NCBI GenBank assembly: GCA_014191975.1
Contig: BJHG01000002.1
Location: 1 to 64,000 of the forward strand
Origin: Methylococcaceae bacterium
GTDB lineage: Bacteria; Pseudomonadota; Gammaproteobacteria; Methylococcales; Methylomonadaceae
Direction: 5' to 3'
DNA length: 64,000 bases
Made by a program: the position numbers and the translations under genes. The notes beneath the pieces are model-generated. The model searched no databases. It saw only the letters and a program-made list of their open reading frames with translations, and was not told the origin of the DNA. Below, piece by piece: positions 1 through 64,000 of the stretch (position 1 is its first letter; every line of letters starts with the position of its first letter).

Positions 1-1356
1 GATGCTGCCGTCCAAAATAGCATGCACACAAGATCGTGTACCTTTGATGCTCATCCGCTTACCTACGCCATAACCACCGCCAGTCCAGCCGGTATTGACC
101 AAATACGCATTAACACCATTTTGTTCCATTTTCTTGCCTAGTAACGTGGCATAAACAGTTGGATGCAAAGGTAAAAAAGCTTCTCCAAAACAGGCCGAAA
201 AAGTCGCTTGGGGTTCTGTCACACCACGTTCTGTACCTGCCACTTTTGCTGTATAGCCTGATAGAAAATAATACATTGCTTGTTCTTTCGATAATTTCGA
301 AACAGGTGGCAAAATACCAAACGCATCACACGTTAAGAAAATAATGTTTTGTGGCATTCCTGAACGTAGTGTTGGCTCGTGATTTTCAATATGCTGAATC
401 GGATAGGAAACGCGCGTATTTTCAGTCTTGGAACTGTCGTTATAATCGGGAACGCCATTTGTGTCATAAGCGACATTTTCAAGCAATGCATCACGGCGAA
501 TTGCGCCAAAAATTTCAGGTTCATTTTCTGCCACCAAACCAATACATTTGGCGTAGCAGCCGCCCTCGAAATTAAATACACCGTTATCATCCCAGCCGTG
601 TTCGTCGTCGCCAATTAATTTGCGTGAGGCATCGGTTGAAAGTGTGGTTTTACCTGTTCCAGATAAACCAAAAAATAATGCGACATCACCATCTTTGCCA
701 ACATTTGCGCTGCAGTGCATTGACAAAATCCCTTCCAATGGCAACCAATAGTTCATCATGGTAAAAATGCCTTTTTTCATTTCACCACCGTACCAAGTAC
801 CTCCGATAATAGCGATATTTTTCTCAATGTTAAAAATGCAAAAAACTTCAGAATTTAAGCCCTGATTTTGCCATTTTTCATTGGAGAAATTACTGGCGTT
901 ATAGACGCGAAAGTTAGGTGAGAAATCTGTTAATTCGGTTTCATTTGGGCGTATAAACATATTCTTAACGAAATGCGATTGCCACGCGAATTCGGTGATG
1001 AATCGTACAGATTTTCGCATTGCACCATCACCACTAAAGCCGTCAGTGACATAAATATCTTTATCCGACAAATAGGTAATTACATCGGCATAAAGTTCGT
1101 CAAAAATTTCTGCTGAAACGGGTTTATTTACGTTACCCCACGCAATATTTTGATTTGATGGTTCTTGTTGTACAAAAAACTTATCTTTCGGTGATCGCCC
1201 AGTGAATTTCCCTGTGTCTACAGTCATCGTGTTATTACTTAACACTTGTCCTTCTTTATTAGCTAACTCATGGTTGAAAAGTTCATCATAATTTAAATTA
1301 TGAAAAACTTGACTAACGCTATGAAGTCCTAATTTTTCTGCACTTAATTCACTCAT
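1..1356 (-). CDS. pckA: Phosphoenolpyruvate carboxykinase (ATP), 3' end beyond window
   Basis: Minus-strand translation from ATG at 1356 gives [27 protein letters not shown]...TGRSPKDKF...[15 protein letters not shown]...; open at the left edge. Confidence 0.95.
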
Positions 1357-1440
1357 TAACACGGCTCCTAAGATTTTATATTTGTTCTTTTAATTTTTTT
1401 AATGGTTAGATTTTAAATAAAAATAAAAACACCTAAAACT

Positions 1441-1469
1441 AAAAAACCCAGCAAAAATGCTGGGTTTTC
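1441..1469 (-). terminator. Rho-independent terminator of the small lipoprotein gene
   Basis: aaaaaacccagcaaaaatgctgggtttt inverted repeat with T/A tracts, just after the minus-strand ORF. Confidence 0.7.
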
Positions 1470-1523
1470 TGAATGCTATAACAGCTAATGAATACTATAA
1501 TAGCCAATTGTTTTTAACCAATC

Positions 1524-1637
1524 TTATAAAGAGATTGAGCTAGAAACTTTTTGTTTTGATGCATCTTGATCATCGATGCAACCAGTTAAACCAACAATCA
1601 TTAACGCTAAAGCTAATACAGAAATTACTTTTTTCAT
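1524..1637 (-). CDS. Small lipoprotein (37 aa)
   Basis: MKKVISVLALALMIVGLTGCIDDQDASKQKVSSSISL; lipobox LTGC; RBS-like ggagg upstream on minus strand; not in ORF track because short. Confidence 0.6.
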   Translation of the reverse strand: MKKVISVLALALMIVGLTGCIDDQDASKQKVSSSISL

Positions 1638-1753
1638 TGTGAAATCCTCCAAGTTGTTTTAATTATATTCGCGCAAATTTCTAAGCACGGCGCAATTTAT
1701 ACCATGACTATTTTGTCAATGCAATAATAAACCGTCTAACTATTCGAGCTAAA

Positions 1754-3643
1754 TCACAGGACGTTAATGTCATTGGGTAAATTAATTTGAATCGTTTTGT
1801 TCTGCCACGTTGCTGAACCAATGGTTGTCCAAGTCCCCACCATGTTTTTGTGTAATAAATTTTTCTGCCAGATATTCGGTGCTTCAATCTTTTTCATTTG
1901 AATATGAAACGTTGTTTTATTCAAATCTAGCCCCAAATTTTGCCCATAAAAAGCAATTACTTTCGTCATCAATTTTTTCAACCGCCAATTATCTATATTG
2001 GGTGTAACAGCAATATTTGCCCACATCGAATGGACTCTCCCCCAATTTGGCGCAAGCATTCGCCCTTGTTCATTAATGAACGGCAACCATTTTTCTTGTC
2101 CATTTTCGTCGGTGTAAGTAATCGCTAAAATATGATCATAGCCCGAAAAATGGTCATGTAAATATAGTGCGTGCGGTACAATTCCTACAAATGTCGTTGA
2201 CCACAAAATGATCATGTCGCTCGCTTGCGCTAATGGTGCTAGCAACAAATTATGCAATTTAAAGCGGTAAATAAGTCCAAAATGAATTGTGCTATTCAAT
2301 TGTAAAATCAAAAATAGCAACAAAATTTTAATGAGCTTTTGAGTGAAAAATTTCGGTTTACGGGCAAACGCTTGCTCAAACAATTGCGTGTACCAAGTAT
2401 TATTTTTTAAAGGTGTAACAATAAAGCAAGCATCATCACAGCGAATTCGATTATCTGCAATGGCGCGATATTTTTTCTCTGCTAATGTCCGAATAATTGG
2501 CAATGACAAAAAAATACCGACTAATTTCACATAGCCCATTTTCTGTAATATTTGTGCATAAGTTTGCACGCCAGCATAAACATGACCCTGTAAATCGACG
2601 GCATATAGGTCTTTTAATAGCATGTCAGGCGCAATCACAGCGAGAGCTGGATAATTCGGTGCATTGTCTTGAGCATTTTTAAAATCAATCCGTTTCAAAA
2701 TATCAAAGTGATTCAAAATCAAAACAGTACGATTGCAAAGTGGACATTGTTTATCGAAAAATACGGTTAGCACGGGTTTTTTCGTGATGAAGAAATCACC
2801 AATTTTGCGCCACCAAGAAAAAGGAATCATTAGCAAATAAAAGCTCAGCATTCCTAATCCGAATGGATAGATGTTAAGTGAAAGCGTAATACCTAAATGC
2901 AAACTCACGCCAATCAGTAAATAAGCAATTCTTGCATGGCGATGCCAAAAGAAAAAAATAAATGTGAATTGAAATATCAAAGTCAAGTAACTGAATGCAT
3001 TTTGAAACCATTTTTCATTGAGTAAGATTGACATATCTAAAGCGGAAACATAATAAGGCTGGGTAGCCGGCAACCACGTTCCTAAACCGTTACGCCAATG
3101 TTCGGCAAACATTTTATGAACCGTTGAATCAAAATATAAAAAACCCAAACAAATCGTAACTGGCAATAAATACGCTAGTACAGTCACGGTTGGCGTTTTA
3201 TATTGATCGTAATGCGTGAACGGTGTACTGAGTTTGTAACGTAAATTATCGATTGAAAACGCTTTATCAGCAGGCATGAATAAAAGAAAAAATCCCGCCC
3301 CAATCATAAATGTATCAAAACCACCGTCAAAATCACGTTGCATTGGCGTGAAATTCACAAATAAAATCCATAACACATAATTTAACAACATTGCTGCTTG
3401 ATAGCGATAGCCGATCGTGACACACGTCGCGATAATCGCCCACAGTGTAAGAAACGTTGTAATCATTGGGAATTCAACGTCGAGATAGGGAATTGGATCA
3501 AAAATAAGATGATTAAAATACAATAGAAAAACAATCTCTTGCAGTGCAATTAAGCCATAGCCTATCCGAAACAACCCCAATCCAGTTGCAGGAACTTGTT
3601 TATTGAGTAATGAAAGAAATTTAGAAGAAAGATACGCGGACAT
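1754..3643 (-). CDS. HTTM-domain membrane protein with internal DCC (DUF393) thiol-oxidoreductase-like domain
   Basis: Multi-TM N-terminus followed by VLTVFFDKQCPLCNRTVLIL (DCC-type motif). Confidence 0.7.
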   Translation of the reverse strand: MSAYLSSKFLSLLNKQVPATGLGLFRIGYGLIALQEIVFLLYFNHLIFDPIPYLDVEFPMITTFLTLWAIIATCVTIGYRYQAAMLLNYVLWILFVNFTPMQRDFDGGFDTFMIGAGFFLLFMPADKAFSIDNLRYKLSTPFTHYDQYKTPTVTVLAYLLPVTICLGFLYFDSTVHKMFAEHWRNGLGTWLPATQPYYVSALDMSILLNEKWFQNAFSYLTLIFQFTFIFFFWHRHARIAYLLIGVSLHLGITLSLNIYPFGLGMLSFYLLMIPFSWWRKIGDFFITKKPVLTVFFDKQCPLCNRTVLILNHFDILKRIDFKNAQDNAPNYPALAVIAPDMLLKDLYAVDLQGHVYAGVQTYAQILQKMGYVKLVGIFLSLPIIRTLAEKKYRAIADNRIRCDDACFIVTPLKNNTWYTQLFEQAFARKPKFFTQKLIKILLLFLILQLNSTIHFGLIYRFKLHNLLLAPLAQASDMIILWSTTFVGIVPHALYLHDHFSGYDHILAITYTDENGQEKWLPFINEQGRMLAPNWGRVHSMWANIAVTPNIDNWRLKKLMTKVIAFYGQNLGLDLNKTTFHIQMKKIEAPNIWQKNLLHKNMVGTWTTIGSATWQNKTIQINLPNDINVL

Positions 3644-3673
3644 AGCAACTCGAAACCTAAAACGTTAAAAACA

Positions 3674-3710
3674 AAAAAGGTCGCAACAATCTCTTGTTGC
3701 GACCTTTTAA
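3674..3710 (-). terminator. Rho-independent terminator
   Basis: aaaaaaggtcgcaacaatctcttgttgcgacctttt perfect stem with A/T tracts. Confidence 0.75.
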
Positions 3711-3733
3711 CTAATGACTGAAAGTCTTTAGTA

Positions 3734-3865
3734 TTATGCTTCGTCTTCTGGATGTGCAGCAAAAACCCATTTTACGAAAAAATAACCTGCCGCTACAACT
3801 ACTAAGCCAATTGTTGCACCTGTTGGTGTTTTCATCATTTCTGTTACGTCTAAAATTGCACCCAT
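3734..3865 (-). CDS. Small single-TM protein (43 aa)
   Basis: MGAILDVTEMMKTPTGATIGLVVVAAGYFFVKWVFAAHPEDEA with RBS (aggag) upstream and a strong terminator downstream. Confidence 0.5.
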   Translation of the reverse strand: MGAILDVTEMMKTPTGATIGLVVVAAGYFFVKWVFAAHPEDEA

Positions 3866-4062
3866 GGGATTCTCCTATAATTTTGTTGTTTAAAAATACG
3901 CTAAAATCTAGCATAAATCGAATCTTCATAATACTTTAGAATCTGTGAATGTCAAGGCTTGTTCTGTTGTTCTTACTGGTTAAAATTTAAAGCTGGACAT
4001 TCAATGATGATATAATTTGAATCGCTACATTTATATTTAAATATCAAACAGGGGCAGTAAAA

Positions 4063-4455
4063 ATGAGAAGAATAAATTATGTCAAATGCTTGCCGTTGGT
4101 CGCTGTATTTTTTGCATCGTTTGCTTATGCAGATGTCGAATTGAAAGATAATAGCGAACTCCTCGGTAAATGGGCATTGACCGCTGAATCAATTAAACTT
4201 GATGGTGGAAAAAAAGTAGTTTCCAGTTCGTGGGAATTTAAAAGTGACGGCTCATTGATTTCAGTAGCAACCGACTCATTAGGTCGTACTAAAGAAATGA
4301 CTGTAATGGTTAAATACATAGTGGAAGATGGCTTGATTAAAAAACAAGTTTCACCTGGACGTGAAAAGTATGAGTCTTGTTCAGTTGTTCAAAAAACGGG
4401 TTCAGATATGATTGTAAGATGTACAAATCTGTTTCTTTTCTTAACAAAAAAATAA
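4063..4455 (+). CDS. Secreted hypothetical protein (lipocalin-like size)
   Basis: N-terminal signal peptide MRRINYVKCLPLVAVFFASFAYA; complete ORF. Confidence 0.5.
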   Translation: MRRINYVKCLPLVAVFFASFAYADVELKDNSELLGKWALTAESIKLDGGKKVVSSSWEFKSDGSLISVATDSLGRTKEMTVMVKYIVEDGLIKKQVSPGREKYESCSVVQKTGSDMIVRCTNLFLFLTKK

Positions 4456-4481
4456 TAATTTGAAAGGGTAGGAGTATAGCA

Positions 4482-4910
4482 ATGATAGGTGCAATTTTTA
4501 TGATTTTTGTTGCCATCTGGATTTATCAGTCGGCGGTAAAAGCAAAAGTAGAAAATATGCTTTTTTGGGTAATAGGTAGCGTAATCACATTTTTCGCTAT
4601 TCAAGCACTGTTCGTTTATTCTGATGTTTCATTATTGGAATCATTCAGAAGCAGTGAAGGTGGTGAAGCCTATGAATCAGTTAATGGTGCAGACCGTAAA
4701 AACGAAGGTGATTTCCAAGGTTTCGGTGGTGTTGTAGAATCACTCTTTTTTGAATTATTTCCACAAATTGCAGCGTTTTTAGTGGTTGCTGTTTTACGTA
4801 CTCGCTTTATGTTGAAAGAGCCATTAAACGTAAGAAACTTGTTCAGTGGTTTGAAAGAAATGTTTATTAGAATTAAAGACAGCTTCAAAGCTTCTGTAAC
4901 GCAAGAATAA
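4482..4910 (+). CDS. Hypothetical membrane protein
   Basis: Complete ORF with about three TM segments, downstream of and likely co-transcribed with 4063..4455. Confidence 0.5.
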   Translation: MIGAIFMIFVAIWIYQSAVKAKVENMLFWVIGSVITFFAIQALFVYSDVSLLESFRSSEGGEAYESVNGADRKNEGDFQGFGGVVESLFFELFPQIAAFLVVAVLRTRFMLKEPLNVRNLFSGLKEMFIRIKDSFKASVTQE

Positions 4911-4930
4911 ATCTTGTTTATTTAAAAATT

Positions 4931-4954
4931 TAGGTGCGATTCTTTCGCACCTAA
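4931..4954. terminator. Hairpin terminator between convergent genes
   Basis: taggtgcgattctttcgcaccta flanked by A/T runs. Confidence 0.6.
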
Positions 4955-4957
4955 ATG

Positions 4958-5692
4958 TCAAGCTGAAATAATCACACCACGCTTTACAAATTCTTCTAAA
5001 ATCTTAAATCCATTTTGCTGCAAAATATCTAATGAAATTGACGGTAAAAAATCGGCTAATCTTGTTAAATATATTTCAGCAAGTTGTTCAGCTTGCGTGT
5101 CAATTAGCTGCAATAATTGGAACGTCAAAGGTGTAATTTCTAAAAACAGCACAATATCTTCGGTATTCCTATAAACCGCTAAAAATGTCGGTTGCGATGG
5201 TGTAACTAGCGGTATAAATTCGGGTGAAATTTTGTGAACTGGGAACTGATATGCCAGCAAACAAGCGAGTGACGAAAATTTCAATGCACTTGTTTTTAAA
5301 TTTTCGAGCGGCATTGGTAACGCGTCAGCTTGACTAATCGATAATGCCATTTCAACCCATTCATAATGTGCCAGCTCAAATAAAAATGGAAAATCGGTTG
5401 TGTTTTCACGTTCGCTTTGTAAATAAGCTAAAAATTCTTCAGGAATTTCAGAAAAATGCGGTGTGTGGCAAACATGATTCACAAAAAAATCTTGTGCTAG
5501 GTTTAACCAAGCCTGCTCATCAAATAAGCTATGTAAAACAGGAAAGTTTGCGCTTAAAAAGCCTTCTATATTATTAAAAAATAACTCTCGGTACATCGCC
5601 ATGCGTTCAGGCTTTGCACTTGTTGGAATTGGATTCTTTTCAGGATTGCGAATGTAGGCTGCAAAAGTGGCTTGATGATTTTGAAGGCGCAT
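4958..5692 (-). CDS. DUF2063 (HvfC/BufC N-terminal-like) protein
   Basis: QATFAAYIRNPEKNPIP...RMAMYRELFFNNIEGFLSANFPVLHSLFDEQAWLNLAQDFF typical of the family. Confidence 0.75.
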   Translation of the reverse strand: MRLQNHQATFAAYIRNPEKNPIPTSAKPERMAMYRELFFNNIEGFLSANFPVLHSLFDEQAWLNLAQDFFVNHVCHTPHFSEIPEEFLAYLQSERENTTDFPFLFELAHYEWVEMALSISQADALPMPLENLKTSALKFSSLACLLAYQFPVHKISPEFIPLVTPSQPTFLAVYRNTEDIVLFLEITPLTFQLLQLIDTQAEQLAEIYLTRLADFLPSISLDILQQNGFKILEEFVKRGVIISA

Positions 5693-5761
5693 TTGTCTTT
5701 TTTTCTTAGATATTACTGAATACGACGGTATTTTTTGCAGATGACTATTGATCGTTTAAAC

Positions 5762-5793
5762 GGCAAGTGAGCAGTACTTCCTACTGCTCACTT
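5762..5793 (-). terminator. Hairpin terminator
   Basis: caagtgagcagtacttcctactgctcacttg inverted repeat. Confidence 0.6.
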
Positions 5794-5807
5794 GAAAGTT
5801 GATGTCG

Positions 5808-6110
5808 TTATTTTTCAGTAGGCCATTTTAAGTCTGCACTCATTGACCAAGGTGAAAATGGAAATGGTAATGTTTCTGTGCCAAAAACCAAGAACAGTAA
5901 AAGGTGATAATCATAAATTGCTAAACCTTGCCCAAAACTTAAAATGTGGCTATTTTTTTCACCTGACAATAGTGTGAAAAATAATTGCAATAAAATGACT
6001 GCCCACGCTAGCCATCTAACCATTGTTATAACGACTGCAAATAGCAACATTAAAAAAATACGCTTCCAAATTTGTACTTGCGATAAATGGGTGTTGATTT
6101 GTTCTTCCAT
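5808..6110 (-). CDS. DUF4389 family membrane protein
   Basis: WKRIFLMLLFAVVITMVRWLAWAVILLQLFFTLLSGEKN pattern. Confidence 0.7.
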   Translation of the reverse strand: MEEQINTHLSQVQIWKRIFLMLLFAVVITMVRWLAWAVILLQLFFTLLSGEKNSHILSFGQGLAIYDYHLLLFLVFGTETLPFPFSPWSMSADLKWPTEK

Positions 6111-6113
6111 GGA

Positions 6114-7211
6114 TTAACCTCTGTTCATAATGTCACGTAAATCGAGAGCAGCCGCGTTTGCACGGGCAATATAGTTAGCCATTGACAACGAATAGTTTGC
6201 AAATAAACCGTAACCACTACCATCCAAAACCATTGGGCTAAGTGTTGGTGTTAAGCTGTTTTCAAGTTCACGAATCATGACATCAACGGTTCGCATTGCG
6301 CGTTTATCGAGCAAAATATCGTGGAAATCATGTTTGATCGCTCGTAAAATATGCAATAATGCCCAACTCGCGCCGCGAGCTTCGTAAAACACGTTATCGA
6401 TTTCCATCCAACCTACTTTTGCGGCTAATTTACCGCTGGCTTCTTCAAGTTCTAAATTGGTTAAACCAGGTGCAAAGTTACTGCTGGACGCATTTGAGCT
6501 TAATCGGGTTGATAAATCCCCCAATCGCTTAATTACAACCTCTGTATATTGCCATAAGTTATCTGCACGCGAATAGAATTGCGCTTTTTTTACCGCATTG
6601 GGGTCTTGTAAACGCCTCATGTATTTATGTAACGCTTGAATACCTTTTTCATATTCGCCTTCAGTTGCAGGCAATGCCCATGAATTAGGCTCGTAATAAA
6701 AATAGGGTTCAGCCACTGCCAAATCAGGATCTTGCTCAGATTGAGATTGATCACGAGCAAAATGGTTTCGTAATGCTGTCGTAGCGTCTCTTAACATTAC
6801 TAATGCGCCAAACTCCCAGCTAGTAATGTTATCGAGTATTACACCTGGTGGTGCAATGTCGTTGGTGATATAACCGCCACTTTTGTTTAAAAGTGTATCG
6901 GCAATATGTGCTAGCGTCGCAGTGTAGGTATAACCCAAAGGTAATTCAGCGGCTAAAATCTCATAACTCGCGGCCTCTTGGTAACCGCGGCCACCTTCCA
7001 AATCTTCAGATTCTGGAGGTAACTCTGGTGCAACTAGTCCCGCTTGTGAAATTGCCGATTCTAAAATATTGAATTGAATAGGTTCTCGCCCCCACCATTG
7101 TGTCAATATAAGTACAACGAATAGAACCAACGATGCTAGCACTCCAAGTATCCATGTAGTGCCCTTTGATTTAATGTCCGTTATTTTTTCGTTTGCCGCC
7201 ATAAAATTCAA
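6114..7211 (-). CDS. DUF2333 family protein
   Basis: Single N-terminal TM; NKSGGYITNDIAPPGVILDNITSWEFGALVMLRD pattern. Confidence 0.75.
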   Translation of the reverse strand: MNFMAANEKITDIKSKGTTWILGVLASLVLFVVLILTQWWGREPIQFNILESAISQAGLVAPELPPESEDLEGGRGYQEAASYEILAAELPLGYTYTATLAHIADTLLNKSGGYITNDIAPPGVILDNITSWEFGALVMLRDATTALRNHFARDQSQSEQDPDLAVAEPYFYYEPNSWALPATEGEYEKGIQALHKYMRRLQDPNAVKKAQFYSRADNLWQYTEVVIKRLGDLSTRLSSNASSSNFAPGLTNLELEEASGKLAAKVGWMEIDNVFYEARGASWALLHILRAIKHDFHDILLDKRAMRTVDVMIRELENSLTPTLSPMVLDGSGYGLFANYSLSMANYIARANAAALDLRDIMNRG

Positions 7212-7371
7212 CCTTTTAAGGAAATAGATTTGCGTGTGTTATTTTAAAATTAAGGCGCATAGTAACGGTTTTTACTGTTTTTTGCACGATGCAACAAAAG
7301 AATAAACACATAAAAATGTTGCGAAAAATGAATCAGTTGATATAATTTGCAGAATGAAATCACAGAATTTC

Positions 7372-7448
7372 AGGCGCGTAGCTCAGTTGGTTAGAGCACC
7401 ACCTTGACATGGTGGGGGTCGGTGGTTCGAGTCCACTCGTGCCTACCA
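7372..7448 (+). tRNA. tRNA-Val (GAC)
   Basis: AGGCGCGTAGCTCAGTTGGTTAGAGCACCACCTTGACATGGTGGGGGTCGGTGGTTCGAGTCCACTCGTGCCTACCA. Confidence 0.97.
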
Positions 7449-7457
7449 AACAAATAA

Positions 7458-7483
7458 AGCACTGCTGGTCAGTGCTTTTTTTT
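7458..7483 (+). terminator. Terminator after tRNA-Val
   Basis: agcactgctggtcagtgctttttttt. Confidence 0.85.
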
Positions 7484-7508
7484 ATTGTGCAACACACGGT
7501 TTTCTATA

Positions 7509-9416
7509 ATGCTAGTTATTAAGCTCCCAGACGGTTCTGAACGCAATTACGACGCGCCACTCAGTGTTCTTGAAGTCGCCCAATCTATTGGTGCTGGACT
7601 TGCAAAAGCTACACTTGCCGCGAAGCTCAACGGTCAACTTGTTGATGCCAGCACAGTCATCGAACACGATGCAGAACTGCAACTTATTACTGCCAAAGAC
7701 GACGAAGGTTTAGATGTTATTCGTCACTCAACCGCGCATTTGCTCGCGCAAGCGGTCAAACAATTATTTCCCGAAGCGCAAGTCACCATCGGGCCAGTAA
7801 TTGAAAACGGTTTTTTCTACGATTTTGCTTATTCACGCGCGTTTACGCCCGATGATTTAATCACGATTGAAGCGAAAATGGAGCAATTAGTCGCTGAAAA
7901 TGTGCCTTTGACACGTTCGGTTTTATCGCGCGACGCAACGGTTGATTTTTTCAAAAACCAAGGCGAAGCCTACAAAGCTGAAATCATTGAATCCATTCCC
8001 GCTGACCAAGATTTATCGCTGTATCAACAAGGCAATTTCACCGATTTATGTCGTGGCCCGCACGTTCCCAGCACAGGAAAATTAGGCGCGTTTAAATTGA
8101 TGAAAATCGCTGGCGCATACTGGCGTGGCGACGCAAAAAATGAAATGTTGCAACGTATTTATGGCACCGCGTGGCGCGACAAAAAAGAATTACAAGCGTA
8201 TTTGACCCGTTTGGAAGAAGCTGAAAAACGTGATCATCGCAAATTGGCGAAAACGTTAGACTTTTTTCACATTCAAGAAGAAGCCCCTGGAATGGTGTTT
8301 TGGCATGAAAAAGGTTGGGTAATTTATCAACAAGTCGAACAATATATTCGCGCAAAATTGCGTGTAAACGGTTACGGCGAAGTGAAAACGCCACAAATGG
8401 TGGATCGTTCGTTGTGGGAAAAATCAGGACATTGGGATAAATTCGGTGCGATGATTTTCACCTCGCATTCGGAAAATCGCGATTACGCCATCAAACCGAT
8501 GAATTGCCCGTGTCACGTTCAGATTTTCAACCAAGGCATGAAAAGTCACCGCGATCTACCGATTCGGTTGGCAGAATTTGGTTCGTGCCATCGCAATGAA
8601 CCGTCTGGCACGCTGCACGGTTTAATGCGGGTTAGAAATTTCGTTCAGGACGACGCGCATATTTTTTGTACGGAATCACAAATTCAAGACGAAGTGGCGA
8701 CGTTTATCGAGTTGCTGTTTGATGTTTATAAAGATTTTGGGTTTGAAGAAGTCATTATTAAACTGTCAACGCGCCCTGAAAATCGGGTCGGTAGCGAAGA
8801 AGTTTGGGACAAAGCGGAAGCTGCGTTAGAACTCGCATTAAATGCAAAAAATTTAGCGTGGGAATTACAGCCCGGTGAAGGCGCATTTTATGGCCCAAAA
8901 ATCGAATTTTCGTTAAAAGATTGCATCGGGCGCGTGTGGCAATGCGGCACGATTCAAGTCGATTTTTCGATGCCAGAACGTCTGGGCGCAAGTTTTGTTG
9001 CCGAAGACGGTTCGCGGCAAGTGCCGGTAATGTTGCATCGCGCCATTTTAGGTTCTCTGGAACGCTTTATCGGAATTCTGATTGAGCAACACGCTGGAAC
9101 ACTGCCGACATGGCTTGCGCCTGTGCAGGTGATGGTGATGGTAATCGCCGATCGTCATGCCGATTACGCCCACAAAGTATTTAAAACGTTGGAATCTCAA
9201 GGTATTCGCGTAAAAATAGACTTGAGAAATGAAAAAATCGGGTTTAAAATTCGAGGGCATTCCATTCAACGTGTGCCGTATCTTGTCATCATCGGTGACA
9301 AAGAATTAGAAGAACAAAGCATGACGGTACGCACTCAGAAGGGTGACGACTTAGGTAGTTTATCGATGGAAAGCTTTAGCGCACAACTCGCGCAAGTCAT
9401 CGAAAACAAAGAATAA
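7509..9416 (+). CDS. thrS: Threonyl-tRNA synthetase (start corrected from 7485)
   Basis: [43 protein letters not shown]...; class II aaRS motifs; 7485 start lies just after the tRNA terminator. Confidence 0.96.
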
Positions 9417-9436
9417 TTAACGTGGAGGATTAAGGT

Positions 9437-9961
9437 ATCGCTGCGAAAAAAGATGAAACACGCTTAAATGACATGATTACCGCTAGACGTGTTCGTGTCA
9501 CTGGGGCAGATGGCGAGTCATTAGGCATTATTGCGTTAGACGAAGCGAAAAAAATCGCTTATGACGCCGATTTAGATTTAGTGGAAATTTCGCCCAACGC
9601 GGATCCGCCAGTTTGTAAGATTATGAATTACGGCAAATTTCAGTTTGAACAAAGTAAAAAACTGGCTGTCGCGAAGAAAAATCAAAAGCAAATCCAGATT
9701 AAAGAAATCAAATTCCGTCCTGGAACGGACGAAGGTGATTATCAAGTCAAGCTGAAAAATCTGATTAAATTCCTAACCGAAGGCGATAAAACCAAAATTA
9801 CGTTACGTTATCGTGGACGTGAAATGGCGCACAAAGAATTAGGAATAGACGTTTTGAAACGTATCGAAAAAGACTTGGAAGAGTTGGCGATTGTTGAGCA
9901 GTTTCCAAAAATGGAAGGGCGACAAATGGTTATGGTCCTCTCGCCTAAAAAGAAAAAATAG
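9437..9961 (+). CDS. infC: Translation initiation factor IF-3, probable AUC start
   Basis: In-frame extension upstream of the ATG at 9473 to ATC at 9437, with ggagg 8-13 nt upstream and a TAA stop at 9431; protein matches IF-3. Confidence 0.9.
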
Positions 9962-10068
9962 CGTTACGAATCATACAGGACGTGTGATTTTAGTTTTGTT
10001 TAGGCCACGCATTTTGCCTAAGCGAACTATTTTCAGGGATACTTTTAACTTTATTTTGAGCTAAACAA

Positions 10069-10266
10069 ATGCCAAAAATTAAAACGAATCGTGGTGCCGC
10101 GAAACGCTTCAAGCGTACAGGCAACGGTGGTATTAAGTGTGGTCACTCACACCGTCGCCACATCTTGACAAAAAAATCAACGAAAAGAAAAAGACAATTG
10201 CGCTCGCCAAACTCGGTACATCCTTCGGATATCCGCATGGTAAATCGCATGATTCCTTATCTATAA
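10069..10266 (+). CDS. rpmI: 50S ribosomal protein L35
   Basis: [45 protein letters not shown]. Confidence 0.96.
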
Positions 10267-10291
10267 CCGACTTAATTTAAGGAAATAAATC

Positions 10292-10657
10292 GTGCCTAGA
10301 GTAAAACGTGGTGTTACAGCCAGAGCAAGACACAAAAAAGTTCTTAAACAAGCAAAAGGTTATTACGGCGCAAGAAGCCGCGTTTACCGTGTTGCGAAAC
10401 AAGCGGTAATCAAAGCAGGTCAGTATGCGTACCGCGATCGCAAACAAAGAAAACGTCAATTTCGTGCGTTATGGATTGTCCGTATCAACGCGGCTTCGCG
10501 AATGTTCGGCATTTCCTATAGCCGTTTAATCAACGGTTTGACTAAAGCGAACGTGAAAATAGATCGTAAAGTGTTAGCCGATCTTGCAGTTCGTGATATT
10601 GACGCATTCGGTAAAATCGCTGAAATCGCAAAAGCAAACGTGAGTGCGCTTTCGTAA
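10292..10657 (+). CDS. rplT: 50S ribosomal protein L20 (GTG start)
   Basis: [39 protein letters not shown]. Confidence 0.97.
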
Positions 10658-10683
10658 AATTACGATTCCCGTTTTAACCTTAA

Positions 10684-10719
10684 AAATCTGCCCAACTTAA
10701 ATAGTGGGCGGATTTTTTT
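10684..10719 (+). terminator. Terminator of thrS-infC-rpmI-rplT operon
   Basis: aaatctgcccaacttaaatagtgggcggattttttt. Confidence 0.8.
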
Positions 10720-10912
10720 GTGTCTGGTTAAATCGAATGCTCAAATTTTGATTCACCACTTGGTGTTGCTTAAAGCTATACTAAAAACTCGCCGTTTAAT
10801 TGAATTACCCTGTGTGTTAAAGTTTACCTCTAACGAAATCGAGCGAAAAATGTTGCCCGAATTGTTAATCTAAAAATAAAATTATATTTGGTAAAAATTT
10901 AGGAGAGTAAAA

Positions 10913-11917
10913 ATGTTTAAACTTCGATCATTAGTTACCGCTTTGGCGTTAGTGGGTTCCGTTTCAGTTGCCAGCGCGTGGGAAGTGTTGCCGACGCAAG
11001 CCCCGGAACCTGCTGATAATAAAAGCAGTGTCGAAAAAGTAGAATTAGGCAAAATGCTTTATCACGATCCACGTTTATCTTCGACTGGCACAGTTTCTTG
11101 CGCGTCTTGCCATAACACGATGTTGGGCGGTGAAGATAATCGCCCCAATTCAATGGGCGTTCAGGCTCAACTTGGTGGACGTAGTTCGCCAACAGTTTGG
11201 AATTCAGCGTTTAATAAAGTTCAATTTTGGGATGGACGCGCGGCGAGTTTAGAAGAACAAGCCGCTGGTCCCGTCACGAGTCCCGTTGAAATGGGCATGA
11301 AAAGTTGGCATGACGTGACTGTACTTTTAAAAGGAATTCCAGGTTATCAAACGGCATTTGAAAAGGCGTTCGGCAAAGATGCTATTTCTAAAGATACCGC
11401 CACGAAAGCCATTGCGGCGTATGAACGCACCTTGATTACGCCAAACAGCCCGTATGATAAATTTGTCGGTGGCGATAAATCAGCGTTGTCCGCACAACAA
11501 ATTCGCGGCATGGAGAAAGTGGCGGAACTCGGTTGCACCAGTTGCCACAGTGGCGCGGCGTTTAATGGCGCGGGAACGTTCCAAAAATTCCCGATGATTA
11601 GCGACGGTTATTTGGAAGCAAAATACCATTTCAGCAAAGACAAAGGTGTGGCAGAGGTATCTAAAAAAGCCGAAGACGAACATTTCTGGAAAGTGCCAAC
11701 GTTGCGAAATATCGCATTAACCGCGCCTTATTTACATAATGGATCAGTGGCAACGCTTGATGATGCAGTAAAAATCATGGCAAAAGTACAATTAAACAAA
11801 GAATTGTCGAAAGATGAAACCGCTGACATTGTTGCATTCTTGAACGGTTTGACGGGTGAATTCCCAAAACAAATGATGCCAAGATTACCTGAAACGTCTG
11901 GTAGAACGACGAATTAA
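10913..11917 (+). CDS. Diheme cytochrome c peroxidase (CcpA/MauG-like)
   Basis: Signal peptide, two heme-binding motifs CASCH and CTSCH; LGKMLYHDPRLSSTGTVSCASCHN. Confidence 0.92.
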   Translation: MFKLRSLVTALALVGSVSVASAWEVLPTQAPEPADNKSSVEKVELGKMLYHDPRLSSTGTVSCASCHNTMLGGEDNRPNSMGVQAQLGGRSSPTVWNSAFNKVQFWDGRAASLEEQAAGPVTSPVEMGMKSWHDVTVLLKGIPGYQTAFEKAFGKDAISKDTATKAIAAYERTLITPNSPYDKFVGGDKSALSAQQIRGMEKVAELGCTSCHSGAAFNGAGTFQKFPMISDGYLEAKYHFSKDKGVAEVSKKAEDEHFWKVPTLRNIALTAPYLHNGSVATLDDAVKIMAKVQLNKELSKDETADIVAFLNGLTGEFPKQMMPRLPETSGRTTN

Positions 11918-11934
11918 GACTAAAAAGGCAAAAC

Positions 11935-11972
11935 AAAAAGGCACAAGATTGAAAAATCTTGTGCCTTTTTTT
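11935..11972 (+). terminator. Rho-independent terminator
   Basis: aaaaaggcacaagattgaaaaatcttgtgcctttttt. Confidence 0.85.
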
Positions 11973-12061
11973 ATGGTCAAAATTAAAAATAAATCATCAA
12001 CCAAAATTTATTCTAAAACGATTGATTGTATAATTCTTCTTTTTATTTTCTTGTGAAATTC

Positions 12062-14668
12062 ATGACCCACTCCATTCGTTTTTCGTCGCGCTTATTCCAT
12101 TGGTGTGAGCAAAAAATTGTTCACTTTCCTTGGCTTGTCGTTTTAGCTGCCGTTTTTCTTTGCGTGGGTTCAAGTTATTACGTTTACGAACATTTAACAG
12201 TGAATACAAATACCGCTGAAATGTTGTCGCCCGATTTACCTTTTCAGCAAAATCAAAAAAAAATCGATTTGGCATTTCCCGCCGATGCGTACACGACATT
12301 ATTTGTGGTCGATGCGAATTCGCCGGAAGAAGCCACGCAAAGTGCCACGAAATTGGTGGATTCACTTCGCGCCAAACCTGACCGTTTTGCGTCGGTTTAT
12401 ATTCCAACTGACAATGATTTTTTTCGTCAGCAAGCGTTGTTATATTTGGAAACGCCCGATTTAGAAACCGTTGCCAAACAACTCACCGACGCGCAGCCGT
12501 TTATTGGGCATTTGGCGCAAAATTATTCGCTGGATGGTTTATTCGACATCATTCAACAAGCGTTGAACGAAAAAGAAAATGCGTTGCCGATGGATTTAAA
12601 TCCGTTATTGCTCGCGGTGGATAACACGATTAACGCGCAACTCGATGGAAAATCACAGTCGCTGTCGTGGCAAACGCTGTTGGCGAATAACAAACTCAGC
12701 GACGATGCGAAACGGGTTTTAATTGTGGCAAAACCAGTGGTGCATTTTGATGAAATGTTGCCCGTCGAAGGCGCCCAAGCTGCCGCGCGTGAAGCTGCTA
12801 ATCAAATCATGAGCGAAAATTCGACCGTGCGTGTTCGGATTACGGGCGAGAGTGCGTTGGAACATGAAGAACTCGAAAGCGTCAGCAATGGCGCGACGTT
12901 TGCGGGGATTGCGTCGTTGATTTTGGTGTTTGCGGTGCAATGGATTGGCTTTCATTCGTTGCGTTTGCTGGTGATTACTTACATTGTGTTAATTATGGGG
13001 CTGATTTTAACGGCAGGTTTTGCCGCAATTTCAGTCGGGCATTTAAACGTGATTTCGATTGCGTTCGCCAGTTTGTATATTGGTTTGGGCGTGGATTACG
13101 CGGTGCATATTTGTTTGTATTACCGTGAACGCAAAACGCGCGGTTATTCCAATGCCGAAGCGATTCATCACAGCATGAAAGGCGTGGGTTCGTCGTTGTT
13201 TTTATGTGCGTTGACCACGGCGTTGGGATTTTTAGCGTTTATTCCGACCGATTACGCGGGCGTTTCAGAATTGGGGATTATTTCAGGTGGCGGGATTTTT
13301 ATCGGTTTGATTATTTCGCTGACGGTTTTGCCTGCGTTGCTTTGCATTTTGCCCGTGAATAATCCGAAGTCGATTAAATCCGCGTTCGCGCCAAAATCTA
13401 TTGTCACGTTTCCATTTCATTATGCAAAGTCGATTCGTGTCGCGTCGATTTTATTGGCGATTGGCTCAATTGGCGCGTTGACGAATTTAACGTTTGACGC
13501 GAATCCGATTAACTTGCGCGACCCGCAAAGTGAATCCGTTTCGACGATTAAAGATTTGCTGAAATCGAAAAACGATTCGCCATTTTCCGTAACAGGTTTG
13601 GCGAATAATTTGGATGACGCGAATGCGTTGGCGACTAAAATGAAAGCACTTTCAGCCGTTCACGAAACGATTACGTTGAGCAGTTTTGTGGCTGAAAATC
13701 AGGCTGAAAAATTGGCGATTATTGACGATGTAAATTTGATGCTGGGAAATCAGCTCGAAAATTTCAACGTTTCGTTGCCTGAAAATCATGAACAACGCGC
13801 CGCGTTAATTAAATTTAACGAGCAATTGAAACGCGCGATTGCTGATAAAAGGCCGAATGCGCCGCTTGAAACGCTGGAAAAATTGCAAAGTCACGTTGAG
13901 ATTTTTCTGCACGCGCATAATGATGAGCCTTTGATTTATAAGCAATTAGAAAAAAATATATTGGGTTTATTGCCTTACACGTTGGAACGTTTGCGAACCA
14001 GTTTGAGTGCGTCGGCGTTTAATTTAGCCTCGATTCCAGAAGAAATGCGTTCACATTGGGTCAGCAAAAATGGGTTGTATAAAGTGTTAATCACGCCTGC
14101 TAAAGACCAAAATGTCGAAGCGAATATGAAAGAGTTTGTCGCGCAAATTAAAAGTGTCGATGACGCGGTTTCGGGTTTGCCGATTGCGAATGAAGCGGGT
14201 GGTGGCGCGGTGGTGAAAGCATTTTTACAAGCGTTCGGTGGCGCGTTTACGGCGATTACGTTATTACTTTTGGTCATTTATCGAAGTTTCAAACATACCG
14301 CGTTGGTGATTGCACCATTGATGTTGGCAGCTTTGCTGACGGGCGCGACGAATGTGTTGCTGGATAATCCGTTCAATTTTGCCAACGTGATTGCGTTGCC
14401 GTTGTTGCTCGGAATGGGTATTGATAGCAGCATTTTAATTATGCACCGCCTGCATTTTAATAAAAACGAAGACGAAAATCTGTTGCACAGCAGCACGACG
14501 CGCGGGATTATTTTCAGTTCGATTACAACGTTGTGCAGTTTTTCGAGTTTGTCTTTTACCCATCATCAAGGTATGGCAAGCATGGGTTTGTTGTTGTCGA
14601 TTGGGCTGTTTTTCACGGTGATTTGTTCGTTGATTGTGTTGCCTGCGTGGAGCGGGAAGAGGATTTAA
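12062..14668 (+). CDS. hpnN: MMPL/RND-family transporter, hopanoid-associated HpnN-like
   Basis: RND topology; NTNTAEMLSPDLPFQQNQKKIDLAFP; a probable aminobacteriohopanetriol aminotransferase lies downstream. Confidence 0.8.
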   Translation: MTHSIRFSSRLFHWCEQKIVHFPWLVVLAAVFLCVGSSYYVYEHLTVNTNTAEMLSPDLPFQQNQKKIDLAFPADAYTTLFVVDANSPEEATQSATKLVDSLRAKPDRFASVYIPTDNDFFRQQALLYLETPDLETVAKQLTDAQPFIGHLAQNYSLDGLFDIIQQALNEKENALPMDLNPLLLAVDNTINAQLDGKSQSLSWQTLLANNKLSDDAKRVLIVAKPVVHFDEMLPVEGAQAAAREAANQIMSENSTVRVRITGESALEHEELESVSNGATFAGIASLILVFAVQWIGFHSLRLLVITYIVLIMGLILTAGFAAISVGHLNVISIAFASLYIGLGVDYAVHICLYYRERKTRGYSNAEAIHHSMKGVGSSLFLCALTTALGFLAFIPTDYAGVSELGIISGGGIFIGLIISLTVLPALLCILPVNNPKSIKSAFAPKSIVTFPFHYAKSIRVASILLAIGSIGALTNLTFDANPINLRDPQSESVSTIKDLLKSKNDSPFSVTGLANNLDDANALATKMKALSAVHETITLSSFVAENQAEKLAIIDDVNLMLGNQLENFNVSLPENHEQRAALIKFNEQLKRAIADKRPNAPLETLEKLQSHVEIFLHAHNDEPLIYKQLEKNILGLLPYTLERLRTSLSASAFNLASIPEEMRSHWVSKNGLYKVLITPAKDQNVEANMKEFVAQIKSVDDAVSGLPIANEAGGGAVVKAFLQAFGGAFTAITLLLLVIYRSFKHTALVIAPLMLAALLTGATNVLLDNPFNFANVIALPLLLGMGIDSSILIMHRLHFNKNEDENLLHSSTTRGIIFSSITTLCSFSSLSFTHHQGMASMGLLLSIGLFFTVICSLIVLPAWSGKRI

Positions 14669-14670
14669 AA

Positions 14671-15582
14671 ATGGCAAAATTAACATTTGTACAACTCGCA
14701 CAACGAGTTTTAACGGAACATGACAACACGCCACTTTCAACCGAAGCAATTTGGAACTATGCGATTGAAAAAAATTATGTTGCGGAATTAAATAGCGACG
14801 GTAAAACGCCACAAACAACAATGGGCGCAAGAACGGGACAAGAAAAAAACATTTTTGCAGCAACAGAAGACCGTCCTAAACGCTATTATCTTTTGGAAAT
14901 GGCAAATCAAATCGATTTAGTACCAGCCACAGAAGAAAAATCAACGCCGCGCAAATCAGCAAAAACTTATCTCGAAAAAGATTTGAATCCGTTACTTGTG
15001 TATTTTGCAAAAACTTATCTGAATGTTCATTGCAAAACGATAAATCATTCTAAAAGTGGTAAAAAAGAATTCGGTGAATGGTTGCACCCTGACATTGTGG
15101 ATTGTTGGTTTCCAATGGGAAATTGGTCGCAAAGTTCGATTGAATTAAGCCAAGCTCTCGGCGTTATGAATGTGCGGCTTTATTCGTTTGAATTAAAGCG
15201 TGAATTAAACTTCTCAAATTTACGCGAAGCCTTTTTTCAAGCAGTTTCAAATTCATCGTGGGCGCATGAAGGCTATCTTTGTGCGGCGGATATTTCTAAA
15301 GATGACGATTTTTCGTCTGAATTAAAACGCCTTTCTGGTTCATTTGGAATTGGTGTCATTGAATTGAATCTTTCTGATCCAGATGCGAGCCGCGTTATTT
15401 TTCCCGCCAAACAAAAAGAAAATTTAGATTGGGAATCGATTGATAAACTGTGCAATCAAAATCCCGATTTCAAAGACTTTTTAAAGTCCATTAAAGACAA
15501 TCTAAAAATTAGCAAAATACACAAAGACGAATACGACGACGTTTTCTCTGCCGAAGAATTACAAGAAAAATTTCAACCTTAA
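14671..15582 (+). CDS. HARE-HTH / COG2958-like winged-helix protein
   Basis: MAKLTFVQLAQRVLTEHDNTPLSTEAIWNYAIEKNYV...GKTPQTTMGART...RYYLLE resembles HARE-HTH; track start 14533 lies inside hpnN. Confidence 0.6.
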   Translation: MAKLTFVQLAQRVLTEHDNTPLSTEAIWNYAIEKNYVAELNSDGKTPQTTMGARTGQEKNIFAATEDRPKRYYLLEMANQIDLVPATEEKSTPRKSAKTYLEKDLNPLLVYFAKTYLNVHCKTINHSKSGKKEFGEWLHPDIVDCWFPMGNWSQSSIELSQALGVMNVRLYSFELKRELNFSNLREAFFQAVSNSSWAHEGYLCAADISKDDDFSSELKRLSGSFGIGVIELNLSDPDASRVIFPAKQKENLDWESIDKLCNQNPDFKDFLKSIKDNLKISKIHKDEYDDVFSAEELQEKFQP

Positions 15583-15596
15583 CTTTTGGAAAAGCC

Positions 15597-16976
15597 ATGA
15601 CCTTTAGCATCGAAACCCTTTTGAACCAACACAGCAACGATAAATTTGAGTTGCACGAACAATTTTTAAACAACCAAATGGTGCGCGTTTTAAAAACCAT
15701 TGGTTACGACCGCCATTACAAAAAAGCGGTCGGACAATATCTTTACGACCAAGAAGGCACGGAATATCTCGATTTATTGAGCGGTTTTGGCGTGTTTGCG
15801 ATTGGGCGAAATCATCCGACCGTCATCGAAGCGTTAAAAGAAACGCTCACATTGGAATTGCCGAATTTGGTGCAGCTCGACGTGTCGATTCTGAGTGGTT
15901 TATTAGCAAAAGAAATTCTCAAAACCACGCCCGACAATTTAACCAAAATGTTTTTCTGCAATTCAGGAACGGAAGCGGTGGAAGCGGCGATTAAATTTGC
16001 CCGTTTCACCACGCAACGCGACAAAATCGTTTTCTGTGAACACGGTTATCACGGTTTGACGATGGGCGCGTTGTCGTTGAACGGCGAAAACATTTTCAAA
16101 GAAGGCTTCGGTTCCTTATTGCCAAACTGTGAAGCGGTTCCGTTTAACGATTTAGTCGCGTTAGAAAAAGCCTTGAGCAACAAAGACGTGGGGGCGTTCA
16201 TTGTCGAACCTATTCAAGGTAAAGGCGTGAATTTACCTGACGATAATTATTTGCCTGAGGTTCAACGTTTATGTAAACAATACGGCACGCTGTTTGTTGC
16301 TGATGAAGTACAAACGGGTTTAGGACGTACTGGGAAATTTTGGGCAGTTGATCATTGGAATGTGCAGCCCGACATGATTTGTATGGCGAAAGGGTTATCC
16401 GGCGGATTTGTTCCCGTTGGTGGTGTAGCGTTGACCACAAAAATTATGGACACCGTTTATAACCGCATGGACAGAGCCGTGGTTCACGGTTCGACCTTCG
16501 CGAAAAATAACATGGCAATGGCGGCAGGTTTGGCAACATTGGAAGTTATGAAAAATGAAAACTTAGTCGAAAATAGTCTAAAAATCGGCACAGAAATCAT
16601 AAACAATTTGAACGCGATGAGCAGTCGTTACGAATTGCTCAAAGAAGCTCGCGGCAAAGGAATGATGATTGCTATCGAATTCCAATCGCCAAAAAGTTTA
16701 AAACTTAAAGCAGGTTGGATGATGCTTGAAGCCGCAAACAAAGGCTTATTCTGTCAAATGGTGACGATTCCGTTGTTCAAAGAACACCACATTTTGACCC
16801 AAGTTGCAGGTCACGGCATGAACGTGGTGAAACTTTTGCCGCCGTTGAATTTGACCCCAAAAGATCACGACACGATTATCAGTGCGTTTGATGCTACGAT
16901 TGCAGAAACCCACAAAATGGGTGGCTCGATTTGGGATTTAGGCAAAAATTTAGCGGGTCATGCGCTGAAAAAATAA
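15597..16976 (+). CDS. hpnO: Class III aminotransferase, probable HpnO (aminobacteriohopanetriol synthesis)
   Basis: PLP class III motifs (NSGTEAVEAAIKFAR, VADEVQTGLGRTGKFWA, CMAKGLSGG); downstream of hpnN-like gene. Confidence 0.65.
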   Translation: MTFSIETLLNQHSNDKFELHEQFLNNQMVRVLKTIGYDRHYKKAVGQYLYDQEGTEYLDLLSGFGVFAIGRNHPTVIEALKETLTLELPNLVQLDVSILSGLLAKEILKTTPDNLTKMFFCNSGTEAVEAAIKFARFTTQRDKIVFCEHGYHGLTMGALSLNGENIFKEGFGSLLPNCEAVPFNDLVALEKALSNKDVGAFIVEPIQGKGVNLPDDNYLPEVQRLCKQYGTLFVADEVQTGLGRTGKFWAVDHWNVQPDMICMAKGLSGGFVPVGGVALTTKIMDTVYNRMDRAVVHGSTFAKNNMAMAAGLATLEVMKNENLVENSLKIGTEIINNLNAMSSRYELLKEARGKGMMIAIEFQSPKSLKLKAGWMMLEAANKGLFCQMVTIPLFKEHHILTQVAGHGMNVVKLLPPLNLTPKDHDTIISAFDATIAETHKMGGSIWDLGKNLAGHALKK

Positions 16977-17013
16977 AGCGGCTTTTTTAACATAAACGCA
17001 ACGAGACAAATCT

Positions 17014-17739
17014 ATGCCTATTGATATTTTATTGACGATTATTGTCACTGCAACGGTTCAATCAATTTTTGGTGTTGGAATGCTTTTATTTGGCACGCCA
17101 ATTTTACTTTTGCTCGGTTACAGTTTCATTGATGCACTGAGTGTCGTATTACCGATTTCGATTGCGATTAGTTTGTTCCAAGTGATAAAACACATTGATT
17201 ATGTCGATAAGATTTTTTTTAAAAAGGTGTTACGTTATTGCATTCCGGTTATCGTATTATTTTTGGCATTGATTACATCAATTAAAATCAATGTTGGCTT
17301 TATTATGGGGATTTTTTTATTACTTGTGGCACTCAAGAGTTTTTTGCCACAAGTGGACAACACGCTCAAATCAATTGTGAAATATGAACGATTGTACTTA
17401 ATCATCACAGGTTTGGTTCACGGCGTGAGTAATTTAGGTGGCTCACTGTTAACTGTTATGATTTATAGCAAGCAATATCCTAAAGATACTACCCGTGTGA
17501 CAGCGGCTGCGTGTTATGCAATGTTTGCTTTTTTTCAATTAATTACGTTGTTGATTATGCAGACGGATTTCAGTATTGCTTACGACATCAGAGCATTTTT
17601 TGTCCAAATTGGCATCGTGACGTTTTTAATTGTTGAGAAAATGCTTTATGGCAATATCAATAATGAAAAATACAATCATATTTTTGCTATTTTCTTGTTT
17701 ACAGCAGGTTTAGCATTGATTGGGAAATCGATGTTGTAA
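17014..17739 (+). CDS. TauE/SafE (TSUP) family permease
   Basis: ATVQSIFGVGMLLFGTPILLLLGYSFIDALSVVLPISI; multi-TM. Confidence 0.8.
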   Translation: MPIDILLTIIVTATVQSIFGVGMLLFGTPILLLLGYSFIDALSVVLPISIAISLFQVIKHIDYVDKIFFKKVLRYCIPVIVLFLALITSIKINVGFIMGIFLLLVALKSFLPQVDNTLKSIVKYERLYLIITGLVHGVSNLGGSLLTVMIYSKQYPKDTTRVTAAACYAMFAFFQLITLLIMQTDFSIAYDIRAFFVQIGIVTFLIVEKMLYGNINNEKYNHIFAIFLFTAGLALIGKSML

Positions 17740-17782
17740 AATACAGTAACTGAAATTTTTAACGTTTTAACTGGAGATTCAA

Positions 17783-18862
17783 ATGGCTCAAAAATTATCT
17801 GAAATCGTCAGCGCAGGTGTTGCGACAGGCGATGACGTACAAAAAATTTTCACGTTTTGTAAAGCTAATAAAATGGCTCTGCCTGCTGTGAATGTTGTAA
17901 ACAGTGATTCGATTAACGCAGTTTTAGAAGCGGCAGCAAAATCAAAATCGGCGGTCATCGTTCAATTTTCAAACGGTGGCGCACAATTTGTTGCTGGCAA
18001 AGGTTTGAAATTAGATGGTCAACAATGCGCGATTTTAGGTGCGATTTCAGGCGCACAACATGTTCACGCTGTGGCTGAATATTACAACGTTCCTGTGATT
18101 TTACATACTGACCATGCGGCGAAAAAATTATTGCCATGGATTGATGGTTTGCTCGATGAAGGTGAAAAACATTTTGCTGTGACGGGAAAACCACTTTTCA
18201 GTTCACACATGTTGGATTTATCCGAAGAACCGTTGCATGAAAATATTGAAATTTGTGGGCATTATTTAGAGCGCATGAGTAAATTTGGCATGACGTTAGA
18301 AATTGAACTCGGTTGCACAGGCGGTGAAGAAGATGGCGTAGATAATAGTCATTTAGACCAATCTAGTTTGTACACGCAGCCTGAAGATGTCGCTTATGCT
18401 TATGAACAACTTATTAAAATTAGTCCCCGCTTCACAATTGCCGCGTCATTTGGTAATGTTCACGGCGTTTATAAACCAGGGAATGTGAAGCTCACACCGA
18501 CGATTTTGCGTGATTCACAAACACATGTATCAAAAAAATTTAGTTTACCCGCGAATAGTTTGGATTTTGTATTTCATGGCGGTTCAGGTTCTTCAGCGGC
18601 TGAAATTGAAGAAGCAATCGGTTATGGTGTAATTAAAATGAACATTGACACCGATACACAATGGGCGGCGTGGGAAGGTGTGATGAATTATTACAAGGTC
18701 AACGAAGGCTATTTACAAGGTCAAATCGGCAATCCTGACGGTGACGATAAACCCAATAAAAAATACTACGACCCACGTGTTTGGCAACGTGCAAGTCAAG
18801 TCAGTATTGTCGCTCGAATCGAACAAGCGTTTGTGGAATTGAATGCCGTTAATTCTTTCTAA
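17783..18862 (+). CDS. fbaA: Fructose-bisphosphate aldolase, class II
   Basis: VPVILHTDHAAKKLLPWIDGLL, FHGGSGSS, GVIKMNIDTDTQWA. Confidence 0.95.
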   Translation: MAQKLSEIVSAGVATGDDVQKIFTFCKANKMALPAVNVVNSDSINAVLEAAAKSKSAVIVQFSNGGAQFVAGKGLKLDGQQCAILGAISGAQHVHAVAEYYNVPVILHTDHAAKKLLPWIDGLLDEGEKHFAVTGKPLFSSHMLDLSEEPLHENIEICGHYLERMSKFGMTLEIELGCTGGEEDGVDNSHLDQSSLYTQPEDVAYAYEQLIKISPRFTIAASFGNVHGVYKPGNVKLTPTILRDSQTHVSKKFSLPANSLDFVFHGGSGSSAAEIEEAIGYGVIKMNIDTDTQWAAWEGVMNYYKVNEGYLQGQIGNPDGDDKPNKKYYDPRVWQRASQVSIVARIEQAFVELNAVNSF

Positions 18863-18933
18863 ATTTTGGGAGATTATCGCGTGTTATGTTTGATAACACG
18901 CGATGATTATCAATAATTATCAGGGGTAGCATC

Positions 18934-19719
18934 ATGTATAACAAAAATAAAATTGTGTTAATTTCTGCGTTGCTATTCACGCAAAATGTTTCTGCAAATG
19001 AAATGAAGAATTTTGAAGGCATTCGGTTTATTAAAATCGATGCAGGTTGTTTTCAAATGGGACAAGATAAGCAGACCGATTTAAGCGCGAAAGACAAGCA
19101 AACGACGGCAAATGAATTACCGCAACACAAAGTATGTATTGATAAACCATTTTATATTGGTGAAACTGAAATTACCCAAAAACAATGGGAAGACGTAATG
19201 GGTCGTAATCCAAGTAAATTCAAAGGAATGTATCGACCAGTTGAAAAAGTTAGTTGGAATGACACACAAATGTTTATTGAAAAATTAAATGACCGTGCAA
19301 AAGGGGATTTTTATCGTTTACCGACTGAGGCTGAATGGGAATATGCCGCACGAGCAGGTACACAAACCGTTTGGTCATTTGGTGATGATTTAAAATCCAT
19401 TGGTGATTATGCCTGGTTTGGTAACGAAGGTTACGGTGGTGACACGCACGAAGTTGGGCAAAAAAAAGCCAATCCGTGGGGATTAGTTGATATTTACGGT
19501 AATGTTTGGGAATGGGTACAAGATTGGTATGATCCAAATGCTTATCAAAACAGTCTTGCTAATAATCCAAAAGGTTCAGAAACAGGGCAGTATAAAGTTT
19601 ATCGTGGTGGAAGTTGGGTTGCGAAACAGACACTTTTAAGGTCTGCGGTACGTTACAGTGGTCTACCAAGTACCCGTTCTGGCGACATTGGTTTTCGGTT
19701 GGTTCGAGAAATTAAATAA
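18934..19719 (+). CDS. Formylglycine-generating-enzyme (SUMF1) family secreted protein
   Basis: FYIGETEITQKQWEDVMGRNPSKF...RLPTEAEWEYAARAGT...GNVWEWVQDWYD...RGGSW. Confidence 0.9.
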   Translation: MYNKNKIVLISALLFTQNVSANEMKNFEGIRFIKIDAGCFQMGQDKQTDLSAKDKQTTANELPQHKVCIDKPFYIGETEITQKQWEDVMGRNPSKFKGMYRPVEKVSWNDTQMFIEKLNDRAKGDFYRLPTEAEWEYAARAGTQTVWSFGDDLKSIGDYAWFGNEGYGGDTHEVGQKKANPWGLVDIYGNVWEWVQDWYDPNAYQNSLANNPKGSETGQYKVYRGGSWVAKQTLLRSAVRYSGLPSTRSGDIGFRLVREIK

Positions 19720-19726
19720 CCAATAC

Positions 19727-19761
19727 AAAACGTCGCACGACAAAGTGACGCGCGACGTTTG
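19727..19761 (+). terminator. Terminator-like inverted repeat after the SUMF1-family gene
   Basis: aaacgtcgcacgacaaagtgacgcgcgacgttt. Confidence 0.5.
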
Positions 19762-19835
19762 ACAATATTTTCAAGCATTAAAATTACCAGATAGCCCGTA
19801 AAGCCCCGCCGTTTAGGGCGGGGAGTAAGGGTGCT

Positions 19836-19879
19836 TTTGATTGTGTAACGCATTAGTTGAAATCTCCAGTTTGTGAAAT
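19836..19879. repeat. 44-bp dispersed repeat, copy 1
   Basis: TTTGATTGTGTAACGCATTAGTTGAAATCTCCAGTTTGTGAAAT. Confidence 0.9.
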
Positions 19880-19901
19880 TATCGTGTGAATTCACGATTT
19901 T

Positions 19902-20228
19902 TTATTGCGTGAATTTTGCTTTTTCAAGTAATTCGAGCCCGCGTTGCGTTTTACCTGCACCATGTTGAGCGCGAATTTCAAATTGTGTTTTCAAATCAAA
20001 CTCCGCCACTTCGTCTAATAAATCATCGAGCGAAACCTTAATTGTCGGTTCGTTTTCACGCGCTTTCACAATTGCTAAAAGTTCCGCATCTTCCAATGCC
20101 TCATCAACATAATCATTCAGATATTTTGCCAAAACGTTATTCACAACTTCATCAACAGAGGCTAGCGTTTGTTGTGCAATCACGCTAATTTGCTGGTTTA
20201 AATTTTCGTTCAGTGTGATGGCTGTCAT
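19902..20228 (-). CDS. Antitoxin-like protein with no obvious toxin partner
   Basis: MTAITLNENLNQQISVIAQQTLASVDEVVNNVLAKYLNDYVDEALEDAELLAIVKARENE; helical antitoxin-like N-terminus; RBS AAAGGT. Confidence 0.5.
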   Translation of the reverse strand: MTAITLNENLNQQISVIAQQTLASVDEVVNNVLAKYLNDYVDEALEDAELLAIVKARENEPTIKVSLDDLLDEVAEFDLKTQFEIRAQHGAGKTQRGLELLEKAKFTQ

Positions 20229-20238
20229 GTTATTGACC

Positions 20239-20282
20239 TTTGATTGTGTAACACATTAGTTGAAATCTTCAGCTTGTGAAAT
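20239..20282. repeat. 44-bp dispersed repeat, copy 2 (overlaps hepT 3' end)
   Basis: TTTGATTGTGTAACACATTAGTTGAAATCTTCAGCTTGTGAAAT. Confidence 0.9.
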
Positions 20283-20690
20283 CGCCTCTTTTTTCAAAAT
20301 AGCCGATGAATAACGCAAAAATTCATCCAAATGCTGCGTAATCACATTAACCGTTATTACAAATTGCAATTTTTTGTAATCATGCACTGCAATGTTACGA
20401 AACCCCACCATCCGTTTGAGTGATTCTGCGAGTTTAGCATCTATCCAATTTGCCTTCGCTAACAGCGCAAAAACATCACGCGAACTTTGTGGCACGCCCA
20501 AATTATCACGACGAATTAAATGTTGCCCCATATCTAATGCGGCTTCACACGCTCGTTGAATGTTTAAAATGGCAGCATCTTGACGGGTGTAATTAGTTTC
20601 AAAACTATCAGGATTAAAATCGTATTCTTCTCGAACTCGTGCCACGCAACGTTCAATCGTGTCGGCTTTATTGATTAAGACATCATCCAT
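20256..20690 (-). CDS. hepT: HepT-like HEPN toxin
   Basis: RX4HXY motif RNIAVHDY; RQDAAILNIQRACEAALDMGQHLI; overlaps upstream nucleotidyltransferase by 8 bp. Confidence 0.88.
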   Translation of the reverse strand: MDDVLINKADTIERCVARVREEYDFNPDSFETNYTRQDAAILNIQRACEAALDMGQHLIRRDNLGVPQSSRDVFALLAKANWIDAKLAESLKRMVGFRNIAVHDYKKLQFVITVNVITQHLDEFLRYSSAILKKEAISQAEDFN

Positions 20691-21099
20691 AAACTGTTCC
20701 TCTCTTTTGAATATCGTCTAATAGTCCAGCGCGAGATTGGTCGAAATATAATTTTTCGCTTAAAACAAAACATTCAAATAAATCGGCTTCTAATTTGTTT
20801 GCCCATAAACAGCGACCCGTTTGCAAAATTTGATATTGCATGACCGTTGAAGCCGCTCGCATATCGAGTAAATCCACGTCACAACCTGCGATTTCAGCTA
20901 AATCATTCGATATATCCCAAAGTTGCAAAGGCTCTGCATAACCTGCAACCAATATGGCTAAATCTAAATCACTGTCTGAATTTGCTGTGCCGTTAGCACG
21001 ACTCCCGAAAAGATAAATAGCTAATGTGTTAGGAAATGCGGTGCGAATACTTGAAATCGCCGCTTGGGCTAATGGTTCTGAAATAGTGACTGAAATCAT
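20683..21099 (-). CDS. mntA: MntA-like minimal nucleotidyltransferase antitoxin
   Basis: GSX10DXD motif GSRANGTANSDSDLD; overlaps hepT. Confidence 0.88.
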   Translation of the reverse strand: MISVTISEPLAQAAISSIRTAFPNTLAIYLFGSRANGTANSDSDLDLAILVAGYAEPLQLWDISNDLAEIAGCDVDLLDMRAASTVMQYQILQTGRCLWANKLEADLFECFVLSEKLYFDQSRAGLLDDIQKRGTVYG

Positions 21100-21130
21100 G
21101 GTTAATCCTCCAAACCTACATTTGTTGTGC

Positions 21131-21168
21131 TTTGATTGTGTAACGCATTAGTTGAAATCTCCAGTTTG
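21131..21168. repeat. Dispersed repeat, copy 3 (about 38 bp conserved)
   Basis: TTTGATTGTGTAACGCATTAGTTGAAATCTCCAGTTTG, identical to copy 1 over this span. Confidence 0.9.
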
Positions 21169-21171
21169 ATG

Positions 21172-21765
21172 TTATTTTCGACGACGGGGCAAACGAAGTG
21201 GTTTTTCAACTCTCCAGCCTTTATAAGTCGGATGCTTATCAAGGTAATACTGGATAGATTGTGTGGCAAATTCTCGAAATTTTTCGTCATTCCAAAGTTT
21301 GATAATTTTGTCTCTCGACTCTTGTCGTATTTCATTTTCTTTTTGATAAACACGACCGTTGTAGCTATCTAGTTTTGGTTGTGATTTGCCCTGTAAATGT
21401 CCATGAGGAATTGAAGGGAAAAAATCATCATCACATTTGTGAAATGTCCAATGTGACATTGCTGTATGTGGCGCGGAACAAAAATATAGCAACGGCGGCT
21501 CATTATTTGATTTGAATTCCTCACTACTTTCAATAACACCAATCTTTTTTGCATCATCAAACCATACGTCATTCAATTCAATCTTTTCACGAGATAAAAC
21601 ACGCTCTGCATAAATGCCTGAAGGATTTTTAGGCGAACACATCATTCTTAACAGTGCCAAGCGTTCCATAAATTGTGAACAGCTAAGTGAACCAGTCAGA
21701 TAGCAAATTTTTGATAATTTTAAAAATAAACGAGTAGATTTATAAGTTAGATATTTCGCCATCAT
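21172..21765 (-). CDS. Uncharacterised protein with His-rich motif
   Basis: Complete ORF; HTAMSHWTFHKCDDDFFPSIPHGHLQGKSQPKLDSYNGRVY; no family recognised. Confidence 0.55.
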   Translation of the reverse strand: MMAKYLTYKSTRLFLKLSKICYLTGSLSCSQFMERLALLRMMCSPKNPSGIYAERVLSREKIELNDVWFDDAKKIGVIESSEEFKSNNEPPLLYFCSAPHTAMSHWTFHKCDDDFFPSIPHGHLQGKSQPKLDSYNGRVYQKENEIRQESRDKIIKLWNDEKFREFATQSIQYYLDKHPTYKGWRVEKPLRLPRRRK

Positions 21766-21837
21766 GTTCGATTCTTATTTTTTACATGGAAATTCTAATT
21801 GCAACGCTATAAACACTTGATTTACCGCATCATCACT

Positions 21838-22140
21838 CTACTTTTCTGGGTGGTTTTTTAAATAGTTAGTTACGATAGAATTCACTTGCCTAACAGATAC
21901 CGCTTGGTCTGGTGGGCAAATAACTCCTATTGCTGAAGTAGCATCAAATACACCAAGTAAAAAACCAGTATATGTTCCATCAACATAACGATCATTAGGA
22001 TAATGTGCCTCAGCTTTTTCATATTCGCGCATACTCTCGACTAATTTATTTCCAGTCATAAATACTACGCCTGCTTTAGCCTGTGGAATTAGAAGCATAA
22101 AAGACAGTAATAGCATCGTTGTAAGTATAAAATTTTTCAT
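21838..22140 (-). CDS. Secreted Rap1a/Tai immunity-domain-like protein
   Basis: Signal peptide; YVDGTYTGFLLGVFDATSAIGVICPPDQAVSVRQVNSIVTNYLKNHPE pattern. Confidence 0.65.
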   Translation of the reverse strand: MKNFILTTMLLLSFMLLIPQAKAGVVFMTGNKLVESMREYEKAEAHYPNDRYVDGTYTGFLLGVFDATSAIGVICPPDQAVSVRQVNSIVTNYLKNHPEK

Positions 22141-22223
22141 ATATATCCCCTTAAATTTTCAAAAAAAAGCCCAAACCATAAAGCCAAAAAACTTCATGTT
22201 TTGAGCCTTTTATATTTCAAAAT

Positions 22224-23114
22224 CTACTTCAACCCAGCCAAAACCTTAGCCACCGTTTCCCCCATCGCCGAAGGCGTTGGGCTAATCGTTACGCCTAAAT
22301 CGCGCAACATCGCGACTTTTTCCGCCGCACTTTCACCCGCTGACGAAATAATCGCCCCCGCGTGACCCATACGACGACCTTCTGGCGCAGTCAAACCTGC
22401 AATGTACGCAATCACAGGTTTTTTCATATTCGCTTGGGCAAAAATTCCCGCATCGACTTCTTGTGGACCACCGATTTCACCAATCATCAAAATGACTTTG
22501 GTTTCGTCGTCTTGCTCGAATTTTTCAAAAATATCGCGGTGCGAACTGCCGTTAATCGGGTCGCCACCAATACCCACAGACGTTGAAATACCAATACCTA
22601 AACGTTTCATTTGGTCAGCGGCTTCATAACCCAACGTGCCTGAACGTCCCACCACGCCCACATTGCCGCGCATATAAATGTGACCAGGCATAATCCCGAG
22701 CATCGCACGCTCTGGGCTAATCGTTCCCGCACAATTTGGACCTGTTAAAACCATCCGTTTTTCGACAGGAAAACGACGCAAATAACTTTTCACCGTCATC
22801 ATGTCTTGAGTCGGAATGCCGTCAGTAATCGCCACGCAGTATTTAATTCCCGCGTCCGCTGCTTCCATAATTGAATCTGCTGCAAAGGCTGGCGGTACAA
22901 AAATAATACTCGCTTCTGCGCCAGCTAATTCAACCGCTTCTTTAACGGTGTTAAAAACGGGACGGTCTAAATGTCGTTGTCCGCCTTTGCCTGGAGTTAC
23001 GCCGCCGACCACGTTTGAACCGTAGTTAATCATGTCTTGGGCGTGAAATGTGCCGATTTTGCCCGTGAATCCTTGAACAATAATGCGGGTGGTTTCGTTA
23101 ATAAAGATTGCCAT
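22224..23114 (-). CDS. mtkB: Malate--CoA ligase (malate thiokinase) alpha subunit / succinyl-CoA synthetase alpha-like
   Basis: SucD-like: TRIIVQGFTGKIGTFHAQDMINYGSNVVGGVTPGKGG; adjacent to mtkA and malyl-CoA lyase. Confidence 0.85.
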   Translation of the reverse strand: MAIFINETTRIIVQGFTGKIGTFHAQDMINYGSNVVGGVTPGKGGQRHLDRPVFNTVKEAVELAGAEASIIFVPPAFAADSIMEAADAGIKYCVAITDGIPTQDMMTVKSYLRRFPVEKRMVLTGPNCAGTISPERAMLGIMPGHIYMRGNVGVVGRSGTLGYEAADQMKRLGIGISTSVGIGGDPINGSSHRDIFEKFEQDDETKVILMIGEIGGPQEVDAGIFAQANMKKPVIAYIAGLTAPEGRRMGHAGAIISSAGESAAEKVAMLRDLGVTISPTPSAMGETVAKVLAGLK

Positions 23115-23117
23115 TGT

Positions 23118-24308
23118 TTATGCTCCTGCTGTTTCGTTGGCGACAACTTGATTGCGTGCGGCAACTGCTTTTTCAGCGGCTTCGGCTAAGGTTTCAGCGG
23201 TAATAATCGGCAAACCACTTTCGGCAATAATCCGACGACCTTCTTCAACGTTTGTGCCTGACAAACGCACAATCAACGGCACTTTCATGTCGATTTTTCT
23301 GACCGCTTGCACCACGCCTTCCGCAATCCAATCGCAACGGTTAATCCCAGCGAAAATGTTGACCAACATCGCTTTAACATTTTTATCGGCTAACACCAAA
23401 CGGAACGCTTTTTCAGTACGTTCCACCGACGCGCCACCGCCAACATCCAAGAAATTCGCAGGTTCACCACCCGCCAATTTAATCATGTCCATCGTCGCCA
23501 TTGCTAAACCTGCGCCGTTAATCATGCAACCAATGTCGCCGTCCAAACCAACGTAACTCAAACCACGATCACCCGCCGCCGTTTCGCGTGGATCTTCTTG
23601 GGTTTTATCACGCAATTCGGAGATTTTTTGACGACGGAATAACGCATTTTCATCGAAGCCCATTTTGGCATCGAGGGCAATTAACTCGCCGCTACCCGTG
23701 ATTGTTAACGGATTTATTTCAATCATATTGGCATCTAAATCACGCAACGCAAGGTAGCAACCTTTCATCGTTTTCACTGCATGGCTAATCAATTCAGCAT
23801 CCAAACCTAACGCAAAAGCCATTTCACGCGCTTGAAAATCTTGCAAACCCACAGCAGGTTCGATTTCAATTTTTACGATTGCATCTGGATTTGTCGCGGC
23901 GATTTCTTCGATGTCCATGCCGCCTTCTTGCGAACCGACCATGACGATTTTTTCAGAAATGCGGTCTACCAAAAAGCAAAAATACAATTCTTTGGCAATG
24001 TCCGTTCCCGCTTCGATGTATAAACGGTTGCAGATTTTTCCTGCTGCGCCAGTTTGATGCGTGACTAATTTTTTACCCAATAACGCTTCGGCGGCGGCTT
24101 CAACTTCGTCGTGCGTTTTGCAAATTTTGATGCCGCCTGCTTTACCGCGTGCGCCCGAATGGATTTGAGCTTTCACAACCCAAAGATGACCACCGATTTC
24201 TCTAGCGCGTTGCACAGCATCTTCTGGGCTATAAGCCAAACCACCTTCGGCGATTTTTACGCCATAGCCATTTAATAATTCTTTGGCTTGATATTCATGA
24301 ATATCCAT
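23118..24308 (-). CDS. mtkA: Malate--CoA ligase beta subunit
   Basis: [32 protein letters not shown]...[43 protein letters not shown], typical of MtkA. Confidence 0.88.
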
Positions 24309-24390
24309 TTTTTCCTCTTAATATTGAAATAAATAATTGGTATAAACCAATAGGTATTATAAGGCCTTCTAAACAACTTTGGAGAATGAC

Positions 24391-24633
24391 ATGACAATCG
24401 ACATTTTGAGTAGTCTTTTAGGCTGGGCAACTGTCATTAACTTGAGCATCGTGACGGTGTGGTTTTTAGCGTTTGTGTTTTATCACGATGTATTTTTTCG
24501 ATGGCATAGCAAATGGTTTAAGTTGTCGGAAGAAAAATTCGACACCATTCACTATGCTGGGATGGTTTTTTACAAAATTGGCACTTATTTGTTTAATTTA
24601 GTACCATATTTGGCAATTCAGATTGTGACTTAG
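24391..24633 (+). CDS. DUF6868-like small membrane protein
   Basis: MTIDILSSLLGWATVINLSIVTVWFLAFVFYHDVFFRWHSKWFKLSEEKFDTIHYAGMVFYKIGTYLFNL. Confidence 0.7.
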   Translation: MTIDILSSLLGWATVINLSIVTVWFLAFVFYHDVFFRWHSKWFKLSEEKFDTIHYAGMVFYKIGTYLFNLVPYLAIQIVT

Positions 24634-25583
24634 CGCGTTTTTGCGGCAATTGCTTCAGCGGCACGCACGATATTATTTGCCATTCTTTCCGAAGCCGCGT
24701 CAATCAAACGACCGTCTAACGCCGCCGCACCTTTACCTTGTGCAGCGGCTTCTTTTAACGCTTCCAAAATACGTTTTGCTTTCGTGACTTCGGATTCGGG
24801 TGGTGTGAAAACGTCGTTTGCCAACGCAATTTGTGACGGATGAATCGCCCATTTTCCTTCGCAACCCAAAGCTGCCGCACGTTTCGCGCCTAAAATGTAA
24901 CCGTCTGGGTCTTTAATATCACCGAAAGGGCCATCGATTGGACGTAAACCGTAAGCACGACACGCTACAATCATGCGGCTTAACGCAAAATGCCATTGAT
25001 CGCCAGGATAATCAGGATTTAAACCGCCAATATTCACGGTTCTAGCGCGATTACTCGCCGCATAATCCGCCACCCCAAAATGCAACGCTTCTAAACGTCC
25101 GCCCAACGCGCCTTGTTTCCCAATATCTTCCACATTTGCCATGCCTAACGCGGTTTCAATTAACGCTTCGATGCCGATTTTATTTTTCAAACCTTGTTGC
25201 GTTTCCAATTGGTTCAGCATCGCTTCAACCATATAAACATCAGAATAAACGCCCACTTTTGGAATCAAAATAGTGTCGATTTTGCTGCCCGCTTGCTCAA
25301 CCAAATCGACCACGTCACGCACCATATATTGCGTATCCAATCCGTTGATGCGAACTGAAACCGTAATGCCGTGACCTTTCCAATCTAAATCGTTAATCGC
25401 TTCAATCACGTTTTTACGAGCGCGTAATTTGTCGTCTGGCGCAACGGCATCTTCTAAATCTAAAAAGATAAAATCCACGCCGCTTTTTAACGCTTTTTCA
25501 AACATTTCTGGACTGGTGCCCGGAACAGCTAATTCACAGCGTTGTACACGTTGTACATTTGCTGAATATAAAGTATGACTCAT
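24630..25583 (-). CDS. mclA: L-malyl-CoA/beta-methylmalyl-CoA lyase (HpcH/HpaI family)
   Basis: RCELAVPGTSPEMFEKALKSGVDFIFLDLEDAVAPDDKLRARKNV; co-located with mtkAB. Confidence 0.88.
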   Translation of the reverse strand: MSHTLYSANVQRVQRCELAVPGTSPEMFEKALKSGVDFIFLDLEDAVAPDDKLRARKNVIEAINDLDWKGHGITVSVRINGLDTQYMVRDVVDLVEQAGSKIDTILIPKVGVYSDVYMVEAMLNQLETQQGLKNKIGIEALIETALGMANVEDIGKQGALGGRLEALHFGVADYAASNRARTVNIGGLNPDYPGDQWHFALSRMIVACRAYGLRPIDGPFGDIKDPDGYILGAKRAAALGCEGKWAIHPSQIALANDVFTPPESEVTKAKRILEALKEAAAQGKGAAALDGRLIDAASERMANNIVRAAEAIAAKTR

Positions 25584-25793
25584 AGAGCTTTTTCCTTTGG
25601 AGTAAAAATAAAAAATCCAGCTTCAAAACTGGAATGTAATTTGAAATTAAAAAACACTGTCATTCTACTTTTGAAGTTTACAAAGTCAATTTATAGAAAG
25701 AATTTCTACACATTTTTACTTTAATGCGAATTAAGAGCTAAAAGGCACAAACAAAGTTCCAAAAATAAAATCCGGCAATGAGTTTGCCAAAAA

Positions 25794-26234
25794 GATAGTG
25801 TTTCATTTGTGTTGATAGCATTTTACCGGATACCGAATTCAAATCTGTTGATAAAAATTCCAGCAACGGTATCGTGAATTAAAATTGATTTTAAAAAGCA
25901 GGTTGTTTTGCGTACTAAACCCTTTATACGAGTAAGCCAAGTAAAATATTTTCGTTCAATATTCTGAGTGTTTTTCTTCTCGACGATATTTTTTTACAAC
26001 GGGAGTATGAGTTTAAGACGCCCAGTCTTCTGTGTAAAATGCGATTCCGAAAAGGTTTTAAGCGTTGAGCGTATCTTTACAAATGTCATTTTTGCGGTCG
26101 CCAAAAGCACAAGCTAAAAATTTTCCACTTTGGTGATCAATCGTTTGTTCAATAGTATGCTGACGTTTTTTAGAGCCCAAAAAAACTCCACATTTCGTCA
26201 CCTCCTGCTTCATTCAAACAAATAAAACACTACC
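25794..26234 (-). mobile_element. Degenerate IS1-family insertion sequence remnant with imperfect terminal inverted repeats
   Basis: Minus strand, frameshifted: GGDEMWSFFG / GSKKRQHTIEQTIDHQSGKFLACAFGDRKND / NTQNIERKYFTWLTRIKGLVRKT; ends gatagtgtttcatttgtgttga vs ggtagtgttttatttgtttgaa. Confidence 0.8.
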
Positions 26235-26350
26235 CGCTAAATCTGGTTTTTTTTGGTTGTGTCACTACCTTCGCTAAATCGAAAAATAAGCGGTTTTTAA
26301 TGAAATTAAACTTCGTAACTTATTTATAAAATTTACGAAATCCATTTGTA

Positions 26351-28003
26351 TTAGAGCTTAATCCGACGAGCCGCCAAAGGATGATCTGAAAATGATTCGT
26401 GTGCATCCAATCCTTGAAATTCGCAAAGTCCGCCTTGTGATTCGTAGTCATGCTGAAATCCATGGAGAAATTCCATCACGGTGTGGTCAATTAACGTCAC
26501 CGCGCTTTTGTCAAAAATCAGCATTTTTCCGTGTTCGATTTGCGACAACACTTCTCTTAATGCCATGAAATTTGAAAAAACTGCCGCGCCTTGAATGTTA
26601 ATTACAATTGAACCGTCCGCTTGAAAGTTTTGGGTGAAATGGATTTTAAATAAATTATTCAGTTTTGCGCCGTGCATCAAATGAATCACGAGTTTAACCA
26701 AAATGCCAATCGTGACACCGATTAACAAATCAGTCGCAATGACGCTGATAATCGTCGCCACAAAAATAAACAATTGTTCTTTTCCGATGCCCATCACGTT
26801 CGCAAATTCGCGCGGTGAAGCCAAACGAAATCCTGTGAAAACCAATAATGATGCGAGTGCCGCCAAAGGAATGCTGTGAATTAAATGCGGGAAGAAAACC
26901 ACGAAGATTAACAAAAACGAACCGTGAAAAAAGTTCGCCCATTGAGTTTTCGCGCCATTGTTCACGTTCGCTGAACTCCGCACGATTTCTGCAATCATCG
27001 GCAAACCACCGATTGAACCCGCGATTAAATTACCCACGCCGACAGCCGTTAAATCTTTGTTCAAATTAGAATGACGTTTATACGGATCCAATTTATCCAC
27101 CGCCATTGCACTCAACAAACTTTCCAAACTACCCACTAATGCAATTGCTACAACCGCTTCCCAAAATTTCAACGTAAAAAATTTACCAAAATTGGGAAAG
27201 TAAAAACTCGACATGAAGTTTTCAGAAATTGCGACCAAAAATTTAGGTCCTACTTGGTCAGAATCAAGATGCGTCGGTTGCATATACGGATGGTCTGGAT
27301 GCAACAAATAAATATGCTGGTGTTCCAACTCGAAATAATGTCCAAGTCCCATACCGACTAAAACCACAATCAGCGGTGCTGGAATCATTTTTAACGTGCC
27401 ATCTTTTAATAATGACCAAATGATGAGAATCACCAATCCTGCAAACCCAATAATGGCAATTTCTAAATTCAAATTCGCAAAACTTTCAGGAATTTGCGCG
27501 ATGGTAGACAGTAGACTTCCTTTTTCTGGAGTCACGCCCAACATGACGTGGATTTGTTTCGCCATGATAATAATGCCAATCGCGGCGAGCATTCCGTGAA
27601 CCACCGACGCTGGGAAAAACGAACTCAAAAGCCCCGCTTTGAATACGCCCATGAGAATTTGAATCACACTTGCTACGACAATTGCCGCAAGTGCGTAACG
27701 ATAACCCGCCATCGCATCGCCGTCGCCCAAACTTTGAACTGCGTCATAAACGACAACGATTAAACCCGCAGCAGGGCCGTTAATCGTCATGAAAGCACCG
27801 CTTCCGCGTGAAACCACCATCCCGCCAATAATCGCAGTGATAATTCCCGCCGACGGTGGGAAACCAGAAGCCATCGAAATTCCCAAACACAATGGCAGGG
27901 CGATTAAAAAGACTAAAAAACCAGAAAGTAAATCATTGCGCCAATGCGCTTTTAAACCTGCTAAACCGGTTTCTGGCAAGAATGCTGTTGCATTATCATT
28001 CAT
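26351..28003 (-). CDS. SulP-family anion (possibly bicarbonate) transporter with STAS domain
   Basis: LKAHWRNDLLSGFLVFLIALPLCLGISMASGFPPSAGIITAIIGG; C-terminal STAS-like domain. Confidence 0.88.
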   Translation of the reverse strand: MNDNATAFLPETGLAGLKAHWRNDLLSGFLVFLIALPLCLGISMASGFPPSAGIITAIIGGMVVSRGSGAFMTINGPAAGLIVVVYDAVQSLGDGDAMAGYRYALAAIVVASVIQILMGVFKAGLLSSFFPASVVHGMLAAIGIIIMAKQIHVMLGVTPEKGSLLSTIAQIPESFANLNLEIAIIGFAGLVILIIWSLLKDGTLKMIPAPLIVVLVGMGLGHYFELEHQHIYLLHPDHPYMQPTHLDSDQVGPKFLVAISENFMSSFYFPNFGKFFTLKFWEAVVAIALVGSLESLLSAMAVDKLDPYKRHSNLNKDLTAVGVGNLIAGSIGGLPMIAEIVRSSANVNNGAKTQWANFFHGSFLLIFVVFFPHLIHSIPLAALASLLVFTGFRLASPREFANVMGIGKEQLFIFVATIISVIATDLLIGVTIGILVKLVIHLMHGAKLNNLFKIHFTQNFQADGSIVINIQGAAVFSNFMALREVLSQIEHGKMLIFDKSAVTLIDHTVMEFLHGFQHDYESQGGLCEFQGLDAHESFSDHPLAARRIKL

Positions 28004-28317
28004 AAAAATCTCATTTTATTCAAAAAAGTTATTTTCGATAAAGCGATTAACGTGCCATGAGATATTTTTATGTAAACAATTGAATTGTACGTCAATATAT
28101 TGTATTTATTGCTAGGTAATTTTATATTTTTGTTTAAATGAACCAATATAAACAGTTCAAAAAAACCTTTTAATCAATGTTTACGTTCAATTTTTTATCA
28201 TTGGTTTTTCGTGATGCTTCGTTAAGTTAGTTTTCTGGGGGAATTGTGAAAGTATCGGGTAAAAAATTGAGTATTTGACAAAATCGATGTGAATTCATAT
28301 AATTCACTAAGAATTAA

Positions 28318-28394
28318 GGCGATGTAGCTCAGTTGGTTAGAGCGTGGGATTCATAACCCCAAGGTCGGTGGTTCGACCCCACCCATCGCCACCA
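28318..28394 (+). tRNA. tRNA-Met (CAT), elongator-type
   Basis: GGCGATGTAGCTCAGTTGGTTAGAGCGTGGGATTCATAACCCCAAGGTCGGTGGTTCGACCCCACCCATCGCCACCA. Confidence 0.92.
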
Positions 28395-28401
28395 GATTTT
28401 G

Positions 28402-28436
28402 AGCCCTGTTGCGTTTTTCGTTAGCAGGGCTTTTTT
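28402..28436 (+). terminator. Terminator after tRNA-Met
   Basis: agccctgttgcgtttttcgttagcagggcttttttgg. Confidence 0.8.
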
Positions 28437-28545
28437 GGTGTAGTAAAAATAGGTTTTTTATTGCACCATTAACTACGCTTTAAGTATAATTTCCGTCCTA
28501 CAGAGAAGTTTCAACGCTAATCAACTTTACTAGCACAGGTAAATA

Positions 28546-30405
28546 ATGAGTGAACAACAGCAATCACAATTAAAACAATTGATCGCAAAAGGAAAAATCC
28601 AGGGTTATTTGACTTATGCCGAAGTTAATGATCATTTACCTAGCGATATTGCTGATCCTGAGCAAATTGAAGATATCATTAACATGATAAATGATATGGG
28701 AATTCAGGTGCATGAAGTAGCGCCAGATGAAGACTCATTAATTACAGATTCAGCGGCAGTTACGACTGACGATGAGGATGCTGAAGAAGTCGCCGCGTTA
28801 GCCTCAACAGACAGTGAATTCGGTCGAACAACAGATCCAGTTCGTATGTATATGCGTGAAATGGGTTCAGTTGAATTGCTGACACGTGCGGACGAATTGA
28901 AGATTGCGAAAAGAATAGAAGAAGGACAGCGTCAAGTCATGCAAGCTGTTTCTCGTTCAGTTTATGTCGTCAATGACTTTGTTACATCGTTTGAATCTAT
29001 TTCAACTAATACGTCAGGACCTAGTGGTGAATCCGTTAATAACGGCGAAAATAACGTCAAATTAACCGACTTAATTTCTGGATTTGTCGATTTATCTGAG
29101 CCAGAAGATTTACCTCCATCCTTACCCGTAGATGATGAGGTAATTGATGATGAAGTCCCTGAAGTTGATGATAGTGTTGAAGATGATAGCAAAGGTTTGA
29201 ATTATGATGAAGTTAAAGATAAGGTTGATAATCTTAAAAAACAGCTAGTCATATGCTCAAATACACTGAAGATTCATGGTTACTCGAGCGAAAAAAACGA
29301 TATTGAATTTGAGGTACTCACTGATTTATTCTTGGAATTCAAATGGTCATCGAATTACTTGAAAAAATTAACTGCCATTATTCCTCGTGGAATGCTCGTT
29401 ATTCGAACGCAAGAAAAAATTATTGTCGATATTATAGTTAACAAAGCTAAAATGCCTCGAAAAGATTTTTTAAATTTATTTAGTGATAATGAAACAAAAT
29501 CAACATGGTTGGAGCAGTCTTTATCTGACCCTCTGTATGCTGAAATTGTAAAAGAGTATGAAAAAGAATTACGAAAAGCATTAAAAATACTCAAAGAAAT
29601 TGAGAGTGAATATGGCTCAACAATTCAGGCATTGAAAGATATAAATCGACGCATGGCAATTGGTGAGGCAAAAGCACGTCGTGCCAAAAAAGAAATGATT
29701 GAGGCTAATTTAAGACTCGTTATTTCAATTGCTAAAAAATATACTAACCGTGGTTTACAATTCTTAGATTTGATTCAGGAAGGTAATATCGGCTTAATGA
29801 AAGCGGTTGATAAATTTGAATATCGACGTGGATATAAGTTTTCAACGTATGCAACATGGTGGATACGGCAGGCAATTACGCGCTCGATTGCAGATCAAGC
29901 ACGCACGATTCGTATTCCTGTTCACATGATTGAAACAATTAACAAATTGAATCGCATTTCACGTCAAATTCTACAAGAATTAGGACGCGAAGCAACACCA
30001 GAAGAATTGGCTGAACGTATGGAAATGCCAGAAGACAAAGTGCGTAAAGTTTTAAAGATAGCGAAAGAACCTATTTCGATGGAAACGCCTGTCGGCGATG
30101 ATGAAGATTCGCATCTTGGGGATTTTATCGAAGATGCAAAAGTTTTATCGCCTGTCGATGCCGCAACGATAGAGGGCTTAAAAGAATCAACTCAGAATGT
30201 TTTAGCGGGTTTAACTGCTCGCGAAGCGAAAGTCTTAAGAATGCGTTTCGGTATCAATATGAATACTGATCACACATTAGAAGAAGTAGGTAAGCAATTT
30301 GACGTAACACGTGAGCGGATTCGTCAAATCGAAGCAAAAGCATTGCGTAAATTACGTCACCCGTCACGTTCTGAGCAATTACGCTGCTTCTTGGATACAG
30401 ATTAA
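28546..30405 (+). CDS. rpoD: RNA polymerase sigma factor RpoD (sigma-70)
   Basis: Conserved sigma regions: [80 protein letters not shown]. Confidence 0.97.
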
Positions 30406-30413
30406 AATTTTTT

Positions 30414-30490
30414 GGACTCTTAGCTCAGTTGGTTAGAGCATCCGACTCATAATCGGCAGGTCGTAAGTTCAAGTCTTACAGGGTCTACCA
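30414..30490 (+). tRNA. tRNA with CAT anticodon, probably tRNA-Ile2
   Basis: GGACTCTTAGCTCAGTTGGTTAGAGCATCCGACTCATAATCGGCAGGTCGTAAGTTCAAGTCTTACAGGGTCTACCA; anticodon arm CGACTCATAATCG resembles ileX. Confidence 0.85.
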
Positions 30491-30498
30491 TATAAAAC

Positions 30499-30535
30499 GA
30501 AGGCTTGTGGATTATTTCATAAGCCTTATTTTTTG
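30499..30535 (+). terminator. Terminator after the CAT tRNA
   Basis: gaaggcttgtggattatttcataagccttatttttt. Confidence 0.7.
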
Positions 30536-30943
30536 CTTAGATGGTGTAAATGTGGAATTGGTCATTTTTGTAGTGTTTGCGTATTGTAAAAGTTCTGAAA
30601 CTACAAAAAAGTTTACAATTTCAAGTGTGCTCATTTGAGCTTTAAAAAATAAATATAGCAAAAATAAATTTGCTTCGAATAAAAAAATACTGGGAAATTG
30701 ATATTTTTCAGGTTGCCTAAAACACGCTTTTAGGAAAATGACTGCGGCGATATCAACAAAAAGAAATACTATGTAATTATCGATTATATTGCTGATATAA
30801 CGCTAGTGCGCTATAATGATAAGACTCACAGTCGTGCGTACTTCAAGCATATCATTCAAAAATAAAACCCCTTAATTTTTTACTCCAATAATCGTTTTGA
30901 ACTTTAGTTCTTAACGCTATTCTTTTCTTTTGAGCTGTCTTTT

Positions 30944-32200
30944 ATGAATCTTACCGAATTAAAACTAAAACAAATCAGTGAAGTTATCGAAATCGCCGAA
31001 TCTCTTGGGCTTGAAAATGTGGCGCGATCACGCAAACAAGATTTGATTTTTGCTATTTTGAAAAAACAAGCCAAAGCTGGCGATGATATTTCTGGCGACG
31101 GTGTATTAGAAATTTTATCCGATGGTTTTGGTTTCCTTCGTACTCCAGGTTGTTCCTACCTTGCGGGACCTGACGACATTTATGTTTCTCCCAGTCAAAT
31201 TCGCCGTTTTTCCTTAAAAACAGGTGACACCATTACGGGTAAAATTCGTCCACCGAAAGATAATGAACGTTATTTTGCAATGTTAAAAGTGGATCAAATC
31301 AATTTTGAATCACCTGAAAATACTAAAAACAAAATTACATTTTCAAATTTAACACCGCTTTTTGCACACCAACGCTTTGTTTTAGAACAAGGAAATGGTA
31401 CCAGCGAAGATTTAACAGGACGAGTTATTGATTTAATTGCGCCGATTGGTAAAGGACAACGTGGATTAATTGTTTCGCCACCCAAAGGGGGGAAAACGAT
31501 GATTATTCAAAGTTTGGCGCAAGCGATTGCAGAAAGAAATCCAGAATGTTATTTGATCGTATTATTGATTGACGAACGCCCTGAAGAAGTTACCGAAATG
31601 GAGCGTTGCGTGCGAGGCGAAGTTATTTCAAGTACTTTTGACGAGCCGGCAACACGCCATGTGCAAGTTGCCGAAATGGTGATTGAAAAAGCGCGACGTT
31701 TAGTTGAACACAAGCATGATGTGGTGATTTTGTTAGATTCGATTACACGTTTGGCACGCGCTTATAATACAGTTGTACCGTCATCGGGTAAAATTTTAAC
31801 CGGTGGTATTGATGCAAATGCATTAGAAAAGCCAAAGCGCTTTTTTGGTGCCGCACGAAATATCGAAGAAGGTGGCAGTTTAACGATTATCGCAACTGCG
31901 TTGGTCGATACAGGCTCTAAAATGGATGACGTGATTTTTGAAGAATTCAAAGGCACAGGAAACATGGAATTACATTTAGACCGAAAAATTGCTGAAAAAC
32001 GAATTTACCCTGCAATCAACATCAACCGTTCTGGAACACGTCGCGAAGAGTATTTGGTTGATGCTGAAACGTTACAGAAAACGTGGATTTTGCGAAAAAT
32101 ATTGCATCCAATGGATGATACCGCTGCATCAGAATTTTTACTTGGAAAATTAAAAGACTTCAAAACGAATAGTGAATTTTTTGAATCCATGAAACGCTAA
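30944..32200 (+). CDS. rho: Transcription termination factor Rho
   Basis: [61 protein letters not shown]. Confidence 0.97.
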
Positions 32201-32338
32201 TTTTTTTAAAAAAATGATGGGATTTCAATCCACCAAGAGTAATAAGGACGCATTCTAACTATTCAACGCTCGTTGATAATATCGAGTCATTAGCGGAATG
32301 CTGGTGTTTGGACTTATTACTTGAAACTACCTGTTTAA

Positions 32339-33541
32339 ATGAATCTAAATAAAAATGTTAAAATTGAAATCAAACCGTTTCTACGATGGTGGGGATGTGA
32401 ATTAGCGTTTTTAATTCCCATCAAAGTACGGCAGTTTTTCCAAGCGCCACGCACGGCAATTATCATTCAGCCGATGGGTGAAAAATTTGATTTTAGTTAC
32501 GAAATTAATGGTGTACAAAAAAAATTAGTAACAGTTGCACGTGATATTTCTAAAGTAAACGTAGTTCAAAAATTGCTTTCAAATGATAATCGTTTTAAAG
32601 ATGCGATATTCATTTTACGTTTATCGCACCATGAAGTACTGAGTAAAACGTTAAATTTACCGCTCGCCGCACAAGCTAATGTGTCACAAGTTGTGCACTA
32701 TGAATTAGATCGTTACAGTCCGTTTCAAGCCGAGAAAGTGTATTTTGCAACACGCATTGAAAGTATCGACACCGAAGCAGCACAATTAATTGTTCAGTTA
32801 ATTTTTATGCCTCGAAAATTACTTGAAACCCTTTATGCCGATTGCAAAATGTTGGGCATTTCGCTTGATTTCGTTGAGGCTGAAAATTTCCCGAATGATT
32901 TGCAGCAACTACATTGCCTTTATAATTTATTGCCACCACATTTACAGCCAAAAATTGCTAACACGCCACGCCGAATTATTGCGGGATTAGTGATGTCATT
33001 AGTATTTTTAATTGTCGCCAGTTTGACGTTGCCTGTGTGGCTTGAATATGAAGCCGTCGAAAATTTACAAACTAAAATTGCTAAAATCGACAAAGAAGTC
33101 AAAGCGGTCAAAACCTTGCAAGCTGAAATGGATGTTATACGCGAGGAAAATCAGGTACTTATTAATGATAAAACGGCTACACCAAATGTTGTCGCCATTC
33201 TTAATGAAATTAGCATTTTAATGAAAGATGATAGCTGGCTTTCATATTTACAATACAGTGAAGGTCAAGTGCAATTGCAAGGTGAATCGCCAAAGGCATC
33301 TAATTTACTAACAGATTTGGAAGCGTCCGACTATTTTGCTAAAGTGAATTTTGCCTCACCTGTGACACAAGACAAAGCCAGTGGCATGGAACGCTTTCAA
33401 ATTTCTGCCGAAATTACAAAGCCAGAAAATATTGGAAGCACTGATATAACAACTGAAACCATAGCAGAGCCAATAAGCGCAATACCTGCTGATAAAATGA
33501 CAGAAGAGGCTGTGATTCAAAATGATACGCCAGAAGAATAA
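32339..33541 (+). CDS. GspL/PilN-like type II secretion protein
   Basis: N-terminal actin-like region, central TM, PilN-like periplasmic domain; upstream of GspM- and GspD-like genes. Confidence 0.65.
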   Translation: MNLNKNVKIEIKPFLRWWGCELAFLIPIKVRQFFQAPRTAIIIQPMGEKFDFSYEINGVQKKLVTVARDISKVNVVQKLLSNDNRFKDAIFILRLSHHEVLSKTLNLPLAAQANVSQVVHYELDRYSPFQAEKVYFATRIESIDTEAAQLIVQLIFMPRKLLETLYADCKMLGISLDFVEAENFPNDLQQLHCLYNLLPPHLQPKIANTPRRIIAGLVMSLVFLIVASLTLPVWLEYEAVENLQTKIAKIDKEVKAVKTLQAEMDVIREENQVLINDKTATPNVVAILNEISILMKDDSWLSYLQYSEGQVQLQGESPKASNLLTDLEASDYFAKVNFASPVTQDKASGMERFQISAEITKPENIGSTDITTETIAEPISAIPADKMTEEAVIQNDTPEE

Positions 33542-34109
33542 TCAAAATGCTCGATGGTTAGCGGTTGGCTTACTATTAGCTCTGATAAGTCTTATCGGTT
33601 TCATTATTATTTTGCCGCTCGTGAATCAAGGTTTAGCGCTATATGAAGAGAAAAATGCACTCGGTTTTCGTTTTGAACAATACGAACGAATTTTAGCGCG
33701 TAAACAGAGCGTGATCGACGAAATGGAATCTTTGAAAGAGAAATTTGCTGATCAAAATTATTTAAGTACTCAAAATACCAGTGCATTAGCCTCCGCAGAT
33801 TTACAAGAAATGATTAAGCAAGCTATTGTAGAAGCGGGTGGACAATTGAGTAGTACACAAGGTTTACCTATTGTTATTAAAAATAATTTCCAACATATTC
33901 CGATTAACGTTCGTATGACAGGAAATAGCGAGGTTTTGCGTGCGGTGCTTTACAAAATAGAAACCGCTACGCCACTTGTTGTGGTTGAGCAAATCGATAT
34001 TCGTCCAATGCGGGGCGTACGAAATAAAGTCACGCATAAAATTGATCCAAGTAATGAATTGAGCATCAATTTTCAAGCCATTAGTTTCATGAAAAAACCA
34101 GCCGTATGA
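33522..34109 (+). CDS. GspM-like type II secretion protein
   Basis: Single TM, coiled-coil then GspM-like ferredoxin fold region; overlaps flanking ORFs. Confidence 0.65.
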   Translation: MIRQKNNQNARWLAVGLLLALISLIGFIIILPLVNQGLALYEEKNALGFRFEQYERILARKQSVIDEMESLKEKFADQNYLSTQNTSALASADLQEMIKQAIVEAGGQLSSTQGLPIVIKNNFQHIPINVRMTGNSEVLRAVLYKIETATPLVVVEQIDIRPMRGVRNKVTHKIDPSNELSINFQAISFMKKPAV

Positions 34110-34777
34110 ATCGCCCGACACTTTTTGTTTTAATTGTATTGAATGCGTTATTTATCGTCGTATTAGGTGCAGAATTCCTGACAAGTACCGAAACAACTTC
34201 CATCATATCACCTCTTAAAACCGATAATGTTGAATCCGAAGAATCTGCGCTTGAATTTGATTTAACCGCGATGAGCGAGGATAGTTACAGCGATTTAGTT
34301 GATCGTCCCATGTTTATTAAAGGCCGTAAACCTGTAGATGAACCCGAGTCAGAAAGTGCACCAACTACTGAGATGAAAAAAGTTGAGGCATTTTTTTGGG
34401 ATTTAACGGGGATTTTCACCACACCCAAAGGCGCAACTGCATTTTTTAGTCGCACCAATGCGAAAGTTCTAAAAGATAATTACCGAAAATCTAAAATTGG
34501 TGAAGAGTTGGATGGTTGGAAAATGATTGAAATTCACACTGATAATGTCGTTCTGACGCAAATGAATGAAACGAAAACATTGATGTTGCGAAAAGAAAAG
34601 TCTAAAACAGCATCTGTGCCAATACAATCAGCACAGACACAAAAGAATATTAATAATCGTATTCCGCAATCACCACCAGCTATTCAGCAAAAAATTGAAA
34701 GTGAGCCACCACCCGAAACAACAACACAAAATTCTGATGATTTATCTGTAGAAACTATTAATCCTGAAAACCTATAA
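34106..34777 (+). CDS. GspC/GspN-like periplasmic protein (HR-domain-like)
   Basis: DLVDRPMFIKGRKPV...LTGIFTTPKGATAFFSRTNAKVLKDNYRKSKIGEELDGWKMIEI resembles GspC HR domain. Confidence 0.55.
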   Translation: MNRPTLFVLIVLNALFIVVLGAEFLTSTETTSIISPLKTDNVESEESALEFDLTAMSEDSYSDLVDRPMFIKGRKPVDEPESESAPTTEMKKVEAFFWDLTGIFTTPKGATAFFSRTNAKVLKDNYRKSKIGEELDGWKMIEIHTDNVVLTQMNETKTLMLRKEKSKTASVPIQSAQTQKNINNRIPQSPPAIQQKIESEPPPETTTQNSDDLSVETINPENL

Positions 34778-36933
34778 TGAATTCAAATCAAAAACTAACT
34801 ACTTTAGTGTCGGCAATTTTAAGTTTAACGACGTTATCGGGCTGTGAATTATTCACGCAACGCGCTAAATTACCCATAACATCACACACGCAATTACCGA
34901 ATGAAACAATTCCACAATTGCAAAATAAACCTGCGCCAAATGACACTCTGCAATCAAAAAATGAGTTATATCCCAGCATGGATTACGCAAAAGATATTCC
35001 ACCGGCATCCGAACAAGCGTCACAAAATGCAATACCAAAAGGTAAAGGTGAATTTAGTTTGAATTTTGATGATGCAGATTTGGGTGAAGTTGCAAAAGTA
35101 GTTTTAAGTGATATTTTGGGACAAAATTACGTTCTCAGTCCAAAAGTCATCGGTAAAGTTACTTTACAAACCACGCACGCTTTAAGCAAAGAAGAATTAT
35201 TGCCAACGCTTGAAATGGTTTTAAGTATGAATAACGCCGCTTTAGTAAAAGATGGTGCTATTTATCATATCGAACCAATAAATGAAGCCTTATACACCGC
35301 GAATTTCAGTTCAAATCGTGGTGGTAAATCAGGTTATCAAATGCGTGTTATTCCTGTAAAAAACGTGGCTGTCGATAATATCGCCGATTTAATTAAACCC
35401 TTGCTACATGAAAAAACACTTTTAACTGTTGATGGGCGACGTAATTTATTAGTTGTTTCAGGCGCGGCAGATGAATTGGCGCGAATTATGGACATGGTCA
35501 ATACATTTGACATCGATGTTTTAAAAGGTCGTTCGTTTGCACTTTTTCCACTCGCACACGTCGATGCTGAAACGCTTATCAAAGAATTAGATGAAGTGTT
35601 TTACAAAAAAGCCAAAAGTGACGAAGACCAATTTTTCCGTTTTATGCCAATTGAGCGTTTAAATGCGGTGTTAGCGATTACGCATCAAGCCCGTTATTTG
35701 AAAGATATTGAACAATGGGTAACACGTTTAGACCGCGCAAACGCAACGACGGGCGGCGGCGTTAATGTCTATAAAGTTCAACATGTTGATGCAGTGGAAT
35801 TAGGGAATACGTTGAATGATATTTTTGGTAATGGCAGTAATTCATCTCGTCGTGAAAAAGCACCAAAATTAGCAGGAGATAAAAAGGCAGGTTCATTAAC
35901 AAATAAAACTGATAAAACAATCGATACGAAAAAAAATACCTCTCAACGCTCAACATCTAGTAACGCGACAGGTGATGCAAAAGTCTCAAATGTTGGCGAT
36001 GTGCGGATTATTGCTGATGAAGCTAATAACACACTAATTATCGTCGCGACCGCACAAGAATACGAACTTATTCGCCCGATTATTAACCAGTTAGACGTAA
36101 TGCCATTACAAGTTTTGGTTGACGCAACAATTGTCGAAGTGACGCTAACCGATACTTTAAAATATGGAATGCAATGGTATTTTAACCACAATAATGGCGG
36201 TGAAAATTCAGTTAATAATGGTGGACTAAGTTCTCTTTCAACAGACACGTTAGCAAAAACAGCAGCGGGTATTGCAACTGGCGGATTTGGTTATTCTTTT
36301 TTGAGTAACTCTAAAGAGATTGGGGCAATTTTGAACGCGCAAGCCATTAACAATAATGTAAATGTTATTTCGTCACCCTCATTGATGGTCTTGAACAATC
36401 AAGAAGCAACCATGCAAGTTGGTAAAGAAATTTCATTGACGACAGGTCAGCTTGGTTCTCTCAATAATACGCAAAGTAGCAACACGAATAACGTTTTTAG
36501 TCAGCAACAACAGCGTAAAACGGGTGTGAAATTGAAAATAAAACCTCGTGTAAATGCGAATGGATTAGTGACGATGGAAGTCACACAAAGCGTTGAAGAT
36601 CCAGGGGAAATTCCTGTTTCTGGTGGGAATCCGCCGATTTTAACTCGTGAAATTAGTAGTTCCGTTGCCGTTCAAAGTGGTGAAACTATTGTTTTGGGTG
36701 GTTTAATCAAAGATAACAATACTAATGGCAATGGTGGTATACCGTTCTTGCATGAAATCCCCATTTTAGGAAGTTTATTTGGCAGTAAGACTAAAAATCA
36801 GGACAAAACTGAACTCGTCGTTTTAATTACCCCTCGCGTGGTCAAGAATCGCCAAGACGCGGGACTAATCACAGATGAATTTAAACGCAAACTTAGTGGA
36901 ATTTACGAAGATGACGCATCCCTCATTAAATGA
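34777..36933 (+). CDS. gspD: Type II secretion system secretin GspD
   Basis: Lipobox TLSGCELF; N-domain repeats; GLIKDNNTNGNGGIPFLHEIPILGSLFGSKTKNQDKTELVVLITPRVV. Confidence 0.93.
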   Translation: MNSNQKLTTLVSAILSLTTLSGCELFTQRAKLPITSHTQLPNETIPQLQNKPAPNDTLQSKNELYPSMDYAKDIPPASEQASQNAIPKGKGEFSLNFDDADLGEVAKVVLSDILGQNYVLSPKVIGKVTLQTTHALSKEELLPTLEMVLSMNNAALVKDGAIYHIEPINEALYTANFSSNRGGKSGYQMRVIPVKNVAVDNIADLIKPLLHEKTLLTVDGRRNLLVVSGAADELARIMDMVNTFDIDVLKGRSFALFPLAHVDAETLIKELDEVFYKKAKSDEDQFFRFMPIERLNAVLAITHQARYLKDIEQWVTRLDRANATTGGGVNVYKVQHVDAVELGNTLNDIFGNGSNSSRREKAPKLAGDKKAGSLTNKTDKTIDTKKNTSQRSTSSNATGDAKVSNVGDVRIIADEANNTLIIVATAQEYELIRPIINQLDVMPLQVLVDATIVEVTLTDTLKYGMQWYFNHNNGGENSVNNGGLSSLSTDTLAKTAAGIATGGFGYSFLSNSKEIGAILNAQAINNNVNVISSPSLMVLNNQEATMQVGKEISLTTGQLGSLNNTQSSNTNNVFSQQQQRKTGVKLKIKPRVNANGLVTMEVTQSVEDPGEIPVSGGNPPILTREISSSVAVQSGETIVLGGLIKDNNTNGNGGIPFLHEIPILGSLFGSKTKNQDKTELVVLITPRVVKNRQDAGLITDEFKRKLSGIYEDDASLIK

Positions 36934-37144
36934 AAAAATTGCAAAAATTTTAGCAGAAGACGCCGCAAAAATTGAGGAAAACAGTTGGCGCGGAAAGATC
37001 AAGCGAGTTTGGCAAGCTGAACATAAAAAAAAGGCTTTCAAAGCAGAGATTTTTGCACTGTTGCGAGGATTGAGTAAAAAGGGAATTTTTACATTATTTT
37101 TGATTGTGGCATTTGTGTTTGCGTTGACATTTTCGGTGTTGTGA
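36911..37144 (+). CDS. Small C-terminal TM protein overlapping gspD
   Basis: MTHPSLNEKIAKILAEDAAKIEENSWRGKIKRVWQAEHKKKAF...LFLIVAFVFALTFSVL; overlaps gspD 3' end by 23 bp. Confidence 0.5.
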   Translation: MTHPSLNEKIAKILAEDAAKIEENSWRGKIKRVWQAEHKKKAFKAEIFALLRGLSKKGIFTLFLIVAFVFALTFSVL

Positions 37145-37286
37145 TTTGTTGACGGTCATGCTTCTAATCCTTAAATAGTCGTTAGGAAAAAAGTTAAGTG
37201 ATTTTGATAACTGTTTCATAGTTTGCTGGCGGCATTTAGATTAGCGCAGTGCCGCATTTTGCGGTTATAAAAGAATTCATAACTTG

Positions 37287-37769
37287 CTACTTGAATCTGC
37301 CACTATTTTTCTGACGACGAACCGCAAAAAAGTCTTTCAATAATTGTGAGCAGGTTTCTTCCAAAATCCCACCTTGCCAGTCAATTCGATGATTCAAAAA
37401 TGGTGTGTCGCTCAAATTCAATGCATTACAAACGCAACCACGTTTTTCATCGAACGCACCAAAAACCAGACGTTTTACACGTGCTTGAGAAATTGCGCCC
37501 ATACACATCACACAGGGTTCAAGGGTCACATACAGCGTAGTATCAATTAAACGGTAATTTTCAAGCACTTTTCCTGCTTTCCGAATGACCAAAATTTCAG
37601 CGTGTGCGCTGGGATCGTTAGTTTCAATGACTGCGTTCCAACCTTCGGCAATTACTTTTTCATTTTTTATCAATACAGCACCAACTGGAACTTCACCATT
37701 TTCTTCGGCACGTTGTGCCAAGCGAATCGCGTAACGTATCCAGCTTTCGTCTGTTAAAATATCACTCAT
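37287..37769 (-). CDS. tadA: tRNA-specific adenosine deaminase
   Basis: HAEILVIRKAG and PCVMCMGAI zinc motifs; likely start MSDILTDESW at 37769. Confidence 0.93.
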   Translation of the reverse strand: MSDILTDESWIRYAIRLAQRAEENGEVPVGAVLIKNEKVIAEGWNAVIETNDPSAHAEILVIRKAGKVLENYRLIDTTLYVTLEPCVMCMGAISQARVKRLVFGAFDEKRGCVCNALNLSDTPFLNHRIDWQGGILEETCSQLLKDFFAVRRQKNSGRFK

Positions 37770-37795
37770 TCTTACTCTCACTTTCAAAAAAATAA

Positions 37796-38872
37796 ATGTC
37801 AAAATTTACTGTTCAAACGCTTTTTCGCCCCGAAGTTTTAGCGTTATCAGCCTATCATGTCGCGGACGCGCAAGGCTTTATTAAACTTGATGCTATGGAA
37901 AATCCTTATACTTGGTCAAATGAACTCAAGCAAGGTTGGTTAGAAAAACTGAAAAATTGTTCGTTAAATCGCTATCCAGACCCTGAAGCACTTGAGTTAA
38001 CGAATACCTTAAAAAGCTTAAATAAAATTCCTGATGGCATTGAGTTATTGCTTGGAAATGGTTCAGATGAAATTATTCAATTATTATTGATGGCATTGCC
38101 ACAGAATTCTCATGTTTTAAGTACTACACCCAGTTTTGTGATGTACAAACAAATCAGTGACTATTTAGGCTTAAATTATCATGGTATTTCGTTACGTGCT
38201 GATTTAGAGTTAAATGTACCGGCAATGTTGTCGGCAATTGAACAACATAATCCTGCGATTATTTTTCTCGCTTACCCTAATAATCCAACGGGAAATTTAT
38301 TTGATAAAAATGCGATAAATCAAATTATTGATACCGCGAATGGGCTAGTCATTATCGACGAAGCTTACGAACCATTTGCGAATTCAAGCTTTATGAATCA
38401 TGTTAAAAATAATGTTTTAGTTATGCGAACGTTTTCAAAGCTGGGTTTAGCAGGTTTACGTTTAGGTTATATTGCCGGCGAATGTGACATTATCGAACAG
38501 CTGCATAAAATTCGTTTGCCTTATAATATAAACGTTTTAACGCAAGCCAGCGTGCAATTCGCACTTGAGCACAAAGATGTTTTTGATGAGCAAACCAGCG
38601 CAATTTGTGCTGAAAGAATATTGATGTTATTGGCGTTAAATTTGTTAGATGGCATTACTGCTTTTGAAAGTGCGGCGAATTTTATTTTATTCAAAACGCC
38701 TGACAATCAAGCTACTAAAATTTTTGAAGCTATAAAAGCGCAGGGAGTGTTGATTAAAAATGTTCATCCACAAGGCGGGTTATTAGCAAATTGCTTACGG
38801 GTAACTGTCGGAACGCCCGACGAAAATCTAATGTTTTTGAAGGCATTAAAGTACGCGTTGGATTTGACTTGA
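37796..38872 (+). CDS. hisC: Histidinol-phosphate aminotransferase
   Basis: LDAMENPYTWSNELK, IIFLAYPNNPTGNLF, RTFSKLGLAGLRLGY. Confidence 0.92.
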   Translation: MSKFTVQTLFRPEVLALSAYHVADAQGFIKLDAMENPYTWSNELKQGWLEKLKNCSLNRYPDPEALELTNTLKSLNKIPDGIELLLGNGSDEIIQLLLMALPQNSHVLSTTPSFVMYKQISDYLGLNYHGISLRADLELNVPAMLSAIEQHNPAIIFLAYPNNPTGNLFDKNAINQIIDTANGLVIIDEAYEPFANSSFMNHVKNNVLVMRTFSKLGLAGLRLGYIAGECDIIEQLHKIRLPYNINVLTQASVQFALEHKDVFDEQTSAICAERILMLLALNLLDGITAFESAANFILFKTPDNQATKIFEAIKAQGVLIKNVHPQGGLLANCLRVTVGTPDENLMFLKALKYALDLT

Positions 38873-38875
38873 TTT

Positions 38876-39955
38876 TTAATCGGGTAAACCGAAGCGAATA
38901 ATTTTTGCAAAATCGGTGGCGTTCAAACTCGCGCCACCAACAAGTGCACCATCTACACCAGCCAATCCCATAATTGACACGATATTATCTGGTTTCACAT
39001 TGCCGCCGTATAAAATTCGCACTCGTGCCGCAATTTGTTCTCCATACAAATCCATTAGTAAATTACGAATGAAATCGTGAACCTCTGCGATTTGTTCCAA
39101 TGGTGCAGGTTTTGCCCCTTTACCAATTGCCCAAATCGGTTCATATGCAATAATCACTTCTGGCATCATCGGACGTGCCACGCCTTCGAGTGCTATTCGT
39201 AACTGGCGTTCAAGTAATTTAAAGGTTTCATGCATTTCACATGCTTCTCGATTTTCACCACAACACAAAATAACTTGTAACCCATTTGCTAATGCAGCTT
39301 GGATTTTACGTTGAATTGCGTCATCACTTTCCCCAGCACGCTCGTTTAACTCGCCTTCGAGAAAAGTCGCTAAACCGACTAACACATCGCTATTTTTTTC
39401 CTCGAGCAGGTAGCGAATTGTCGCCAAAATTTGTGGGTCAGGATTTCCTCGCACGCTTAATCGTTTCAACGTATGTGTCAAAAAATCCTTTGATAATCGC
39501 CGTGCCACACTAGAACTAAAACCAAAATATTTACCTAAATTTGCACGTCGATCTGAATGCCCAACAATCACTCTGTCTACACCAATTGCCGCCAACATAT
39601 CTGACGAAATCTCCCCTGTGAATGCACCTTTGGATTCAAAAAATGTGTCTTGTGCGAGTAAAAATACGTTTCGTCCAATTCCATATTCACGTTGCAAAAA
39701 ATCGGGTTCTATATAATCTGCGAGAGTCGAAAGTCCTGTAAATGGTGGTGCAAAACCCATATCGACATCTTTCACATCACGGCATAAATCGAAAATTCGG
39801 GCAGCTAATGCTACGCCTGCAAGTGGAATTAAATTCATTTTCCAATTGCCCGCCAAAAAGGGACGTATTGCACTTGGAGCACCCTGTTCAGCTGGTGTTT
39901 TTCGCCACTGATTTGCGGTGCGTTGGCGATAATAATTCCGATAAATTGTGTTCAT
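38876..39955 (-). CDS. tpiA: Triosephosphate isomerase-like protein with N-terminal extension and large insertion
   Basis: AGNWKMN, VIVGHSDRR, IIAYEPIWAIGKGA, ILYGGNVKPDNI, GALVGGASL retained; 359 aa. Confidence 0.88.
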   Translation of the reverse strand: MNTIYRNYYRQRTANQWRKTPAEQGAPSAIRPFLAGNWKMNLIPLAGVALAARIFDLCRDVKDVDMGFAPPFTGLSTLADYIEPDFLQREYGIGRNVFLLAQDTFFESKGAFTGEISSDMLAAIGVDRVIVGHSDRRANLGKYFGFSSSVARRLSKDFLTHTLKRLSVRGNPDPQILATIRYLLEEKNSDVLVGLATFLEGELNERAGESDDAIQRKIQAALANGLQVILCCGENREACEMHETFKLLERQLRIALEGVARPMMPEVIIAYEPIWAIGKGAKPAPLEQIAEVHDFIRNLLMDLYGEQIAARVRILYGGNVKPDNIVSIMGLAGVDGALVGGASLNATDFAKIIRFGLPD

Positions 39956-39972
39956 AATCGGTGATTCCCTCT

Positions 39973-40512
39973 CTATCTAAACTCTAACTTATTCTCAATA
40001 AGCGTTAACGTCCGTTCAGGTAAAGTATCTTTATTTTCACCTTCTAAATACAGCCGTGCATCTTCGTGAACCGTAGACATAAAACGAATTAACTGAATTT
40101 CACGGCGCATTTTTTCTTCGAAATCGGTAGTTTCCCACATTTCATTGAGAAGATATTTCGCATGATGATGAATAGTAAAAGCAACTGCTTCTGGCAAATG
40201 TGTATAACTACTGTGAATTGAATCTTTAAGCTGATCGAGCGAGGTAAGATATTGTTTGTAATCTTTAACATCTTGCTTGCATTTTGTTTTAAACATTAAC
40301 AATTCGGCATTGTGCTGTGTTTGTAAAATCGATAATTCATGTTTTAACTGGCTACTGCGTTTTTTTAATTCGGAAATCATGGAGTTTTCAGCTAAAACCT
40401 GAGCTTGTTTTAATGCCGATTGTTGTTCTTGATTATCACGTTTCCACGTTAAATTTTTGGTTTTAAGCTCATGGATGGTGGCGACGATATTTAAAAGCCA
40501 ATCTTTTAACAT
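39973..40512 (-). CDS. Coiled-coil hypothetical protein
   Basis: Complete ORF overlapping the upstream membrane-protein gene by 7 bp. Confidence 0.55.
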   Translation of the reverse strand: MLKDWLLNIVATIHELKTKNLTWKRDNQEQQSALKQAQVLAENSMISELKKRSSQLKHELSILQTQHNAELLMFKTKCKQDVKDYKQYLTSLDQLKDSIHSSYTHLPEAVAFTIHHHAKYLLNEMWETTDFEEKMRREIQLIRFMSTVHEDARLYLEGENKDTLPERTLTLIENKLEFR

Positions 40513-41045
40513 TTGTATTTGCCCGCGATAGTTGCAATTTTATTGTGCAATTCTAACAGAGCCGTTTCATTTTGTTGCAGACGATAACGGTAATTTTCAA
40601 GCTCTAATTTCGAAAAAATCTCGTGAGAAATCTGAGCTTTAATCTGTTTTAACTCGTGTGTAATTGCGTTTGAAAGTACTTTAATTTGTTGACGATTATT
40701 TTTCTCTAAGATTTTTTTACGTTGCCGTTCTTTGAAATAATTCAGCTGTAAACGTTGAAAATAAAGTAATCGTTGTCGATTCGTTTTTTGATTTTTGACA
40801 AATAGCATGTGACGCTGAAAACATTGTTCAGTCGAAAAATACTGCTGAAAAATACACCAAAGCTGTCTAAAAATAAAAATCCCCCCCGCTAAAATAAATA
40901 AGCCAAATCCAGCTAACATCAAAAAAAGTGCGCCTTTCATGGCAACAGATGCAATCACGAAAAGCGTAAAAATCAATAACGCTTTTGCCACGATAAACAA
41001 GGGAAGGCAAAGTAAAAATAGCCAAAGCGCAATTCGAATCAACAT
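40506..41045 (-). CDS. Hypothetical membrane/coiled-coil protein
   Basis: Two N-terminal TM segments then long basic coiled-coil; abuts slyX-like gene. Confidence 0.55.
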   Translation of the reverse strand: MLIRIALWLFLLCLPLFIVAKALLIFTLFVIASVAMKGALFLMLAGFGLFILAGGIFIFRQLWCIFQQYFSTEQCFQRHMLFVKNQKTNRQRLLYFQRLQLNYFKERQRKKILEKNNRQQIKVLSNAITHELKQIKAQISHEIFSKLELENYRYRLQQNETALLELHNKIATIAGKYKC

Positions 41046-41255
41046 TTAATAATGTGGCGGCAATTCATAATTTGTAGTGGATTCTTCAGGGTTTTTTGAA
41101 GTTAAATTATTCACACGTTCGTGCATCGTTTTATAAGCGCGCTCAAGATGATCAATTTTTTGCTGTTGCGTGGCGATAATATCATTTAACGTTTGCAATA
41201 AATCTTCTTGATACGCGGCTTTGATTTCTAATTCGATAAGACGATTTTCAATCAT
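41046..41255 (-). CDS. slyX: SlyX family protein
   Basis: LIELEIKAAYQEDLLQTLNDIIATQQQKIDHLERAYKTMHERVNNL...ELPPHY. Confidence 0.85.
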   Translation of the reverse strand: MIENRLIELEIKAAYQEDLLQTLNDIIATQQQKIDHLERAYKTMHERVNNLTSKNPEESTTNYELPPHY

Positions 41256-41259
41256 CGGA

Positions 41260-42345
41260 TTATTCGTCGCCTAATTGGGTTAATAATTCAGCGTGATGTT
41301 CGCTAATCAAAGGCAAAATCACTTGTTCTAGACCACCTTCCATAATATCGTCGAGCTTATAAAGTGTTAAGTTAATTCTGTGATCGGTCAAGCGCCCTTG
41401 TGGATAATTGTAAGTACGAATTCGTTCCGAACGGTCACCACTCCCGACTTGTAATTTACGCATTGACGATTGTTCAGCGTGTTGTTTTTCTTGTTTCGCA
41501 GAAAGGATACGTGACGATAATAAAGCCATCGCAATGGCTCTATTTTTATGTTGTGAGCGTTCGTCTTGGCATTCCACGATTGTTCCTGTTGGAATATGTG
41601 TAATTCGAATCGCGGATTCAGTCTTGTTAATATGCTGACCACCGGCGCCTGATGCACGATAAGTATCGACTTTCAAATCAGCGGGGTTGATGTCAATCGC
41701 ATCGATTTCATCCACTTCGGGCATAATCGCAACGGTGCAAGCTGACGTGTGAATTCGACCCTGCGATTCGGTTTCTGGTACCCGTTGGACGCGGTGTGTT
41801 CCAGATTCAAATTTCAATTGGGAATACACATCCCGCCCCGAAACACGCAAAATAATTTCTTTGTAACCGCCGTGATCACCTTCGCTTTCGTTAATAATCT
41901 CAGTTTGCCAGCCTTTTCGTTCCGCAAAACGCTGATACATTCGTGCCAAATCGCCTGAAAAAATCGCAGCTTCATCACCGCCTGTTCCAGCGCGAACCTC
42001 TAAAAAAATATTACGATTATCGTTTGGATCTTTGGGCAAAAGTAAAACTTGCAATTCGTTTTCTAACGCATCGATTTGATTTTGTGTGTCAGAAATCTCG
42101 TCTTTCGCCAACTCACGGATTTCAGGATCGTTGTCGTTTGCCATTTCTTTCGCTGCCATGAAGGATTCTAAAAGCAATTCATAACGTTTGTAGCATTCCA
42201 CTAACGGACTAATTTGTGCGTATTCTTGGCTTAATGCACGAAATTTATTTTGATTACTTTGCGTGTCAGGTTCCGAAAGCAAAGCAGAAATTTCGTCGTG
42301 ACGTTCACATAAGTTTTGTAATTTTTGTTCAATTGATGGTTTCAT
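41260..42345 (-). CDS. prfA: Peptide chain release factor 1
   Basis: [66 protein letters not shown]. Confidence 0.97.
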
Positions 42346-42347
42346 TT

Positions 42348-43604
42348 TTAAGCTGGGTTAAGTTGAAAAATTTCTAATGCAGCAGCAAGTAAATCATGAC
42401 GCTCATTTTCTGCCGCGACACGGATTTGAGTACTCGGTGTGTGAATCAGTTTATTGGTTAATGTATGTGCCAAGCGTTGTAATGCAATTTCAGCAGAAGT
42501 GCCATTTCCAAGTGACATGAGTGCTTTTTGAAGTTCGTTATCACGAAACATTTCTGCCTGCGTGCGATAATCTTTAATCAATTTTTGTGCGCCTTGAGCA
42601 CGTAACCATGTGAGAAAATAATCAACTTGTGTGTCAATAATTTCTTCAGCTTGTTCGGCTGCTTGACGGCGTGAATTCATATTCTGTTCAATCGTATGCT
42701 GTAAATCATCAACCGTGTACAAATAAACATCATCTAATTGTTCGACTTCAGATTCTATATCACGCGGTACCGCCAAATCGACCATGAATATCGGTTTACG
42801 CTTGCGTTTTTTCAAGGCACTTTCAACACTGCCTTTACCTAAAATGGGTAATTGACTCCCAGTGGACGAAATCACAATATCTGCTTCGGCAAGGTGATTA
42901 GGAATTTCTGCCAAACTAATCGCGTAACCGTTGAATTGTGCTGCTAGTGTGTGCGCTTTTTCAAAGGTACGGTTGGCAATGATAATACGTCCGACACCTT
43001 GCTGATTTAAATGTCTCGCCGCCAATTCAATCGTTTCACCTGCACCAATTAGCAACGCAGTTTGCTCGCTGAGTTTATCAAAAATTTGTTGTGCTAATTG
43101 AACCGCCGCAAATGCAACTGAAACTGGGCTTGAGCCGATTTCTGTATCAGTGCGCACTTTTTTTGCGGAGTTAAAAGTATGTTGAAATAATTTCCCCAAT
43201 AATTTCCCGACAGTTCCAGCGTCACATGCTGATTGATACGCGGTTTTCATTTGCCCTAAAATTTGCGGTTCGCCCAAAATCATTGAATCTAATCCACACG
43301 CGACCCGAAAAATATGGCGGATTGTGGCTTTATCTTTATGACAATATAAATATGGCGTTAAATCTTGTATGGCAATTTGTTTGTTTTGAGCAATCCAATC
43401 AATTAATAAATTTTGATTATCGGATTGTGTAATGCAATAAAATTCAGTGCGATTACACGTCGATAAAATTGCAGCTTCGTTAATTTCCTTAATGCTGACA
43501 AGATCTTGCAATGCCAGCTGCAAGACTTCTAAGGGAAATGCTAACCGTTCACGAATCGCAACAGGGGCTGTAGTATAATTGATACCGATAGTAATAAATG
43601 TCAT
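42348..43604 (-). CDS. hemA: Glutamyl-tRNA reductase
   Basis: [49 protein letters not shown]. Confidence 0.97.
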
Positions 43605-43765
43605 TTAATTTAAACAATTTAGATGTAAATTTAGCTTTATGATTAACACTATTCTAAGAAATCTAGCGGTGTTGTCCAACTGTAAAAAATCAGCATTCTA
43701 ATTTAGGTGTGTTTTCTGCTACCCTATTAAACAAATTCACCTACCGTCACGAACTAGGAATAAGC

Positions 43766-45529
43766 GTGTTAAAGCTCCCATTTTTATCTGTTATTAGTAT
43801 TATTTTATTAGGTAGTTGTGCTGTGGAAACTGAAAAACCTTCTCCAGCCGAAGTCGTTGCACCGCAAAAGGTATCATTTGTTGAAGCGTCTACTGAAGTC
43901 AAACTTGAAAAATCCGGTTTGCCGCCACTTGAAGCAAAAACTGCGATTGATCCTGATGTCATGTATTTGATGTTAGCAGCGGAATTGGCGATGCAGCGTC
44001 AACAATTTGGCTTGGCGTATGAAGCGTATATGGAATTGGCGAAGCGGGTAAAGGATCAAAGATTTGCTGAACAAGCCACGAAAATGGCGTTACAGATTAA
44101 AGATTCGCACAAAACGACTGATGCCATTTCGGCATGGATGAATCAAGAACCAAAAAATGTTACGGCTAAAAAAGTAGCTGCATTAAATGCGTTACGTGGT
44201 AACGATAAAAAAATAGCAGCAAAAGAATTAAATGCGTTATTGACAACTGAACCTGATAATTTTGAAAATGCGCTGTTGGAATTAAGCAATATTTTACAAA
44301 AAGAAGGTAAAGAAAAATTTGTATACGACACGCTTGAAGTATTGGCAACAAAAACTACCAGCAGCAAACCTATTATCTATTTTGTGCAATCGTTGTTATC
44401 TATCCAAATGAAAAACAACGTGCAGGCTGAAAAGAAAATTGAGCAAACGTTGATTTTAAAGCCAGATTGGGAACATCCGTTATTGATTCAAGCACAATTA
44501 GCGCTTATGGCAAACAATTTTCTGGGTGCAAAAACATTGTTAAATACCGCGATTTTGAAACATCCAAATAATCCGGCGTTTAAAAAATTACTCGCCCAAA
44601 TGTTAATTAAAACGACTGAATATGAGGCGGCGGCAGAGCTTTATCAAACGCTAATTACTCAAACACCGTCAGATGGTGAAAATTACATTGCGTTGGCGTT
44701 AATTAATTTACAGTTAAATCGTGATACAAATGCAGAAACAATCTTAAAAACGCTAGCAGAAAAAGCTGAATGGGCATCTCAAGCCAATTTTTATCTCGGT
44801 AAAATCGAAGAAAAACGTAATAACACGGAAGCGGCTGTTTTGATGTTCGATAAAGTAAAGGACGGTGGATTTGAATTAGATGCAGGCGTTTCAATAATTA
44901 ACTTGTTGGCAAAAGATGGTAAATATGCAGATATTGATTTGCGTTTAGATGTGTTGGTAAGAAAATTTCCTGCACAAAAATTACGTTTTGTTTTAATGCA
45001 AGCGAGTTTGTATAACCAGCAAAATCAAGCTGAGAAAGCATTTAGTTTGTTGAGTGAAACGTTGTTACAAATGCCAGACGAAAAAGATTTGCTTTATACC
45101 CGTGCGTTAGTAGCAGAGCATTTGGGTAAGTTAGATTTATTGGAGTCGGATTTAAAAAGAATTTTAACGAAAGATGCCAATAATTCTGAAGCCTTAAATG
45201 CTCTTGGTTATACGCTGTTGAGCGATAAAAAACGTATAGCTGAAGCAGAGAAATACCTACAGCGAGCAATTAAATTACAACCGAATGAACCTGTGATTAT
45301 GGATAGTTTTGGTTGGTTACAATTTAAATTAGGCAATTATTTACAAGCCGTAAAATATTTACAGCTGGCATATGAAAAACAAAATAGCGGTGAAATTGCT
45401 GCACATTTGTGCGAAGTCCTTTGGATGATGAATAAAAAAGAAGACGCACAAAAATTATTGGATGAAGCCTTGAAGGCTTCACCTGACGATACCGATTTGC
45501 TAGATTTCAAAAAGCGTTTTTTGGAGTAG
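43766..45529 (+). CDS. TPR-repeat lipoprotein (probable GTG start)
   Basis: VLKLPFLSVISIILLGSCAVE lipobox; multiple TPR repeats to the C-terminus; track start 43709. Confidence 0.75.
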   Translation: MLKLPFLSVISIILLGSCAVETEKPSPAEVVAPQKVSFVEASTEVKLEKSGLPPLEAKTAIDPDVMYLMLAAELAMQRQQFGLAYEAYMELAKRVKDQRFAEQATKMALQIKDSHKTTDAISAWMNQEPKNVTAKKVAALNALRGNDKKIAAKELNALLTTEPDNFENALLELSNILQKEGKEKFVYDTLEVLATKTTSSKPIIYFVQSLLSIQMKNNVQAEKKIEQTLILKPDWEHPLLIQAQLALMANNFLGAKTLLNTAILKHPNNPAFKKLLAQMLIKTTEYEAAAELYQTLITQTPSDGENYIALALINLQLNRDTNAETILKTLAEKAEWASQANFYLGKIEEKRNNTEAAVLMFDKVKDGGFELDAGVSIINLLAKDGKYADIDLRLDVLVRKFPAQKLRFVLMQASLYNQQNQAEKAFSLLSETLLQMPDEKDLLYTRALVAEHLGKLDLLESDLKRILTKDANNSEALNALGYTLLSDKKRIAEAEKYLQRAIKLQPNEPVIMDSFGWLQFKLGNYLQAVKYLQLAYEKQNSGEIAAHLCEVLWMMNKKEDAQKLLDEALKASPDDTDLLDFKKRFLE

Positions 45530-45535
45530 TGGCGT

Positions 45536-46111
45536 GTGAAGAAAATTCTATTATCGTGCGTGTTATTTTTACCCGCATGTTCGATTTTACCTACAACACC
45601 AGAAATTTCGTACAAGCAAACTAACGTACAAAGTGAATTATATAATTTGCAACGTTGGGGTTTTGAAGGGCGTATTGCTGTAGTCGGCAATAATGATGTC
45701 ACACATGCAAGTATTAATTGGGAGCATTCGCCTGATGGAGATTTGATTAAATTATACGGTCCATTAGGGCAGGGTGCGGTGACGATTCAATTGAATTCAA
45801 CGGGTGTGACAATCGATCGTGGTGGCGGTGACTTGAAGACTTCAATTAATCCAGAAGAATTTATCAATCAAGAAGTTGGGTTGTTTGTACCCGTGAAATC
45901 GTTGCGATATTGGGTGATTGGCGTACCAGAAAAATCCCAAGACGTTACTCTGATTGAAAGTGGTTTTGAACAAGCAGGTTGGCGTAATCAATATAAAACC
46001 ATGCAAACTGTTAGTAATCACATTTTACCACGCAATATGACAGTGACGAAAGATTCGGTGAAATTAAAATTGTTTATTCATCAATGGATGTTAGATGACA
46101 TACGAAAATAA
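45536..46111 (+). CDS. lolB: Outer membrane lipoprotein LolB (GTG start)
   Basis: LPACSILPTTPE lipobox; LYNLQRWGFEGRIAV; upstream of ispE. Confidence 0.85.
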   Translation: MKKILLSCVLFLPACSILPTTPEISYKQTNVQSELYNLQRWGFEGRIAVVGNNDVTHASINWEHSPDGDLIKLYGPLGQGAVTIQLNSTGVTIDRGGGDLKTSINPEEFINQEVGLFVPVKSLRYWVIGVPEKSQDVTLIESGFEQAGWRNQYKTMQTVSNHILPRNMTVTKDSVKLKLFIHQWMLDDIRK

Positions 46112-46946
46112 AACTTTCAATTGGGGTGAAAAATATCCTGCGCCTGCGAAATTAAATTTGATGTTGCGAATTATTGGGCAGCGTGAAGATGGCTATCACT
46201 TGTTACAAACCGTTTTTCAGTTTGTAGAATTATGTGATTGGTTGACATTTTTGCCGAATGATTCAGGTGAAGTGATTTTAGAGGATGCGATTTCGGGTGT
46301 TGAGAATTCCGATAATTTGATTGTTCGGGCAGCGAATTTGTTGAAAGCTGAAACGGTATTTTCGCGTGGCGTACGAATTCGATTAGAAAAGAATTTACCG
46401 ATGGGTGGCGGTTTAGGTGGTGGAAGTTCAGATGCCGCGACGACGCTGGTGATTTTAAATTCGTTATGGAATTTGAAGTTGTCACGTGAGAAATTGATGG
46501 AGCTAGGGCTTTCGTTGGGTGCTGATGTGCCGATTTTTATCTTTGGGCATGCCGCTTGGGCTGAAGGTATTGGAGAGAAATTAGATAAAATAAATGTTAA
46601 AGAACAATGGGTTTTGATTTTGAAGCCACCATGCCATGTTAATACAAAAGAAGTTTTTTTGGCTAATGATTTGACACGAAATAGCAAATCGATAACAATA
46701 CACGAATTCAACGCGGGACAAGTTAAAAACGATTGTCTCGACGTGGTTTGCAAGCATTATGAAGCAATTGAAAACGCATTGTGTGATTTGAATGTTTTTT
46801 CTGAAGCAAGATTAACTGGAACAGGAGCGTGTGTTTTTGCGCTGTTTGATTCTGCTGATTTTGCCATTGAGGCAGAGCTTACACTTAAGAATAAGTGGCA
46901 AACCTATCTCACCAAAAGCTGTAATAAATCACCTTTATTCGTTTAA
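46095..46946 (+). CDS. ispE: 4-diphosphocytidyl-2-C-methyl-D-erythritol kinase
   Basis: YPAPAKLNLMLRIIGQREDGYHLLQTVFQFV; MGGGLGGGSSDAAT. Confidence 0.96.
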   Translation: MTYENKTFNWGEKYPAPAKLNLMLRIIGQREDGYHLLQTVFQFVELCDWLTFLPNDSGEVILEDAISGVENSDNLIVRAANLLKAETVFSRGVRIRLEKNLPMGGGLGGGSSDAATTLVILNSLWNLKLSREKLMELGLSLGADVPIFIFGHAAWAEGIGEKLDKINVKEQWVLILKPPCHVNTKEVFLANDLTRNSKSITIHEFNAGQVKNDCLDVVCKHYEAIENALCDLNVFSEARLTGTGACVFALFDSADFAIEAELTLKNKWQTYLTKSCNKSPLFV

Positions 46947-46976
46947 CTCTCTTGTAGGGTTACGAAAACTAAAATT

Positions 46977-47051
46977 TGGGTCGTCGCCAAGCGGTAAGGC
47001 ACGGGGTTTTGATCTCCGCATACCAAGGTTCGAATCCTTGCGACCCAGCCA
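46977..47051 (+). tRNA. tRNA-Gln (TTG)
   Basis: TGGGTCGTCGCCAAGCGGTAAGGCACGGGGTTTTGATCTCCGCATACCAAGGTTCGAATCCTTGCGACCCAGCCA. Confidence 0.96.
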
Positions 47052-47087
47052 ACTATCTACTACGCTAAAACCATTCATGGAGTATTT

Positions 47088-48041
47088 ATGAGTGACACCA
47101 ATTTAATGGTGTTTTCTGGAAATGCTAACCTAGCTTTGTCTGAAGGCATAGTGAAAAAACTCAATATGCGTCTTGGCATGGCAACACTTGGTCGTTTTAG
47201 CGACGGTGAAATTGCATTTGAAGTTGAAGAGAACGTGCGAGGAAAAGAAATTTTCGTTATTCAACCAACGTGTTCGCCAACCAACGAAAATTTAATGGAA
47301 TTGCTTGTAATGATTGATGCGCTGAAGCGCGCTTCAGCTGCAAAAATAACAGCAGTAATGCCTTATTATGGTTACGCACGACAAGATCGTCGCTCACGTT
47401 CAGCCCGAGTTTCAATCAGTGCAAAATTGGTAGCAAAAATGATTGAGCAGTCAGGTGCAAATAGCGTTTTGACAATTGATTTGCATGCCGATCAGATTCA
47501 GGGTTTTTTTGATATTCCTGTTGATAATGTCTATTCATCGCCTCTTTTACTTGGTGATATTTGGCGGCAACAGTATGAAAATTTAATTGTTGTTTCACCA
47601 GACGTTGGCGGTGTAGTTCGTGCGAGAGCTTTAGCAAAACGCTTAGGTGATGCCGATTTAGCAATTATTGATAAACGCCGTCCAAAAGCTAATGTTTCGG
47701 AAGTGATGCATATTATCGGTGACGTTGCAGGGCGAACCTGTATTCTTGTTGATGATTTGGTAGATACCGCTGGTACGTTATGTCACGCAGCGAGTGCTTT
47801 GAAAAAACACGGTGCAATTAAAGTGGTTGCATACTGCACGCATCCTGTTTTATCGGGTGCTGCAATGATAAATTTGCGACATTCTGAACTTGATGAACTT
47901 GTTGTTACTGATACGATTCCATTGAGTCAAGAAGCAAGAGAGTTAGGGAAAATTCGACAATTAAGCGTAGCAGAAATGCTCGCAGAAACAATTAGGCGCA
48001 TTTCGGCTGGTGAGTCTGTCAGCTCGATGTATGTGGATTAA
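47088..48041 (+). CDS. prs: Ribose-phosphate pyrophosphokinase
   Basis: [55 protein letters not shown]. Confidence 0.97.
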
Positions 48042-48079
48042 GAATTAAAATAACGTGTGAAAAGCACAAGGTAAGAAAA

Positions 48080-48667
48080 ATGTCTAATGTATTTGAATTT
48101 GTTGCAGAATCGCGTACTGAATCAGGTAAAGGTTCTGCGAGAGCTATGCGTCGTGCAGGTAATGTGCCAGCGGTGATTTATGGGCACGGCGAACCACAAA
48201 TGTTATCGTTAAATCATAACGAGGTGGTTAAGCATTTAGCGCATGAAGAAGTTTATTCGCACATTTTGGATGTCATGATTGATGGTAAAGTTGAAAAAGC
48301 GATTTTGAAAGGTGTGCAACGCCACCCGGCAAAAGTCCGTATTTTGCACCTTGATTTTTTACGAATCAACTTGGCAGATCGAATTAAGGTTCATGTTCCG
48401 TTACATTTTATCAATGAGCATGCCGGTATTGGTGGTAAAAAAGGTGGTGTGGCGGCACATACAATGACTAGTGTCGAAGTTTTTTGTTTACCTGCTTTCT
48501 TACCGGATTTTATAGAGGTAAATTTAGTAAACCTTGATGTTGGTCACTCTATTCATCTGTCAGAATTGAAAATGCCTGCAAACGTACAAATCGTAGAATT
48601 GACACATGGTCCCGACCATGATTTAGCTGTGGTTTCTATGCAGGCAGCAAAAGTACCTGTTGAATAA
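48080..48667 (+). CDS. rplY: 50S ribosomal protein L25/general stress protein Ctc
   Basis: FEFVAESRTESGKGSARAMRRAGNVPAVIYG. Confidence 0.95.
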   Translation: MSNVFEFVAESRTESGKGSARAMRRAGNVPAVIYGHGEPQMLSLNHNEVVKHLAHEEVYSHILDVMIDGKVEKAILKGVQRHPAKVRILHLDFLRINLADRIKVHVPLHFINEHAGIGGKKGGVAAHTMTSVEVFCLPAFLPDFIEVNLVNLDVGHSIHLSELKMPANVQIVELTHGPDHDLAVVSMQAAKVPVE

Positions 48668-48672
48668 TTTTT

Positions 48673-49236
48673 GTGATTAAGTTAATTGTTGGTCTGGGAA
48701 ATCCAGGGCAGGAATATGAAAAAACCCGGCATAATGCTGGGTTTTTGTTTTTGGACTATTTGTATTCCGGCACATGGTTAAATGAGTCGCGTTTTAATGG
48801 AAAAACTGCTGTTTTAACAATTGCTAATGCACAGGTTCGACTGCTTAAGCCTATGAGTTTCATGAATTGTAGTGGTCAAGCTGTTGGGAATATAGCGCGT
48901 TATTACAAAATAAATCCCGATGAAATTTTGGTTGTGCATGATGAGTTGGATTTTAGGGTAGGTACCGTCAAACTAAAAAAAGGTGGTGGTCATGCCGGTC
49001 ATAATGGCTTGCGTGACATTATTTTACATTTAAATGGTAATGATTTTTATCGCTTGCGCGTCGGCATTGACCGCCCTGGTTCAAGTCATAAAGTTGCAAA
49101 TTATGTTCTTTCAGAGCAAAATAAATTTGAAAGTGAAAGTATGTTTAACGCTTTTAGTAACGTGAATTCTCATCTTGAAGAAATTATTTCTGGGGATATT
49201 ACAAAAGTAATGAATGGATTAAATGCAAAGAATTAG
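48673..49236 (+). CDS. pth: Peptidyl-tRNA hydrolase (GTG start)
   Basis: MIKLIVGLGNPGQEYEKTRHNAGFLFLDYL; LLKPMSFMNCSGQAV. Confidence 0.96.
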   Translation: MIKLIVGLGNPGQEYEKTRHNAGFLFLDYLYSGTWLNESRFNGKTAVLTIANAQVRLLKPMSFMNCSGQAVGNIARYYKINPDEILVVHDELDFRVGTVKLKKGGGHAGHNGLRDIILHLNGNDFYRLRVGIDRPGSSHKVANYVLSEQNKFESESMFNAFSNVNSHLEEIISGDITKVMNGLNAKN

Positions 49237-49287
49237 AGTTAATTGTTGACAAGATTATTTTCGTAAAAGATAATGTGAGACTGTTTA

Positions 49288-49372
49288 GGAGGGGTTCCCG
49301 AGCGGCCAAAGGGATCAGACTGTAAATCTGCCGGTTCTACCTTCGGAGGTTCGAATCCTCCCCCCTCCACCA
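49288..49372 (+). tRNA. tRNA-Tyr (GTA)
   Basis: 85-nt class II tRNA with anticodon GTA and encoded CCA. Confidence 0.96.
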
Positions 49373-49384
49373 AATATAAATCCA

Positions 49385-49458
49385 GCGGGTGTAGTTCAAT
49401 GGTAGAACTCCAGCCTTCCAAGCTGATTGCGTGGGTTCGATTCCCATCACCCGCTCCA
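49385..49458 (+). tRNA. tRNA-Gly (TCC)
   Basis: GCGGGTGTAGTTCAATGGTAGAACTCCAGCCTTCCAAGCTGATTGCGTGGGTTCGATTCCCATCACCCGCTCCA. Confidence 0.96.
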
Positions 49459-49477
49459 GACTCAGAAATTAAGTAAG

Positions 49478-49553
49478 GCTCATATAGCTCAGTCGGTAGA
49501 GTACTTCCTTGGTAAGGAAGAGGTCACCAGTTCGAATCTGGTTATGAGCTCCA
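49478..49553 (+). tRNA. tRNA-Thr (GGT)
   Basis: GCTCATATAGCTCAGTCGGTAGAGTACTTCCTTGGTAAGGAAGAGGTCACCAGTTCGAATCTGGTTATGAGCTCCA. Confidence 0.96.
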
Positions 49554-49586
49554 TTATTTAAATTAAAGTTAATTAAGGTGTAACTC

Positions 49587-50777
49587 ATGGCTAAAGAAAA
49601 ATTTTCGCGTAGCAAACCGCATGTCAACGTTGGTACAATTGGCCACGTTGATCACGGTAAAACTACATTAACTGCGGCATTAACTAGTGTAATGGCTAAA
49701 TTGCACGGTGGAGCAGTAAAAGCATTTGATCAAATTGATAATGCACCGGAAGAGAGAGCGCGTGGTATAACTATTGCTACATCTCATGTTGAATATGAAT
49801 CAACGGTGCGTCATTATGCACACGTTGACTGTCCTGGTCATGCTGATTATGTAAAAAACATGATTACAGGTGCTGCACAAATGGATGGTGCTATTTTGGT
49901 TTGTTCAGCTGCTGATGGTCCGATGCCACAAACCCGTGAACACATTTTGTTGTCACGTCAGGTTGGTGTTCCATATGTGGTTGTTTTCTTAAATAAAGCT
50001 GATATGGTTGACGATGAAGAGTTGATTGAATTGGTTGAAATGGAAATCAGAGAATTGTTAGATATGTACGAATTTCCTGGTGATGATACGCCAATTATTC
50101 GTGGCTCTGCTTTGTTAGCATTGCAAGGTGATGAAAGTCCGATTGGTATGCCTTCGGTTATCAAATTGGTTGAAGCGTTAGATACTTACATTCCTTTGCC
50201 TGAGCGTGCTGTTGATGGTGCATTCTTAATGCCTATTGAAGATGTATTCTCGATTTCAGGTCGTGGTACAGTTGTTACTGGTCGTATTGAGCGTGGTATA
50301 GTTAAAGTTGGACAGGAAGTTGAAATTGTAGGTATTCGTCCAACTGTTGTTACAACTTGTACTGGCGTTGAAATGTTCCGTAAATTATTGGATCAGGGTG
50401 AGGCAGGTGATAACGTAGGTTTGTTATTACGTGGCACGAAACGTGATGATGTTGAGCGTGGGCAGGTTTTAGCGCACAAAGGCACAATCAAGCCGCACGC
50501 TTATTTTAACTCTGAAATTTACATCTTATCTAAAGATGAGGGTGGTCGTCATACACCATTTTTTAATGGTTACCGTCCTCAGTTTTATTTCAGAACCACT
50601 GATGTAACAGGTGCAGTAGAGTTGCCAGAAGGTGTTGAAATGGTAATGCCTGGTGATAACATCTCTGTGAAAGTGAAATTAATTTCACCAATCGCGATGG
50701 AAGATGGATTGCGGTTTGCAATTCGTGAAGGTGGTCGCACAGTAGGTGCAGGCGTTGTTGCATCGATTATCGAGTAA
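49587..50777 (+). CDS. tuf: Elongation factor Tu
   Basis: [49 protein letters not shown]. Confidence 0.98.
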
Positions 50778-50785
50778 ATAGTTTT

Positions 50786-50805
50786 ACCACTTCGAAAGGA
50801 GTGGT
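50786..50805 (+). terminator. Weak terminator-like hairpin after tuf
   Basis: accacttcgaaaggagtggt. Confidence 0.4.
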
Positions 50806-50835
50806 TTATTGTTGTATCAAAAATTTGTCTGAAAT

Positions 50836-50911
50836 AGGTCAGTAGTTCAATTGGTAGAATGGCGGTCTCCAAAACCGTTGGTTGGGGGTTCGATCCCCTC
50901 CTGGCCTGCCA
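50836..50911 (+). tRNA. tRNA-Trp (CCA)
   Basis: AGGTCAGTAGTTCAATTGGTAGAATGGCGGTCTCCAAAACCGTTGGTTGGGGGTTCGATCCCCTCCTGGCCTGCCA. Confidence 0.96.
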
Positions 50912-50956
50912 GCAAATCATCTTATTTTTATAGCTCATCTTAAAAAGTCCGTACTT

Positions 50957-51331
50957 ATGAATACGCAAACAGAGGCATCAACAAACGTTTTTGATGTTGT
51001 CAAACAAGTTTTTTCCGTCGTCTTTGTTATTGCTGGAATCACGGCGTTTTATCATTTTTCTGATGTTAAATTAATTTACCGTGTATTAGGTTTATTAACA
51101 GTGTCAGTTGCTGTTATTGCAATGCTTGCGACAACTGCCTGGGGCGTTGGTATTAGTGCATTTATTGTAGATTCAAAAATAGAAGTTAGGAAAATTGTCT
51201 GGCCAACTAGAGATGAGACCACTCGCACCACATTGTTGGTATTTGCGATGGTATCAATCGTCAGTTTAGTGCTCTGGCTGCTAGATACGTTTCTATTTTG
51301 GGGTGTGCGTTTGTTGACAGGGCAGGCGTAA
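50957..51331 (+). CDS. secE: Preprotein translocase subunit SecE
   Basis: [28 protein letters not shown]; between tRNA-Trp and nusG; start MNTQTEAST chosen over track start 50882. Confidence 0.93.
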
Positions 51332-51332
51332 T

Positions 51333-51866
51333 ATGTTGCAACGCTGGTATGTCGTTCAATCACAATCTAATTTTGAAAATAAAGTAAAGCTTGCTCTTCA
51401 AGAGCGTATTGTACGAGAAGGTTTAGACGCGCTTTTTGGTAAAATTCTTATTCCAACTGAAGAAGTTGTTGAGATGAAAATGGGGCAGCAACGAAAAAGT
51501 GAGCGCAAGTTTTTTCCGGGTTATGTTTTGGTTCAGATGGAATTGACTAATGAAACGTGGCATTTGGTTAAGGACACACCAAAAGTACTTGGGTTTATTG
51601 GTGGTACATCAGATCGGCCAGCACCAATTACAGAAAAAGAAGTCAACGCTATTTTGAATCGTATTGAGGATAGTGTTAATAAGCCTCGCCATAAGGTTTT
51701 ATTTGGGGCAGGTGAAGTTATTAGAATTGTTGATGGACCATTTAAAGATTTTAATGGTGAAGTTGAAGAGGTTCTTTACGAAAAAAGTAAGTTAAAAGTA
51801 GCGGTACTTATTTTTGGTCGTGCAACACCTGTTGAGTTAAATTTCGATCAAATCGAAAAAACTTAA
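51333..51866 (+). CDS. nusG: Transcription termination/antitermination protein NusG
   Basis: [59 protein letters not shown]. Confidence 0.97.
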
Positions 51867-51892
51867 TAAAGTTTTTAAATTTTTGTTAATTG

Positions 51893-51922
51893 TCTCTGGC
51901 TTTTTGAAGCTAGAGATTTTTT
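51893..51922 (+). terminator. Terminator/attenuator between nusG and rplK
   Basis: tctctggctttttgaagctagagatttttt. Confidence 0.7.
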
Positions 51923-51967
51923 GTCTTAGGGGAGCTGAAAAGCGATTAACCCATTTTGGAGTAAGTT

Positions 51968-52399
51968 ATGGCTAAAAAAATTACCGCCTATATTAAATTG
52001 CAGGTCAAAGCAGGTGAAGCAAATCCAAGTCCGCCAGTAGGTCCTGCATTGGGTCAGCGAGGTGTGAATATTATGGAGTTTTGCAAAGCATTTAATGCAA
52101 AAACTCAGGATGTTGAAAAAGGTTTGCCTTTGCCAGTCGTTATCACTGTTTATAGTGATCGTAGTTTTACGTTCATTACCAAAACTCCGCCAGCGTCAAT
52201 TTTGTTGAAAAAAGCGTTAGGCTTGAAAAGCGGCAGTAGCAATCCAAATACTAAGAAAATTGGTACAGTAACTCGTCAGCAATTGGAAGATATTGCGAAA
52301 GTTAAAATGGAAGATTTGAACGCAGCCGATTTAGAAGGTGCTGTGAGAACGATTGCAGGCAGTGCGAAAAGCATGGGCTTAATTGTGGAGGGTTTGTAA
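51968..52399 (+). CDS. rplK: 50S ribosomal protein L11
   Basis: [37 protein letters not shown]. Confidence 0.98.
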
Positions 52400-53088
52400 T
52401 GGCAAAGTTAACAAAAAAAGCAAAATTAATTCAATCTAAAGTTGATGCAACGAAACAGTATTCTGTAGTTGAAGCAGTTGCTTTATTGAAAGAATTAACC
52501 ACTACAAAATTTTCTGAAGCGGTTGATGTCAGTATTAGTCTCGGTGTTGATCCACGTAAATCCGATCAAAACGTTCGTGGTGCAACTGTGTTGCCAAATG
52601 GAACCGGAAAAACTGTTCGTGTTGCTGTATTTACACAAGGTGCAAATGCTGATGCAGCAAGACAAGCCGGTGCCGATATTGTGGGTATGGATGATTTAGG
52701 TGAATTAGTTAAAAAAGGCGAAATGGATTTTGATGTAGTTATTGCATCACCAGACGCAATGCGTGTGGTAGGACAATTAGGTCAAATTTTAGGTCCTCGT
52801 GGTTTAATGCCTAACCCAAAAGTTGGAACAGTAACCACAGACGTTGCAACTGCTGTTAAAAATGCAAAATCAGGTCAGGTTCGTTACAGAACAGATAAAG
52901 GCGGTATTATTCATTGTACATTGGGCAAGGTAGCATTTGATGCAGCTGCAATCCAGGGTAATTTAGACGCCTTAATGGCAGATTTAAGAAGATTAAAACC
53001 CTCAACATCGAAAGGTGTTTATGTTAAAAAAATTACATTATCATCAACTATGGGTCCAGGCTTATGGTTAGATATGAGCGGTTTATAA
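52399..53088 (+). CDS. rplA: 50S ribosomal protein L1
   Basis: [40 protein letters not shown]. Confidence 0.98.
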
Positions 53089-53094
53089 TCAATC

Positions 53095-53260
53095 AAACTT
53101 TGAGTTGCAGGGTTTTATCCTTGTAGCCGTCAAAGACCGCAGGGGTGTTTCACTTAATTATCCTGCGTAGGCGGAGCGTAACCAAATTGGTTCGTGCCGT
53201 GAGTTTAAACACACTGAAAAGTGTGAATTTTCAAGCTGAAAATTTTCAGAATTATTGGAG
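53095..53260 (+). promoter_or_regulatory. L10 leader-like region (rplJL autoregulation)
   Basis: Structured-looking intergenic region between rplA and rplJ (caaagaccgcaggggtgtttcacttaattatcctgcgtaggcgg), position typical for an L10 leader. Confidence 0.55.
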
Positions 53261-53266
53261 TAAGCT

Positions 53267-53764
53267 ATGGCTCTAAATTTAGATAGCAAAAAAGCTGTCG
53301 TAGAAGAAGTTGCTGCATATGCCGCGAAAGCGCATTCCGCAGTTGCCGCAGAGTATCGTGGGTTGACCGTAACCGAATTAACTGAATTGCGTAAAACGGC
53401 TAGAGAAACAGGCGTTTATGTGCGAGTTGTAAAAAACACGCTAGCAAAGCGTGCTGTTTCGGGAACTGAATTTGAATGTATGCAAGAAGGTCTTGTTGGA
53501 CCTTTGTTAATTGCATTTTCAATGGAAGATCCAGGTTCAGCTGGACGTTTAATCAGTAATTTTGCGAAAACACACGATAAACTTATCACTAAAATTGTCG
53601 CTATTGGCGGTCAATCTTATGGCGGTTCAGAGTTGCCACGTTTGGCGAATTTGCCTACACGCAACCAAGGTATTGCAATGTTGATGTCTGTTATGAGAGC
53701 ACCAACCGAAAAATTTGTTCGGACGTTGGCAGCCCTCAGAGATCAGAAACAAGAAGCAGCCTAA
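53267..53764 (+). CDS. rplJ: 50S ribosomal protein L10
   Basis: AAEYRGLTVTELTELRKTARETGVYVRVVKNTLAKRAV. Confidence 0.97.
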   Translation: MALNLDSKKAVVEEVAAYAAKAHSAVAAEYRGLTVTELTELRKTARETGVYVRVVKNTLAKRAVSGTEFECMQEGLVGPLLIAFSMEDPGSAGRLISNFAKTHDKLITKIVAIGGQSYGGSELPRLANLPTRNQGIAMLMSVMRAPTEKFVRTLAALRDQKQEAA

Positions 53765-53806
53765 TTTTTATTTACTCGTTTAACCCCTATTTTAAAGGAA
53801 CATACA

Positions 53807-54172
53807 ATGGCAATTTCACACGCGGATATTTTAGACGCAGTTGCAAACATGACCGTTATGGAAATCGTTGATTTAATTTCAGCAATGGAAGAAAAATTTG
53901 GTGTTTCTGCAGCAGTCGCAATAGCGGCTCCAGTTGCAGCAGCAGCAGCAGTTGAAGAGCAAACTGAATTTGACGTAATTATGACTAGCTTTGGCGAAAA
54001 CAAAGTTGCGGTTATTAAAGTTGTTCGTGGCATCACAGGTCTTGGCTTGAAAGAAGCTAAAGACGCTGTTGAAGGCGTTCCAACTCTAGTAAAAGAAGGT
54101 GTTTCTAAAGCAGAAGCAGAAGCCTTCAAAAAAGATTTAACAGAAGCTGGCGCAACAGTCGAAATCAAATAA
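53807..54172 (+). CDS. rplL: 50S ribosomal protein L7/L12
   Basis: [53 protein letters not shown]. Confidence 0.98.
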
Positions 54173-54299
54173 TTTTTGATTCACTGCTCAGGTTTTGCCT
54201 GATTTCTGAATGGGCTGGTGGCTTTTTTGTCACCGGCCTTTTGTTGCTTGCAATGATTTGCACAGTAAAACGTTCTACGACAAAAGGTTTTTAAGCGAT

Positions 54300-57200
54300 A
54301 TGACTTACTCTTTTACCGAAAAAAAGCGTATTCGAAATAACTTTGGGAAAAGCACAGAAGTGCTTGAAGTTCCCTATCTTCTCGCCACTCAAATCGATTC
54401 TTATGCTCATTTTTTACAAGCTGGTGTTAGTGTAGATGATCGTGAAACAACAGGATTACATGCGGCATTTTCAAGCGTTTTTCCTATTGAAAGTCATAAC
54501 GGTTATGCCATTTTAGAATATGTGCGTTATCGTTTAGGTGACCCTGCTTTTGACGTGCGCGAATGTCAACAACGTGGTGCAACGTATGCAGCATCGTTGC
54601 GTGTTATGGTTCGATTAGTTATTTATGATAAAGAAGCAGCAGCTTCTGCAAAAGTCGTAAAAAATATACAGGAACAAGAAGTCTATATGGGCGAATTGCC
54701 TTTAATGACAGACAATGGCACATTTGTGATTAATGGTACCGAGCGTGTTATCGTTTCACAATTACACCGTTCGCCTGGCGTATTTTTCGATCATGACAAA
54801 GGAAAAACACATTCGTCAGGGAAATTATTATTTAATGCTCGTGTAATTCCATACCGTGGTTCATGGCTCGATTTCGAGTTTGATCATAAAGATTGCGTTT
54901 TTGTGCGAATCGATCGTCGTCGTAAGATTCCTGCTACAATTTTGTTACGCGCCTTAGGGTACGATAATGAAGACATGATTAAAATGTTCTTTGAAACCAA
55001 TAAATTCACCGTCAACAAAGATTCTTATATTTACCATATTGTACCAGAGCGTCTACGTGGTGAAATCGCCGCGTTTGATATTAAAGATGGCAATCAAGTT
55101 TTAATTGAAGAAGGAAGGCGGATAACTGCTAAGCATGTCCGTGATATTAACAAAGTCGGGTTAACTTCATTTGAAGTTCCCAGAGAATATCTGCTAGGAA
55201 AAATTTTAGCGCATAACATTATTGATAAAAAAACAGGTGAATTGATTGCACACGTTAATGATGAATTAACAGGTGTTATTATTGATCGTTGTATTGAAGC
55301 GGGTGTAAGTGATTTTAATACGCTATACGTAAATGATTTAGATCGTGGTGCATATATTTCAACTGCGATGGGTTCTGATACTACTTCAAGTACATTAGAA
55401 GCGTTAGTTGAAATTTACCGTATGATGCGTCCTGGTGAACCACCAACTCGTGAATCGGCTGAAAATTTATTTCAAAATTTATTTTTCATAGCTGATCGTT
55501 ATGATTTATCGGCTGTCGGACGAATGAAATTTAATCGTCGTTTAGGGCGTGAAGAAATTATTGGTACAGGCACCTTAACAAAAGCCGATATTATTGATGT
55601 TTTAAAAGAATTGATTTCAATTCGTAACGGTAACGGGATTGTAGATGATATTGATCATTTAGGTAATCGTCGTGTACGTTCAGTAGGTGAAATGATTGAA
55701 AATCAATTCCGTGTTGGTTTGGTTCGTGTTGAACGAACGGTTAAAGAGCGATTAACTTTAGCGGATTCTGAAGGTTTAGTACCACAAGAAATCATTAATG
55801 CAAAACCTGTTTCAGCGGCAATCAAAGAGTTTTTTGGCTCAAGTCAATTGTCGCAATTTATGGATCAAAATAACCCATTATCACAAGTCACGCATAAACG
55901 CCGTGTATCTGCGTTAGGACCTGGTGGTTTAGCACGTGAACGTGCTGGTTTTGAAGTTCGTGACGTTCACGCGACACATTATGGTCGTGTTTGTCCGATT
56001 GAAACACCTGAAGGGCCAAACATTGGTTTGATTAATTCATTGTCAGTTTATGCTCGTACCAACAGTTACGGATTTTTAGAAACTCCTTATCGTAAAGTAA
56101 TTAATTGCAAGGTAACTGATCAAGTTGATTATTTATCAGCAATCGAAGAAGGCGAGTTTGTTATCGCGCAGGCTAGTGTTCCAGTTGATTCAACAGGGAA
56201 ATTGGTTGATGGATTGGTATCTTGCCGACATAAAGATGAATTTACGTTAGCAATGTCACCTACTGTTCAATATATGGATGTGTCATCGAAGCAAATTGTA
56301 TCTGTTGCTGCTTCAATTATTCCATTTTTAGAGCATGATGACGCGAATAGAGCGCTCATGGGTTCGAACATGCAACGTCAAGCTGTTCCAACTTTATGTA
56401 CTGAAAAACCGTTAGTCGGAACCGGTATGGAGCGAACTGTTGCGAAAGATTCTGGTGTGTCAGTCGTTGCAACTCGTGGTGGTAAAATTGAATCAGTAGA
56501 TGCCGCTCGAATTGTAGTGCGCGTGAATGATACAGAAACAGAAAACGGCACGTCAGGCGTTGATATTTATAATTTAATTAAATATACCAGATCAAACCAA
56601 AATACTTGTATCAATCAAAAACCGCTCGTTAAAGTTGGTGATAAAGTACAAGCTGGCGATATTATGGCAGATGGACCTTCGACCGACATGGGTGAATTAG
56701 CACTCGGTCAGAATATGCTTGTAGCTTTTATGCCTTGGAATGGTTACAACTTTGAAGATTCAATTTTAGTTTCTGAGCGTGTGGTAAAAGAAGATCGTTT
56801 TACTACAATTCATATCGAGGAAAAGACTTGTATTGCCCGCGATACTAAACACAGTCCTGAGGAAATTACAGCTGATATTCCAAACGTGAGTGAAGAAGCA
56901 TTATCAAAACTGGATGAATCAGGCATTGTTTATGTTGGTGCGGAAGTCAAAGGTGGTGATATTTTAGTCGGAAAAGTTACACCAAAAGGTGAAACTCAAC
57001 TCACACCAGAAGAAAAGCTATTACGAGCAATTTTCGGTGAAAAAGCGGCAGATGTTAAAGATACATCATTGCGTGTTCCAGGTAGCATCGAAGGGACAGT
57101 GATTGATGTGCAAGTTTTTACTCGTGATGGCGTAAAAAAAGATAAGCGTGCTTTAGACATTGAGGAAGAGCAAATCAAAAGCTACCGCAAAGATTTAGAT

Positions 57201-58388
57201 GACCAAATTAAAATTTTGGAAGGTGATATCTTTGCTCGTGTTGCCAAAGAAGTGGTTGGTAAAATCGCGCAAGTGGGTAAAGATTTGAGTGCTGGGGATG
57301 AACTCACTGCAAAATATCTGAAAAACTTAAAGCCTTCAGATTGGTTCAAACTCAAAATGAAAGATGACGAGTTGAATAAGTTATTAGATATAACCGAAAA
57401 ACAAATCGAGCAGCAACGTAAAGATTTCGATGCTAAGTTTGAAGATAAAAAACGTAAGATTACAATGGGTGATGACTTACCACCTGGTGTATTGAAAATG
57501 GTGAAGGTGTATTTAGCAGTTAAGCGCCGTATTCAACCTGGTGACAAAATGGCGGGGAGACACGGAAATAAAGGTGTTATCTCTATGATTCGTCCCATTG
57601 AAGATATGCCTTACACTGCTGATGGGAATCCTGTTGATATCGTATTAAATCCGTTAGGTGTACCTTCAAGGATGAACGTTGGGCAGGTTTTAGAAACGCA
57701 TTTAGGCTGGGCGGCAAAAGGTCTTGGTATTAAAATTGGCAAAATGCTCGAAGCAAAATACGATGAATCGAAAGGTAAAGTAAAAGCGATTCGTGAATAT
57801 CTCGATAAAATTTATAATGGTAGTGGACGTAAAGAAGATTTAAATTCGTTTAGCGATGCTGAAATTTTAGAAATGGCATCAAATTTGATTGCTGGCGTGC
57901 CTATGTCATCACCAGTGTTCGATGGTGCAGACGAAGAAGATATTCGTAGAATGTTACGTTTAGCAGATTTACCTGAAGATGGTCAAACGTGGTTATTTGA
58001 TGGATTAACAGGTGAGCGATTTGAGCGTAAGGTCACTGTTGGATACATGTATATGTTGAAATTGAACCATTTGGTTGACGATAAAATGCACGCTCGCTCC
58101 ACTGGACCTTATAGTTTAGTGACGCAACAACCGTTAGGTGGTAAGGCGCAATTTGGCGGGCAACGCTTCGGTGAAATGGAAGTTTGGGCATTGCAAGCCT
58201 ATGGTGCAGCATATACATTGCAAGAAATGCTTACTGTTAAATCTGACGACGTAACCGGAAGAACACGAATGTATAAAAACATCGTAGATGGCGACCATAA
58301 AATGGAAGCGGGTATGCCAGAATCCTTTAACGTATTAATTAAAGAAATTCGTTCATTAGCAGTCAATATTGAATTAGAACGAGAATAA
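54300..58388 (+). CDS. rpoB: RNA polymerase beta subunit (start corrected from 54210)
   Basis: [35 protein letters not shown]...; canonical RpoB motifs. Confidence 0.98.
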
Positions 58389-58407
58389 TCTAGGCACAAG
58401 TCAGTCT

Positions 58408-58436
58408 ACAAGGCGCATATTGCGCCTTGTGCTTTT
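58408..58436 (+). terminator. Hairpin between rpoB and rpoC
   Basis: acaaggcgcatattgcgccttgtgctttt perfect 10-bp stem. Confidence 0.55.
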
Positions 58437-58462
58437 AAACGTATTTTAAAGAGGACAAGCTC

Positions 58463-61400
58463 TTGAAAGATTTAATGAATTTCTTAAAGCGTCAAAATCG
58501 CGCAGAAGATTTTGACGCAATTAAAATCGGTTTAGCTTCACCAGAAGTAATTCGTTCGTGGTCGTACGGCGAAGTCAAAAAACCAGAAACTATCAATTAC
58601 CGCACATTCAAACCTGAGCGTGATGGTTTATTCTGTGCCAAAATTTTTGGACCAGTTAGTGATTATGAATGTTTGTGTGGCAAATATAAGCGCTTAAAGC
58701 ATCGTGGTGTAATTTGTGAAAAATGTGGTGTTGAAGTCACATTGTCAAAAGTACGACGTGATCGTATGGGGCATATTGATTTAGCCAGTCCGGTTGCGCA
58801 TATTTGGTTTTTAAAGTCTTTACCTTCGCGTATCGCTTTATTACTTGATATGACATTGCGTGAAATTGAGCGCGTATTGTATTTTGAATCTTTTGTTATT
58901 TTGGATGCTGGTGATACATCGCTGACGAAAGGTACGCTACTAACTGATGACGAATTTCAAGATTATTCAGAACAATTTGGTGATGATTTCACTGCTAAAA
59001 TGGGTGCTGAAGCAATTTATGAGCTATTAAAATCGATTGATTTAAAAGCTGAAGTTGAGATTTTAAAACAAGAAATAAATGCAACAAGCTCTGAAACTAA
59101 AATTAAAAAATACGCTAAACGCCTCAAAGTAATGAGCGCATTATTGGTATCCAATAATCGTCCTGAATGGATGGTTTTGAATGTTTTACCCGTTTTACCT
59201 CCGGAATTGCGTCCATTAGTACCACTAGATGGTGGGCGATTTGCAACATCAGATTTAAATGATTTATACCGTCGTGTAATCAATCGGAATAATCGATTGA
59301 ATCGTTTATTAGATTTAAGTGCGCCTGATATTATCGTTCGTAATGAAAAACGAATGCTGCAAGAATCTGTTGATGCCTTACTTGATAATGGTCGTCGTGG
59401 TCGCGCTATTGCAGGAACAAATCGCCGTCCGTTAAAATCGCTTGCAGATATGATTAAAGGTAAGCAAGGAAGATTCCGTCAAAATTTACTCGGAAAACGG
59501 GTTGATTATTCCGGACGCTCGGTTATCGTTGTTGGACCTTCGTTACGCTTGCATCAATGTGGCTTACCTAAAAAAATGGCATTGGAATTATTCAAACCAT
59601 TCATTTTTAGTAAATTACAATTCCGTGGGTTAGCAACAACAATTAAAGCCGCGAAAAAAATGGTTGAGCGTGAAGGAGCGGAAGTTTGGGATATTCTTGA
59701 GGAAGTGATTCGCGAACATCCAATTTTGTTAAATCGTGCGCCAACCTTGCACAGATTAGGAATTCAAGCGTTTGAACCAACATTAATTGAAGGCAAGGCT
59801 ATTCAATTGCATCCATTAGTTTGTAGCGCGTTTAATGCTGATTTTGATGGGGATCAAATGGCTGTACACGTTCCTTTATCTATTGAAGCACAATTAGAAG
59901 CGCGGACGTTAATGATGGCGACGAATAATATTTTGTCTCCCGCAAATGGTGAACCAGTTATAAACCCATCACAAGATGTGGTTTTAGGGCTTTATTATAT
60001 TAGTCGAGAAAGAGAAAATGCGATCGGAAACGGCAGTATTTTCGTTAGTATCGGTGAAATTCATAAAGCTTTAATGGAAAAGTCGGTGGAATTGCAATCT
60101 AAAATTGAATTGCGAATTACTGAAAAAATAACTGATAAAGCAGGTGTTGTTACTCATAAAACACATCGTGTAAAAACGACTGTAGGGCGGGCGTTGATTT
60201 GGGAAGTTATTCCTGAAGGAATGCCGTTTGAAAAAGTAAATTGTGATATGACGAAAAAGAATATCTCCAACTTGATTAACCATGGTTATCGTTACATGGG
60301 TAACAAAGATACAGTAATTTTGGCGGATCAGTTGATGTATTTGGGCTTCAAATATGCAACGCGTTCTGGCATTTCATTCGGCATCGAAGATATGGTGATT
60401 CCAGCTAAAAAGGGCGATATTCTTGCTGCTTCAAATGCTGAAGTGAACGAGATCCAACGTCAATATAGTGAAGGTTTAGTTACCGACGGTGAGCGTTATA
60501 ATAAGGTTGTCGATATTTGGTCACATGCAAACGATAGAATTGCTGATGTAATGATGAAAGGTTTGGGGAAAGAACCTTATATTGATGAAAATGGCGATAC
60601 GAAAGAGCAAAAATCATTTAATTCTGTCTTTATGATGGCCGATTCTGGTGCTAGAGGTTCGGCGGCACAGATTCGGCAGTTAGCGGGTATGCGTGGTTTG
60701 ATGGCAAAACCAGATGGCTCAATTATTGAAACGCCAATTACCGCTAATTTCCGTGAAGGTCTTGATGTTTTACAGTACTTTATTTCGACTCACGGAGCAC
60801 GTAAAGGTTTGGCGGATACGGCGTTAAAAACTGCGAACTCGGGTTATTTGACTCGTCGATTAGTAGATGTTGCTCAAGATTTAATTATTAGTTCACAAGA
60901 TTGCGGTACAAGTAATGGTTTGTTGATGACCCCTATTATTGATGGTGTTAATGTGGTTGAGTCTTTGTCAGAGCGAGTGCTTGGACGAGTTGCAGCCGTT
61001 GATATTATGGATAAATCAGGAGAGCATATTGTTGCACCTCGCGGAACGTTTTTGGATGAAGATTGGGTCTTAAAACTAGAAGAAAATGCAATAGATCACG
61101 TTATCGTGCGTTCAATTATCACTTGTGAAAGTCGCCATGGTGTTTGTGCTTCATGTTATGGTCGTGATTTGGGTCGTGGGCATTTGATAAATATTGGTGA
61201 GGCTGTAGGTGTTATCGCAGCGCAATCGATTGGTGAGCCTGGTACGCAGCTTACAATGCGGACCTTCCATATTGGTGGGGCGGCATCTCGTGACGTGGCT
61301 ATTAGTAAAGTTGAAGTTAAGTCTGAAGGAACACTTCGTTTAAGTAACTTGAAAAGCGTTGTTAATCGTGAAGGTAACCTTGTCGCGGTATCACGTTCTG

Positions 61401-62674
61401 GTGAGGTTGTTGTAATGGACGAATATGGGCGTGAACGCGAACGCTATAAAATTCCTTATGGCTCAGTAATTTCCAAAAAAGAAGGTGAGCACGTTAATGT
61501 TGGTGACATTATCGTCACCTGGGATCCATTTACACATCCCGTTATAACGGAAGTCGATGGTCTTATTGAGATGAAAGATTTCATTGAAGGTGTAACGGTT
61601 CAAAAGCAATCAGATGAAATTACGGGGTTAAGTTCAGAGGTTGTTATCGATCCGAAACAGCGCGGAAGTGCCGGTAGAGAATTACGTCCAATGGTGAAAT
61701 TGTTAGACGTGAATGGCGGTACAATTTACCTTCCAGGAACTGAAATTGCAGCACAATACTTTTTGCCATCGGGTGCGATTGCTAGCATTAAAAATGGTGG
61801 TGAAGTAAAAATCGGTGATGTTTTAGCTCGTATTCCGCAAGAATCGAGCAAAACTCGTGATATTACTGGTGGTTTGCCACGAGTAGCTGATCTGTTTGAA
61901 GCTCGTAAAACTAAAGACCCCGCAATTTTAGCAGAGGCAACAGGTACGATTTCGTTCGGTAAAGAAACAAAGGGTAAACAGCGTGTTTCGATTACTGATG
62001 CAAATGGTGAGCAGTTTGAAACTTTAATCCCTAAATGGCGACACATTACTGTATTTGAGGGTGAGCAAGTTGAAAAAGGTGAAACTATTGCAGAGGGCGA
62101 ATTGACTCCGCATGATATTTTACGTCTTCGTGGAATTGAAGAATTAGCTAATTATTTGGTTAAAGAAATTCAAGATGTATACCGTTTACAGGGTGTTAAA
62201 ATCAATGATAAGCACATTGAGGCGATTATTCGTCAAATGTTACGAAAAGTTGAAATTACAGCCGGTGGTGATACGATTTTCTTGAAAGGAGAGCAAGTAG
62301 AGCGGACGGCTATGCGTGAGGAGAATGATCGTGTGGAAGTAGCAGGGAAAATCCCAGCAAGTTATGAATCAATTTTGTTAGGGATTACGAAAGCATCGCT
62401 AGCGACTGAGTCGTTTATTTCAGCAGCATCTTTTCAAGAAACAACACGAGTTTTGACTGATGCAGCGGTTCGTGGGTTGAGTGATAATTTATTGGGATTG
62501 AAGGAAAATGTGATTGTCGGTCGATTAATTCCAGCTGGAACAGGATTGGCTTATCACGAAAGCAGGCGGCAACGTTTTACAGCAATGGCTGAACAGGTTA
62601 TTGAAATTGATTCGTCATCAATGATTGATGTCGATGATGTAGAGGAAGCTTTGAAGCAAGCGTTAAGCATTTAG
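58463..62674 (+). CDS. rpoC: RNA polymerase beta' subunit (TTG start)
   Basis: [16 protein letters not shown] catalytic motif; [23 protein letters not shown] zinc finger. Confidence 0.98.
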
Positions 62675-62829
62675 AATATTTAGGCTTGACCTAATATGAA
62701 ATAATCAGTATTATAATCTGCTACAGTCAGCTATTGTGCTTTAATTTATTTAAGTTGAAGTCAGTCAGTACCGTTTTGGCAAGTTGTTTTATTGAACTGA
62801 CAGTTAAAAATATATTTCGGAGTAAAAAA

Positions 62830-63204
62830 ATGGCAACGATCAATCAATTGGTTCGCAAGCCTAGAGCTAAAAGAATAGAAAAAAGTAATGTTCCTGCTTT
62901 GGAAGCGTGTCCGCAGCGAAGAGGTGTTTGTACTCGTGTTTACACTACTACACCTAAAAAGCCTAACTCTGCTTTGAGAAAAGTAGCTCGTGTTCGTTTA
63001 ACAAACGGGGCAGAGGTAAGTAGTTATATTGGTGGTGAAGGTCATAATTTACAAGAGCATTCTGTGGTTTTGATTCGTGGTGGTCGTGTAAAAGATTTGC
63101 CAGGTGTTCGCTATCACGTTGTGCGTGGCAGCCTAGATGCTTCAGGTGTTAATAATAGAAAATGTGGTCGTTCTAAGTATGGAACGAAACGTCCTAAAGG
63201 TTAA
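62830..63204 (+). CDS. rpsL: 30S ribosomal protein S12 (start corrected from 62734)
   Basis: [15 protein letters not shown]...[20 protein letters not shown]. Confidence 0.97.
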
Positions 63205-63215
63205 TTGGTAAATAA

Positions 63216-63686
63216 ATGTCAAGAAGAAGAGTAGCTACAAAAAGAGAAATTATTCCAGATCCTAGATTTGGCAGCGTAATGTTGACCAAGTTTATGAATA
63301 TGATTATGGAAAGCGGCAAGAAATCAATTGCTGAAAGTATTATTTATGGCGCGCTAGATGCAATTGAGCGCAAGGGCCATGAAACACCGTTAGATATTCT
63401 TTCTAAGGCATTGGAAAATGTTCAGCCTCGTGTCGAGGTTAAATCGCGCCGTGTTGGTGGTGCAACGTATCAAGTGCCGGTTGAGGTTCGTCCTGCGCGT
63501 CGCTTGGCGTTATCAATGCGTTGGTTGATCGATGCTTCTCGTAAAAGAAATGAGCGTACGATGGCAGCTAAGTTGGCTGGTGAGTTGATGGATGCGTTTG
63601 AGGGTCGTGGTTCCGCTGTCAAAAAGCGTGAAGATACACATCGTATGGCTGAAGCGAATAAAGCATTCTCTCATTACCGTTGGTAG
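63216..63686 (+). CDS. rpsG: 30S ribosomal protein S7
   Basis: [40 protein letters not shown]. Confidence 0.98.
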
Positions 63687-63704
63687 AAAGGTTAATTAGT
63701 AGTT

Positions 63705-64000
63705 GTGGCACGAAAAACACCGATAGAAAGATATCGTAATATTGGTATCATGGCTCACATTGATGCTGGTAAGACTACGACCACGGAGCGTATTCTCTAT
63801 TACACCGGTGTTTCCCATAAAATGGGTGAGGTTCATGATGGTGCTGCTGTTATGGATTGGATGGTGCAAGAGCAGGAGCGAGGTATTACAATTACGTCTG
63901 CAGCAACAACTTGTTTTTGGAGTGGTATGCGTGGTCAGTATGATGAGCATCGTATTAATATTATTGATACGCCTGGTCACGTTGACTTTACGATTGAAGT
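63705..64000 (+). CDS. fusA: Elongation factor G, 3' truncated by window (GTG start)
   Basis: [53 protein letters not shown]. Confidence 0.96.

Follow-up and report, generated by a model that had tools for sequence, protein, structure and literature searches.

Copies of a short protein-coding repeat separate unrelated TA modules beside sucD in one genus of the Methylococcales, and comparison of their flanks supports the view that different TA pairs have replaced one another between the copies. The repeat, hereafter called the seam, appears to be a chimeric intercistronic sequence composed of the tail of a leader ORF and the first hicB codons. Taken together, this composition, a single origin and the exchange of cassettes by homologous or illegitimate recombination across the seam form a reading to which we assign a probability of roughly two in three. 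We analysed a stretch of 64 kb, referred to as the window, by scanning it at ≤3 mismatches with 100 shuffles as control. The scan recovered two full 44-bp copies (none in the 100 shuffles), and a third, shorter copy was seen in separate comparisons. All three are on the plus strand, with the array genes on the minus strand, and none would be expected by chance; the scan and the shuffles confirm the three copies in the same orientation that an earlier note on this DNA had described. Copy 2 is 93% identical to copy 1. The features of the locus are the following (seam copies are described as read on the gene strand):

22224-23114, minus strand: sucD, the conserved array anchor
21172-21765, minus strand: uncharacterised protein of 197 aa, encoded between sucD and the first seam; without a match in Pfam, NCBIfam or PADLOC
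21131-21168, minus (gene) strand: seam copy 3, 38 bp, with the HQTGDFN-stop tail, the TAATG overlap and the hicB start codons; upstream of the chimeric MntA
21116-21148, minus strand: hicB-derived mini-ORF of copy 3, MRYTIKAQQM-stop, ending 16 nt before the MntA start
20683-21099, minus strand: type VII TA antitoxin MntA; 105.5 bits for NCBIfam MntA_antitoxin (cut-off 60), GSX10DXD present
21052-21099, minus strand: ParD-derived N-terminal tag MISVTISEPLAQAAIS on MntA, a second shared stretch of 48 bp
20256-20690, minus strand: HepT toxin; NCBIfam HepT_toxin 159 bits (cut-off 60), RX4HXY present, last residues ISQAEDFN from the seam
20239-20282, minus (gene) strand: seam copy 2, 44 bp, with the HepT C-terminus, TAATG and the hicB start codons
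20230-20256, minus strand: hicB-derived mini-ORF of copy 2, MCYTIKGQ-stop, with 1 nt between its stop and the next antitoxin's ATG
19902-20228, minus strand: lone RelB-like antitoxin, partner toxin missing; weak NCBIfam RelB_like match
19836-19879, minus (gene) strand: seam copy 1, 44 bp, the distal array end, not followed by a TA gene

The reading frames are those given in the earlier note: HepT ends in ...KEAISQAEDFN-stop within copy 2, the corresponding frames being ISQTGDFN-stop in copy 1 and HQTGDFN-stop in copy 3. Its description of each module as ending in a copy holds as far as the copies lie at module boundaries, but copies 2 and 3 are better called module-preceding, because the next module begins, with its RBS and start codon, within about 10-30 bp of them. 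The shared in-frame TAA is likewise present, but that it forms part of TAATG, the start of a hicB-derived frame, had been overlooked. A fourth copy is found at another locus of the window's own genome (G000, C19:421-464). Around the array, a 100-aa Rap1a immunity-like protein (PF18602, 21838-22140) is encoded between sucD and the array, and a FGE-sulfatase family protein (18934-19719, plus strand) faces it from the other side. Just past copy 1 lies a GC-rich hairpin, GCCCCGCC GTTTA GGGCGGGG (19803-19823), which we take to resemble IS200/IS605-type ends; a different palindrome adjoins the array end in G004.

Read on the gene (minus) strand, the seam core is CAAACTGGAGATTTCAACTAATGCGTTACACAATCAAAGCACAA, and from the ATG onward it equals the start of hicB. 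Its 3' half corresponds to the first 8 hicB codons (MRYTIKAQ) and its 5' half to the tail of a 22-aa leader ORF, MISVT[I/T]SEPLAQAAISQTGDFN plus stop, the stop overlapping the hicB start as TAATG. In G011 the leader ORF is intact (MISVTTSEPLAQAAISQTGDFN plus stop), and leader residues 1-16 agree with the beginning of the ParD-like antitoxins of G002, G004 and G014, for which the PF11903 alignment starts at residue 1. The G011 seam runs on into an entire HicB of 76 aa (MRYTIKAQIYVGEESGF...), which has full-length relatives throughout the family, and HicA comes next (PF07927, 56.8 bits), i.e. seam DNA continues into complete HicB beside HicA, as expected of a hicB-derived sequence; truncated hicB follows the seam in G016 and G013. 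The N-terminus (MxYTIKAxI) is common to native hicB genes of the family, but the DNA upstream of them is different, so that the hicB half comes from hicB while the upstream half is not general to hicB. No promoter was found inside the seam on the gene strand, its folding as a hairpin RNA is unremarkable (the window seam folds no better than shuffles on either strand), and Rfam gave no credible match for it.

The MntA-HepT pair carries the adjacent signature motifs of type VII systems (GSRANGTANSDSDLD and RNIAVHDY), yet its outer ends are borrowed, since native MntA of G003 and G009 does not have the MISVTISEPLAQAAIS start and native HepT proteins elsewhere in the genus end differently (...LKKDALNFRGD-stop, ...LKKDAT-stop). 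The tag MISVTISEPLAQAAIS also occurs on an intact ParD, to residues 1-58 of which PF11903 ParD_like aligns. The earlier note had considered the copies as possible relics of other hepT 3' ends, and had named a simple old local duplication as the outcome to be expected if the repeat occurred nowhere else and gene order were fixed in all relatives. Copy 2 does encode the HepT C-terminus, but on the native C-termini the relic origin was rejected: the seam gave hepT its tail, and Xre regulators have this seam-encoded ending, ...GDFN-stop, too. Moreover, seams lie beside genes other than hepT in many genomes, and both a confined repeat and a fixed order were looked for and not found (see the flank comparison below), which leaves duplication or relics with hardly any probability. 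In G011:C7 an MntA with a decayed tag follows an aminotransferase gene, and in G013 a seam-hicB relic follows the same gene; in the other genomes where the downstream flank of this gene was readable, neither seam nor tag was present. At the start of contig G012:C115, near a proS-like gene, lies the 3' part of an array-type mntA (152 bp at 96% DNA identity), without hepT.

The repeat is genus-specific. Near-exact matches occur in 10 of the 18 genomes of the genus, all compared genomes being MAGs; the longer leader as query gives matches in 12, and 22 seam copies that include the hicB half are spread over 11, with one half-relic in a twelfth (G003). The other 219 genomes of the family yielded one weak, chance-like match with 3 mismatches (G192). 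Named matches belong to Methylococcales or 'uncultured proteobacterium' MAGs, apart from one apparent chance match in Chengkuizengella. Carriage by plasmids or phages was rejected, as no seam copy was found in PLSDB at the sensitivity used or in IMG/VR with the exact pattern.

In 8 genomes the array is situated directly downstream of sucD and on the same strand (the junction is visible in 8 relatives), and what lies between sucD and the first seam differs among relatives. The recurrence beside other TA or accessory genes for which the earlier note proposed a search is borne out by seven unrelated TA module types following seams in relatives: MntA-HepT, RelB-like with or without ParE, ParD-like/ParE-like, MNTQQ/ParE, HEPN, MASKV/GNAT and HicBA. 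Genes before seams include HepT, Xre regulators, ParE toxins, GNAT and various unknowns. For 18 of the 22 copies a TA gene or TA relic starts within about 60 bp past the seam. Copies at other loci were found in G000:C19, G004:C122, G013:C95, G015:C6 and G016:C24. The empty sites that had been asked for exist in the form of sucD loci without a seam (G006, G012), a decayed half-seam at sucD (G003) and short contig ends (G001, G005), but not as matched occupied and empty pairs of one strain. Fragments of the sucD 3' end lie in or at the ends of arrays in G004 (72 bp, 97%), G009 (34 bp) and G014 (52 bp), and would fit array concatenation; next to the G014 fragment comes a gene similar to the one that directly follows sucD in G011, as though two sucD-linked arrays had become fused. 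At about 968-1100 of G004:C122, a seam and a parD remnant precede MTPSQQ/methyltransferase/rsmI genes, at which G002 carries the distal end of its sucD-linked array. A chromosomal rearrangement through the array is a possible source of this difference.

To compare the surroundings of the copies, we aligned 250-bp flanks for all 231 copy pairs, skipping the seam itself. Ten pairs shared only the right flank, 8 only the left flank and 213 neither, and not a single pair shared both. Vertical inheritance would give pairs with both flanks shared; as 18 pairs share one flank and none of these shares the other, every comparable copy is an exchange junction. G000 and G010 have a common block of 938 bp (96% identity), both ends of which fall inside the seam. 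Within mntA-hepT these two genomes differ at 14 of 107 fourfold sites (13%) versus 47 of 144 (33%) in sucD (p = 3.3e-4), and G000 and G014 at 6 of 109 (5.5%) versus 38 of 149 (25.5%; p = 1.8e-5), a sign of transfer of mntA-hepT; lower divergence than sucD was not significant for the GNAT module (p = 0.51) or parD (p = 0.06). Thus the suggestion of the earlier note that the repeat is a recombination or cassette boundary is supported by the seven module types, the lack of any pair with both flanks in common and the sucD loci with no seam or a decayed half-seam.

Since the genomes are MAGs, misassembly at a short repeat needs to be excluded. The genus genomes with the repeat are MAGs by title, and at low coverage short repeats can misjoin metagenome contigs, which would mimic shuffling. 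However, several copies occur together in contigs of 83-204 kb, and the same in-frame fusions are seen in independent assemblies (the HepT tail in G000 and G010; the Xre tail in G007, G010, G014 and G015). An artefact would also leave the sucD fragments, the native single-copy versions and the decayed relics at other loci unexplained, and we regard it as very improbable.

Some antitoxin genes appear to be chimeric. Residues 1-70 of the lone antitoxin in the window are as in the RelB-like/ParE modules of relatives and residues ~71-108 as in the MGALSLRL antitoxin of G004, so that it appears to be a RelB-like N-terminus fused to the C-terminus of another antitoxin family. The native RelB-like module of G006 and the array version are alike only from ~18 nt before the start codon onward, which indicates that the RBS was kept and the DNA further upstream replaced. 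Elsewhere, a ParD-like gene in the G014 array (L042) combines a ParD N-terminal part with a RelB-like C-terminal part, making another chimeric antitoxin, and an xre gene before a seam in the G010 array (L040) differs from Xre of G014, G007 and G015 in its N-terminal half but is related to them in its C-terminal half.

We propose that the seam probably arose in a single event, a deletion that would have joined the 5' end of a parD-like gene to the leader-hicB junction beside sucD. Other TA modules would then have been attached behind hicB codons 5-10, each keeping its own RBS and losing its upstream sequence, as is seen for the RelB-like and HEPN modules. The near-identical seams would since have served as short homologies for gain, loss, duplication and exchange of whole TA cassettes among related strains, mainly downstream of sucD and presumably by ordinary homologous or illegitimate recombination. 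By-products of this process would be the seam-derived C-terminus of HepT and Xre and the leader-derived N-terminus of MntA, and the stop-start overlap may couple translation of successive cassettes.

A dedicated site-specific system, integron-like or Xer/dif-like, with the seam as its site and the TA modules as cassettes, would likewise leave a constant core with variable flanks, and the constant core with cassette-specific flanks, the common orientation and the module-sized units are all in keeping with it. XerC/XerD-type recombinases are encoded, and the sub-cut-off integrase-profile matches are probably these. Nevertheless, the integron integrase (TIGR02249) exceeds the cut-off in none of the 18 genomes, on which ground an integron identity was rejected, and the window seam has no attC-like fold on either strand. 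A dif site was rejected as well, the core matching the E. coli dif sequence no better than shuffles (fraction 0.32). Half of the core consists of hicB codons, there is no 11-6-11 palindrome, plasmids and viruses were without copies at the sensitivities used, and the breakpoints shift by several bases on either side of the core. A dedicated site-specific system is accordingly unlikely, though less so than an artefact. The variable breakpoints and the lack of an integron integrase, attC fold or dif similarity favour homologous recombination across the seam, which from the sequences compared would be the likeliest mechanism.

Another explanation is that the seam is retained as a translational coupler, the upstream frame terminating at TAATG and the mini-ORF being translated with reinitiation at the next TA start, and that recombination is secondary. 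Indeed, nearly all copies have retained TAATG, the stop of the mini-ORF falls between 4 nt overlapping and 2 nt before the next start in the RelB-like, ParD and GNAT-antitoxin modules, and seam divergence is 5.3% compared to 33% at sucD fourfold sites. However, recent spread also explains the low divergence, about 3 of 6 coupled module types is just modestly above chance, and the mini-ORFs of the HEPN, MNTQQ and G010 MntA copies run ~17 nt or more into the next gene. A coupling role is plausible but, given these overlaps, not established, and coupling as the main reason for the seam seems doubtful, about on a par with a site-specific system. Similarly tentative is the idea of a dedicated, integrase-free TA cassette system in which one protein-coding seam is both exchange site and translational connector; if true, promoter-poor TA pairs would plug into one chromosomal array and be swapped, or fused into chimeras, within the genus.

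Among known systems, Acinetobacter pdif modules are discrete accessory modules, TA pairs included, that have a short recurring site at their borders and undergo reshuffling (PMC6449649, PMC13141974, PMC9455709), and in this the seam arrays resemble them. The pdif sites are 28 bp long with an 11-6-11 layout and a palindromic inner part, are bound by XerC/XerD and are mostly located on plasmids (PMC6449649), whereas the seam is chromosomal, always on the same strand within an array, protein-coding, absent from PLSDB at the sensitivity used and without such a 28-bp Xer site by comparison with E. coli dif and shuffles. With integron arrays the seam arrays share a uniform orientation behind an anchor, cassettes that are poor in promoters and often are TA pairs, and one repeat per boundary, but they differ by having no integrase over cut-off, attC fold or recognised attI, and by a boundary derived from hicB and parD genes. 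TA clusters in defence islands also combine several TA loci within a few kb, e.g. eight TA loci in 7 kb, with two hicBA and solitary hicB genes in one island (PMC10865869); the passages of that report on repeats, recombination and cassettes describe no shared seam, gene-tail replacement or flank exchange. Compared to type VII MntA/HepT (PMC7641770), the window pair has both proteins and both signature motifs, but its MntA N-terminus and HepT C-terminus come from neighbouring array sequences. In the open-access literature searched, whose coverage is limited, no report of a coding seam shared between unrelated TA modules was found.

Chromosomal TA loci vary through horizontal transfer (PMC7167474), and it is a standing question how TA modules get into and out of chromosomes when no mobile element is visible. 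The locus described here suggests a concrete route, namely a short coding seam common to unrelated TA pairs beside one conserved gene, and its fusions show how TA proteins gain foreign ends and how antitoxins turn chimeric.
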